In this document: positions 1-44,123 of the stretch, piece by piece | How positions within the stretch are numbered: position 1 is the stretch's first letter | How the letters are laid out: each line of letters begins with the position of its first letter | Assembly: GCA_902602795.1 (NCBI GenBank) | Contig: CACKSF010000006.1 | Location: forward strand, 1 to 44,123 | DNA length: 44,123 bases | Reading direction: 5' to 3' | Origin: an uncultured Fidelibacterota bacterium | GTDB lineage: Bacteria; Fidelibacterota; Marinisomatia; Marinisomatales; UBA1611 | Notes under the pieces: generated by a model | Told to the model about the DNA's origin: nothing | The model's input: the letters and a program-made list of their open reading frames with translations, nothing else | Databases searched by the model: none | Translations under genes and position numbers: made by a program

Positions 1-167
1 GAGTTATGAAAAGGGGCGGCCTTAGCCGAGATCAGTTTTTAAAAAGAGTAGACTTGCAGTGGCCTGAAAAAGATAAGACAGAGATGGCCGATTTTGTTAT
101 TTATAATAATGATTCAATAGATAATCTAAAAAAAGAAGCAAAAAAAGTATATAATCAACTGCAATAA
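1..167 (+). CDS. coaE: Dephospho-CoA kinase, C-terminal end only (partial)
   Basis: The frame ending with TAA at 165-167 is open to the left edge and encodes about 54 residues. It reads GGLSRDQFLKRVDLQW, then EKDKTEMADFVIYNND, and ends in a charged helix. This is the usual C-terminus of CoaE, the last enzyme of CoA synthesis, which phosphorylates the 3'-hydroxyl of dephospho-CoA: an R-x-x-Q-x-x-x-R helix, then K-x-x-x-ADxVIxN, then a terminal helix. The P-loop and catalytic half lie outside the window. The gene converges on the leftward gene ending at 169, with one base between. Assignment rests on the C-terminal signature only. Confidence 0.75.
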   Translation, partial: VMKRGGLSRDQFLKRVDLQWPEKDKTEMADFVIYNNDSIDNLKKEAKKVYNQLQ

Positions 168-168
168 G

Positions 169-651
169 TTATTTTCTTAATGCAAGTGGCTTATCTAAAA
201 CTTCTTTTGTAATTATTGATTTTTTTATCTCTTTTTGAGAACTAAAAAGGTTTCGCCGGATATTCGCTTTTTGTTCCCATTTATTTCCTAAATGCTGCTC
301 ACTTCTTTCTGAAAGATCTGAATGTGAGTTTTTTTCATCAAAACCTTCTTTTTTTTCAACAAGAAGAGGCTCTTCTATTACAGGCACCTCTTGTTTGGAT
401 AATGATTCCGCATTTACATTTTTAATTGATTTTCTAATTAAAGGATCCTGCCCAGGTGTTTTGGGATTACTCTCAAAGAGATCATTGAGCATTTGATCTA
501 ATGGGTTTGATGATTCTTCTATGGTTTCTGAAAAATTTTTATCTGAATCCCATTCAGGATCTGATTCTATTTCGCGTCTTTTAAGGTTCTGCTGACGTTT
601 TTTTATAAACCCAGAAATGAGATATAATAATAAGACCCCAAGCCACTCCAT
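169..651 (-). CDS. Small membrane-anchored protein with long hydrophilic tail, function unknown
   Basis: About 160 residues. I chose the ATG at 651 rather than an upstream start at 675 because an AAAGGTG ribosome site lies about 5 nt before it and it starts one base after the methyltransferase stop. Residues 1-16 (MEWLGVLLLYLISGFI) form one hydrophobic helix, followed by a KKR-rich stop-transfer stretch that should leave the rest in the cytoplasm. The remainder is highly charged, rich in Glu, Lys and Ser, and looks mostly disordered. I recognise no domain. It probably shares a transcript with the upstream methyltransferase. Confidence 0.7.
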   Translation of the reverse strand: MEWLGVLLLYLISGFIKKRQQNLKRREIESDPEWDSDKNFSETIEESSNPLDQMLNDLFESNPKTPGQDPLIRKSIKNVNAESLSKQEVPVIEEPLLVEKKEGFDEKNSHSDLSERSEQHLGNKWEQKANIRRNLFSSQKEIKKSIITKEVLDKPLALRK

Positions 652-652
652 A

Positions 653-1444
653 TTACACCTTTGATCTTTCAACAAGGACTAGCATCCCGTTACAGAAAAT
701 TTCATCTAAAACTGGAATCCAGGAAAAAGGATTTTTAAGTTTTGGTAATTTAAATCGAAATGAATAAGATGGTCGAATAAACCAGTTACTTCTTTTTAAA
801 ACTTTAAAACCTTTTGTAGATAATAGTTGAAACATCTCGAAATTTGAAACCCTAGTTTTTTTTGTTTCCATTAAATATTTAATTTTTTTAGATGAACATT
901 TGATTAGTTTTAAATACCTCTCATATAAAAAGTTAGGCATTAAATGAATATATGGGATTTTTCCAAGAACATTTGGGATTGTTTGTTGGTGCCCAGCATA
1001 TGGACAATATTTTGGTGGATAAGAAATAAATAGTTTCCCACCAGGCTTAAGAATACTAAAGATATTAGATAACGCTGTTTCTTTATTACTAATGTGTTCA
1101 ATAACATCTCTAATTATTATTAAATCATAATTTTGTTTTATATGGTTTTTATAAGAAGAAGGATCACAAATATTAGCTTGAAATAAATGTAATTTATCTT
1201 TATCGTTTAATATCACTGCATTGTTAAACCTTGTTTCTGATAGCTCTAAACCAGAGCACTTAGCACCATTATCATTATAAAACTTTAATAATCCTGCTTC
1301 AGCACACCCTATTTCTAAGACTCTTTTACCTTTTACATTATTTTCATTGATATAATTAAATAAAAAGTTCTTACCAAACCAATACTGCTCTTTGTAGCAC
1401 CGTAAGCATCTTTCAGAAATTTCTCCAATCATCTTTTGAAACAC
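653..1444 (-). CDS. Class I SAM-dependent methyltransferase
   Basis: A 263-residue Rossmann-fold methyltransferase. Motif I VLEIGCAEAGLL (about residues 42-53) binds SAM. An acidic strand end (GLELS) follows, then YDLIIIRDVIEHI and the post-motif LKPGGKLFISYPP. The C-terminal third is basic and aromatic and probably determines the substrate, which the sequence does not reveal; small-molecule, lipid and sugar methylation are all possible. The start is GTG at 1444, or ATG at 1432 (fifth codon); neither has a clear ribosome site. It is followed at one base by the small membrane protein, so the two are likely cotranscribed. Confidence 0.8.
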   Translation of the reverse strand: MFQKMIGEISERCLRCYKEQYWFGKNFLFNYINENNVKGKRVLEIGCAEAGLLKFYNDNGAKCSGLELSETRFNNAVILNDKDKLHLFQANICDPSSYKNHIKQNYDLIIIRDVIEHISNKETALSNIFSILKPGGKLFISYPPKYCPYAGHQQTIPNVLGKIPYIHLMPNFLYERYLKLIKCSSKKIKYLMETKKTRVSNFEMFQLLSTKGFKVLKRSNWFIRPSYSFRFKLPKLKNPFSWIPVLDEIFCNGMLVLVERSKV

Positions 1445-1480
1445 TAAGTATTCAGCAATTAGCAGGGAAAAATAGGATCA

Positions 1481-2488
1481 TCAATCCTCAACTGGATTAT
1501 CTGATGTTTTTTCCATACTAGTATCTGCAATAGAATCTCTCATATCAGTATCTGACTTGATGTTCTCCATTTTATAATAATCCATAATACCCAAATTACC
1601 GTCTTTAAAAGCTTGAGACATGGCCAATGGAACCTGAGCTTCTGATTCTACCACTTTTGCTTTCATTTCTTGAGTTTTTGCAGTCATTTCTTGTTCTTCA
1701 GCAACAGCCATTGCCCTTCTTGTTTCTGCTTTAGCTTGTGCAACTCTAAGATCTGCTTCTGCTTGATCTGCTTGAAGTGAAGCACCAATATTTTTCCCTA
1801 CATCAAGGTCTGCAATATCAATAGATAAAATTTCAAATGCAGTCCCTGCATCCAATCCTTTATCTAGAACAGCACGAGAAATGTTGTCAGGGTTTTCTAA
1901 TACTTGTGAATAATTCCCCGCCGAACCAATCGCAGATACTATACCTTCACCCACCCTAGCAATAATTGTGTCATCTGTAGCTCCTCCAACAAGACCTGGA
2001 ATATTGGTCCTTACTGTAACACGAGCTCTAGCTTTAAGTTCAATTCCATCTTTTGCAACTGCAGCAAGATAACCGTCCATTGGAGCATTTATCACTTTAG
2101 GATATACCGAAGTCTGAACAGCTTCATTAACATCTCTTCCTGCTAAATCAATTGCTGTAGCAGTTTCAAAAGGTAATTGAATGTTTGCTTTATCCGCGGC
2201 AATAAGTGCTGAAACAATATTTTGCACATTCCCTCCCGCTAAGAAATGAGTTTCTAACATGTCAGTTGTAATGTGAGCAAGGCCTGCTTTATGCAAATTA
2301 ATCACACCGTCAGTAACTAAACGTGGAGATATTTTTCTGAGTCGCATTCTAATTAGATCAACAATTCGTATCCTTCCTAACCCTAAAGAAACAACTCCCT
2401 GAATCCACATTCCTACTGGAACAAAGTAAAAGACGACAATAGTTACTAAAACAATGATACCTATTAAAAACATTTGTATTACCGGCAT
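1481..2488 (-). CDS. floA: Flotillin-like protein FloA
   Basis: 335 residues, the usual FloA length. An N-terminal membrane hairpin (about residues 5-35) is followed by an amphipathic region, an SPFH-like core, and a coiled coil rich in Ala, Glu and Gln repeats (about residues 235-295), as in bacterial flotillins. FloA oligomerises on the inner leaflet and organises membrane microdomains that affect fluidity and membrane-protein assembly. The ATG has an AAAGGA ribosome site. It lies 12 nt downstream of the NfeD protease gene; nfeD-flotillin pairs are a classic conserved arrangement, which strongly supports both calls. Confidence 0.92.
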
Positions 2489-2500
2489 AATTTTATCCTT

Positions 2501-3862
2501 TTATTCTTTTAATTCTCTAACAACAACTCTATTTCCATCAACAGATAGAACAATAATTTCTGCACCTTTTTCTATAAAGTCCCCTTCACTTACTACAAAA
2601 ACACGTTTATCTGAAACTCGAATCCATCCTGAAGGATGTAAATCTGTATCAGCAATCCCCTCCATTCCTTTATATGATTCCCATCCAAAACTATTTGAAA
2701 AACCGTCAGTCTTCTTTTGTACATCGGGAGAAGTCAACTGTTTCCAAAACTTTGTTTTAATCATCAGTCTAGCTAATAAAACTAATCCAATTACAGAGCC
2801 TACCAGCCCTATAAAAAATCCATCCATTGCCTGTCCAACTATTTCTTCTCCAACTGGAATATCTGGTAAAAGTAATAAATAAAGTCCATACATCAACAAC
2901 CCAAAACCAAAAATTCCAATAATTCCAAACCCAGGAATTACTAAAATTTCTAACAAAATCGTACCTAATCCAGCAAAAACGAAAAGAAGGTCAGACATTG
3001 TTGCTAATCGAGCTATATAAGATGCACTAAGAGACAGAATTAAACAAGTCAAGCCTACAAAACCTGGAATACCCCAACCTGGACTTTGAAGCTCAAACAA
3101 TATTCCTAAAAATCCGAATGTAGTTAATAAGGAAGCGACCACCGGGTTGGTTAAAAACCTAACGATATCTTCAGACCAATTTTCACCTTTCTCAACTATT
3201 TGAACATTTTTGTAGCCTATGGATTCAAGAACAGAAGTTATATTTTCAGCAGTCCCGTCAGCAATTTGGTATTTCAAGGCTTGGTCTGTAGTTAGTGAAA
3301 TTAGTTTTCCTTCTTTTCTACCTTCAATATCTTGTACAAGAATGGAGTCTTGATCCAAAATTAAATGTGTAAAAGACAATTCTTCATCTACCATACCCCT
3401 GGCAATTTTTTTATTCCTCCCTCTTTGTTCAGCAGTAGATGCCATTTCCTCTCTCATAAAACTGATAACTTTTTCACTACCTTTCTTCCCTGACATGTCC
3501 ACAGCAGTAGCGGCTCCTATTAAACCTCCACCGGTCATAAAAACTTTCTCACAAGAAAGAGAAATTAACGCGCCTGCAGAAATTGCACGGCGATTGATAA
3601 ATGCAACAGTTTGCACTTCACTACTTAATATAGCATCTTTTATTTGGGTTGCGGCATCTACTCTACCGCCAAATGTATTTATTTCAAAAATAATAGCATC
3701 AATGCTAGAGGATTCCGCCTCTTTTATAACTCTTTTAATATAAGGTGGTAAACCAAGGTCTATGACACCTTCAATCGGAACTCGATACACTGTTTCAGAA
3801 TAAACAATTGAAAATACAATGGATATGAATACTATAAGCTTTTTCACGAGTATTAATTTCAT
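2501..3862 (-). CDS. NfeD-type membrane serine protease (ClpP class)
   Basis: 453 residues. A signal peptide or anchor (about residues 1-22) precedes a ClpP-like serine protease domain with INTFGGRVDA and ISAGALISLSC, where Ser95 is the expected nucleophile; a general-base Lys lies about 35 residues on (probably Lys131, less certain). Several membrane segments follow (about residues 235-370), and the C-terminus is the NfeD OB-fold (about 390-453). Long-form NfeD proteases cut membrane substrates such as stomatin or flotillin partners. The gene leads a two-gene set with floA and is divergent from the acyltransferase at 3934, so its promoter should lie in 3863-3933. Confidence 0.9.
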   Translation of the reverse strand: MKLILVKKLIVFISIVFSIVYSETVYRVPIEGVIDLGLPPYIKRVIKEAESSSIDAIIFEINTFGGRVDAATQIKDAILSSEVQTVAFINRRAISAGALISLSCEKVFMTGGGLIGAATAVDMSGKKGSEKVISFMREEMASTAEQRGRNKKIARGMVDEELSFTHLILDQDSILVQDIEGRKEGKLISLTTDQALKYQIADGTAENITSVLESIGYKNVQIVEKGENWSEDIVRFLTNPVVASLLTTFGFLGILFELQSPGWGIPGFVGLTCLILSLSASYIARLATMSDLLFVFAGLGTILLEILVIPGFGIIGIFGFGLLMYGLYLLLLPDIPVGEEIVGQAMDGFFIGLVGSVIGLVLLARLMIKTKFWKQLTSPDVQKKTDGFSNSFGWESYKGMEGIADTDLHPSGWIRVSDKRVFVVSEGDFIEKGAEIIVLSVDGNRVVVRELKE

Positions 3863-3933
3863 ACATTTATAGGTTAAGTAAAATAAATTTCCATCTTAAT
3901 TTCACAATTATTATGGTGTAATTTCAAACATAA

Positions 3934-4788
3934 ATGAAAACATCCCACGTCATTACTTCCTATTTTTTACGTATTTTAAAAAAATGTTTTTCAAATGTGA
4001 GTTCTAGAAAGAGGTTTTATATTTCCTCAAAGATTGGATTAATATTTTACAATTATTTACCAATACGAAAAAAACAAGCACGAAAAAATATTAAAAAAGC
4101 TTTCCCACAATTTGATTCTAATCAAATAGAAAAAATCCTTAAGAACACTTATTTAAATTTTTGTCACAATTTTATTGAACTTGTATCATTCCCAAACTCT
4201 TATAAAAATATACAAATAAAGTTAAAAGGAGAAAGAATTCTTCGGTCTTTTTTAAAGCAAAAGAAGGGAATAGTATTCATTACAGGTCATTTTGGAGCCT
4301 GGGAGATATTAGGTCAATGGGTATCTAGGAATGTCCCTCTTTTTGTGGGAGTCGCACAAAAGCAGAAAAATAGAGGAGCTCATGATTTCTTTATTAATCA
4401 AAGAGAATTAGCAGGAACAAAACATATTATTAGAGGGGAATCTATAAAATTAATGTACAAGGTCTTATCAGATAATGGCTTGCTTGGACTTGTAAGTGAT
4501 CAAGATGCTAAAAAAAAGGGGATATTTGTTGATTTTTTTGGAACCCCCGCATCTACTCCTAGGGGAGCGGCTCTATTTCATATTAACACTAAAGCTCCAC
4601 TACTATTAGGGGTCTGTTTTAAAGAAAATTTTCAAAAATATCATATTCATTTCAAAGCAATTGACACTAAGAATAAAAACATTGAGGGAATTACTCAAGA
4701 ATACACAAATCAACTAGAAACTTATATAAAACAATATCCAGATCAATACTTTTGGTTTCATAGAAGGTGGAAAACTAAAAAAACATAA
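3934..4788 (+). CDS. LpxL/HtrB-type lipid A acyltransferase
   Basis: 284 residues of the lysophospholipid acyltransferase superfamily, LpxL/HtrB branch. The HX4E catalytic motif is GHFGAWE (His119, Glu124), and the second conserved block is SDQDAKKKGIFVDFFG followed by a TPRGAA stretch. The protein ends in the family-typical YFWFHRRWK. These inner-membrane enzymes add secondary acyl chains from acyl-ACP to lipid A. No long hydrophobic N-terminal anchor is obvious; the first 20 residues are basic and amphipathic. It heads a rightward trio with tsaC and the DUF3108-like gene. Which acyl chain it adds cannot be read from sequence. Confidence 0.88.
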   Translation: MKTSHVITSYFLRILKKCFSNVSSRKRFYISSKIGLIFYNYLPIRKKQARKNIKKAFPQFDSNQIEKILKNTYLNFCHNFIELVSFPNSYKNIQIKLKGERILRSFLKQKKGIVFITGHFGAWEILGQWVSRNVPLFVGVAQKQKNRGAHDFFINQRELAGTKHIIRGESIKLMYKVLSDNGLLGLVSDQDAKKKGIFVDFFGTPASTPRGAALFHINTKAPLLLGVCFKENFQKYHIHFKAIDTKNKNIEGITQEYTNQLETYIKQYPDQYFWFHRRWKTKKT

Positions 4789-4792
4789 TACA

Positions 4793-5362
4793 TTGAAAAA
4801 ATTAATTAAAAATAATACACCAAATGCAGTTTTAGAAGCATACAATGTCCTGAGTAAAGGTGGAATAATTGCGTATCCAACAGATACATTGTATGGTATA
4901 GGTTGTGACTCCAAGAATGAAAGGTCCATTAAAAAGTTAAATAAGATAAAAAACAGATCAGGACCTATTAGTGTAATAGCACCAAATAGAAAAACAGCAA
5001 TTGATTGGTTGTTAATTAAAGAAAATGAAAAAGATATTATTAAAAATAAACTAAAAAATGGAAATACTGTTATTGCTCAAGTCAAAAATAATATTTGCTC
5101 TAACCTAATAGTGGGTCCTGAGAATACGTTAGGTATTCGAATACCTAAGCATTTGTTTTGTAAAAAAATATCAACGTTATTCCCAAATCCAATTACTAGT
5201 ACAAGCATAAATCGAACTGGAGAAAGACCACTTACTAAACCAGATGAGATTTTAAAAGAATTTAAAGAGGATATCGATTTAGTAATTGATGATGGTATTA
5301 TTAATGGCACTGGATCAAAAATATTTTTATTTAGAAATGGTTTTTGGAAACAACTACGTTGA
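4793..5362 (+). CDS. tsaC: Threonylcarbamoyl-AMP synthase (TsaC/YrdC family)
   Basis: 189 residues. It makes threonylcarbamoyl-AMP from threonine, bicarbonate and ATP for the t6A37 modification of ANN-decoding tRNAs. The YrdC fold is shown by GGIIAYPTDTLYGIGCDS (about residues 23-40), the KIKNR..PISVIAP block, LGIRIPKH and TSTSINRTGERP. This is the short TsaC form without the Sua5 C-terminal domain. The start is TTG at 4793, four bases after the upstream stop; no in-frame ATG precedes the conserved core. Its TGA overlaps the TTG start of the next gene, so translation is probably coupled. Confidence 0.9.
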   Translation: MKKLIKNNTPNAVLEAYNVLSKGGIIAYPTDTLYGIGCDSKNERSIKKLNKIKNRSGPISVIAPNRKTAIDWLLIKENEKDIIKNKLKNGNTVIAQVKNNICSNLIVGPENTLGIRIPKHLFCKKISTLFPNPITSTSINRTGERPLTKPDEILKEFKEDIDLVIDDGIINGTGSKIFLFRNGFWKQLR

Positions 5363-6066
5363 TAAAAAAATATTTTTTTCCCTTCTGCTTTGCGCTTATC
5401 TTTGGAAATTCTTTACCTATAAGTGTTGGAGAAACTCTTTTTTACAATGCATCATTTCGTGGTATTCACGCTGCTAATGCGAGCCTAAAAACCATAAAAA
5501 AAGAGGTTATTGGAATTGACAGTGTATACCATATTCAGTTTACCGCAAAAAGTGAAGGACCTCTTAACTATATTTTCCCTATAGATGATGAAATTAACTT
5601 ATGGATAGATACAAAAACATTTTTACCAATAAAAATTCATGAGAAAATAAGTGAAGGAAAGTTTAAAAGGTCAAGAAAGATTCACTTTGATAGAAAAAAT
5701 AATTTTGCATTAATAAACAATGATACTTTACTGATAAAAAAAAATACTCAATCTCCTTTTTCTCTATTTTATTTTTTCCGGAAGAATAGCATTGAAGAAT
5801 TTAAAAATAAAGAAATCTCTTTAATCCAAAACAATAAAACTGTCGAACTAAATTTAAAAGTTCGAGAAAATGAAATAATCAATGTACCCGCTGGACAATA
5901 TACTTGTTCTATTGTCTCACCTGAGAAAAAAAATAACAAAAATTTTAAGAATAAAGCAGAACTCGATGTTATGTTCTCTAATGACCTAAAAAAATATCCG
6001 GTGAAAATTAGATTAAAACTAAAGTATGGTTATTTAGTGCTGGAACTTGATAAGGTTATCAATTAA
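5359..6066 (+). CDS. DUF3108-like exported protein
   Basis: About 235 residues. I place the start at TTG 5359, whose bases overlap the tsaC stop (TTGA), because the protein then begins IKKYFFPFCFALIFG, a normal signal peptide with likely cleavage after the ISVG stretch near residue 25. A TTG at 5344 is in frame but adds five residues before the basic region. The mature part reads GETLFYNASFRGIHAANASL with later alternating strands and a VPAGQYTCSIV block, like the DUF3108 beta-rich periplasmic family of unknown function. Its 3' end overlaps the convergent rseP gene by 8 nt. Confidence 0.72.
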   Translation: MIKKYFFPFCFALIFGNSLPISVGETLFYNASFRGIHAANASLKTIKKEVIGIDSVYHIQFTAKSEGPLNYIFPIDDEINLWIDTKTFLPIKIHEKISEGKFKRSRKIHFDRKNNFALINNDTLLIKKNTQSPFSLFYFFRKNSIEEFKNKEISLIQNNKTVELNLKVRENEIINVPAGQYTCSIVSPEKKNNKNFKNKAELDVMFSNDLKKYPVKIRLKLKYGYLVLELDKVIN

Positions 6067-7228
6067 AAAGTCTAGTTATATCCTGCATAATAACAGTAAC
6101 CATTAACATTAATAATAACGCCATTCCAATTTGTTGAATGACAATACGAGTTTTGATTTTTAATGGTCTACGTAAGACGGCCTCAATCAAATGTATAAAA
6201 ATGTGCCCACCATCTAGCCCAGGAATAGGCAAAATGTTTAAGAATGCTAAATTCACACTCAACAATGCCATAAAAGTTAAAAAGGGAGTAATTCCCGCTT
6301 CAGCTGTTTGACCTGCCAGCTGTGCAATCATAATTGGACCACCAAGATCAGATATGGAAGCAGCTCCAGAACCTAACATTTGTAAACTATAAATAATTAG
6401 TCCAAAACTTGAAATTGTTTGAATTAAACCATTCGAAAGTGCTTTCGTCAATGAGATGTCTTCGTAGTGTACTTCAGGAGCTATACCAATAATACCAATA
6501 GTATCTATAGCACTTTTTGATGGTACGGCATATTCAAAAGTTTTGATATCAAAATCTAGTGTCTCAATACCTCTTTTTATTTTAAATGAAAGAAGGCTAT
6601 TAGGCTTGGAATGAATAATCTTTGTCATGTCTCCCCAAGTACTAATTTTTTCAGAATTAATTGAGACAATTCTATCTCCAGGAAGCACCCCTGCTTTCTC
6701 AGCTGGCATATTCTCTTGAAGTTCAAAGACAATAGGTTCATCGTTAGTTTTTGGAATCCCATTATAAAATCCAAGTAATGAAAAAACAATTACTGCGAGG
6801 AGAGTATTCATTATAACTCCCGCACTTAAAACCCATATTTTTTGGAGTAAGGTCTTTGACTGAAATTCATCCTTCTGATAACTAATGTTCGTGTCCATAT
6901 TTTCATCAATCATTCCTGCCATTTTCACGTATCCTCCCAGAGGTAGAAGAGCAATCACGTATTCAGTACCAGATCCTATGCGGTGTTCCTTATTTATTGT
7001 TTTCGAGATAATAGGGTGCCATTTTATCTTCCCATTTATTAATTTGAAGAAAAAAATATTTAATAAAAACCCTCCGTCGATGGAAGTAATAGAAAACAAT
7101 CTTGGAGGAACCCCTACCGAAAACCGTTCTACTCTTATACCAACCGATCTAGCAGCGATAAAATGCCCAAATTCATGGATGGTAACTAAAACTCCAAGGA
7201 GTATTATGAAAGCATAAAACGTAGTCAT
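6059..7228 (-). CDS. rseP: RseP-type site-2 intramembrane zinc protease
   Basis: 389 residues of peptidase family M50. The zinc motif HEFGH (His18, Glu19, His22) is in the first membrane helix, a PDZ domain (about residues 160-230) holds PAEKAGVLPGDRIVSIN, and the third ligand motif LPIPGLDGGH is in a late helix. RseP cleaves anti-sigma factors and leftover signal peptides within the membrane. The ATG has an AAGG ribosome site. It is the last gene of the uppS-bamA-lpx-dxr envelope operon, 43 nt after dxr; dxr-rseP adjacency is widely conserved. In many bacteria it relays envelope stress, but no partner sigma factor is visible here. Confidence 0.93.
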   Translation of the reverse strand: MTTFYAFIILLGVLVTIHEFGHFIAARSVGIRVERFSVGVPPRLFSITSIDGGFLLNIFFFKLINGKIKWHPIISKTINKEHRIGSGTEYVIALLPLGGYVKMAGMIDENMDTNISYQKDEFQSKTLLQKIWVLSAGVIMNTLLAVIVFSLLGFYNGIPKTNDEPIVFELQENMPAEKAGVLPGDRIVSINSEKISTWGDMTKIIHSKPNSLLSFKIKRGIETLDFDIKTFEYAVPSKSAIDTIGIIGIAPEVHYEDISLTKALSNGLIQTISSFGLIIYSLQMLGSGAASISDLGGPIMIAQLAGQTAEAGITPFLTFMALLSVNLAFLNILPIPGLDGGHIFIHLIEAVLRRPLKIKTRIVIQQIGMALLLMLMVTVIMQDITRLFN

Positions 7229-7271
7229 ATAACCTTAATCTACGATGAAAAAAAAATTAAGTTCCAATGAA

Positions 7272-8417
7272 TCAGAATTCATTTACATAGTTTTTAACCC
7301 AACTATCCAAATTCCTTAAATCATTTAAGTTTGGATGCTCAATCCACGGATGATTTTGAAGAGACGAGTGATTGATTTTATAAATGTCTGTAAAAATAAT
7401 TTTACTCTCCAAAAATTTTTGTACTGAGTAATCATTTGATAAATTTAATGCAGCGGATGAAGTCCCACCACTTTTTAATGCCTGATAAGCTAATTTCAAG
7501 GAAGGGAACCTATCGTAATCTGGGGCCTGGAAAGTAAGATTGCCACATGATAAAAAATCTAACCTTTTCCATGGAGATTTTGAATGCGAAGGGAATGTTA
7601 AAGCATATTGAATTGGAACCTTCATATCAGGTACCCCCATTTGAGCTTTTATAGAACCATCATTGAACTCAACCATAGAATGAATAATAGATTGAGGGTG
7701 GATGACTATATCAATCTTTTTATAATCTAAGCAGAAAAGCCAATGTGCTTCAATTACTTCCAAACACTTATTCATCATTGTTGCACTGTCAATGCTTATT
7801 TTTTCCCCCATATCCCAATTAGGATGTTTTAAAGCCTCTTTTATAGAAATATCATTAAATGTACCAAGATTTCTTGATCTAAATGGTCCACCGCTTCCAG
7901 TTAAAATAATTCTTCTTACATCGCTAAAATTTTCACCAACCAAACATTGCCATATAGCTGAATGCTCACTGTCCACAGGGAAAATTTTTGCTCCTGAGGA
8001 CTCCATTGCTTCATTTATAATACCACCAGCCATTACAAGACTTTCTTTATTAGCCAAAGCTACATTTACTCCTGCTTTTATTGCAGATAAAGTTGGCTCC
8101 ATACCGGATGATCCAACCAAACCGTTTAGCATGACATTTACATCTTGCCTCCTAGACATCTCAATTAAACCTTCTCTACCAACTAATATTTCAACTTGTT
8201 TTGTGTTAACCCCCAACTTAAGATTTTTATAAAGCTTTTTGTCAACTAAACATACTGATTTTGGTTTATACTTATTTGTTTGTTCAATTAATAACTCGAA
8301 ATTTTTATTTGCAGCAAGGTATTTAACTTTTATGTCCTTACAAAGAAATTCAGCAATTTTTAGAGCATTAACTCCGATAGATCCAGTGGACCCTAATATC
8401 GAAATATGTTTTTTCAC
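7272..8417 (-). CDS. dxr: 1-deoxy-D-xylulose 5-phosphate reductoisomerase
   Basis: 381 residues. It catalyses the NADPH-dependent step from DXP to methylerythritol phosphate in the MEP isoprenoid pathway. The N-terminal NADPH fold has SILGSTGSIGVNALKI, the metal site VDSEHSAIWQC, and the active-site loop HPNWDMGEKISIDSATMMNK. The start is GTG at 8417, whose G is shared with the TAG stop of the preceding gene, so translation is coupled. IspD, IspE and IspF lie elsewhere in this window. It supplies precursors for the undecaprenyl carrier made by UppS at the head of the same operon. Confidence 0.96.
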   Translation of the reverse strand: MKKHISILGSTGSIGVNALKIAEFLCKDIKVKYLAANKNFELLIEQTNKYKPKSVCLVDKKLYKNLKLGVNTKQVEILVGREGLIEMSRRQDVNVMLNGLVGSSGMEPTLSAIKAGVNVALANKESLVMAGGIINEAMESSGAKIFPVDSEHSAIWQCLVGENFSDVRRIILTGSGGPFRSRNLGTFNDISIKEALKHPNWDMGEKISIDSATMMNKCLEVIEAHWLFCLDYKKIDIVIHPQSIIHSMVEFNDGSIKAQMGVPDMKVPIQYALTFPSHSKSPWKRLDFLSCGNLTFQAPDYDRFPSLKLAYQALKSGGTSSAALNLSNDYSVQKFLESKIIFTDIYKINHSSLQNHPWIEHPNLNDLRNLDSWVKNYVNEF

Positions 8418-9055
8418 TAATAAAAATCCTTTTGAAGTGAAAATGAATAAAAAAACATATCTAAATTCATTCTTGTCTCAAAACCAAGTTGGAAAATTTT
8501 TATTGGAATAATTATATTTGATAAAATAAAGTTTGTTTGTCCTCTTTGTTTATACAAAAAATTATCCTTCGTATAAAAGTTTGACCCTAAACCAAATCTA
8601 AAAAAGTTATTGCGGTACCTAATCCATTTAGAAGTTTCCAATGTTATATTATTTAGATTGAAATTTTTTATAGATTTATAATTCACTTTTCTCAATGAAC
8701 TTACCCAACTTAACGTATCACTTGATCCATAATAATATTGTACGCCGCCTCTAATTATTTGATTAGAAAAACCGGCAAAACTATGATTAAAAACACTCCC
8801 TTCTAAAGCAAAGTTTTTACTTACTTTAAAACCAAAACCTATATCTGGATAATATTGATAATTATTTTTACCTGGAAAGGATTTAAAAGACATACTACTT
8901 TGAATATATAATCGATTAGTACTAAAAGGGCTTATGGCATATGAATTACTTATTCCTAATGATATTAAGCTGGGAGATTTTACATTATTTGAGCCATTCA
9001 AAATTTGTATTATCAATAAAAATCTAAATATTCCATAATGGAAAATATCATTCAC
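8417..9055 (-). CDS. Putative small outer-membrane beta-barrel protein, unrecognised
   Basis: 212 residues with no family I recognise. A short hydrophobic N-terminus (about residues 8-20) could be a signal sequence. The rest alternates polar and aromatic residues, rich in Ser, Asn, Tyr and Phe, with strands such as FGFKVSKNFALEGSVFN, and ends in FSLQKDFY with a terminal aromatic, the pattern of BamA-inserted outer-membrane barrels. It sits between lpxA (6 nt) and dxr (1-nt overlap) in the envelope operon, so it is expressed with BamA and the lipid A genes. A role in the outer membrane is inference from composition and context. Confidence 0.6.
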   Translation of the reverse strand: MNDIFHYGIFRFLLIIQILNGSNNVKSPSLISLGISNSYAISPFSTNRLYIQSSMSFKSFPGKNNYQYYPDIGFGFKVSKNFALEGSVFNHSFAGFSNQIIRGGVQYYYGSSDTLSWVSSLRKVNYKSIKNFNLNNITLETSKWIRYRNNFFRFGLGSNFYTKDNFLYKQRGQTNFILSNIIIPIKIFQLGFETRMNLDMFFYSFSLQKDFY

Positions 9056-9061
9056 AAGTTC

Positions 9062-9835
9062 TTATATAATCCCTCTGTTAGAATGTTTTATAAAATCAAG
9101 AATCTTTTGGATTACTTTTGTTTTGGGAAATTCTGATTCAATTTTTTCAATAGCTGTTTTTCTATTTCCTCCTGAACGGAAAAATCCCCTATATGCTTTT
9201 TTTATTGAATTCATATCTTTTTTTGAGAAACCGCGTCTTTTTAATCCAACTATATTCACACCCTTGTACTCAAGAGGGTGATTTGCAGCGATTATAAAAG
9301 GAGGGACATCTTGGACGGCTCTAAATCCTCCCCCAATTAAGGCATGGTCTCCGATTTGAGTAAATTGGTGCACTAGCACACCTCCACCAAGTACGGCCCA
9401 GTTTCCAATTTGTACATGCCCACCTAACGTAGCGAGATTAGACATAATAACATTATCACCAACCAAACAATCATGAGCGATATGAGTTGAAGCCATCAAT
9501 AAAACATTTGACCCTACTTCTGTCCTCCCTAAATCGATAGTTCCTTTATTAATAGTAACATATTCTCTTATTATTGTATTGTTGCCTATTTTAGTAAATG
9601 TTTTTTCTCCACCGTATTTTAAATCTTGAGGGATTTCTCCAATGGAACTAGAATGAAAGATTTTACAATTGTCGCCAATTATGGTATCACAAGCTATAGT
9701 AACATTATTGCCGATATAACAATTATCTCCAATCTTTACATTTTTTTCTATTACTGAAAAAGGACCAACCTTTATATTAGAACCCATATCTGCACATTCT
9801 GCAATTATTGCAGTAGGATGAATTATTGTAGAAAT
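9062..9835 (-). CDS. lpxA: UDP-GlcNAc acyltransferase LpxA, probable ATT start
   Basis: A left-handed beta-helix of hexapeptide repeats that adds a 3-hydroxyacyl chain to UDP-GlcNAc (or UDP-GlcNAc3N), the first step of lipid A synthesis. The catalytic block is THIAHDCLVGDNV, and the C-terminal part has QDVPPFIIAANHP and GLKRRGFS. The first ATG (9787) gives 241 residues and cuts off the conserved IHPTAIIAECAD, which is encoded in frame just upstream. Between the in-frame TAG at 9854-9856 and that ATG there is no ATG, GTG, TTG or CTG. ATT at 9835, one base after the fabZ stop and following a weak GAG, gives a normal 257 residues, so I use it. Confidence 0.85.
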   Translation of the reverse strand: MSTIIHPTAIIAECADMGSNIKVGPFSVIEKNVKIGDNCYIGNNVTIACDTIIGDNCKIFHSSSIGEIPQDLKYGGEKTFTKIGNNTIIREYVTINKGTIDLGRTEVGSNVLLMASTHIAHDCLVGDNVIMSNLATLGGHVQIGNWAVLGGGVLVHQFTQIGDHALIGGGFRAVQDVPPFIIAANHPLEYKGVNIVGLKRRGFSKKDMNSIKKAYRGFFRSGGNRKTAIEKIESEFPKTKVIQKILDFIKHSNRGII

Positions 9836-9836
9836 T

Positions 9837-10301
9837 TTATTCTCGAATTCTATCTACAAGGTTAGCTGAAAAAAAAGCTTCAGCAACAATTTCATCATCA
9901 ACTTTACAAACACCATGAAATTTGCAAAGATTTAATTTTTTTTTAACTAATGTCATATAGACCATTAACTGATCACCTGGAATAATTGGTTTCCTAAATT
10001 TTGTTTTTTCCACCGCTGAAAAAAACATATTAGTAGACAAAGGATCTTCAACTTGGCTTAACATTAGGAACGAACCTGCTTGCGCCATTATTTCTAATGA
10101 TAAAACTCCAGGCATAACAGGTTGTCCTGGAAAATGTCCTTGAAAAAAAGGTTCATTAATAGTCATGTTTTTTAAAGCGATTAGACGTTCTCCTGGTTCT
10201 GTTATTTTTATTCTATCAATTAGAATAAAAGGATATCTATGTGGAAGAACTTTGATAATATCATTTATATCAAACTTTGTTTGACTTTTGAATTGGTTCA
10301 T
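9837..10301 (-). CDS. fabZ: 3-hydroxyacyl-ACP dehydratase FabZ
   Basis: 154 residues, a single hot-dog domain. It dehydrates 3-hydroxyacyl-ACP to trans-2-enoyl-ACP in fatty acid elongation. HRYPFILIDRI lies near the N-terminus, and the active site GHFPGQPVMPGVLSLEIMAQ contains the catalytic His and Glu. The ATG has an AAGGAAT ribosome site inside the end of lpxC, with a 4-nt gap. Many Bacteroidetes fuse lpxC and fabZ; here they are separate genes. The position between lpxC and lpxA is conserved because FabZ and LpxA compete for 3-hydroxyacyl-ACP. Confidence 0.96.
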   Translation of the reverse strand: MNQFKSQTKFDINDIIKVLPHRYPFILIDRIKITEPGERLIALKNMTINEPFFQGHFPGQPVMPGVLSLEIMAQAGSFLMLSQVEDPLSTNMFFSAVEKTKFRKPIIPGDQLMVYMTLVKKKLNLCKFHGVCKVDDEIVAEAFFSANLVDRIRE

Positions 10302-10305
10302 TGTC

Positions 10306-11250
10306 TTATTCCTTTCTTAAACCTTTTAATTCTTTGGAATAATGTTTTTTTAATTTTTTAACAAACTCAACGTTGCTTGCATGTCCTGCTCTAGCAGCTG
10401 TAACATGCCCTTTAATTGGAACTCCCAACAATGCTAAATCCCCAATTAAATCAAGAGTCTTATGCCTTACCGGCTCATTTTTAAACCTTAGTACTTTACC
10501 ATTTAATATACCGTTCGCACCTTGAATAATATTATGCTCTATACCAAATAAGTCTTTCAAACGATCCATCTCTATAGAATCAATCTCTTTATCAATGATA
10601 ACAACTGCGTTATCCAGCCCTCCTCCTTTAATTAACCCCTGCTCTTTAAGCATTTCCACCTCACTTAAAAAACAAAAAGTTCTTGCAGGGGCAACTTCAA
10701 AAGAAAAATCTTCTTCCATATTATAAATTGCCTCATATTGAGTACCTAAAGCTGGTAAGGGGTACTCCACCATAAATGTTATCCTAAAACGATCAGAAGG
10801 AATTACATGTATATCAATATCCCTGTAAGAATTAGTATAATTAACAGCACGTGTTATTTCTAAAACTCTTCTCTTTTTACTCTGAATCTTTATCCCAGCT
10901 TTAATTAAGCACTCAACGAAATCTTTTGCACTACCATCCATTACTGGAGGTTCTTTACCGTTTAATTCAATTAAAATATTATCTAAACGAAGTCCACTTA
11001 CAGCTGCAAGAGCATGTTCCACAGTATGAATTCTTACATCATTCTCTTCAATTGTGGTTCCTCTAGAAATGTCTACAACATGGTCTATGTCTGCTTTTAC
11101 TTCCAGGCAATTAGGGATATCAGACCTTACAAAGCGAATACCAAAGTCTTCTGGTGCGGGGTGAAAAGTTATTATTGTTTCAACACCTGTGTGAAGGCCA
11201 ACTCCTTCACAAGATTGAGAAGTCCTTATTGTTCTTTGATTTCTTTCCAT
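10306..11250 (-). CDS. lpxC: UDP-3-O-acyl-N-acetylglucosamine deacetylase LpxC
   Basis: 314 residues. This is the zinc deacetylase that commits the pathway to lipid A. Zinc ligands are visible: His79 in IHTVEHALAA (with Glu78 as general base), then His263 and Asp267 in RHKTLDLIGDLALLG; His290 in ARAGHASNVEF is the expected second catalytic residue. The numbering of the first pair matches E. coli LpxC. MDGSAKDF marks the first domain's substrate loop. It starts 7 nt after lpxD and ends 4 nt before fabZ. No FabZ fusion is present. Confidence 0.96.
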   Translation of the reverse strand: MERNQRTIRTSQSCEGVGLHTGVETIITFHPAPEDFGIRFVRSDIPNCLEVKADIDHVVDISRGTTIEENDVRIHTVEHALAAVSGLRLDNILIELNGKEPPVMDGSAKDFVECLIKAGIKIQSKKRRVLEITRAVNYTNSYRDIDIHVIPSDRFRITFMVEYPLPALGTQYEAIYNMEEDFSFEVAPARTFCFLSEVEMLKEQGLIKGGGLDNAVVIIDKEIDSIEMDRLKDLFGIEHNIIQGANGILNGKVLRFKNEPVRHKTLDLIGDLALLGVPIKGHVTAARAGHASNVEFVKKLKKHYSKELKGLRKE

Positions 11251-11257
11251 TAGAAAT

Positions 11258-12271
11258 TTAACTATCTTTTATTTCTTTACTCAATTCAGAAACTTTTCTT
11301 TTAAGTTTATCAATTTCATTAATAAGTGCTTGTCTGCGATTATGATCTTTGATATCTCTTGCAGGAAAACCTGCATATATCATATCACCTTTTAGTGATT
11401 TTGTAACGCCAGATTTCGAAGCAAAAACTGAATTATTCCCAATTTTTAAATGTGGAGCGATTCCTACCTGCCCTGCAAAAATACAAAAATCACCTATCAC
11501 TGTACTACCTGCAACAGCAAACCCAGCAGTAATCAAACAGCCCTTACCAATTTTTACATTATGGGCAATGTGAACTAGGTTATCTATTTTTGTCATTTCA
11601 CCTATTACAGTACTTCCTATTGTTCCCCTATCAACTGAGCAATTAGATCCAATCTCCACATCACTTTCAATTACAGCATTACCAGTTTGAGGTATCTTTT
11701 CATGACTCCCGTCAACTGTAACAAAACCAAAGCCGTCTGAACCTATTGTAGTACCGCTATGAATAATTACATTAGATCCAATATTTGAATTATTATAAAC
11801 AGATACATTAGCTTTCAACTCACAATTATTTCCTAAAATAGTATCCGCGCCAATAAAGGTGTTTGAGCCAACTTTACATCCATCTCCAATTTTAACGCCT
11901 TTTTCAATACATGCACCCGGGGCAATAGAAACCTTTTCCCCTATTTTAGCATACTTAGAAACATAAGCCATTGAATGTATAATTGGATTTTCTTTTAAAA
12001 CTGGATTAAAAAGCCTTAAGGTTTTAGCCATAGCAAACTGTGAATTCTGAACAACAATCCCTCTTCTTTTATTTAAAAAAATTTTTTCTTCAACTATGAC
12101 AGCATCTGCATTTGTAGTCTCTAAGTATTTTTTATAAGCAGGATTACTTAAAAAAGTAATAGTGCCAGAGCTAGCATCTTGTATTTGAGATACCCCTTTT
12201 ATAAGATGGCTAGAATCTCCAATAACTTCCCCTCCAATTTTGGAAGCTATTTCCCCTAATGTAATTTCCAA
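11258..12271 (-). CDS. lpxD: UDP-3-O-(3-hydroxyacyl)glucosamine N-acyltransferase LpxD
   Basis: 337 residues. It adds the N-linked 3-hydroxyacyl chain in the third step of lipid A synthesis. An N-terminal uridine-binding domain (about residues 1-100, with [11 protein letters not shown]) precedes a left-handed beta-helix with many hexapeptide repeats. The active-site block [14 protein letters not shown] supplies the catalytic His, and a C-terminal charged helix (about 310-337) follows. The start is TTG at 12271, one base after the skp-like stop; no ATG lies near the conserved N-terminus. The order skp-lpxD-fabZ-lpxA is common in Gram-negatives. Confidence 0.95.
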
Positions 12272-12272
12272 T

Positions 12273-12800
12273 CTACTTATCTGATTTTAAATTTCGTAAC
12301 TCATGCAACACATCATCAGTCATATCATATTTTGGTTTAAAATATAACAATCCAACAGATGCATCAATTATATAATCATATCCACCATCAATTGCTACTT
12401 TATCAACAGCCTTTTTTACTTTGCCTAAAATTTCATATTCCATTTGAGCCTGCTTGCGCATAAGTTCTCCTTGTGGACCGATTTTTTCAGCTTGATACGT
12501 TTGTATTGATTGCTCCATTTGCACTAATTCTTGTTTGATACTTTCACCCTTATCCAATGCCATAAGGCGCTTGACTTCATAATCCTGTTTTAAGCTATCC
12601 ATTTTAAGAACCATTTTATCAAATTCAGTTTGAACTTTCCTATATTCTAACTGTAATTGGGATTCCGCTTCCTTAAAATCTTCAAACTCAGTTCGAATTC
12701 TTTCAGATAGGATGTATCCAATTTTCAATTGCGCTGTAGTTGGTGTTAAAAATAAAATAAAGTAAAATAGAATAATTAAATACTTATAAGACCTTTTCAA
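12273..12800 (-). CDS. OmpH/Skp-family periplasmic chaperone
   Basis: 175 residues. A signal peptide (about residues 1-23, ending near TPTTAQ) is followed by [10 protein letters not shown], the conserved first strand of the OmpH/Skp family. A long charged helical coiled coil (about 40-125) forms the tentacles, and [14 protein letters not shown] is the return strand. Skp trimers hold unfolded outer-membrane proteins in the periplasm for BamA. The start is TTG at 12800 with a good GGAG ribosome site 7 nt upstream. It is 16 nt downstream of bamA, the usual partnership. Confidence 0.9.
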
Positions 12801-12816
12801 GATTTTCTCCTTCTAA

Positions 12817-15240
12817 TTAAAATTGTTGACCAAATGTAAGAGTTGTTTTCCATTCAGGCTTTAATTTACCATTAATATCAACTCTGTCGAAGCCTCTTGC
12901 CAAATCAAAACCCAACATCCCAATCATCGGCATAAAGAATCTAACTCCCACTCCTACAGATCGTTTTAAATCAATAGGACCTGATCTAGGAAGGCTAAGT
13001 CGTTCCATCAAATCGGTTGAAGACCAAACATTACCCATTTCAGCAAAAATCATTCCGTAAACTACAGGGTTTTCAGCGAAAGGGACTCTGAATTCTGTAC
13101 TAAACTTTACTAAAGTATTACCACCAATCGGATTTCCTGTGCTAGTAAGAGGGCCAACTCTATTGTCATCATAACCTCTTAAAACATTACCGTAAGGTAT
13201 TCCATTACCACCCATTATAAACCTGTCGTTATAAGGTATATAAGAGGGGCTATTATTATTTGAAGGAAGTTCTTTTATTACACCTATCTTCATTGAATTC
13301 ATTAATACAAATTTCCAGAATGTTGGTGTAAACCATTCAAGATTGAGAGTATGCTTTTGAAAATTTTCTTGCCCACCTAACTTCCATCCAGATAATGTTG
13401 AATTTAAAGAGAAATGAGAGCCAATAGTTGGGAATTCAGGATGATCTCTGCTATCCCTGCGAATGGATTGAATTAAGCTTATGCCATCTGACTTAGTTCT
13501 TCCTCCTGCATAATTATCTATATCTGCCTGACTTCCTCTATACTGCCTTCTATGTATTTGTAATTGCCATGTCCCTCTAAAAAAGTCATCAGGCCATTTA
13601 AAAATACGACCAAGCATAATACTAGCTCCTGCAATAGTTGTCTCCAAAGGAGAGTAGTACATAGTTGATCCACCCATCATTCTATAATAAAGAGAACCGC
13701 CTACAAGATTTTTGGTGTCATTTACCATAGGATCAGTAAAACTAATACTTGCAGAACGACTTTTAGGCCTATCAGAATTGTAGGATTGGTATGCATATGA
13801 GTTTTGACCGCCTCCACTAACACCAGCATTAAAACTAAAACTAAGACTTTGACCTCTTCCTCGAAAATTTGGCAAAGAAATTCCTCCTCCTCCTGTTAAG
13901 CCTAAATATTGAGAGTAGCCCATATTAGCACTAGCTTGCCCTGCAGGCTTTTCTTCAACATTAAATTCAACATCAACTTTATCATCGGATACAGGTAAGA
14001 TGTTAGGCGCTGCATTAGCAAAAAAATTCAACATCATTACTTCTCTATAGCTCCGTGCAATTCTTTCTTGATTATATACATCGCCTGGGAATATTCTAAG
14101 CTGCCTACGAATTACATTCTCACGAGTTCGTGTATTTCCTTGCACAATAATACTATTAATATAAACTTTATGGTTTTCAGTTATCACAAAGTGAATATCA
14201 AGAGAATCTAATCCAATTGGAGTTATTTGAGGTTCAATGCGACTATAAATATATCCCCTATCTAAATACAACCCTTGAACCCTTGAATATAGCGCGAGAT
14301 TAAAACCTTCTTCACTAAATTGCTCCCCTTTCACAAGAGCAAGTGTGTTTTGTAAATCTTCTTCGCTAAAAAGGGACATGCCTTCCCAAGAAAAATTTCT
14401 ATATTTATACTTTTCTCCCTCGGAAATAAAAACGATAATATTCATTTTTTTTGAGTCATTAAAATATTGAATCGTATCTTTTAAGATCTCAAAATCTCTA
14501 TATCCTTTATTCTCATAAAATGTAGACAATAATTCTAAATCTTCTTTAAAGTTTGAATTGTTAAATGTAGATCTCCAAAACATATAAAAAGGCTGTTGTT
14601 TTGTTTCTTTCATCTGCCAACGCAGACGAAAGTCCGAGAAAGAATTATTACCCTTAAAAACTATTTTGTTAATCTTTGTTTTTTTGTTTTCAGAAATAAT
14701 AAACACAACATTCCGAACAAGCTCTTTATGCTTGACAGCGTTTGTTTCAGATTTATCTTCTGGTAAAGTTAATAATGGCTTTATCTCCACATTTAAATAT
14801 CCTTTTTCGGCATAAAGCTTTTCAATAAGGCTCTTACTAATTTGCAATGTATTTGGTTTTAATCTTTGCCCTTTAGTTAAACCAAGTTCTTCTTCGAACT
14901 TAGATTTTTTAATTTTTCTATTGCCCTCATATTTAATATCTCCTAAAATATAATTTTCTATTACTTTAATTACTAAAAATAAACCATCCTCAGTCTCTTT
15001 TTCATATTCCAATTGAATATCTTGAAAAAGACCTAGTTGCCACAAACGTTTAATCGCTCTCGGAAAATCTGTTAGATTAACTAATTCTCCTTCTTTAAGT
15101 CCAGAAGTGAAAATAATTGTGTTTTTTGATGTGCTTGTATTACCAACCACATCAACTTTGGCTAAAGCAATTTTATTTGGATTTTGGGCAGACAATAATT
15201 GGGAGATTAAAATTATTCCCAAAAAATAATATTTATTCAT
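12817..15240 (-). CDS. bamA: Outer membrane assembly factor BamA
   Basis: 807 residues, the normal length. A signal peptide (about 1-18) precedes POTRA repeats (about 25-425; DVVGNTSTSKNTII, GDIKYEGNRKIKKSKF and VQGNTRTRENVIRRQL mark individual units). The Omp85 barrel (about 435-807) includes GGNGIPYGNVLRGYDDN, which carries the family's conserved RGY-type loop-6 motif, and ends in FGQQF with the terminal Phe. BamA is the essential core of the machine that folds outer-membrane barrels. Its ATG overlaps the uppS stop (ATGA), so translation is coupled. Confidence 0.96.
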   Translation of the reverse strand: MNKYYFLGIILISQLLSAQNPNKIALAKVDVVGNTSTSKNTIIFTSGLKEGELVNLTDFPRAIKRLWQLGLFQDIQLEYEKETEDGLFLVIKVIENYILGDIKYEGNRKIKKSKFEEELGLTKGQRLKPNTLQISKSLIEKLYAEKGYLNVEIKPLLTLPEDKSETNAVKHKELVRNVVFIISENKKTKINKIVFKGNNSFSDFRLRWQMKETKQQPFYMFWRSTFNNSNFKEDLELLSTFYENKGYRDFEILKDTIQYFNDSKKMNIIVFISEGEKYKYRNFSWEGMSLFSEEDLQNTLALVKGEQFSEEGFNLALYSRVQGLYLDRGYIYSRIEPQITPIGLDSLDIHFVITENHKVYINSIIVQGNTRTRENVIRRQLRIFPGDVYNQERIARSYREVMMLNFFANAAPNILPVSDDKVDVEFNVEEKPAGQASANMGYSQYLGLTGGGGISLPNFRGRGQSLSFSFNAGVSGGGQNSYAYQSYNSDRPKSRSASISFTDPMVNDTKNLVGGSLYYRMMGGSTMYYSPLETTIAGASIMLGRIFKWPDDFFRGTWQLQIHRRQYRGSQADIDNYAGGRTKSDGISLIQSIRRDSRDHPEFPTIGSHFSLNSTLSGWKLGGQENFQKHTLNLEWFTPTFWKFVLMNSMKIGVIKELPSNNNSPSYIPYNDRFIMGGNGIPYGNVLRGYDDNRVGPLTSTGNPIGGNTLVKFSTEFRVPFAENPVVYGMIFAEMGNVWSSTDLMERLSLPRSGPIDLKRSVGVGVRFFMPMIGMLGFDLARGFDRVDINGKLKPEWKTTLTFGQQF

Positions 15241-15989
15241 AATTTTTTTATTTGGTCACTTACTTTTCCAAAGCGCCTCTCTCGATTTTGGTAGTCATTT
15301 ATTGAATCGATTAATTGTTGCTCTCTAAAATTAGGCCAATATGCATCGGTCATATAAATCTCAGTATATGCACTTTGCCATAATAAAAAGTTACTTAATC
15401 TATATTCACCACTAGTACGAATCATTAAATCCGGATCAGGAATATTTTTTGTATATAACTGTTGTGAGAAAAAAGCTTCGTCTACTTGATCAATTTTTAA
15501 CTCTCCATTTTGGATTTTTGCAATTGTTAATTTTACAGCATCTAAAATTTCTTTTCTACTACCATAATTGATAGCAAGGCAAAGATTTAACCCCGAATTT
15601 TGTGAGGTTAATTCCTCACCATTTTTTAATCCATTAACTGTAGATTTTGGTAAAGACTCTAATTCTCCAATTATTTTAAATTGAACATTATTTTTATGTA
15701 ATTCTTTAACTTCAATATTTATAGTTTTTAACAGCAAAGACATTAATGCTTTTACTTCTGATGGGGGCCTCCTCCAGTTTTCTGTTGAAAATGTATACAA
15801 AGTCAGATAATTAACGCCAATCTCTCCACATACCCTTGTAATTTCCCTTACAGAATTAATTCCCTCTCTATGCCCTGCTATTCGGGGCAGGGATCTATCT
15901 CGGGCCCAACGTCCATTACCATCCATTATTATAGCTATATGATTTGGTATGTTACCGTCTAATATTTTATCTCTTAGTGAATTTGACAT
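15237..15989 (-). CDS. uppS: Isoprenyl transferase (undecaprenyl diphosphate synthase)
   Basis: 250 residues from the ATG at 15989. An in-frame TTG at 16034 would add 15 residues unlike the family, so I prefer the ATG although no clear ribosome site is seen. HIAIIMDGNGRWA holds the catalytic Asp (Asp23), YTFSTENWRRP and LMIRTSGEYRLSNFLLWQ are the other cis-prenyltransferase signatures. It condenses isopentenyl diphosphate units into the C55 carrier for peptidoglycan and O-antigen. First gene of the leftward envelope operon, followed by bamA with a 4-nt overlap. cdsA, which usually follows uppS, is missing here. Confidence 0.95.
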   Translation of the reverse strand: MSNSLRDKILDGNIPNHIAIIMDGNGRWARDRSLPRIAGHREGINSVREITRVCGEIGVNYLTLYTFSTENWRRPPSEVKALMSLLLKTINIEVKELHKNNVQFKIIGELESLPKSTVNGLKNGEELTSQNSGLNLCLAINYGSRKEILDAVKLTIAKIQNGELKIDQVDEAFFSQQLYTKNIPDPDLMIRTSGEYRLSNFLLWQSAYTEIYMTDAYWPNFREQQLIDSINDYQNRERRFGKVSDQIKKL

Positions 15990-16101
15990 TATAGAAAAGT
16001 GGACAAAATTACTCTCTGCAAGCGGACTAAACAACCCACATGATTATCTTAAAGGTTTATAATCAATTTAACGAGTTGAATAATAAGAATGTTTCAACAA
16101 A

Positions 16102-17205
16102 CTATAGCTTTATTATTTTCGAAACTTGATCAGCCAAGCTAAAGTACACTTCACCTACTTTGTGATTAGAATCAGAAATAACAATCGGAACTCCAGAGTC
16201 TGTCGCATTCATAATTTCTTTTGATAATGGAATTTTACCTAATAAAGGTACTCCAAGTCTTTCGCTTTCTTTTTTACCACCGTCTTTCTTAAAAATATCA
16301 ATGTTAATATTAAAATTCCCATTTACATCAATTTCTAGTTGTTCATTATTAATCTGAATTTTTGAATTTGGATTGTTTGTATTCCCAGATAACGATAGAC
16401 CTGACATATTTTCAATCACACCTAGCACTGGGGTATTAACCTTTTTAAACATATCAGCTCCTTTTCTGACATCAGAAAGAGCAATATCTTGTGGAGTTGT
16501 AACAATAATCGATCCTGTCATTTTTATTTTTTGAGTTAAGGTTAATTGTATGTCTCCGGTTCCCGGTGGTAAATCTAAAATTAGAAAATCTAAACTGCCC
16601 CATTCAACATCCATAAAAAACTGTTCTGTCATTCTTGAAACAAGTGGCCCTCGCCAAATAACAGGAGTTTTATTACCACTAATGAATCCGAAGCTCATAA
16701 CTTGCATTCCATATTTTTCTAGAGGAATCAATTTTTTTTCTTGAGTCATTTTTGGTTGCTCAAATAAATCCAAAGCTATTGGTAGCGAAGGCCCATAAAT
16801 ATCTAGATCTAAAAGGCCTACTTTAAATTTATTTTTTGCTAATGCGCAAGCAAGATTAACTGCTATAGTTGACTTTCCAACTCCGCCTTTACCGCTAGCT
16901 ATTGCAATTATATTTTTAATATTGTCTAAACTCTTCGCAACATTTTGATTTGAAGTTTGAACTGGAGTCGATTTATCTTTACTAAGTTTTATTTTTAAGT
17001 TTTCAACTTTGGATGATAAAAGACTTTCAATAGCCTTAATTATTAATTGTTTCTTTTCATCATTTTGAGATGAAATATTCAATTGAATTTCAACACTGTC
17101 TTCATTTACGTTAATATCTTTTACCATCCCAAAAGAAACTATATCCCTATTAAAACCAGGGTATTTTATGGTTTTTAATAACTCTAGAATTTGATTATTT
17201 TTCAT
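16102..17205 (-). CDS. Mrp/ApbC-type P-loop ATPase lacking the CxxC motif
   Basis: 367 residues. An N-terminal MIP18/DUF59 domain (about 1-80) joins a MinD-like ATPase with the deviant Walker A ASGKGGVGKSTIAVNLA, then DIYGPSLP and DLPPGTGDIQLTL. The family binds and transfers Fe-S clusters, classically through a CxxC just after the IENMS motif. Here IENMSG is followed by LSLSGNTNNPN and an Asn-rich stretch before GGKKESERLGVPLLG. The only cysteine in the protein is near the Walker A. Some Bacteroidetes Mrps also lack CxxC, so cluster binding is uncertain. The start ATG has no ribosome site and lies 10 nt from the ferredoxin terminator hairpin. Confidence 0.9.
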   Translation of the reverse strand: MKNNQILELLKTIKYPGFNRDIVSFGMVKDINVNEDSVEIQLNISSQNDEKKQLIIKAIESLLSSKVENLKIKLSKDKSTPVQTSNQNVAKSLDNIKNIIAIASGKGGVGKSTIAVNLACALAKNKFKVGLLDLDIYGPSLPIALDLFEQPKMTQEKKLIPLEKYGMQVMSFGFISGNKTPVIWRGPLVSRMTEQFFMDVEWGSLDFLILDLPPGTGDIQLTLTQKIKMTGSIIVTTPQDIALSDVRKGADMFKKVNTPVLGVIENMSGLSLSGNTNNPNSKIQINNEQLEIDVNGNFNINIDIFKKDGGKKESERLGVPLLGKIPLSKEIMNATDSGVPIVISDSNHKVGEVYFSLADQVSKIIKL

Positions 17206-17215
17206 TTTTTAATAA

Positions 17216-17243
17216 AAAAGCGGTTGCAAGTACAACCGCTTTT
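17216..17243 (-). terminator. Rho-independent terminator after the ferredoxin gene
   Basis: A perfect 11-bp inverted repeat, AAAAGCGGTTG and CAACCGCTTTT, with a 6-nt loop. On the minus strand it is followed by a run of T (TTTTTTATT). It lies 23 nt after the ferredoxin stop and ends 10 nt before the mrp start, so the poly-U tract would run almost into the mrp initiation region. Confidence 0.88.
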
Positions 17244-17266
17244 GACCACGTTTAATCATTAATATT

Positions 17267-17572
17267 TTAACCTGAGTATTCTCTACCAAACCAATCATAA
17301 TTAACTTTTATGTAGCTATTCCACTCATCTGGAACTTCACTTTCTTCAAAGATAGCCTCAACGGGGCACTCAGGCTCACAAGCACCACAATCAATACACT
17401 CTTCGGGATCGATATACAGTGAGTCATTATCTTTTGGAATAAAGCCTTCTACTTTAGCTTCAGCACCAGCGCCTTCTTTATCGGTTGGCCCATGGATACA
17501 ATCAACAGGACAAACTTCTACACATGCAGTATCACAAGTTCCAACACAGGGTTCACAAATAATATAAGCCAT
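17267..17572 (-). CDS. Seven-iron-type dicluster ferredoxin with inserted loop
   Basis: 101 residues. It is a small soluble electron carrier. The N-terminus CEPC..C...CVEVCPVDC matches Thermus-type 3Fe-4S/4Fe-4S ferredoxins (C9-x7-C17-x3-C21P) with one extra Cys at 13, and the second motif is CIDCGACEPECPVEAI. Between them is a loop of roughly 17 extra residues (after IHGP) compared with the Thermus protein; similar insertions occur in FCB-group ferredoxins as I recall them. The C-terminal PDEWNSYI helix is family-typical. The ATG has an AAAGGAG ribosome site, and a strong terminator follows, so it is probably its own transcript. Confidence 0.9.
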   Translation of the reverse strand: MAYIICEPCVGTCDTACVEVCPVDCIHGPTDKEGAGAEAKVEGFIPKDNDSLYIDPEECIDCGACEPECPVEAIFEESEVPDEWNSYIKVNYDWFGREYSG

Positions 17573-17721
17573 TCTTGTACTCCTTTAAAATAACTTAATT
17601 TTTAGATTGAATAAGGTTGCAATTTAAAGGCAAAAACTAAACTGTTGAAAATGTTTTGAAATAATTTATTCATAAATTATGAAGTAATAAAAATATTTAA
17701 AAAATTAGGTTAATATAATTA

Positions 17722-18389
17722 ATGAACTACATTTTAATTTATCAAGGAGCATCTCCTACAAAAGTCTTTTTATTTTGAAGCCAACCTAAATGAAATTCTT
17801 AAATCAATAGAAATACTTTTTTGGGGGATAGTTTAGAAATCAGGTAATAATCTTGTCAAAATGCAGGTTTGTCTTTTCGAAAATCAACATTTATATTTTG
17901 AGAAAAAAATAGAACAACCTTTTACTCTAGGCATTATTTGATAAAATAACTGCGCTTAAAACTTCATAAAAAGATTGAAGCAGAAACAGTTTTCATTCCT
18001 GGTTTTTTTAAAGTTGCATCCCCATACTGAAAAACTAGATTTGAAAATATACCAATTGATTTAAATGACACTCTAAATCAAATTATTCGAGGTGCCATGA
18101 AATAAATAAAACTCTTGATATAAGATATTTTAAGCTTTTCTAAAAAAACAAATTTAGTGTTATTTATGGTTTTGTAATTGCTGATGGAGCGACTAAACCA
18201 TATCTTTAGCAGTTTTTAGCATGTAAAACAGGAAAACATACATTCAATAAGACTAAGGAATAACGCAGCCTACGGATTGTTAAAACCTTTCTTAACTAAT
18301 GACATCAAACATCTAACGTTAGATTAAATGAAAAATTAATTTCCCGCCTAAAAGAGGGAGCAAATCCATACATAATTATTTATAAATAA
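17722..18389 (+). pseudogene. Decayed rightward gene, family not recognised
   Basis: This is the only stretch over 300 bases without an intact gene. Protein-like text continues across it on the plus strand but is broken by about seven stops and several frame changes: MNYILIYQGASPT (17722), SFYFEANLNEILKSIEIL (frame of 17762), MQVCLFENQHLYFEKKIEQP (17861), KKIEAETVFIPGFFKVASPY then RFENIPIDLNDTLNQIIRG (frame of 17971), INKTLDIRYFKLF and KFSVIYGFVIADGATKPYL (frame of 18102), and RLNEKLISRLKEGANPYIII ending in TAA at 18387-18389. Together they suggest an ancestral protein of about 215 residues. I cannot name it. It converges on the leftward gene ending at 18394. Confidence 0.5.
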
Positions 18390-18393
18390 AAAT

Positions 18394-18750
18394 TTATTCC
18401 GAAATATAAAGCTTTCGGTTTTGCAACTCTGTTAAGTCTTTAACCTCCTTAATTTCTTTCACGGCACCTTTTATCTCGTTATTTAACTTCTTTAATATTT
18501 TGTCATTTACAGCCATAGAGTTGCTCAACTGAATAAAATCTTTATTGGCAACAACAACCTGCTGTTTTGCATTTTTTGTATCATCTATTAGAACATCAAG
18601 TTGAGATTCAATTTGGTCAATTTTCTGCTTTAGAGAATTTGATTCTTCATCTGTATTTAAGATACGCTTATTTATCATTAATAAACCCATTATTACCAGG
18701 GCTATATTTATTGTTAGTAGTATGGTTGTTGAAGAGTTTTCTTTTTTCAT
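18394..18750 (-). CDS. Membrane-anchored coiled-coil protein, function unknown
   Basis: 118 residues. A basic N-terminus and one hydrophobic helix (about residues 9-27, ILLTINIALVIMGLLMI) are followed by a continuous heptad-like region rich in Lys, Glu, Ile and Leu (about 36-112). This is a single-pass protein with a coiled coil, topology uncertain. No family is recognised. It is the last gene of the long leftward run, 64 nt after the DoxX-like gene. Confidence 0.6.
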   Translation of the reverse strand: MKKENSSTTILLTINIALVIMGLLMINKRILNTDEESNSLKQKIDQIESQLDVLIDDTKNAKQQVVVANKDFIQLSNSMAVNDKILKKLNNEIKGAVKEIKEVKDLTELQNRKLYISE

Positions 18751-18814
18751 ATGTAATATTTAAACTTTTAAAGATTAAAAATAATTTAAGCTGAAAATAC
18801 GAACATTAAAATAA

Positions 18815-19309
18815 TCAGTACATACTCATAATACCAAGCATAATTAACATAAAATACGGCACAAGATCAGCTGCTGATACATAATCTTTGGCTAATCGTT
18901 GGCCAAAAAGTAAAAACAATATAGTCACTGCTAAAATTACAAAACCATAAAATATCCATAGAGTTGTTTTAGCTGTAAAAGCATAATATACCCCAAAGAT
19001 AAGTGTTGCTGCTCCAACCAGTTCAAAAACAGTAATTATAGTTAACAAATATGGAATAAAATATTTTAAATGTGTTTTAGAAAAATAAGATTCAAAAAAA
19101 GCTAAGTTGTTTTTTCGGTCAAAAATTTTATCCAAACTTGATTGTAAAAATACAATGATCAAAAATAATGCGATAAAAATTTGGCAAAAAACCAGTGGGT
19201 CTTTAAATGGGATGCCTAGAAGTTCAATCCTATCTCCATATAATTGCTCTACACTTAGAGAGTTGCCAAAAGAAAGATTACACAAAATAAAGTAAACTCG
19301 TTTTTTCAT
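18815..19309 (-). CDS. DoxX-like small integral membrane protein
   Basis: 164 residues with four likely membrane helices (about 38-58, 85-108, 115-133, 142-162). The pattern VFLQSSLDKI after the first helix and a Pro- and Glu-containing second helix (FIPYLLTIITVFELVGAATL) resemble the DoxX family. DoxX proteins are poorly understood membrane proteins, some linked to redox or thiosulfate metabolism. The stretch before the first helix is unusually long. The start lies 2 nt after plsC. The family call is moderate. Confidence 0.6.
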   Translation of the reverse strand: MKKRVYFILCNLSFGNSLSVEQLYGDRIELLGIPFKDPLVFCQIFIALFLIIVFLQSSLDKIFDRKNNLAFFESYFSKTHLKYFIPYLLTIITVFELVGAATLIFGVYYAFTAKTTLWIFYGFVILAVTILFLLFGQRLAKDYVSAADLVPYFMLIMLGIMSMY

Positions 19310-19311
19310 TT

Positions 19312-20025
19312 TTATGAACTCCCTCTCTTTAATTCTAATATTCTATTTCGTACTAACTCTCCTAAATCTTTTACACTAAGTGTTGCAAACTGAGAACTTT
19401 TAATTGGTTCACCAAATACAACCGTTAATACCCCTGGCTGAACTCGCCAATCACTTTTCTTTTTTGCCTTAAACCCCCCTTTAAGAGCTAAAGGAACAAT
19501 CGTCGCATTTGTATTCTTGGCCAAATGAAACGGCCCTTTTTTAAAAGATCCTATTTTACCATTCAAAGTCCTTGTTCCTTCAGGAGAAATTAAAAAAGAG
19601 ACCCCGTTTTTTATCGCTTCTTCAGCAAGGTTTAGACTACCTATTGCTTTTCTAATTTTTTGTCTAATTATGGGAATGACACCGTATTTTTTGATTATAA
19701 AACCGAAAATTGGATATTTAAATACTTCAATAGCAGCTACCGCTGTAATATAATAAGGTATATATGCACCAATCATAAACTGATCGAACATAGAAACATG
19801 ATTAAACATATATAAATAAGGACCACCATTTTTTTTAGGAGGATTATTAATCCTTCTTAGCCATTGCCCTGCAAAAAAACAATACATCCAACATATTGGC
19901 CGAACAAAATAATGGAGTAGCTTTCTCGGAAAAATTAAAATAGCTATAAATAGTACTAGTAAAGAAGGAATGAAAAAAGCATACCAAACAGGCCAAATTA
20001 ACATAGAAAAAAAAGTTTTAAGCAT
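19312..20025 (-). CDS. plsC: 1-acyl-sn-glycerol-3-phosphate acyltransferase (PlsC family)
   Basis: 237 residues. It acylates lysophosphatidic acid to phosphatidic acid, the phospholipid precursor. An N-terminal hydrophobic region (about 5-35) anchors it, NHVSMFD gives the catalytic HX4D (His76, Asp81), and SPEGTRTLNG (Glu149 to Arg152) binds the substrate phosphate; the later VPLALKG block is also present. The ATG lies inside the 3' end of mutY (8-nt overlap). A related acyltransferase activity cannot be excluded, but PlsC is most likely. Confidence 0.87.
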   Translation of the reverse strand: MLKTFFSMLIWPVWYAFFIPSLLVLFIAILIFPRKLLHYFVRPICWMYCFFAGQWLRRINNPPKKNGGPYLYMFNHVSMFDQFMIGAYIPYYITAVAAIEVFKYPIFGFIIKKYGVIPIIRQKIRKAIGSLNLAEEAIKNGVSFLISPEGTRTLNGKIGSFKKGPFHLAKNTNATIVPLALKGGFKAKKKSDWRVQPGVLTVVFGEPIKSSQFATLSVKDLGELVRNRILELKRGSS

Positions 20026-21088
20026 ACCAGTTATTTAGTTCCAATTGGTTAAACAACTTATGGTTTGCCTTTGGGAAAGAATAGTTTTTTATATTTTTTA
20101 TTAAAATCCATTTCCTGTTTTCATTTTCATCTAAAAAATGTTTTTTTTCTACACAAAAATAACCATTAAGTCTTATTGTAAAGTGTGAAAAAGCATGGTC
20201 TACAAAACCTACATTTTTTAAAATTTTAGTATGCACACCACATTCTTTATAAACCTTTCGTTTTAAAGCTAGCTTTGGATCTTGTCCCTTTTTGACAATC
20301 ACTCCAGGAAACTCCCATAACCCGCCAAGCATTTGATCAACACTCCTCTTTTGTATATAAAATTTATTTTTCCTCCATATTATTGCAATTGCAACGTTAA
20401 AATGAGGTCGAAGTTTTAATTTTTTTTTAACTGGATATGCTTCTGGATTCCTTTTCTTTGAAGCGTAACAAAAATCATTTATTGGGCATTTTCTACAAAC
20501 AGGATTGTAAGGTTTGCAAATCAAAGCCCCTATTTCCATCAAACCTTGATTAAAGTCCCCAGGATTTTTCTTACATATTACTAAATTTAAAAATTTATTT
20601 ATTCTTTTTATATTGTACTTTGTTAATGTTTTTATTCCAATTATTCTTGACATGACTCTTTTTACATTCCCGTCTAATACAGGATAAGGCTTATTGAATG
20701 CAATTGATAAAACTGCTGATGCTGTATAATCTCCGACACCAGGCAAAGACATAAATCGACTTTTTTCTTTTGGAATTTTACTATTAAAATGACTAACAAC
20801 AAGCTTAGTAGCTTTGTAAAAATTATTACACCTTTTATAATACCCAAGCCCTTCCCAAAGTTTAAGTAATGAATCCAATTTCGATTGTGAAACAGATTCT
20901 AATGTAGGAAGTTTTTTTATCCAGTTATTATAATATGGTAGAGCAGTTTTAACCTTTGTTTGTTGCAGCATAACCTCTGACAACCAAATCTTATAAGGAT
21001 CCTTGGTATTACGAAAAGGTAAAGATCTTTTATTTTTAGTATACCAATAAATTACAAGGTGATGAAACGTATTTTTAATATTTTGCAA
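20018..21088 (-). CDS. mutY: A/G-specific adenine DNA glycosylase MutY
   Basis: 356 residues. It removes adenine mispaired with 8-oxoguanine. The HhH-GPD domain has SEVMLQQTKVKTA (catalytic Glu), MSLPGVGDYTASAVLSIAF (helix-hairpin-helix) and VLDGNVKRVMSR (catalytic Asp). The [4Fe-4S] cluster ligands are in ICKPYNPVCRKCPINDFC. A NUDIX-like C-terminal domain (about 225-350, LGGLWEFPGVIV) recognises 8-oxoG. The start is TTG at 21088, directly abutting the marR TAG. It overlaps plsC at its 3' end. Confidence 0.94.
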   Translation of the reverse strand: MQNIKNTFHHLVIYWYTKNKRSLPFRNTKDPYKIWLSEVMLQQTKVKTALPYYNNWIKKLPTLESVSQSKLDSLLKLWEGLGYYKRCNNFYKATKLVVSHFNSKIPKEKSRFMSLPGVGDYTASAVLSIAFNKPYPVLDGNVKRVMSRIIGIKTLTKYNIKRINKFLNLVICKKNPGDFNQGLMEIGALICKPYNPVCRKCPINDFCYASKKRNPEAYPVKKKLKLRPHFNVAIAIIWRKNKFYIQKRSVDQMLGGLWEFPGVIVKKGQDPKLALKRKVYKECGVHTKILKNVGFVDHAFSHFTIRLNGYFCVEKKHFLDENENRKWILIKNIKNYSFPKANHKLFNQLELNNWYA

Positions 21089-21508
21089 CTATCGGTTCAA
21101 ATATTTTATAATGGCCCAATTTAGAATAACACCAGATTCTATAATTTCACCTTTTGAGTCGTCATTAAATTGTCTTTCTATAGCATAACCAATTTTATCT
21201 AATTGAAATTCAATAATATTATTAACTTTTTTCCCATGTTTCGTAAGAAATACTTTAATAACTCTATTATCTGATGCTTCACGTTCCCTCATCACCAATT
21301 TTTTTTTCTCAAGCCCATCAATTAGTCTAGTTACAGTGCTATTATCAATCCCTAATTTTTTTGAAAAATATGACATCTCCACTCCGCTATTTTCGATCAA
21401 TAAAATCGCTAAAATCTGCTGAAAACTAATATTTGGGAATTTAAGATTCTTTTGATAAAGAGCTTTGAGGTTGTAAAACAACTCGAAAAGAAGTTCATTA
21501 TATTGCAT
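21089..21508 (-). CDS. MarR-family transcriptional regulator
   Basis: 139 residues. It has a winged helix-turn-helix (about 40-100): MSYFSKKLGIDNSTVTRLID is the recognition region, and LVMREREASDNRVIKVFLT is the wing with the family's typical D-x-R. Flanking helices would form the dimer. MarR proteins usually repress nearby genes and respond to small ligands. It lies 29 nt after the lipase gene and abuts mutY, so it could control the lipase set, though no operator is seen. Confidence 0.85.
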   Translation of the reverse strand: MQYNELLFELFYNLKALYQKNLKFPNISFQQILAILLIENSGVEMSYFSKKLGIDNSTVTRLIDGLEKKKLVMREREASDNRVIKVFLTKHGKKVNNIIEFQLDKIGYAIERQFNDDSKGEIIESGVILNWAIIKYLNR

Positions 21509-21537
21509 AGTTGTAATCTACAAATTTTATTAATTTC

Positions 21538-22731
21538 CTATTGAAGAGTTTTTAATAATTTAATATGTTTTTTTATTATATTAAATCCTCTCAATTTTTT
21601 TTCCTCAGATCCAAAATGACCAACAACACTCCAATGATCCATTTGATTAATTCTCGTCCAATACCACTGACCCGTTATCAAAAAATCTTTCGGATCATAT
21701 TCAATGATCGGGTCTGCTCCATTTCCTCCTGTAGTGGGACCAAACATCGATATTGAGTTAACGACACCATCATTTTCAAACCACAGTGAATCTGTTTGGG
21801 TTCCATCAGCCCAGTATCCTGACCTAGAGCCAATCAACTTTGCCCTAGCTTTATTTAGCAATGGAGTATCTTCGAAAGGAATCTGAAAACTAGTTTTTGG
21901 ATCTTTTTTTGTAGTGGATGTAATAAATGAAAAGTAATATACTTCTGGAGAGGCCTGTGCATATCCATTAAAATCTTTTGCCCCAACAAGGCTTAAATCA
22001 TATGCACTAAAATTTTTTGTTTTCATTATAGAATTATCTTTTAAACCTGTTATAAAACTCAACCAGGTCTCGTTTTTTTGTTTTTTTATTCCAAATTGCT
22101 CCAGATCAAAATGAAAGTAATTATTACCAAAAAGTCCTGCTATTCCAGCAAAATATTGAACGTATGGGATTGTACTAGTAATAATATGAGATAAAGTAGT
22201 CCCATCATGTGGAGTTGATATAGTTGTAATGCTTTTAATCCATCCTGAATAGGATTTCCCTAATAGAGTGGACTCTTCTTTTTCGCTGTTATTTTGATTA
22301 ATCTCTTGCGTTAATAAATAGTTTAACATTCTCGCAGTCTGCCCACCCATACTATGACCAATTAAATGAACAGGGTTTTCATTACTCCACTGAGGATATA
22401 AACCAACGTAATTTTTTCTCCTAGGCATCTGAATTATTTTATTTTTTTCTGAATGCCTAGAACCATAATCAACTTGACCTCCTTTAATTTGATAAAAAGC
22501 CTCAATAGCTCTATCCCAATTAGAGGAAATTGGACCTACTGAAACCGCAAATATTTGATGTCCTTCTTCTTCTAAATCTTTTATATAATTATTTTTGCCA
22601 CCCCAATAAGAATAATTCCCCATTTCTTCTGGTCCCCAACCCATAAAACCGTGGATAAAAACAATAGGGTAATTATTTTTTGCCATTCCGTATGATATGA
22701 AAAACATAATTATTGTTATAAAAGGTTTCAA
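21538..22731 (-). CDS. Secreted lipase resembling family I.5 (Geobacillus/Staphylococcus type)
   Basis: 397 residues. A signal peptide (about 1-17) is followed by PIVFIHGFMGWGPEEM (oxyanion region), SSNWDRAIEAF, GHSMGGQTARML (nucleophile Ser127), TTISTPHDGTTL, ENDGVVNSISMFGP (Asp321) and QMDHWSVVG (His366). This closely follows, from memory, Geobacillus L1/T1-type lipases, alpha/beta-hydrolases that cut triacylglycerols. Of the four zinc ligands in those enzymes the WD (73) and a His (93) are present, but the second His seems absent and the last Asp appears as Glu in DLEQFG. The ATG overlaps the preceding PorQ-like gene by 4 nt. Export beyond the periplasm is likely but unproven. Confidence 0.88.
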   Translation of the reverse strand: MKPFITIIMFFISYGMAKNNYPIVFIHGFMGWGPEEMGNYSYWGGKNNYIKDLEEEGHQIFAVSVGPISSNWDRAIEAFYQIKGGQVDYGSRHSEKNKIIQMPRRKNYVGLYPQWSNENPVHLIGHSMGGQTARMLNYLLTQEINQNNSEKEESTLLGKSYSGWIKSITTISTPHDGTTLSHIITSTIPYVQYFAGIAGLFGNNYFHFDLEQFGIKKQKNETWLSFITGLKDNSIMKTKNFSAYDLSLVGAKDFNGYAQASPEVYYFSFITSTTKKDPKTSFQIPFEDTPLLNKARAKLIGSRSGYWADGTQTDSLWFENDGVVNSISMFGPTTGGNGADPIIEYDPKDFLITGQWYWTRINQMDHWSVVGHFGSEEKKLRGFNIIKKHIKLLKTLQ

Positions 22732-23615
22732 AAGCTAATTCCTATACTTAATCCATCAACCCTTATCCCGACGCCGTAATAATATACCCCATACTGAACT
22801 AATATTTGATTGGAATCATATATAAACCCAAAGCCAGTAGCTCCTAGAATAGATCTAAATAAATTTTGTGAAGTGTTTTGATCAATTTTTCTATTTGATG
22901 ACCCTACTAAAATTTTTATATTTTTCTTTAAAAAGAAACAAGCTCCTATAAAAATTTCCCTTTTGTATTTTTTCTCAGTCAAAAGATCAAAATAAATTAT
23001 AACTGGTAAATAGTTAAGCTTTTTTGACCCCCCTAAAATAAAACTTGGACTAATGTATGAGAGTTGATGGTTAGTTAATTTTAAACCAATCTGATTAATA
23101 GAAAAACCAACTGCATTATTTTTATTTTTGAAATACCCAATTGCTCCTATTGACGATGTGAGGGTTTTAATATTTGATGAGCTAAAGTTTGCTGATTTAA
23201 AACTAACGCCGGATCCAAAGAAAATTGGATAAGAATTCATTTCTTTTGATAAATATCCATCAACCCAACTTTCATTTGATCTATAAGAACCAATATCTTC
23301 TCCAAGTTCATTGTAACCTTTAAAAATTCCATATGATATATGTTTAAAGGACGATGAAAAGACTAAATTATCAAATGGAAAATTTAAATTTAAACTTTGA
23401 CTGCTAATTGAAGCTGGATACCTTACAATGGAAGTTGTAATACTTCTAGATTTGTTAAAGATAGCTGGGTTTTTAATTTGTGCTTCAGCCGATAAAAATA
23501 ATGATCCTGCTCCTCCCATACTAAAACAGGAAGGAGAAGTAAACGCATTTCTATTCCCGTACACATTTGATTTAATATTAAAAAAAATAATTAAAGAAAA
23601 AATTAAATTCCACAT
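22728..23615 (-). CDS. PorV/PorQ-like outer-membrane barrel protein
   Basis: 295 residues. A signal peptide (about 1-20) precedes AFTSPSCFSMGGAGSLFLSA and IKNPAIF, the S-x-GGAG ... NPA pattern that opens the PorV/PorQ and FadL-like barrel families of the FCB group. The rest alternates strands rich in Ser, Gly, Tyr and Phe and ends in LSIGISF with a terminal Phe, as in BamA substrates. PorQ and PorV work in type IX secretion; FadL relatives pass hydrophobic compounds. It overlaps the lipase start by 4 nt, so a role in lipase export or lipid uptake is plausible but inferred. Confidence 0.65.
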   Translation of the reverse strand: MWNLIFSLIIFFNIKSNVYGNRNAFTSPSCFSMGGAGSLFLSAEAQIKNPAIFNKSRSITTSIVRYPASISSQSLNLNFPFDNLVFSSSFKHISYGIFKGYNELGEDIGSYRSNESWVDGYLSKEMNSYPIFFGSGVSFKSANFSSSNIKTLTSSIGAIGYFKNKNNAVGFSINQIGLKLTNHQLSYISPSFILGGSKKLNYLPVIIYFDLLTEKKYKREIFIGACFFLKKNIKILVGSSNRKIDQNTSQNLFRSILGATGFGFIYDSNQILVQYGVYYYGVGIRVDGLSIGISF

Positions 23616-23630
23616 TTGAGCAGTAAATGT

Positions 23631-25868
23631 TTAGATAAGACTAATTGGGTCAAAATAAATATTAATTTTATTTCGGCCAAGCAGTTTTTTATTGTTGTAG
23701 TTTTTAAAATTCTCATTAACAAACCTGTGAAGATAAACTCCGTTTGGATCAAAACGTTTTTTAGATTTAAAAACTAATTGAAACCTATAGTTATTTTTTA
23801 GTTTTTCTAAAAAACAAGGGGCTGGACCTAGAATATCAAGGCCGGTGTAAACACCTTTTAGGTTATGTTTAAATTTTTCTATTAAAGAAAAAAGCCTCAA
23901 TCGGTTTGGGCCTGCGAACTCAACTTTAGCTAACCAGCTATAAGGTGGATAATTTAATTCTTCCCTCTCAAGTAATTCAGTTTTGTAAAACTTTGCTATG
24001 TTTAGATTTTTTGCATTTTTAATAACTATATTATTTGGTGAATATGTTTGAATTACGACCTCTCCTTCTTTGGTACTTCTTCCTGAACGACCAGAAGCTT
24101 GATATATTAATTGAAACACTCTCTCTGTAGCTCGAAAATCCGGCAAATAAAGCCCTAAATCCGCATTAATTATTCCTACTAAAGTTGCATTTGGGAAGTC
24201 TAACCCTTTAGCCACCATTTGAGTACCAATAAGAATATCAAACTCTTGGTTACTAAAAGATTTTAATATTGAAGTGAGTCCTAAATTAGATTTAGAAGTA
24301 TCCATATCTAATCTACATATTTTTGATTTTGGGAAAGTATCCCTTATAAGCTGTTCAACTTTTTGAGTCCCTGTACCAGAATAAATTAGATTAGATTTAC
24401 TGCAGTCTTGGCAAATTAGCATATCATTGCTAATGGAAAATGAACAAAAGTGACAAACTAATCTATTCTTATTTTTATGATATGTAAGTGCTATTTTACA
24501 TTGATTACACATAACTAGAGCACCACAATCCTTACATTTTACTATCGGGGAAAAACCTCTTCGGTTTTGAATTAAAATTATTTGCTCATTTTTTTTTAGT
24601 TTTTCCTCTATTTTATCTTGTAATAAGCCTGAAATAACCTGATCAAAATTACCCGTTTCTTCTTGATTTAATAACATATCAACAATATGAACCTTTGGAT
24701 ATTTCGCATTACCAAATCGTTTAGGTAATCTTAAATATTCTATTTTTTTTTGCTGCGAATTATAAAAGCTTTCTAAGCTCGGAGTAGCGCTTGCGACAAT
24801 AACCGTGCTTTTTTCAAACGAACCTCTCATTAATGCCACATCTCTAGCATGATACCTTGGTTCTTTTGCATCTTGATAAAACGAAGACTCCTGCTCTTCA
24901 TCAACAATTATAAGGCCCACATTTTTTAATGGCGAAAAAATTGCACTACGAGCACCGATTACAATTTTAAAATCTCCAGTACATATTTTCCCCCAAGTCC
25001 AAGAACGCTGTGCTACTTTTAACTTTGAATGCCAAATCGCAACTATATCTCCAAAAACAGCACGAAAGCGACCAGCAATCTGAGGAGTAAGGGATATTTC
25101 AGGTAGCAAAATAATAGCGTTTCTTTTTTGACTTAAACAATATCGCACAGCTTCAATATAAATTTCTGTTTTCCCACTGCCAGTCACACCATGAAGTAAA
25201 AAAGAATAGAAATTGTATTTTTTTAAAGAAATAATTATTCTGTCAATTACTAGTTTTTGTTCTTTATTAAAAACAATATTCTTAAAAATAGGTTCAAAAA
25301 CTGATTGATTAAAATCTAGAGGTTTTGTTTTTTTAATTAGCTTTATTAATCCCTTCTCTTTTAAAGAAATACAAATTTGTAAAGGATTGCTTACTACTTT
25401 TTTAAAGGAAGAAACCTTAAAGGTTTTATTCTTTTTACTAATAATTTTAAATACTAAATATTGTTTAGGCGCTGTGTGTTTTAGTTTACTGACTTTTTCT
25501 AAATCAACTTTTTTTCTAGCCCTTACATAGTTCTTTATTTGTGGGGTATAATTACTAGAGAGCGACTTTGGGACAACGGAACTTGCCACCTTCCCAATTG
25601 GAGTAATGTAATATTTGCTTACCCAATTTATCAACTCCCATAGTGGATGAGTAATAACTTGAACATTATCAACAGGCTCAATAATTCTTTTAATTGAACC
25701 TAAGTACGAATTGTTTTTTTTAATATTTACAACTATCCCTTGAATAACTTTATTTCTAAAGGGGACAGAAACACGAGTTCCTACATTTATTGATAATATG
25801 TGTTTAGCTGGAATGGAATAGGTAAACGTCTGAAAACTGCGAATTGGGAAGGCAACTTCAGCAAACAT
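23631..25868 (-). CDS. priA: Primosomal protein N' (replication restart helicase PriA)
   Basis: 745 residues. It reloads the replicative helicase at stalled forks. The N-terminal 3'-DNA-binding domain (about 1-100) begins FAEVAFPIRSFQTFTYSIP. Helicase motif I is LLHGVTGSGKTEIY and motif II is IIVDEEQESSF, where the usual DEEH reads DEEQ. The zinc-binding part has CKDCGALVMCNQC and CHFCSF...CQDC, and motif VI is YQASGRSGRS. The ATG is at 25868, 16 nt after rplI. Confidence 0.95.
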   Translation of the reverse strand: MFAEVAFPIRSFQTFTYSIPAKHILSINVGTRVSVPFRNKVIQGIVVNIKKNNSYLGSIKRIIEPVDNVQVITHPLWELINWVSKYYITPIGKVASSVVPKSLSSNYTPQIKNYVRARKKVDLEKVSKLKHTAPKQYLVFKIISKKNKTFKVSSFKKVVSNPLQICISLKEKGLIKLIKKTKPLDFNQSVFEPIFKNIVFNKEQKLVIDRIIISLKKYNFYSFLLHGVTGSGKTEIYIEAVRYCLSQKRNAIILLPEISLTPQIAGRFRAVFGDIVAIWHSKLKVAQRSWTWGKICTGDFKIVIGARSAIFSPLKNVGLIIVDEEQESSFYQDAKEPRYHARDVALMRGSFEKSTVIVASATPSLESFYNSQQKKIEYLRLPKRFGNAKYPKVHIVDMLLNQEETGNFDQVISGLLQDKIEEKLKKNEQIILIQNRRGFSPIVKCKDCGALVMCNQCKIALTYHKNKNRLVCHFCSFSISNDMLICQDCSKSNLIYSGTGTQKVEQLIRDTFPKSKICRLDMDTSKSNLGLTSILKSFSNQEFDILIGTQMVAKGLDFPNATLVGIINADLGLYLPDFRATERVFQLIYQASGRSGRSTKEGEVVIQTYSPNNIVIKNAKNLNIAKFYKTELLEREELNYPPYSWLAKVEFAGPNRLRLFSLIEKFKHNLKGVYTGLDILGPAPCFLEKLKNNYRFQLVFKSKKRFDPNGVYLHRFVNENFKNYNNKKLLGRNKINIYFDPISLI

Positions 25869-25884
25869 TGTTATTTACAAAAAT

Positions 25885-26328
25885 TTAGGATTTAATTACA
25901 TATATTTTAACATCACATTCATAATCCTTTGACAATTGAATTTTTACGTGAAAAATTCCCAAAGATTTTATAGGAGCGTCAAGTAAAATAGAGTTTCGAT
26001 CAATCGCAATGCCTTTTCCCTTTAAAGACTTATGTATATCACTTGAAGTTATGGATCCGAACATTTTTTCCTCTTCACCAACTTGTGCTTCAATTGTAAT
26101 TTCAGTTTTTGATAGTCGTTTTATAAGGTCTTGTAATGAGGCATTTTCCCTCATTTTGCTGGTTTCAAGAAGTTTTTTCTTCTCTTCAATAAAAGCAATA
26201 TTTTTCTTTGAGGCCCTTAACGCAAATCCATTCGGAAGAAGTTTGTTCCTCGCAAATCCAGGTTTCACATCAACTAATTCGCCTGCTTTCCCAAGTCCAT
26301 CATAATCGGATATTAATATAATTTTCAT
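25885..26328 (-). CDS. rplI: 50S ribosomal protein bL9
   Basis: 147 residues, the usual length. The N-terminal RNA-binding domain (MKIILISDYDGLGKAGELV and VKPGFARNKLLPNGFAL) is linked by the long exposed helix (about 45-75) to the C-terminal domain, which includes the MFGSITSSDI block. It binds 23S rRNA at the base of L1. The ATG has a GGAGAGG ribosome site. It follows rpsR by 11 nt in the conserved rpsF-rpsR-rplI set. Confidence 0.97.
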   Translation of the reverse strand: MKIILISDYDGLGKAGELVDVKPGFARNKLLPNGFALRASKKNIAFIEEKKKLLETSKMRENASLQDLIKRLSKTEITIEAQVGEEEKMFGSITSSDIHKSLKGKGIAIDRNSILLDAPIKSLGIFHVKIQLSKDYECDVKIYVIKS

Positions 26329-26339
26329 AATTACCTCTC

Positions 26340-26567
26340 CTACTCGAAATTGTTTTCGACATAAGGCATAAGCGCAATTGACCTAGAACGCTTTATTGCG
26401 CGAACTAACTTTCTATGCATCTTAGCACTTGTTCCTGTAATTCTTCTAGGCATGATTTTACCTTGATCATTAACAAAGCGTCGAAGAAGTTTTACGTCTT
26501 TATAATCAATATCTACAATTCCATTTTCTTTAAAATAACAGAATTTTCTTTTGTTCTGAAAAGCCAT
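26340..26567 (-). CDS. rpsR: 30S ribosomal protein bS18
   Basis: 75 residues. [18 protein letters not shown], then [19 protein letters not shown] and a basic C-terminus ([16 protein letters not shown]) are typical of S18, which pairs with S6 on the 30S platform. The ATG has a strong AAGGAGGA site. It starts 2 nt after rpsF. The ssb gene often placed between rpsF and rpsR is absent. Confidence 0.97.
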
Positions 26568-26569
26568 TT

Positions 26570-27004
26570 TTATTCCTCCTTATTTGTTTCAGTTGTCTCA
26601 GGATCTAAAGATTTTTCAACATCAATTTTTTTATCATTTTTATCCAAAGTCGATTGAATATCATCATTTTCAGCAACTTCACTGACAGATGTTTTATCAA
26701 TATACTTATCAGGCTTTTGGTCTAAGGAAACTGTCATATGCCTTAAAACTAAGCTGTTTAATTTTAGCCATGAATTAAAATCGTTCATTCTACTTAATTC
26801 TTCGATTTCAAATTGTAAAAGAATAAACGATCCATATTTTTGGTTATCCACCTGATATGCTAATCTTTTTTTCCCCCAATCTCTATGGTTGATTATTTTA
26901 GCTTTTGTTTTTTCAAGTTCTTGACCAATTTCGATCATGGTTTTTTCTAATATAGTATTCTCCAAATTTGGATCAACTATGTAAATTGTTTCATAATATC
27001 GCAT
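26570..27004 (-). CDS. rpsF: 30S ribosomal protein bS6
   Basis: 144 residues. The ferredoxin-like S6 fold ([46 protein letters not shown]) ends near residue 100. It is followed by a long acidic, Ser- and Asp-rich tail (about 105-144), as in many S6 proteins that are glutamylated or extended. It binds S18 on the 30S platform. The ATG has an AGGAG site. It follows hppA by 15 nt, an unusual neighbour for this ribosomal set. Confidence 0.96.
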
Positions 27005-27019
27005 TTTAACTCCTTATTT

Positions 27020-29164
27020 TTATGCAATAAGAGGTGCAATGACCAATGAGACCACTGACATCAATTTAATTAAAATATTTAATGAAGGTCCTGATGTATC
27101 TTTAAATGGATCACCAACTGTATCTCCCACCACTGATGCTTTATGAGCTTCTGATCCTTTTCCTATCTTTACTTTATTAAAAGTCACTCCTTCTTCAATC
27201 ATTTTTTTTGCATTATCCCAAGCACCACCAGAATTAGACTGAAAAATTGCCATCAAGACACCGGAGACTGTTACTCCTGCTAATAAGCCACCTAAAGTTT
27301 CAGGGCCAAAGACAAAACCAACTAGAACAGGAGAAGCAACAGCAAGTAAACCTGGCAGAATCATCTCTTTTATTGCAGATTGTGTTGAAATTTCTACACA
27401 ACGTCCGTGTTCTGCTTTTGTTAATGCTTCTTCATATGTTGCTTTATCAGAATCGTTCCATTCACCTTCATTTTTTAAATTCATCAATTCTAATGCTTTT
27501 TTTAACTCTGGAATATCTCTAAACTGCCTCCTTACTTCTTCAATCATTGACATGGCTGCCCTGCCAACAGCACCCATAGCCATTGCTGAAAATAAAAAAG
27601 GTAACATCCCACCTACAAACAAGCCTGCCATTACCCAAGGATCAGCTATATTTATACTTTTAATTCCACTTTGAACCATAAAAGCAGCAAATAAAGCAAG
27701 GGCTGTAAGTGCTGCAGATCCAATCGCAAATCCTTTCCCTATTGCAGCTGTGGTATTTCCTACAGCATCAAGTTTATCTGTTCTCTCTCTTACTTCCTTT
27801 GGTAATTCTGCCATTTCAGCAATTCCACCAGCGTTATCTGAAATTGGTCCGTATGCATCAACAGCTAATTGTATTCCTGTGTTAGCCAACATCCCTAGTG
27901 CAGCCATTGCAATTCCATAAAGACCAGAAAAATGGTATGCTCCGATAATACTTGATGAGATAATTAAAATAGGAACAGCTGTAGATTGCATACCAACTCC
28001 CAAGCCGGCTATAATATTAGTTGCTGCTCCCGTTATAGATTGTTTAGCAATAGAATTAACTGGACCGGTACCTGTACCCGTATAATGTTCTGTAATTAAA
28101 CCAATTCCTAAGCCAGCTAAGAGACCAATTAGCGTTGCAAAAAAAACACCATGCCTAGTAAATGTTTCTTGATTTTGAACGAATGTATCTGGCAGATATG
28201 TTTGGATTAAAATATAGATCACAGCAACCATAATAGCTGCGCTACCGAACTCACCTCGATTTAATGCTTTTTGAGGATCTCCACCTTCCTCAACTGAAAC
28301 CATAAAAGTCCCAACAATCGAAACCAAAACTCCTGATGCAGCAATCATAAGTGGTAGTATAATGAAATTCACATCATAATGCCCCATAACAAGTATACTT
28401 GAACCAAGGACCATTGAGCCAATTATTGAACCGACATAAGATTCAAATAAATCAGCGCCCATCCCAGCCACGTCACCTACATTGTCTCCAACATTATCTG
28501 CTATGGTAGCAGGATTTAGAGGGTGATCTTCAGGAATCCCAGCTTCAACTTTCCCTACTAAATCGGCACCTACATCCGCTGCCTTTGTATAAATACCACC
28601 GCCCACTCTAGCAAATAAAGCAATCGAAGAAGCACCTAAAGAAAAACCTGATAAAATATTCAATACAGTTTTTATGTTTGTAGAATCACTTCCATATATA
28701 TTAGTATACAGCATGAAAAGAGAGCCAAGTCCTAAAATACCTAGACCAACAACACTCATTCCCATTACGGATCCTCCACTAAACGCTATCTTTAAAGCAG
28801 ATTCTAAATTTTGACGTGCTGCATTAGTTGTACGGTTATTAGATTTTGTTGCAACCTTCATTCCTAAAAACCCTGCCAAACCAGATGCTAATGCTCCTAC
28901 TAAGAATGAAAGTGCTATAAATGCACTTGAATTATTACTGTTGTAATTTGCAAACCCAAGTAATGCAGCAACCAAAACTACAAAAACACTAAGAATCCGG
29001 TACTCTGCTCTCAAAAAAGCCATAGCTCCCTCAGCAATGTTTTTTCCAATTACCTTCATTTTTTGGGTCCCTTCTTTCTGAGAATGAATCCATTTTGTTT
29101 TCCAAAATGAAAATAACAAAGCGATTGCACCAGCAATTAAAACAAGTAAAATATTATTATTCAT
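27020..29164 (-). CDS. hppA: K+-dependent membrane pyrophosphatase, probably Na+-pumping
   Basis: 714 residues with about 16 membrane helices. It hydrolyses pyrophosphate to pump ions. The substrate site is visible in [20 protein letters not shown] and [37 protein letters not shown] has Ala (about 473-474) where K+-independent enzymes have Lys, so it should need K+. Glu241 in DLFESYVGS sits where the Thermotoga Na+ pump has its Glu; plant H+ pumps have it shifted one turn. Na+ transport is therefore likely, but Na+/H+ dual transport is possible. The ATG has an AAGGAG site. Confidence 0.95.
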
Positions 29165-29183
29165 TAAATATCTTTCTCCTTAA

Positions 29184-29738
29184 TTAGGCATTGAATTGAT
29201 TCATAGTCCTATTGAGCCCTCTATTAATTATGCTTTGCATTGCATCAGCTGCTCGGTTAACCATTATTTTAGCATCTAAACCCATTTCATCATTAAAAGG
29301 TTTCATAACATATTGTTCTGATGGCCTTTTGTAATCGTTACCTGCAATGCCTAGCCTTATTCTAGGGAAAGTATTTGATTGAAGGCTATAAATAATATTT
29401 TCAAGACCTCTATGACAACCATCACCACCTTTAGGTCGGATTCTTATCGAACCAAGTGGAAGATCAACATCATCTGTAATAACATATATATCTGAGGTTA
29501 ACAAGTCCCATTTCTCAATGATAGATTTAACCGCAATTCCACTTTGATTCATACCAGTAGTCGGCTTCATTAAGAGAGTTCGTTTTGATTTATGTTTTGT
29601 AAAAACATATTCAGAATTCGATGAGTTGAATATAAGTTTTTTTCTTCTAGCAAATTCATCAATTACCCAAAATCCAGCATTATGCTTTGTCCATTTATAT
29701 TGACCACCAACATTTCCTAATCCAATAAAAGCTATCAT
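29184..29738 (-). CDS. pth: Peptidyl-tRNA hydrolase
   Basis: 184 residues. It frees tRNA from peptidyl-tRNA that drops off ribosomes. MIAFIGLGNVGGQYKWTKHN has the catalytic His-Asn (HNAGF); the usual GNPG reads GNVG. YVITDDVDLPLGSIRIRPKG and GCHRGLENI are the other conserved blocks, with the catalytic Asp in the first. The ATG overlaps the rplY stop (TAATG). The rplY-pth pair is conserved in many bacteria. Confidence 0.95.
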   Translation of the reverse strand: MIAFIGLGNVGGQYKWTKHNAGFWVIDEFARRKKLIFNSSNSEYVFTKHKSKRTLLMKPTTGMNQSGIAVKSIIEKWDLLTSDIYVITDDVDLPLGSIRIRPKGGDGCHRGLENIIYSLQSNTFPRIRLGIAGNDYKRPSEQYVMKPFNDEMGLDAKIMVNRAADAMQSIINRGLNRTMNQFNA

Positions 29739-30400
29739 TAATTTTCAGTTTTTTCATCAGAGCTATCTTTTGATGACTCGTCTAATTTTTCTACTGAACT
29801 ATCTTCACGTTTTGAGTCCTCATCTTCTTCATCAGACACTTCCTCAGAAACCGGTGCTGTAATGGACACAATATTGATACTAGCATCCGAAATTAATTCA
29901 ATGTCTTCAGACCCAGTGTCTATGTCACCAACACTTAATGCAGAATTAAGCTCTAAATCATCAATTTTTAGATTTATCTGCTCTGGTACATCTGTGGGGT
30001 AACAGCTAATTTCAACTTGTGTTAAAGACTGAGACAAAATACCACCCTCTTTTACACCAGTAGCATCCCCAACAAGAACAACAGGGACCGAAATTGTCAT
30101 TTTTTCAGATCGGCGAACACGCATTAAATCAATATGAATGACCTCATCTGTAACTGGGTGATATTGAACCTGTTTTAACATAGTATATTGACTCTCACCA
30201 TCTTGGCTTATCTCAAAGATTCTTTGTCCTGAGTTCATCGCTCGCAATAAAATAGATCTTTCAATTGAAATACTTATCGCCTGTTCTCCAGAATAGTATA
30301 ATACCCCAGGAACAAATCCTTTCTTTCTTGCTATTTTAGATTCCTTTGTTCCAATTTGATTTCTACTAGATATGTCTAACTTATAATAAGATGATGCCAT
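29738..30400 (-). CDS. rplY: 50S ribosomal protein bL25 (CTC form)
   Basis: 220 residues. The N-terminal L25 domain (about 1-95; LDISSRNQIGTKESKIARKK, FVPGVLYYSG) binds 5S rRNA. A CTC-type C-terminal beta domain (about 96-185; LVGDATGVKEGGILSQSLTQ) follows, with an acidic Ser- and Glu-rich tail (about 186-220). The ATG has a very strong AAAGGAGGAGAG site within the 14-nt gap after prs. Prs-L25-Pth is a conserved order. Confidence 0.96.
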   Translation of the reverse strand: MASSYYKLDISSRNQIGTKESKIARKKGFVPGVLYYSGEQAISISIERSILLRAMNSGQRIFEISQDGESQYTMLKQVQYHPVTDEVIHIDLMRVRRSEKMTISVPVVLVGDATGVKEGGILSQSLTQVEISCYPTDVPEQINLKIDDLELNSALSVGDIDTGSEDIELISDASINIVSITAPVSEEVSDEEDEDSKREDSSVEKLDESSKDSSDEKTEN

Positions 30401-30414
30401 TACTCTCCTCCTTT

Positions 30415-31362
30415 CTAATATTCAAATAAAGCACTAACAGATTCACCGTTGTGAACCCTATCAACTGCTTGGCCAAAAATGCCAGAGACTGACATAATTT
30501 TTAGTTTGTCAATTAATTTATGTTTTGCGATAGAAATTGTATCCGTAATAATTACCTTATCTATATCAGACTTTTTAATACGATCTATTGCTGGATCTGA
30601 TAAAACACCATGTGTAGCTATAGCTGTAACAGACTTTGCCCCTTTTTCAAGTGCCGCATTAGCTGCATTAACTAGTGTACCTGCAGTATCAATCATGTCA
30701 TCGATAATCAAAACATCCATATTCTGCAAATTGCCGATCAAATGATTTACTTCAGTTTGATTAGGAGCAAATCTTCTTTTATCAATTAATGCAAAATGCA
30801 TGCCCAAGTTTCTAGCATAACCTTGACTGATCTTGGCCGAGCCAATGTCTGGTGCTAGTACGACTGAGAACTTAGGGTTAAAACCTTCATGTTCTATTGC
30901 ATTTAAAATCACGGACCTACTGTATAAATTATCAAAAGGAATTTTCGCAAAACCTTGTATTTGAGTAGAATGAAGGTCCAAAGTAATAATTCTATTAGTT
31001 CCCATTGCTGTAAGAATATCTACAATTACTCTAGAAGAAATTGGAACCCTTGGCTGATCTTTCCTGTCTTGTCTCCCGTAGCCAAAGTAAGGAATGACAA
31101 CAGTAACAGTATCTGCTGATGCGCGAACAGCAGCATCAATCATCAATGCTAATTCCATTATGTTTTCAGAGGGCCCATTTGTTGATTGAATAATAAAAAC
31201 GTCGCAACCTCTAATATTTTCTTCATACTTTACCCAAATCTCTCCATCTGCAAAAGTTCGAATAGAAATCTTCCCTAATTCTTGATTTAAGGTATTTGCA
31301 ATATCATTTGCAAGGCCAGGATTACTACGACCACTAAAAATTTTTAATGTCTTTTTTTTCAA
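30415..31362 (-). CDS. prs: Ribose-phosphate pyrophosphokinase (PRPP synthase)
   Basis: 315 residues. It makes PRPP from ribose 5-phosphate and ATP for nucleotide, His and Trp synthesis. LKIFSGRSNPGLANDIA, FGYGRQDRKDQPRVPISSR, LDLHSTQIQGF and the PRPP loop VLIIDDMIDTAGTLVNA are all present. The start is TTG at 31362; there is no clear ribosome site and the 3' end of tRNA-Gln is only 17 nt upstream. It is therefore probably expressed from a transcript that includes the tRNA. Confidence 0.96.
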   Translation of the reverse strand: MKKKTLKIFSGRSNPGLANDIANTLNQELGKISIRTFADGEIWVKYEENIRGCDVFIIQSTNGPSENIMELALMIDAAVRASADTVTVVIPYFGYGRQDRKDQPRVPISSRVIVDILTAMGTNRIITLDLHSTQIQGFAKIPFDNLYSRSVILNAIEHEGFNPKFSVVLAPDIGSAKISQGYARNLGMHFALIDKRRFAPNQTEVNHLIGNLQNMDVLIIDDMIDTAGTLVNAANAALEKGAKSVTAIATHGVLSDPAIDRIKKSDIDKVIITDTISIAKHKLIDKLKIMSVSGIFGQAVDRVHNGESVSALFEY

Positions 31363-31379
31363 TATATTATTGATATTTG

Positions 31380-31450
31380 CTGGGGCGCAGGGATTCGAAC
31401 CCCAACTGCCTGGACCAAAACCAGGTGTACTGCCATTATACTACGCCCCA
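31380..31450 (-). tRNA. tRNA-Gln (anticodon TTG)
   Basis: The minus strand folds as a tRNA. The 7-bp acceptor is TGGGGCG with CGCCCCA, the anticodon arm is CCTGG TTTTGGT CCAGG giving anticodon TTG (reads CAA/CAG), and the T arm contains GGTTCGAATCC. The 3' end is followed by G then CAA, so CCA is not encoded in full. It lies 12 nt after ispE and 17 nt before prs, embedded in the coding run. Confidence 0.93.
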
Positions 31451-31462
31451 ATTATTTTATTT

Positions 31463-32308
31463 TCATGCAATTTTGACTGGGTGGGCAATACAGGTCTTAT
31501 AATGAACCTTAAACAAAGACTCAGCAGAAATAGCTTTTGCTTCATCGTCAAATACCCCATACACAGTCGAGCCCGTACCCGACAAACTGGAAAAAAAAGC
31601 TCCATAATTTAGAAGCTTTTTCTTGATTATTCCAATTTCTGGATATGCTGGAAAAATAATCGTTTCAAAATCATTCTCAAAAAACTTGAAAAGAAACTTG
31701 TCCTTTTCAATAAAGTTGGCAAAGTTAACTTCTTCTCGATTGTAGTCCAAAATTTTTTTCAATTTTTTAAATGCTGTTTTTGTATCAATATGAATTTTAG
31801 GCATTACCAATAAAAATGTATTTTTAATTGGATAGTCTACTTTAACTAGTTGGTCTCCAATGCCGCTACCTATTTGGCATCCACCTTGAATAAAAAATGG
31901 AACATCTGCTCCTATTGATGACCCAATTCTAAGTAAGTCATTCGACGAAATATTTAAGTTGTAAAGCTGGGATAATCCCTTCAAAACACAGGCAGCATTT
32001 GATGATCCCCCACCTAAACCACTGCCAGGCGGAATGTTTTTTTGAAGTTCAATATCTATACCTGCAATATCAAATCTGTCAACAAGGCATTGCCAAGCTT
32101 TCACGCATAAATTTGATTCATCATTATCGAGCCAATCAACATTGGAGATAAAACAGCAACCAGAATTTCTTTTTTTTATTATAATATTATCATGAAAATC
32201 AATTTCTTGAAAAACAGTATGAATATTATGATAACCATCTGCTCTCCTATTAAGTATTTTCAATCCAATATTAACCTTAGAAAAAGATTTTAATAAAACT
32301 CTGTCCAT
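31463..32308 (-). CDS. ispE: 4-diphosphocytidyl-2-C-methyl-D-erythritol kinase
   Basis: 281 residues of the GHMP kinase family. It phosphorylates CDP-methylerythritol in the MEP pathway. SFSKVNIGLKI lies at the N-terminus, the ATP-binding loop is IPPGSGLGGGSSNAA (about 93-107), and the C-terminal SSLSGTGSTVYGVF is motif 3. The ATG directly abuts the ispF stop (TAAATG). It lies 12 nt upstream of tRNA-Gln. Confidence 0.96.
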   Translation of the reverse strand: MDRVLLKSFSKVNIGLKILNRRADGYHNIHTVFQEIDFHDNIIIKKRNSGCCFISNVDWLDNDESNLCVKAWQCLVDRFDIAGIDIELQKNIPPGSGLGGGSSNAACVLKGLSQLYNLNISSNDLLRIGSSIGADVPFFIQGGCQIGSGIGDQLVKVDYPIKNTFLLVMPKIHIDTKTAFKKLKKILDYNREEVNFANFIEKDKFLFKFFENDFETIIFPAYPEIGIIKKKLLNYGAFFSSLSGTGSTVYGVFDDEAKAISAESLFKVHYKTCIAHPVKIA

Positions 32309-32788
32309 TTAATATTTTGTAGTTAAAGTGGATATAGCAAGAGCAGACCACCCTTCTGAGGTTCCAACAAACCCAAGACCATCAGTTGTTGTGGCTTTGA
32401 CTGACACCTGGTTTTCATTAACATCCATTAATGAAGATAAATTTAATTGTATCTTTTTAATATATGGTCCTACCATTGGTTTCTGCAGGATAATCGTACT
32501 ATCTATATTAACAACTTGATATTTATTCCTTCCTAATTCGTCAATAATCTCTTTTAAAAAGTAACTGCTGGGAGATCCTTTCAAAGTTTTATCATCACTT
32601 GGAAAATATTTTCCTATATCACCAAGATTTGCTGCTCCTAAAATTGAATCAATTATCGCATGAATTAAACTATCTCCATCGGAATGTCCGATTGATTTGT
32701 AACTAGAAGGAATTGAAATACCTCCAACAATAAGGTTGTCTCCTTTTACTAATTTATGAGTATCATATCCTATTCCGGTTCGAATCAT
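32309..32788 (-). CDS. ispF: 2-C-methyl-D-erythritol 2,4-cyclodiphosphate synthase
   Basis: 159 residues from the ATG at 32788, which overlaps the ispD stop as ATGA; a longer frame to 32815 only adds nine atypical residues. RTGIGYDTHKL has the zinc Asp and His, GHSDGDSLIHAIIDSILGAA supplies the third ligand and cofactor site, and ATTTDGLGFVG is the CMP-binding end. It cyclises the CDP-ME 2-phosphate. It sits between ispD and ispE, forming an ispDFE unit. Confidence 0.96.
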   Translation of the reverse strand: MIRTGIGYDTHKLVKGDNLIVGGISIPSSYKSIGHSDGDSLIHAIIDSILGAANLGDIGKYFPSDDKTLKGSPSSYFLKEIIDELGRNKYQVVNIDSTIILQKPMVGPYIKKIQLNLSSLMDVNENQVSVKATTTDGLGFVGTSEGWSALAISTLTTKY

Positions 32789-33453
32789 GCTATTATATTT
32801 ACAGCCCTTTCCCAATCTTCACGAGAAGTTATTTTAAAATTATTATAATCACCCTGGACAACAGAAACTTTGTAACCTAGGGACTCCATCATTGAGGATT
32901 CATCCGTTACTTCCATATTGTTTCTTTCTGAAATAGAAATTGCATCCAATAATTTAACCTTCCAAAAAACTTGCGGAGTTTGAGCCGTCCATACATTGTT
33001 TCGATCTATTGTTTTTTTCACATAACCTTCTTCACAAGTTTTTAGTGTATCAAAATTTGGATTAGCAACGATCGCTCCATCATTTTTTGCACAAGCAATT
33101 ATAGACTTTTTGATAAGCTTTTCTGAAACGAATGGCCTTGCTCCATCATGAATACAAACTAATTGTGATTTATTACTTACAGATAATAATCCTTTCTTAA
33201 CTGAGTCCTGCCTTCTATAACCTCCACTAACAATTAATATTTTTTTTGTTTTTTTTATATTTATTATTTCTTTTTTTACATCAGCCACTCTACTTTTTGG
33301 AACAACAAGTATAATTTCATTAATATCTTCACACAGCATAAATTTATTTAATGAATAAAAATAGAGTGCGATTCCTTTAAGCAATTTAAATTGCTTTTCT
33401 TCACCAAAACGGCTACCTGAACCAGCTGCCATTATAATTGCTGATACGTTCAA
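32785..33453 (-). CDS. ispD: 2-C-methyl-D-erythritol 4-phosphate cytidylyltransferase
   Basis: 222 residues. It makes CDP-methylerythritol from MEP and CTP. SAIIMAAGSGSRFGEEKQFK is the nucleotide-binding loop, VCIHDGARPFVS the metal and ribose site, and TAQTPQVFWKVKLL and TDESSMMESLGYKV the later conserved blocks. The start is TTG at 33453; the next ATG would remove the first strand of the nucleotide-binding fold. It follows queA by 11 nt. Confidence 0.95.
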   Translation of the reverse strand: MNVSAIIMAAGSGSRFGEEKQFKLLKGIALYFYSLNKFMLCEDINEIILVVPKSRVADVKKEIINIKKTKKILIVSGGYRRQDSVKKGLLSVSNKSQLVCIHDGARPFVSEKLIKKSIIACAKNDGAIVANPNFDTLKTCEEGYVKKTIDRNNVWTAQTPQVFWKVKLLDAISISERNNMEVTDESSMMESLGYKVSVVQGDYNNFKITSREDWERAVNIIA

Positions 33454-33464
33454 AGCAGCAAACC

Positions 33465-34517
33465 CTATATAATTATCATTGCATCTCCATAGCTCAAAAA
33501 TCGATAACCATTTTTTTTCGCTTCAAGATATGCCTTTTTAATTAGTTTTCTACCAGCAAAAGCACTCACCATCATAAGCAGAGTTGATTGTGGACTATGA
33601 AAATTAGTGATTACCCTATCTACCATTTTATATTCATAAGGAGGATAAATAAATTTATCTGTCCACCCTCTTTTTGGAGTAACTTGAAATCCAGAAATTG
33701 CGATGGTCTCTAAAGCTCTAACTGTTGAAGTACCTACTGCTATAATTTTCCTATGTCTTTTACGCGCCTGGTTAATTGCCATTGAAGTATCGGTTGACAC
33801 CTCAAAGTACTCTGAATCCATTTGGTGCCGGTTTAGATCTTCTACTTGGACAGGCCTAAATGTTCCAAGTCCAATGTGTAATGTGACTGTCTCAATTTTT
33901 ACACCTTTGCTTTTCAATTTAGTGATTAGGCCATCTGTAAAATGTAAACCTGCAGTTGGAGCCGCAACTGCACCTTTTGATGAAGCATAGACTGTTTGGT
34001 ATCTTTTTTTATCATTTTTATCCGCTTCTCTATCAATATAAGGAGGTAAAGGAGATGTTCCTATTTTGTCAATAATTTCATGAAAATCACCTTTTTCATA
34101 TTCAAAACGTACAACCCTGCCGCCAGATACCGTGTTGTCTATTACATCGCACATTAAATCTTTTGTAAACACTAATTTATTACCAATCCGAACTTTTCTA
34201 GCAGGGCGAACCATTACCTCCCAAAGGTTCTCTGATAATTCTCTTAAAAGAAAGACTTCAACTTTTGCATCTGTTCGATCTTTAGTAGCAAATAAGCGGG
34301 CTGGAAAAACTTTAGTGTTATTTACAACAAGCAAATCGTTTTTCCGCATGTAATCCACAATATTATAAAACTTCCTGTGCTCAATTTCACCACTATCCTT
34401 GTGAACAACCATTAATTTAGCATAATCACGCCTAGTCTCTGGATGTTGAGCTATGAATTTTTTGGGTAGACTATAGTTAAAATCTCCCAGTTTGTATTTT
34501 TTTTTCTTACCTATCAT
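33465..34517 (-). CDS. queA: S-adenosylmethionine:tRNA ribosyltransferase-isomerase
   Basis: 350 residues. It makes epoxyqueuosine in tRNAs with GUN anticodons, transferring the ribosyl part of [64 protein letters not shown] and [18 protein letters not shown] are all family blocks. The ATG overlaps the ruvB stop (ATGA). Full length. Confidence 0.96.
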
Positions 34518-35536
34518 TTAAATAACCCCTGTTGGTCTTTAGTATTGTTTATTCCTAATAATTTATATGCTTTTTTTTGGGCAACTCTACCTCTAGGAGT
34601 GCGCATAATTAAACCCTCTTTTATCAAAAAAGGTTCATACACTTCTTCAATTGTTGATATATCCTCACCTATTGCAACGGACAATGATTTTAAGCCAACT
34701 GGACCTCCAGAAAACTTTTCTATTATAATTTCAAGGATTTTTCGATCCATAAGATCCAAACCCACTTTGTCAATCCCTAGTTTTTGTAGAGCATATTCAG
34801 CCAATTCTAAATCAATCTTTCCAGAGGCCTTTATTTGAGCAAAATCCCTTGAACGCCTTAAAATACGATTCGCTATTCTAGGAGTTCCCCGGCTACGCCT
34901 GGCCAACTCCATTGCCCCATCGTCATTTATTTCAACCTCTAAAATACTTGCAGATCTATTTATAATGTGAAATAAATCCTCAGAATTGTAATAGTCAACC
35001 CGTAAAACAACTCCAAATCTGTCACGAAGAGGAGAGGTTAGATTCCCTAATCGAGTTGTCGCACCGATTAAAGTGAAGGGATCAATATTTAATTGAACAC
35101 TGCGAGCACTAGGCCCTTTGTCTATGATAATATCAATCGTGAAATCTTCCATTGCTGAGTATAAATATTCTTCTACTATACTATTAAGACGATGTATTTC
35201 ATCAATGAAGAATACATCTCTGTGCTCTAAATTAGTTATCATCCCAGCAAGGTCTCCAGCTTTCTCAACAACAGGGCCTGATGCATGTTTTATGTTAACA
35301 TCTAGCTCCTTAGCAATAATATTAGCTAATGTCGTTTTCCCCAGCCCCGGAGGTCCAAACAACAATACATGATCTAAAGATTCACCTCTTTTGTTAGCAG
35401 CTTCAATATACAACTTTAAATTATCAACAAGATCCTTTTGACCAATAAATTCATCAAATTTAGAAGGTCGGAGAGATTGTTCTAAAATTATATCGTCATT
35501 AAAAGGTGTTGGATCTGTAATATGGATTTCTGTCAT
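34514..35536 (-). CDS. ruvB: Holliday junction branch migration ATPase RuvB
   Basis: 340 residues. An AAA+ motor that drives Holliday junction branch migration with RuvA. Walker A is [17 protein letters not shown], Walker B is [30 protein letters not shown] holds sensor 1 and the arginine finger, and the C-terminal winged helix ends with [12 protein letters not shown]. The ATG has no strong ribosome site. It leads the long leftward run and is followed by queA with a 4-nt overlap. ruvA and ruvC are not in the window. Confidence 0.97.
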
Positions 35537-35694
35537 AGCTTAAAATCTATATAAATCATATTAAACTTATCATAGAAGATACAATCTGAAACAGCCAACA
35601 AAAAGATCCTAGAATTAAAATATTATAATATCTAGCTAATAAATCGGAATTCCCTTTTTAATTAGGTTTCAGTTTCAAATTAACTTATTCTGAT

Positions 35695-38514
35695 TTATAA
35701 AACTTTTTTTAAAAAATACCCAGTGAACGATTTTTTTACTTTCGAAATTTTTTCTGGTGTTCCACTCGCTAAGACCTCTCCCCCGCTTACTCCCCCCTCA
35801 GGACCTAAATCAACAATCCAATCTGAAGTCTTTATAATTTCAAGATTGTGTTCAATAACAATCACAGTGTTTCCTTTTTCTACAAGTCTTTGGAGGACCT
35901 CCAATAACATTTTTATATCTTCAAAGTGCAAACCTGTTGTTGGCTCATCAAGAATATACAATGTTCGTACATTAGATATTTTAGATAGTTCTGTTGCCAA
36001 CTTTATCCTTTGTGCCTCTCCACCAGATAACGTAGTGGCTTGTTGACCAAGGTTTACATATCCCAATCCAACATCTTTAAGTGTTTGAAGCTTCCTTCTT
36101 ATCACTGGTATTGCTTCAAAAAAACCAAGAGCTTCATCAACCGGCATTTTTAGTACTTCATGTATAGTTTTGCCTTTATACTTCACTTCCAATGTTTCTC
36201 TGTTATACCTTTTCCCTTTACAAACTTCGCAAACAACATAAACATCTGGTAAAAAATTCATTTCAATTTTTATTATACCGTCTCCTTCGCAAGATTCACA
36301 CCTGCCTCCCTTAACATTAAAAGAAAAGCGTCCAGGTTTGTATCCTCGGATCTTTGATTCTGGCAACCTTGCAAAAATATCTCTAACGTGAGTAAATAAA
36401 CCTGTATAAGTTGCAGGGTTCGACCTTGGGGTTCGACCTATAGGTTTTTGATCTATTGCAACTACTTTATCTAAAAAGTTAGAACCTTCAATACGTTCAA
36501 AACGCAATGGGAATGCTCTCGAACCATTAAGCTCTTTTTTTAGAGCAGGAAAAAGAGTTTCGTTAATTAATGAACTTTTACCACTGCCAGATACCCCCGT
36601 TACAGTAATGAACCTACCTAATGGAAAATCAACATCGACTGATTTAAGATTGTTTCCGGAGGCTCCTTTTATGGAAAGAACTTTAGAAACACCACTCCTC
36701 CGATAACTGGGAACCTTTATCTTTTTTAATCCACTTAAATATTGCCCAGTTAAAGATTTTTTTGATTTTTTTAAATCGGCTGGAGATCCTGAAAAAGTGA
36801 CTTCTCCTCCATATTTTCCTGCCTTTGGGCCAATATCTATAACCCAATCAGCGGATTCAATTGTTTCCTGATCATGCTCTACAACTAAAATTGAGTTACC
36901 AATATCTCTCAATGATTTTAAAGTTGCAATTAACCGATTATTGTCTCTCGGATGCAACCCAATTGAAGGCTCATCTAGTATATACAGAACTCCCATTAGT
37001 TGGGATCCAATTTGAGTAGCGAGCCTAATTCTCTGAGCCTCTCCTCCTGACAAAGTCACTGCCGATCTATCAAGAGTTAGATAACTCAACCCCACATTCA
37101 TAAGAAAAGATAGTCTTTGACGAATTTCCTTTAAAATTTGGTCAGAGATTTCTTTTTCCATTTTTGATAAGGTTAAACCATCAAAGAACTGACTTAGATT
37201 TTGAATTGGCATTGAAGATATTTCACCAATATGGCGATTATTGATTTTCACCGCCAAGGTTTCTTTTTTTAATCTTGTACCACCGCATCCAGAGCATGGT
37301 TTCATGCTCATAAATTGCTCTATCCACTCTCTTATGCCTGAAGATTTAGTCTGAGTATATCTTCTAGCTAAATTGGGAATTGCTCCTTCCCAACCCCCGG
37401 AATATGTTCCATGCCATCTTTTTGAACTATATTTCATTTCGATTTTTTCCTTTCCTGTACCATACAAAAGCATTCGACGAATATCCTTAGATAATCTAAC
37501 CCAGGGTGTTGTAAAGTTAAAACTGTAATGCTGAGACAAACTTTTTAACATACTACCGTACCAATTTCCCCTAGGCTGCTCACCAAGAGGAACAATGGCA
37601 CCTTGAATTAAGCTTTTGGTCTTATCTGGCACCACCATGTTAGGATCAACCTCCATATGTGATCCAATCCCATCACACTTTTTGCAAGCGCCATAGGGAG
37701 AATTAAAAGAAAACATTCTAGGTGCTATTTCCTCAAGTGAAATTTGACAACTTAAACAAGCAAATTTTTCAGAAAAAACATGCTCTTTATTAGGCAATTC
37801 ATTAATAATGACGACACCCTCTCCGACTTTCAGAGCAAGTTCAACAGATTCAGTTAGCCTTTCTTTAACTTGCTTACTGATGATTAATCTATCTACAACT
37901 ATCTCAATAGTATGTTTTTTATTTTTTTCTAATTGAATATCATTTCCCAAAGCAACAACTTCGCCATTAATCCTTATTCTCACAAAGCCCTCTTTTCGAA
38001 TACTTTCAATTAACTTTTTATGTTCTCCTTTCCTCCCTCGAACAATGGGGGCAAGAACATGCATTTTTGTGTTTTCTTTAAATTGCATAATTGAATCAAC
38101 AATTTGCTGTGTAGTTTGCTTTTGAATAATGCTACCACATTTCCAACAATGTGGCTCCCCAATATGAGCGTATAAAAGACGCAAGTAATCATGAATTTCT
38201 GTTACCGTACCTACGGTAGATCTGGGATTACGAACAGTCGCCTTTTGCTCAATTGAAATAGCTGGAGAAAGCCCCTCTATAAAATCCAAATCTGGCTTTT
38301 CCATGAGTCCTAAAAACTGCCTAGCATAAGAAGACAGTGATTCGACGTACCTTCGCTGACCTTCAGCATAGATAGTATCGAAAGCTAAAGAGGATTTACC
38401 TGAACCAGACAAACCTGTTATGACAACCAACTTGTCTCTAGGTATAGACACATCAATGTTTTTTAAGTTATGTTGCCTAGCACCTTTTATATAAATGATT
38501 TTTTTTGAGTTCAA
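35695..38514 (-). CDS. uvrA: UvrABC excision nuclease subunit A
   Basis: 939 residues, full length. It is the DNA damage sensor of nucleotide excision repair. It has two ABC ATPase modules: Walker [17 protein letters not shown] near the N-terminus and [19 protein letters not shown] near residue 640, each with LSGGEAQRI and ILDEP motifs. Zinc fingers are visible as CWKCG, CLSCQ...CKKCDG and CESCEGDG...CEVCKG. The start is TTG at 38514, with no ATG near the conserved [14 protein letters not shown]. It lies 158 nt upstream of ruvB; no clear terminator is seen between them. Confidence 0.97.
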
Positions 38515-38705
38515 TTATTCGGAATGTGTTAAAAAAATTACAATAATTAAAATTAAGAAAGTTTAAATTTACTTATTAATGATTAAAGCCTCAGTAATTA
38601 AATACGTTTAATAAAAAACAAATTTTTATTTAGGGTTATAAATTAATTTCATACTATTTTCTTCTTGTTTTTGAAACCTTGCGAGCCAAAAATTAACATC
38701 ACATT

Positions 38706-39092
38706 ATGATCTGTTTTACATCTTATCAGCAACGAATATTATTTGCCTTTTGCTTATTGTTAGCTATGTCTAGTTGCACGAAGGACGATCCTCAAAGGCA
38801 CCTTAACTTAGGGAATTGGTATTTACAAAGAGGATTAGTTGATGAAGCAATCATGGAATTTCGAGAAGTATCACGCCTTTTCTCAGGAGATGCTAGTAAA
38901 CTAAAAAGAAAAGAATATAAGATTTTAGGCACCGCACACCTTAAACTTGCAATAGCTTACACGAAAAAAGGTTGGTGGGAATACGCACTAAATGAAGCAA
39001 AACGTAGTTTCGAAATTACTCCCAATAAAGATTGTCATGATTTAATATCGCTGATAGATGAAAAAATTGCTTTAAAAACAGGCAGTGATTAG
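38706..39092 (+). CDS. TPR-containing probable lipoprotein
   Basis: 128 residues. A hydrophobic signal (about 10-22, ILFAFCLLLAMSS) ends at Cys24 in a lipobox-like LAMSSC. Two tetratricopeptide units follow: LNLGNWYLQRGLVDEAIMEF (about 34-53) and LKLAIAYTKKGWWEYALNEA (about 81-100). TPR lipoproteins often serve as scaffolds for envelope complexes such as BamD. The partner is unknown. It is divergent from uvrA and converges on the FabI-like gene, 8 nt apart. Confidence 0.72.
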   Translation: MICFTSYQQRILFAFCLLLAMSSCTKDDPQRHLNLGNWYLQRGLVDEAIMEFREVSRLFSGDASKLKRKEYKILGTAHLKLAIAYTKKGWWEYALNEAKRSFEITPNKDCHDLISLIDEKIALKTGSD

Positions 39093-39100
39093 TTTTCGCT

Positions 39101-39883
39101 TTATATTGTTCCCGATCTAGATTCTCCCCCATCACAATATACAATTGAGCAATTTATAAAGTCTGCTTCTGGAAGCAATAATAATGATATTACGTTAGCT
39201 ACATCTTCGGGCTCAGTTGTTCGGTTCATTGGATTTCTTTTTTTTGTATTTTCAACCCAATGCTCCCAATTTTCAGTAATTTTCGTTAAAGCTCTCGTTG
39301 GTGTAACACCCGCTTGCACAGAATTAGCAGTTATTCCTTCAGAGCCTAACTCCCAACCAATTTGCCTAATTATAGCCTCCATTGCTACCTTAGCAACGCT
39401 AACAGGCCCATACCCTTCCAAAGCTAGATAATTACCTTCACTTGTAAGCCCAATTATTCTTGACCCCTTTGATAAAAGCCCTCCAGAATAAAGATTTTGA
39501 GTCCAATATAAAAGTGAGTTCCCCATAACATGTACTGTCATATCCATTTGACGCTGAGTAACAGGTTTATCACCAAAAAAGTTTGTTGTTGTACCAAAAG
39601 CAATAGAATGCAAAAGAAGCTTAAGCGACTCCCCGCTTGTAATCTCTTTAATTTTTGGGATATACTCATCAATTGTCTTTTCAGAAGCCGCATTAATATT
39701 GAAATAATGACATCTATTTTTAGAAATATGCTTAACCTCTTCAATAGTCTCAATAGCAACTTTTTTTGCTTCACCTCGATCAAAATGAAATGCAATGACT
39801 CCGTAACCTTCTGATGCTAATTTTTTAGCTGTGGCGGCTCCATGACCAGTAGATCCACCTAATAACAAAACCCATTTAGACAT
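39101..39883 (-). CDS. Enoyl-ACP reductase-like SDR protein (FabI/FabL type)
   Basis: 260 residues of the short-chain dehydrogenase fold. The NAD(P) site near the N-terminus reads LLLGGSTGHGAATAKKLASE. LLLHSIAFG corresponds to the FabI HSIGF block, and the catalytic Tyr158-x6-Lys165 spacing (YGPVSVAKVAMEA) is the FabI signature rather than the Tyr-x3-Lys of ordinary SDRs. GITANSVQAGVTPTRA follows. It would reduce enoyl-ACP in the last step of elongation. It is divergent from fabA by 112 nt, supporting a fatty acid role. Another reductase of this fold cannot be excluded. Confidence 0.75.
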   Translation of the reverse strand: MSKWVLLLGGSTGHGAATAKKLASEGYGVIAFHFDRGEAKKVAIETIEEVKHISKNRCHYFNINAASEKTIDEYIPKIKEITSGESLKLLLHSIAFGTTTNFFGDKPVTQRQMDMTVHVMGNSLLYWTQNLYSGGLLSKGSRIIGLTSEGNYLALEGYGPVSVAKVAMEAIIRQIGWELGSEGITANSVQAGVTPTRALTKITENWEHWVENTKKRNPMNRTTEPEDVANVISLLLLPEADFINCSIVYCDGGESRSGTI

Positions 39884-39995
39884 TATATTCCTATATTTTA
39901 TTAATTACAACTTACTTGAAAATTTTTAAAATTGAACGCAAAATGTAGTTAAATATTTACTAATTTCGCTCTCGATTTAATTAATCAATAGCAGA

Positions 39996-40547
39996 ATGAA
40001 TCAAAAAAATAATTACAATGAAAAAGATCTAGAAAAAAGTGGCACTGGCTCTCTTTTTGGATTCGATACAGGGAAATTACCATTGCCCCCAATGCTTATG
40101 GTTTCTAGAATAAAGGAAATTTTTAGTACCGGAGGGAAATACAACAAGGGAAAAATCAAAGCAGAACTTGATATAAATGAAGATAATTGGTTTTTTTTAT
40201 GTCATTTTAAGAATGATCCTGTTATGCCTGGTTGCCTTGGATTAGATGGAATGTGGCAAATAGTTGGATTTTATTTAACCTGGTTGGGAGGTAAAGGACG
40301 TGGCCGAGCTTTGGGTGTTGGAGATGTAAAGTTTAAAGGACAAATACGTCCATATCACAAAAAAATAACTTACAATATTGACATAAAACGTGTTATAAAT
40401 AAAAACAATAAATATATGGTTTGGGCAGATGGTACAGTTACAACTGACAAGCAAAAAACAATTTATTTCGCTAAAAATTTACAAGTAGGTCTTTTTGACA
40501 ATCTTACATATGATTTTGGGGGAGATCCTGCTCTAGATGCATTTTAA
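39996..40547 (+). CDS. fabA: 3-hydroxydecanoyl-ACP dehydratase/isomerase FabA
   Basis: 183 residues. It dehydrates and isomerises 10-carbon intermediates to start anaerobic unsaturated fatty acid synthesis. LPPMLMVSRI, FFLCHFKNDPVMPGCLGLDG and GRGRALGVGDVKFKGQIRP are family blocks. His70 and Asp84 fall at the same numbers as the E. coli catalytic pair. The residue after Asp84 is Gly where E. coli has Ala (LDGMWQ). fabB, its usual partner, is not in this window. ychF follows 21 nt downstream. Confidence 0.93.
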   Translation: MNQKNNYNEKDLEKSGTGSLFGFDTGKLPLPPMLMVSRIKEIFSTGGKYNKGKIKAELDINEDNWFFLCHFKNDPVMPGCLGLDGMWQIVGFYLTWLGGKGRGRALGVGDVKFKGQIRPYHKKITYNIDIKRVINKNNKYMVWADGTVTTDKQKTIYFAKNLQVGLFDNLTYDFGGDPALDAF

Positions 40548-40568
40548 ATACTATTTAATGATTTAGTT

Positions 40569-41669
40569 ATGCCTTTACAATGTGGTATAGTAGGGTTGCC
40601 AAATGTTGGTAAATCTTCTCTTTTTAATGCACTAACACAATCTTCTGTTCCTGCAGAAAATTATCCATTTTGCACAATTGATCCTCACCTTGGTATTGTA
40701 GAACTGCCTGACTTTCGTCTAGGTGAATTAAAAAAAATCTATAACCCGAAGAAACTGACAGCGTCTACGGTTGAATTTATCGATATTGCTGGCCTTGTTA
40801 AAGGTGCTAGCTCGGGTGAGGGACTTGGCAATCAATTTCTAGGCCAAATAAAACAAACCTCAGCAATAATTCATGTGATCAGATGCTTTGATGATAATAA
40901 AATAAACCATGTAAATGGAAAAGTTGAACCCCTTAAAGATTTAGAAATAATTGAAACAGAATTACTACTTTCAGATATTGAAACCCTAGAAAGAAAAAAA
41001 GTTAAACTACAAAAACAAATTAAGTCAGGTGATCAAAAAAATAAAGCTTCGTTTGAAATACTTGAAAAACTCATCCAACATTGCTCAAATGGAAAAAGAG
41101 CAAAAACATATGAAATTGATAAAGATTTTTTGTGGTTTAAAAAATCTCTTCATCTTTTAACTGATAAACCAATACTATATGTCGGAAATATCGGAGAAAC
41201 TGATTTGCAAGACGGAAACATATCTCAGCACATAGAAGATCTCACCAAACATGTAAAAAGCCAAAATAATAGTATTATTTTCTTATGTGCCTCTTTAGAA
41301 CAAGAAATTTCTCTTTTAGGTAAAAACGAACAACAAATGTTTCTGTCTGAGTATAATTTAAAAGAGCCTGGATTAAATAAAGTAATTAGATCAAGCTTTA
41401 ATTTACTTGGTCTTCATACTTTCTTTACTTGCGGAGATAAAGAAGTAAAATCTTGGACTATTCAAAAAGGGATAAATGCGCCTCAGGCAGCAGGCCAAAT
41501 ACATAGTGACTTTGAAAGAGGCTTTATAAAAGCAGAAGTTTTTAATTTCGAAGAAATACTAAAACACGGATCTGAAAATAAACTTAAAGAACTAGGACTT
41601 ATCAAACAAGAAGGCAAAGCCTATATTGTTAAAGATGGAGATTGCATATTTTTTAAATTTAACGTTTAA
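40569..41669 (+). CDS. ychF: YchF/OLA1-family ribosome-binding ATPase
   Basis: 366 residues. An Obg-related P-loop protein that prefers ATP. G1 is GIVGLPNVGKSSLFNALT, G3 is FIDIAGLVKGAS, and the G4 NKxD is replaced by NIGE, as expected for ATP use. A coiled coil (about 130-175) and a C-terminal TGS domain (about 275-363; FFTCGDKEVKSWTI, GQIHSDFERGFIKAE) complete the protein. It binds ribosomes and affects stress responses. It ends 11 nt from the convergent membrane-protein gene. Confidence 0.96.
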   Translation: MPLQCGIVGLPNVGKSSLFNALTQSSVPAENYPFCTIDPHLGIVELPDFRLGELKKIYNPKKLTASTVEFIDIAGLVKGASSGEGLGNQFLGQIKQTSAIIHVIRCFDDNKINHVNGKVEPLKDLEIIETELLLSDIETLERKKVKLQKQIKSGDQKNKASFEILEKLIQHCSNGKRAKTYEIDKDFLWFKKSLHLLTDKPILYVGNIGETDLQDGNISQHIEDLTKHVKSQNNSIIFLCASLEQEISLLGKNEQQMFLSEYNLKEPGLNKVIRSSFNLLGLHTFFTCGDKEVKSWTIQKGINAPQAAGQIHSDFERGFIKAEVFNFEEILKHGSENKLKELGLIKQEGKAYIVKDGDCIFFKFNV

Positions 41670-41680
41670 ACAAATTTAAT

Positions 41681-42358
41681 TTAATCTTCATATTCGTCTT
41701 CATATTCGTCTTCATATTCATCTTCATCCCACTCATCATCGTCATATTCTTCATAATACTCTGGTGGATAGCTAAAATACGGGTTGTTTGCCATTAAATA
41801 AGGATCGTAAGGGTTTGAGGGATTTAGTTCTTCTTTTTTTGCTGGTTCCTCAAGCGTTGCAGGAGCTTCTTGTTTTACAACAATTACCCTTGGGTCATTA
41901 ACGTCTTCTGACTGCTTTGAACTTTTAGCTTTATCAATTGCACTTAACACAAACTTTCGGTCATCATCCGACAAGGAAGTAGAACTAGGGCCAGACGATC
42001 TCAATATTGATTGTTGGTTTCTAAAATTTAATCCGGTAAGAATTGCAAAAAATAATATAATCAATGATAACAAAGAACCTTCTGGTTTAAACTCAAAACC
42101 GCCCCATAAATTCTGAGTAACTCCAAAACCCAGAAAGATACCAACAGAAAGCATTACACCAAAAAGCATGATCATGTTTCCCATTTGCTTAGGAATTGTA
42201 GATTCCATTACAAGCATATACAAAAACCAGACTAATATCCCTAATACAGTAATAAGAATACTAACAAGAAACTCACCCAATAAAAGTGCAATAATAAAGC
42301 CGACAACACCGGAAGCTGGAATTAAGTATCCTATACCCGATTTCACATCGTTAGCCAT
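41681..42358 (-). CDS. Multi-pass membrane protein with acidic repeat tail, function unknown
   Basis: 225 residues. Four hydrophobic helices (about 9-27, 30-50, 60-80, 90-108) are followed by a polar linker and a tail with Pro, Tyr, Asp and Glu (from about 180). It ends in tandem EYED units encoded by a 12-bp repeat. No family is recognised. The ATG has a good AGGAG site. Acidic tails of this kind can bind cations or basic proteins, but no function can be assigned. Divergent from the GnnA-like gene. Confidence 0.65.
   Translation of the reverse strand: MANDVKSGIGYLIPASGVVGFIIALLLGEFLVSILITVLGILVWFLYMLVMESTIPKQMGNMIMLFGVMLSVGIFLGFGVTQNLWGGFEFKPEGSLLSLIILFFAILTGLNFRNQQSILRSSGPSSTSLSDDDRKFVLSAIDKAKSSKQSEDVNDPRVIVVKQEAPATLEEPAKKEELNPSNPYDPYLMANNPYFSYPPEYYEEYDDDEWDEDEYEDEYEDEYED
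41686..41721. repeat. Three 12-bp tandem units encoding an acidic tail
   Basis: The plus strand reads CTTCATATTCGT twice, then CTTCATATTCAT. It encodes the repeated Glu-Tyr-Glu-Asp end of the membrane protein on the minus strand. Copy number may vary by slippage without breaking the frame. Confidence 0.85.
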
Positions 42359-42456
42359 TTTGAAACTCCTAAAATACCTCGAATAGTACTAAAAATTGCT
42401 GTTTGTTTATAACAAATGCAAGTTTTTTCATGATTCTTAATTAGGTTTTATTTCTA

Positions 42457-42486
42457 TTGTACGAATTCATAATTCTATTGTGTAAT
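42457..42486 (+). promoter_or_regulatory. Possible promoter of the GnnA-like gene
   Basis: TTGTAC (42457-42462) and TGTAAT (42481-42486) are separated by 18 nt, a sigma-70-like arrangement. The start would fall near 42493, only some 7 nt before the ATG, giving almost no leader, which fits the lack of a ribosome site. This is a visual match only. Confidence 0.3.
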
Positions 42487-42499
42487 TTTGGGTTATCAT

Positions 42500-43489
42500 A
42501 TGTCAATTAAGCCTATTAATATCGGTGTAGTAGGTGTAGGCCACCTCGGGATACATCATGTTAAACACTATGCAACCATTCCAAATGTTAATCTTTTGGG
42601 TATTTATGATCCTGATATCAAAAGATGTAACTATGTAGCAAAGAAGTATAAAACGATCCCCTTCCAAAGTCTGAAAAAATTAATTGAAAATGTGGACGCC
42701 TTATCTATAGTAACCCCAACACCGAATCATTATAATACAGCAAGATTGTGTATTGAAAACAAAAAACATGTTTTTATTGAAAAACCAATCACAGTCACCC
42801 TAGAAGAAGCTAATAAACTATTAGATTTAAGTAAAAATAACTCTACGATTATTCAAGTGGGTCATATAGAAAGGCTAAACCCTGCATTAACAGCATTAGA
42901 ACCTTATAATATTAATCCCAAATTTATAGAGATTCAAAGGCTCGCCCCCTATACAGTAAGAGGGACGGATGTACCGGTAGTTTTAGATAAAATGATACAT
43001 GATATCGATATTTTATTATCGCTAGTACAAAGTGAAGTTAATTCCCTAGAAGCAACCGGTATGTCAATTATTACCGACTCCTTGGATATGGCACACGCAA
43101 GAATAAAGTTTAAGAATGGAACTACGGCAAGTCTTATGTCGAGCAGAATTGCTCAAAATGACGTTAGGAAGATAAAACTATTCCAAAAAAATTTGTATTC
43201 TACAATTGATTTACTAAAAGGTAGTACCGAAATATACAAGATTACACAAAATAAAAGCTACAAATCAGATATTTTAAAATCTGCAGACTTCCAGCGTAAT
43301 GGTAAAAAACAATTCATATCCTACATGAGACCTGATATAAAAAAACATGACGCTCTTGAACTCGAATTAAGAAACTTTTCAAATTCAATCTTAGGAAAAG
43401 AAAAACCAATTGTAGACGGGAAGTCGGGAGCAGATGCGTTAGCGATTGCATTAGATATACAAGCAATTATTAAAAAGGATTTTATTTAA
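42500..43489 (+). CDS. Gfo/Idh/MocA oxidoreductase, likely GnnA-like UDP-GlcNAc 3-dehydrogenase
   Basis: About 329 residues from the ATG at 42500; a TTG at 42488 adds four residues. The N-terminal Rossmann site is INIGVVGVGHLGIHHVKHY. HVFIEKPIT contains the family's catalytic Lys in EKP, and GHIERLNPA and LDKMIHDIDI follow in the C-terminal domain. This variant (VGHIERxNPA, MIHDIDI) is, from memory, the one often found beside lpxA and lpxB, and includes GnnA, which oxidises UDP-GlcNAc at C3 so that GnnB can make UDP-GlcNAc3N. The position two genes before lpxB supports this. No gnnB is in the window. Confidence 0.75.
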   Translation: MSIKPINIGVVGVGHLGIHHVKHYATIPNVNLLGIYDPDIKRCNYVAKKYKTIPFQSLKKLIENVDALSIVTPTPNHYNTARLCIENKKHVFIEKPITVTLEEANKLLDLSKNNSTIIQVGHIERLNPALTALEPYNINPKFIEIQRLAPYTVRGTDVPVVLDKMIHDIDILLSLVQSEVNSLEATGMSIITDSLDMAHARIKFKNGTTASLMSSRIAQNDVRKIKLFQKNLYSTIDLLKGSTEIYKITQNKSYKSDILKSADFQRNGKKQFISYMRPDIKKHDALELELRNFSNSILGKEKPIVDGKSGADALAIALDIQAIIKKDFI

Positions 43490-44076
43490 TGGATTTACGA
43501 TCATTTTTATTTAAAAAAAGAAGTTACACCCCTATCCCAATAGTTTTCGTAATTTTATATTTTTCAAAGTTAAACTACCCATTTTGGGCGTATGGAGCTG
43601 CTTTAATCATATTAGGCGAGCTAATTAGACTAAACGCAGTTCGTTATGCAGGAGGAAGGACCCGAACCACCAAAGTGGGAGCAAAATCACTATGCACATC
43701 AGGACCTTATTCTAGGACAAGGAATCCTCTATACATTGGTAATCTGTTTATTTACTCAGGGGTGGTTTTGTTTTCAGGTGGTATATATATGTTTCAACTT
43801 CTTGTAGTTGTAATTTTTTATTTTGTTTTCCAATATAGCATGATTATTTCACTAGAAGAAGAAAAGCTATTAACAGTCTTCGGTCAAAACTATTCAAAAT
43901 ATAAAAATAACGTTCCTCGTATTATTCCATTAATCATACCGTGGAATAGTAAGTCAAAATTAAGACCAGCTCCCATCCTAAAAACCTTGAAAACAGAAAA
44001 ACGAACACTTCAAAATATATTTCTTTTGCTTTTTTTTGTTGTATCTAAGCCATACTTTTTCGGTTTTGATTTTTAA
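43489..44076 (+). CDS. Isoprenylcysteine/phospholipid methyltransferase-like membrane protein
   Basis: 195 residues with several membrane helices (about 15-25, 29-46, 77-95, 100-125). CTSGPYSRTRNPLYIGN, then EEEKLLTVFGQNYSKYKNNV and PRIIPL are the SAM-binding and C-terminal signature of the ICMT/PEMT membrane methyltransferase family. Bacterial members methylate varied lipids or small molecules, so the substrate is unknown. Its start overlaps the upstream stop by one base (TAATG), and lpxB begins 9 nt after its stop, suggesting a lipid or lipid A related role. Confidence 0.75.
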   Translation: MDLRSFLFKKRSYTPIPIVFVILYFSKLNYPFWAYGAALIILGELIRLNAVRYAGGRTRTTKVGAKSLCTSGPYSRTRNPLYIGNLFIYSGVVLFSGGIYMFQLLVVVIFYFVFQYSMIISLEEEKLLTVFGQNYSKYKNNVPRIIPLIIPWNSKSKLRPAPILKTLKTEKRTLQNIFLLLFFVVSKPYFFGFDF

Positions 44077-44085
44077 AATCCTTAT

Positions 44086-44123
44086 ATGAGGGAACCTCTT
44101 AAATTCTTTTTGATTGCAGGAGA
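44086..44123 (+). CDS. lpxB: Lipid-A-disaccharide synthase, first 12 codons (partial)
   Basis: The ATG at 44086 opens a frame reading MREPLKFFLIAG followed by a partial codon starting GA (Glu or Asp), and runs off the window. FLIAGE is the characteristic N-terminus of LpxB (normally FLIAGE-x-SGD), which joins UDP-diacylglucosamine and lipid X. Only a dozen residues are seen, but the lpx context (GnnA-like gene upstream) agrees. Confidence 0.65.
   Translation, partial: MREPLKFFLIAG

Follow-up and report, generated by a model that had tools for sequence, protein, structure and literature searches.

An overlapping pair of genes for a PorQ-like barrel and a family I.5-like lipase in Candidatus Neomarinimicrobiota, probably brought together by gene loss

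The window, the whole stretch of 44,123 nucleotides analysed here, carries a gene for a PorQ-like outer-membrane barrel that runs directly into a gene for a lipase related to family I.5. We consider it likely that a barrel of the type IX attachment complex and an exported lipase were joined by gene loss in a compact genome, and that the two are now probably co-translated. Judged against related genomes, barrel and lipase seem to have come to lie side by side a single time, through the disappearance of intervening genes, and the pair is thus probably not a purpose-built lipid-handling unit. The barrel would be the PorQ of the attachment complex, separate from the lipase; the latter would be an exported serine enzyme of the I.5/I.6 type whose cleavage of acyl esters is periplasmic or extracellular. 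Genes between the two would have been lost or moved in the window's family, so that priA-porQ and lipase-marR-mutY-plsC became one tight, operon-like series whose junction overlaps by 4 or 1 nt. Most likely, priA, porQ and the lipase gene would share one transcript, on which ribosomes re-initiate at TTGA to make the lipase.

The window's genome (G000) comprises 1.38 Mb and is 59% complete. The minus-strand gene run consists of rplI, priA, the genes of the 295-aa barrel and the 397-aa lipase, a MarR regulator, a mutY-type gene and a plsC-type gene (Table 1); the names rplI and plsC for the first and last genes are our assumption. The earlier note had described a 4-nt overlap of the lipase start with the barrel gene and a MarR gene after the lipase. 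Both are present, the overlap as the sequence TTGA and the MarR gene, confirmed by Pfam, after a gap of 29 nt. Gene overlap as such is common in the window: according to mechanical ORF calls, 12 of 39 same-strand neighbour pairs overlap or abut, and in 6 the overlap is exactly 4 or 1 nt.

Table 1. Features of the barrel-lipase locus, in coordinates of the window.
Feature	Position	Strand	Basis
priA	23631..25868	-	Pfam PriA domains
PorQ-like 14-strand outer-membrane barrel (predicted), 295 aa, ATG start	23615..22728	-	T9SS_PorQ match and AlphaFold2 model
TTGA overlap: lipase start TTG and barrel stop TGA	22731..22728	-	sequence reading
Lipase, Lip_C (I.5/I.6) type, 397 aa, TTG start	22731..21538	-	Pfam, phmmer, model
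Catalytic Ser127 codon (GHSMGG)	22351..22353	-	aligned to Ser113 of Geobacillus lipases
Catalytic Asp321 codon	21769..21771	-	aligned to Asp317 of Geobacillus lipases
Catalytic His366 codon	21634..21636	-	aligned to His358 of Geobacillus lipases
Ile99 codon, replaces zinc ligand His87	22435..22437	-	alignment, 44 relatives
Asn240 codon, replaces zinc ligand Asp238	22012..22014	-	alignment, 44 relatives
MarR-type regulator	21089..21508	-	Pfam MarR E 1.8e-9
mutY-type adenine glycosylase	20018..21088	-	HhH-GPD plus NUDIX_4
plsC-type acyltransferase, last gene of conserved block	19312..20025	-	putative name

The barrel had no Pfam match at E<=1. The NCBIfam model T9SS_PorQ (NF033711) recovered it with E 6.2e-12 and 45.2 bits, below the curated cut-off of 220, and PorV_fam with E 1e-6 and 28.6 bits, below the curated cut-off of 90. 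Among the aligned barrel homologues, T9SS_PorQ matched 33 of 33 at E<=1e-3 (best E 3.4e-30) and PorV_fam 28 of 33. Used as a profile against solved structures, the barrel alignment found no match at E<=1, and a fold comparison was therefore required. The AlphaFold2 model (pLDDT 86) has 14 strands, and its best Foldseek match is chain F of the type IX complex 8gl6, which we take to be PorV. The VIA-align Z scores of the model against FadL (2r88_A, 28.8), 8gl6_F (28.6) and 6h3i_F (28.2) are ties, and the modelled fold by itself cannot tell a transporter from a shuttle. Judged by sequence matches and model together, the barrel is PorQ-like with a predicted FadL/PorV-type fold. This agrees with the PorV/PorQ-like label given in the earlier note, and the barrel does not fall into a clearly unrelated family, which the note had named as counter-evidence.

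In Porphyromonas gingivalis, according to PMC5562754, PorQ binds PorZ within a PorU-PorV-PorQ-PorZ complex, porQ mutants are defective in cargo processing, and PorV is a protein shuttle. The PorQ of this attachment complex represents the best sequence family for the window barrel and has the FadL/PorV-type fold in common with it. In contrast to the P. gingivalis protein, the window barrel scores below the curated PorQ cut-off and sits behind priA.

The lipase matches the Pfam family Lip_C (PF24708) with E 5.9e-54 and 183.7 bits, above the gathering cut-off of 27. Its closest solved structure in a phmmer search is 5ah1 (EstA; E 5.7e-75, residues 18-376), and the solved Geobacillus family I.5 lipases follow with E of about 1e-64 over residues 17/18-383. 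The AlphaFold2 model has a pLDDT of 85, with residues 187-206 below 50; its top Foldseek matches are 5ah1 (E 1.4e-36, TMq 0.85) and I.5 structures. The catalytic triad Ser127, Asp321 and His366, read off the alignment to 1ji3, is unchanged in 44 of 44 aligned Neomarinimicrobiota lipases (alignment A4). By sequence, the protein is thus related to the family I.5 enzymes along its whole length and retains the catalytic triad. Among named records, those closest in lipase identity, at 94% and 67%, are Candidatus Neomarinimicrobiota MAGs.

The metal sites differ. The zinc ligands of family I.5, given in PMC6566366 as Asp61, His81, His87 and Asp238, align to Asp73, His93, Ile99 and Asn240 of the window lipase. 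His81 is kept in all 44 aligned relatives and the position of Asp61 holds Asp in 32 and Glu in 12, whereas His87 is replaced by Ile, Leu or Val, and Asp238 by Asn, in 44/44. An intact I.5 zinc site is therefore absent from all 44, two of its four ligands being replaced. The same source names Gly286, Glu360, Asp365 and Pro366 as calcium ligands. The last three align to Ser368, Phe373 and Gly374 of the window lipase, in a region where the clade is variable and the alignment loose; with this looseness, and with other calcium sites possible, Glu360 and Asp365 appear replaced in 44/44 and Pro366 in 43/44. The site of two Asp and two His is described as conserved in family I.5 in PMC12616515, and for this reason we do not class the window lipase as a full I.5 member. 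The earlier statement that the lipase follows family I.5 over its whole length thus holds for the fold, the quoted motifs and the triad, and fails at the zinc site. With the Geobacillus lipases L1, T1 and BTL2 and with EstA (5ah1), the window lipase has whole-length similarity, fold and catalytic triad in common; unlike the Geobacillus enzymes, it has replacements at two of the four zinc ligands and apparently at the aligned calcium ligands. The AMS3 lipase (5xpx), recorded from an Antarctic Pseudomonas, is likewise I.5-like with a Gram-negative recorded source genus.

By eye, the start of the lipase is hydrophobic and signal-like, and the protein looks exported. At E<=1, neither TIGR04183 nor any other type IX C-terminal signal was matched in it by NCBIfam or Pfam. 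We found no literature on a Marinimicrobia lipase by title, and PMC12616515, which a literature search on family I.5 lipases and Gram-negative bacteria turned up, makes no mention of Marinimicrobia in its available text.

In the window's family, 30 of 33 genomes have both lipase and barrel, adjacent by coordinates in every one, and these 30 span 11 genera; the 3 in which neither gene was found are 57-80% complete. The adjacency therefore extends beyond a single genome, which the earlier note had treated as decisive, and is limited to this family. In the 26 mapped genomes, priA lies directly upstream of the barrel in every case, the lipase adjoins marR in 24, marR and mutY are adjacent in 24, and mutY adjoins plsC in 23. 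Of these 26 genomes, 22 have a barrel-lipase overlap of 4 or 1 nt, against 12/26 for priA-barrel and 45/231 for other same-strand pairs. The well-kept overlap is compatible both with selection for coupling and with plain stickiness of overlaps. It nevertheless counts against our preferred reading that the junction overlaps more often than other pairs despite diverged barrels (26-44% identical to the window barrel, with one close relative at 80%), since selection for coupling would yield the same pattern.

Outside the window's family the arrangement is different. In none of the 30 other genomes of the order with both genes on one fetched stretch are the barrel and the lipase adjacent, and in five further genomes (G088, G091, G100, G104 and G117) they lie 2.9-8.1 kb apart by coordinates. 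The interval holds 1 to about 15 ORFs, among them, in various combinations, genes for Peptidase_M1, Lrp/AsnC, glutamine synthetase, a protein of ~450 aa without a Pfam match, and others; these gene types were tested with profiles on one or two examples each. Genes of the prolyl-oligopeptidase and tRNA_bind types, again tested on one or two examples, often stand between lipase and marR. The upstream side is constant: priA lies directly upstream of the barrel in 36/36 other genomes of the order with that side visible, and G073, G078 and G124, three mapped genomes that lack the lipase, retain the priA-barrel neighbourhood. As a separate observation, the ~450-aa protein (L091:8504-9889 and similar) is encoded upstream of the lipase in many genomes of family f12; its sequence, inspected by eye, shows a CxxCH-like motif, and Pfam does not match it at E<=1e-5.

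We also compared 12 genomes from other orders of the class, in which the best barrel matches, presumed orthologues, have E values of 3e-33 to 3e-11. A gene of ~300 aa lies between priA and the barrel match in 10 of the 12; one is direct and one meets a contig end. This gene (L172-L175, L177-L182) matched Peptidase_MA_2 in the one example tested. In 7 of 10 loci the lipase stands behind a gene of 411-421 aa, which in the single case tested encodes an M48 protease; in 4 the two overlap by 4 nt. Downstream of the lipase, marR-mutY is found in 5 of 10.

The history of the adjacency was read from a lipase tree with 86 rows. Core lipases of the order make up 65 of these, 25 from the window's family and 40 others; 11 belong to a second clade and 10 come from other orders. 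Lipase ORFs of <=370 aa and repeat stretches of genomes already used were left out, including a second lipase copy of G019 (L120), its upstream side cut by a contig end. The 40 other core rows come from 54 further genomes of the order with a lipase match, one of them weak. Five lipase genomes of the window's family stand outside the tree and their adjacency was taken from coordinates: G025, G027 and G028 had no fetched stretch, G003 had a stretch of the second clade alone, and in G024 the lipase gene is fragmented into short ORFs. The window's family occupies a single branch of 25 rows (SH-aLRT 96). The barrel is directly upstream in all 25, as against 0/49 of those other core and outgroup rows whose upstream gene can be seen (one core row, from f11, has none), and the label changes once on the tree. 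Genomes of the window's family give no more than weak matches (best E 8e-10) to the M1 peptidase found in the interval, and glutamine synthetase lies outside the interval in 25 of 33 genomes. Together with the single change on the tree, these matches suggest that the adjacency arose by one collapse of the interval. We also weighed a lateral transfer of the lipase between members of the order and set it aside; the rows group largely by family code, and one f15 row sits within f12.

The direction of this change could also be the reverse, with adjacency as the ancestral state and the intervening block gained by other families. In its favour are the fork joining the window's family to the small families, which the tree leaves open, and the variation of the intervening genes in number and kind, from 1 to about 15 ORFs. 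However, in the genomes examined from other orders the genes flanking the lipase differ from those flanking the best barrel match, and we find an ancestral adjacency quite unlikely.

The lineage of the window has, like the type IX attachment complex of P. gingivalis, PorU, SprA and proteins with C-terminal signals. The PorU sortase of G000 scores 571 bits, above the cut-off of 420. The earlier note had pointed to C-terminal signals in other genes and to a sprA homologue as marks of such a system. The signals were recovered, with 31 matches in G000 and matches in 61/61 genomes of the order; SprA matches occur in 59 of the 61, 57 of them above the cut-off, and none was found in G000 (59% complete). 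Among 46 genomes of the order, PorU is found at E<=1e-20 in 39 and above the cut-off in 31, G000 included. The presence of a strong PorQ match (E below 1e-20) agrees with that of PorU in 42/46 genomes by the first measure and in 36/46 by the second, as against 35/46 for agreement with the lipase. The PorQ-PorU link is thus threshold-dependent, the strict count being hardly above that for the lipase; some of the eight PorU matches below the cut-off are contig-end pieces, and the true agreement may therefore lie between 36 and 42. The asymmetry is firmer than these counts: PorQ occurs without the lipase in 10 of the 46 genomes, 7 of which have PorU above the cut-off. The small genomes of family f9 possibly have a reduced type IX system. 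SprA is kept in 9/9 sampled, with 2-4 C-terminal-signal matches each; PorQ gives no strong match. Of the five genomes sampled for PorU, which is itself absent in 5/5, two have weak barrel matches near 1e-6. The lipase is absent from the f9 genomes except for one weak match (E 5.6e-4).

The barrel and the lipase might instead form a functional pair within the window's family, in which PorQ would hold the lipase at the outer membrane or give it surface access and co-translation would match their amounts. Adjacency kept over 11 genera and the short overlap in most mapped genomes would fit such a pair. However, a single change on the lipase tree means that the genomes of the family are not independent evidence for it. 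PorQ also occurs without the lipase, the NCBIfam and Pfam scans matched no type IX C-terminal signal on the lipase, and in other orders the lipase stands behind a different gene, with a 4-nt overlap in 4 of 10 loci. We regard a functional pair as unlikely. In a more specific form, which we hold to be very unlikely, PorQ and the altered-zinc-site lipase would have become a working pair in the window's family after their genes met; at the type IX attachment complex, the substrates of the lipase would be lipid anchors or lipids of the outer leaflet, and the 1- to 4-nt coupling would hold the ratio of the two proteins.

We give least credence, and very little, to a FadL-like lipid-scavenging unit, in which the lipase would free fatty acids outside the cell and the barrel would import them. 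The barrel model fits FadL as well as it fits the type IX chain, in overall fold alone. Against this stand the T9SS_PorQ and PorV_fam matches of the homologues, the lack of any FadL model matching the window barrel at E<=1 in Pfam or NCBIfam, and the barrels found without a lipase. The lipid uptake suggested earlier thus finds nothing in our results that points to it, a FadL-like fold being also that of a type IX chain. Nor does the proposal of a dedicated lipase-plus-barrel unit agree with the absence of the adjacency from the 30 genomes outside the window's family and with the genomes that have PorQ alone. The joining of a type IX barrel and a separate lipase by gene loss, which we prefer, has its own difficulties: the window barrel lies below the PorQ cut-off, SprA is unmatched in G000, and the PorQ-PorU link depends on the threshold.

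An adjacency spread over 11 genera with overlapping frames is thus more simply explained as a relic of gene loss than taken as proof of partnership. Two points are worth keeping. Components of a type IX attachment complex that resemble PorQ and PorU are now placed in Candidatus Neomarinimicrobiota, for which we found next to no literature on type IX secretion under the various names of the phylum. The other point is a clade of lipases whose I.5 zinc site is altered. Apart from this clade, a second one (L108-L111, L113-L119; families f1 and f12), 39-43% identical to the window lipase, is found at another locus. Its upstream gene is never a barrel in the 9 rows where that gene is visible, and it has a partly conserved neighbourhood of its own.
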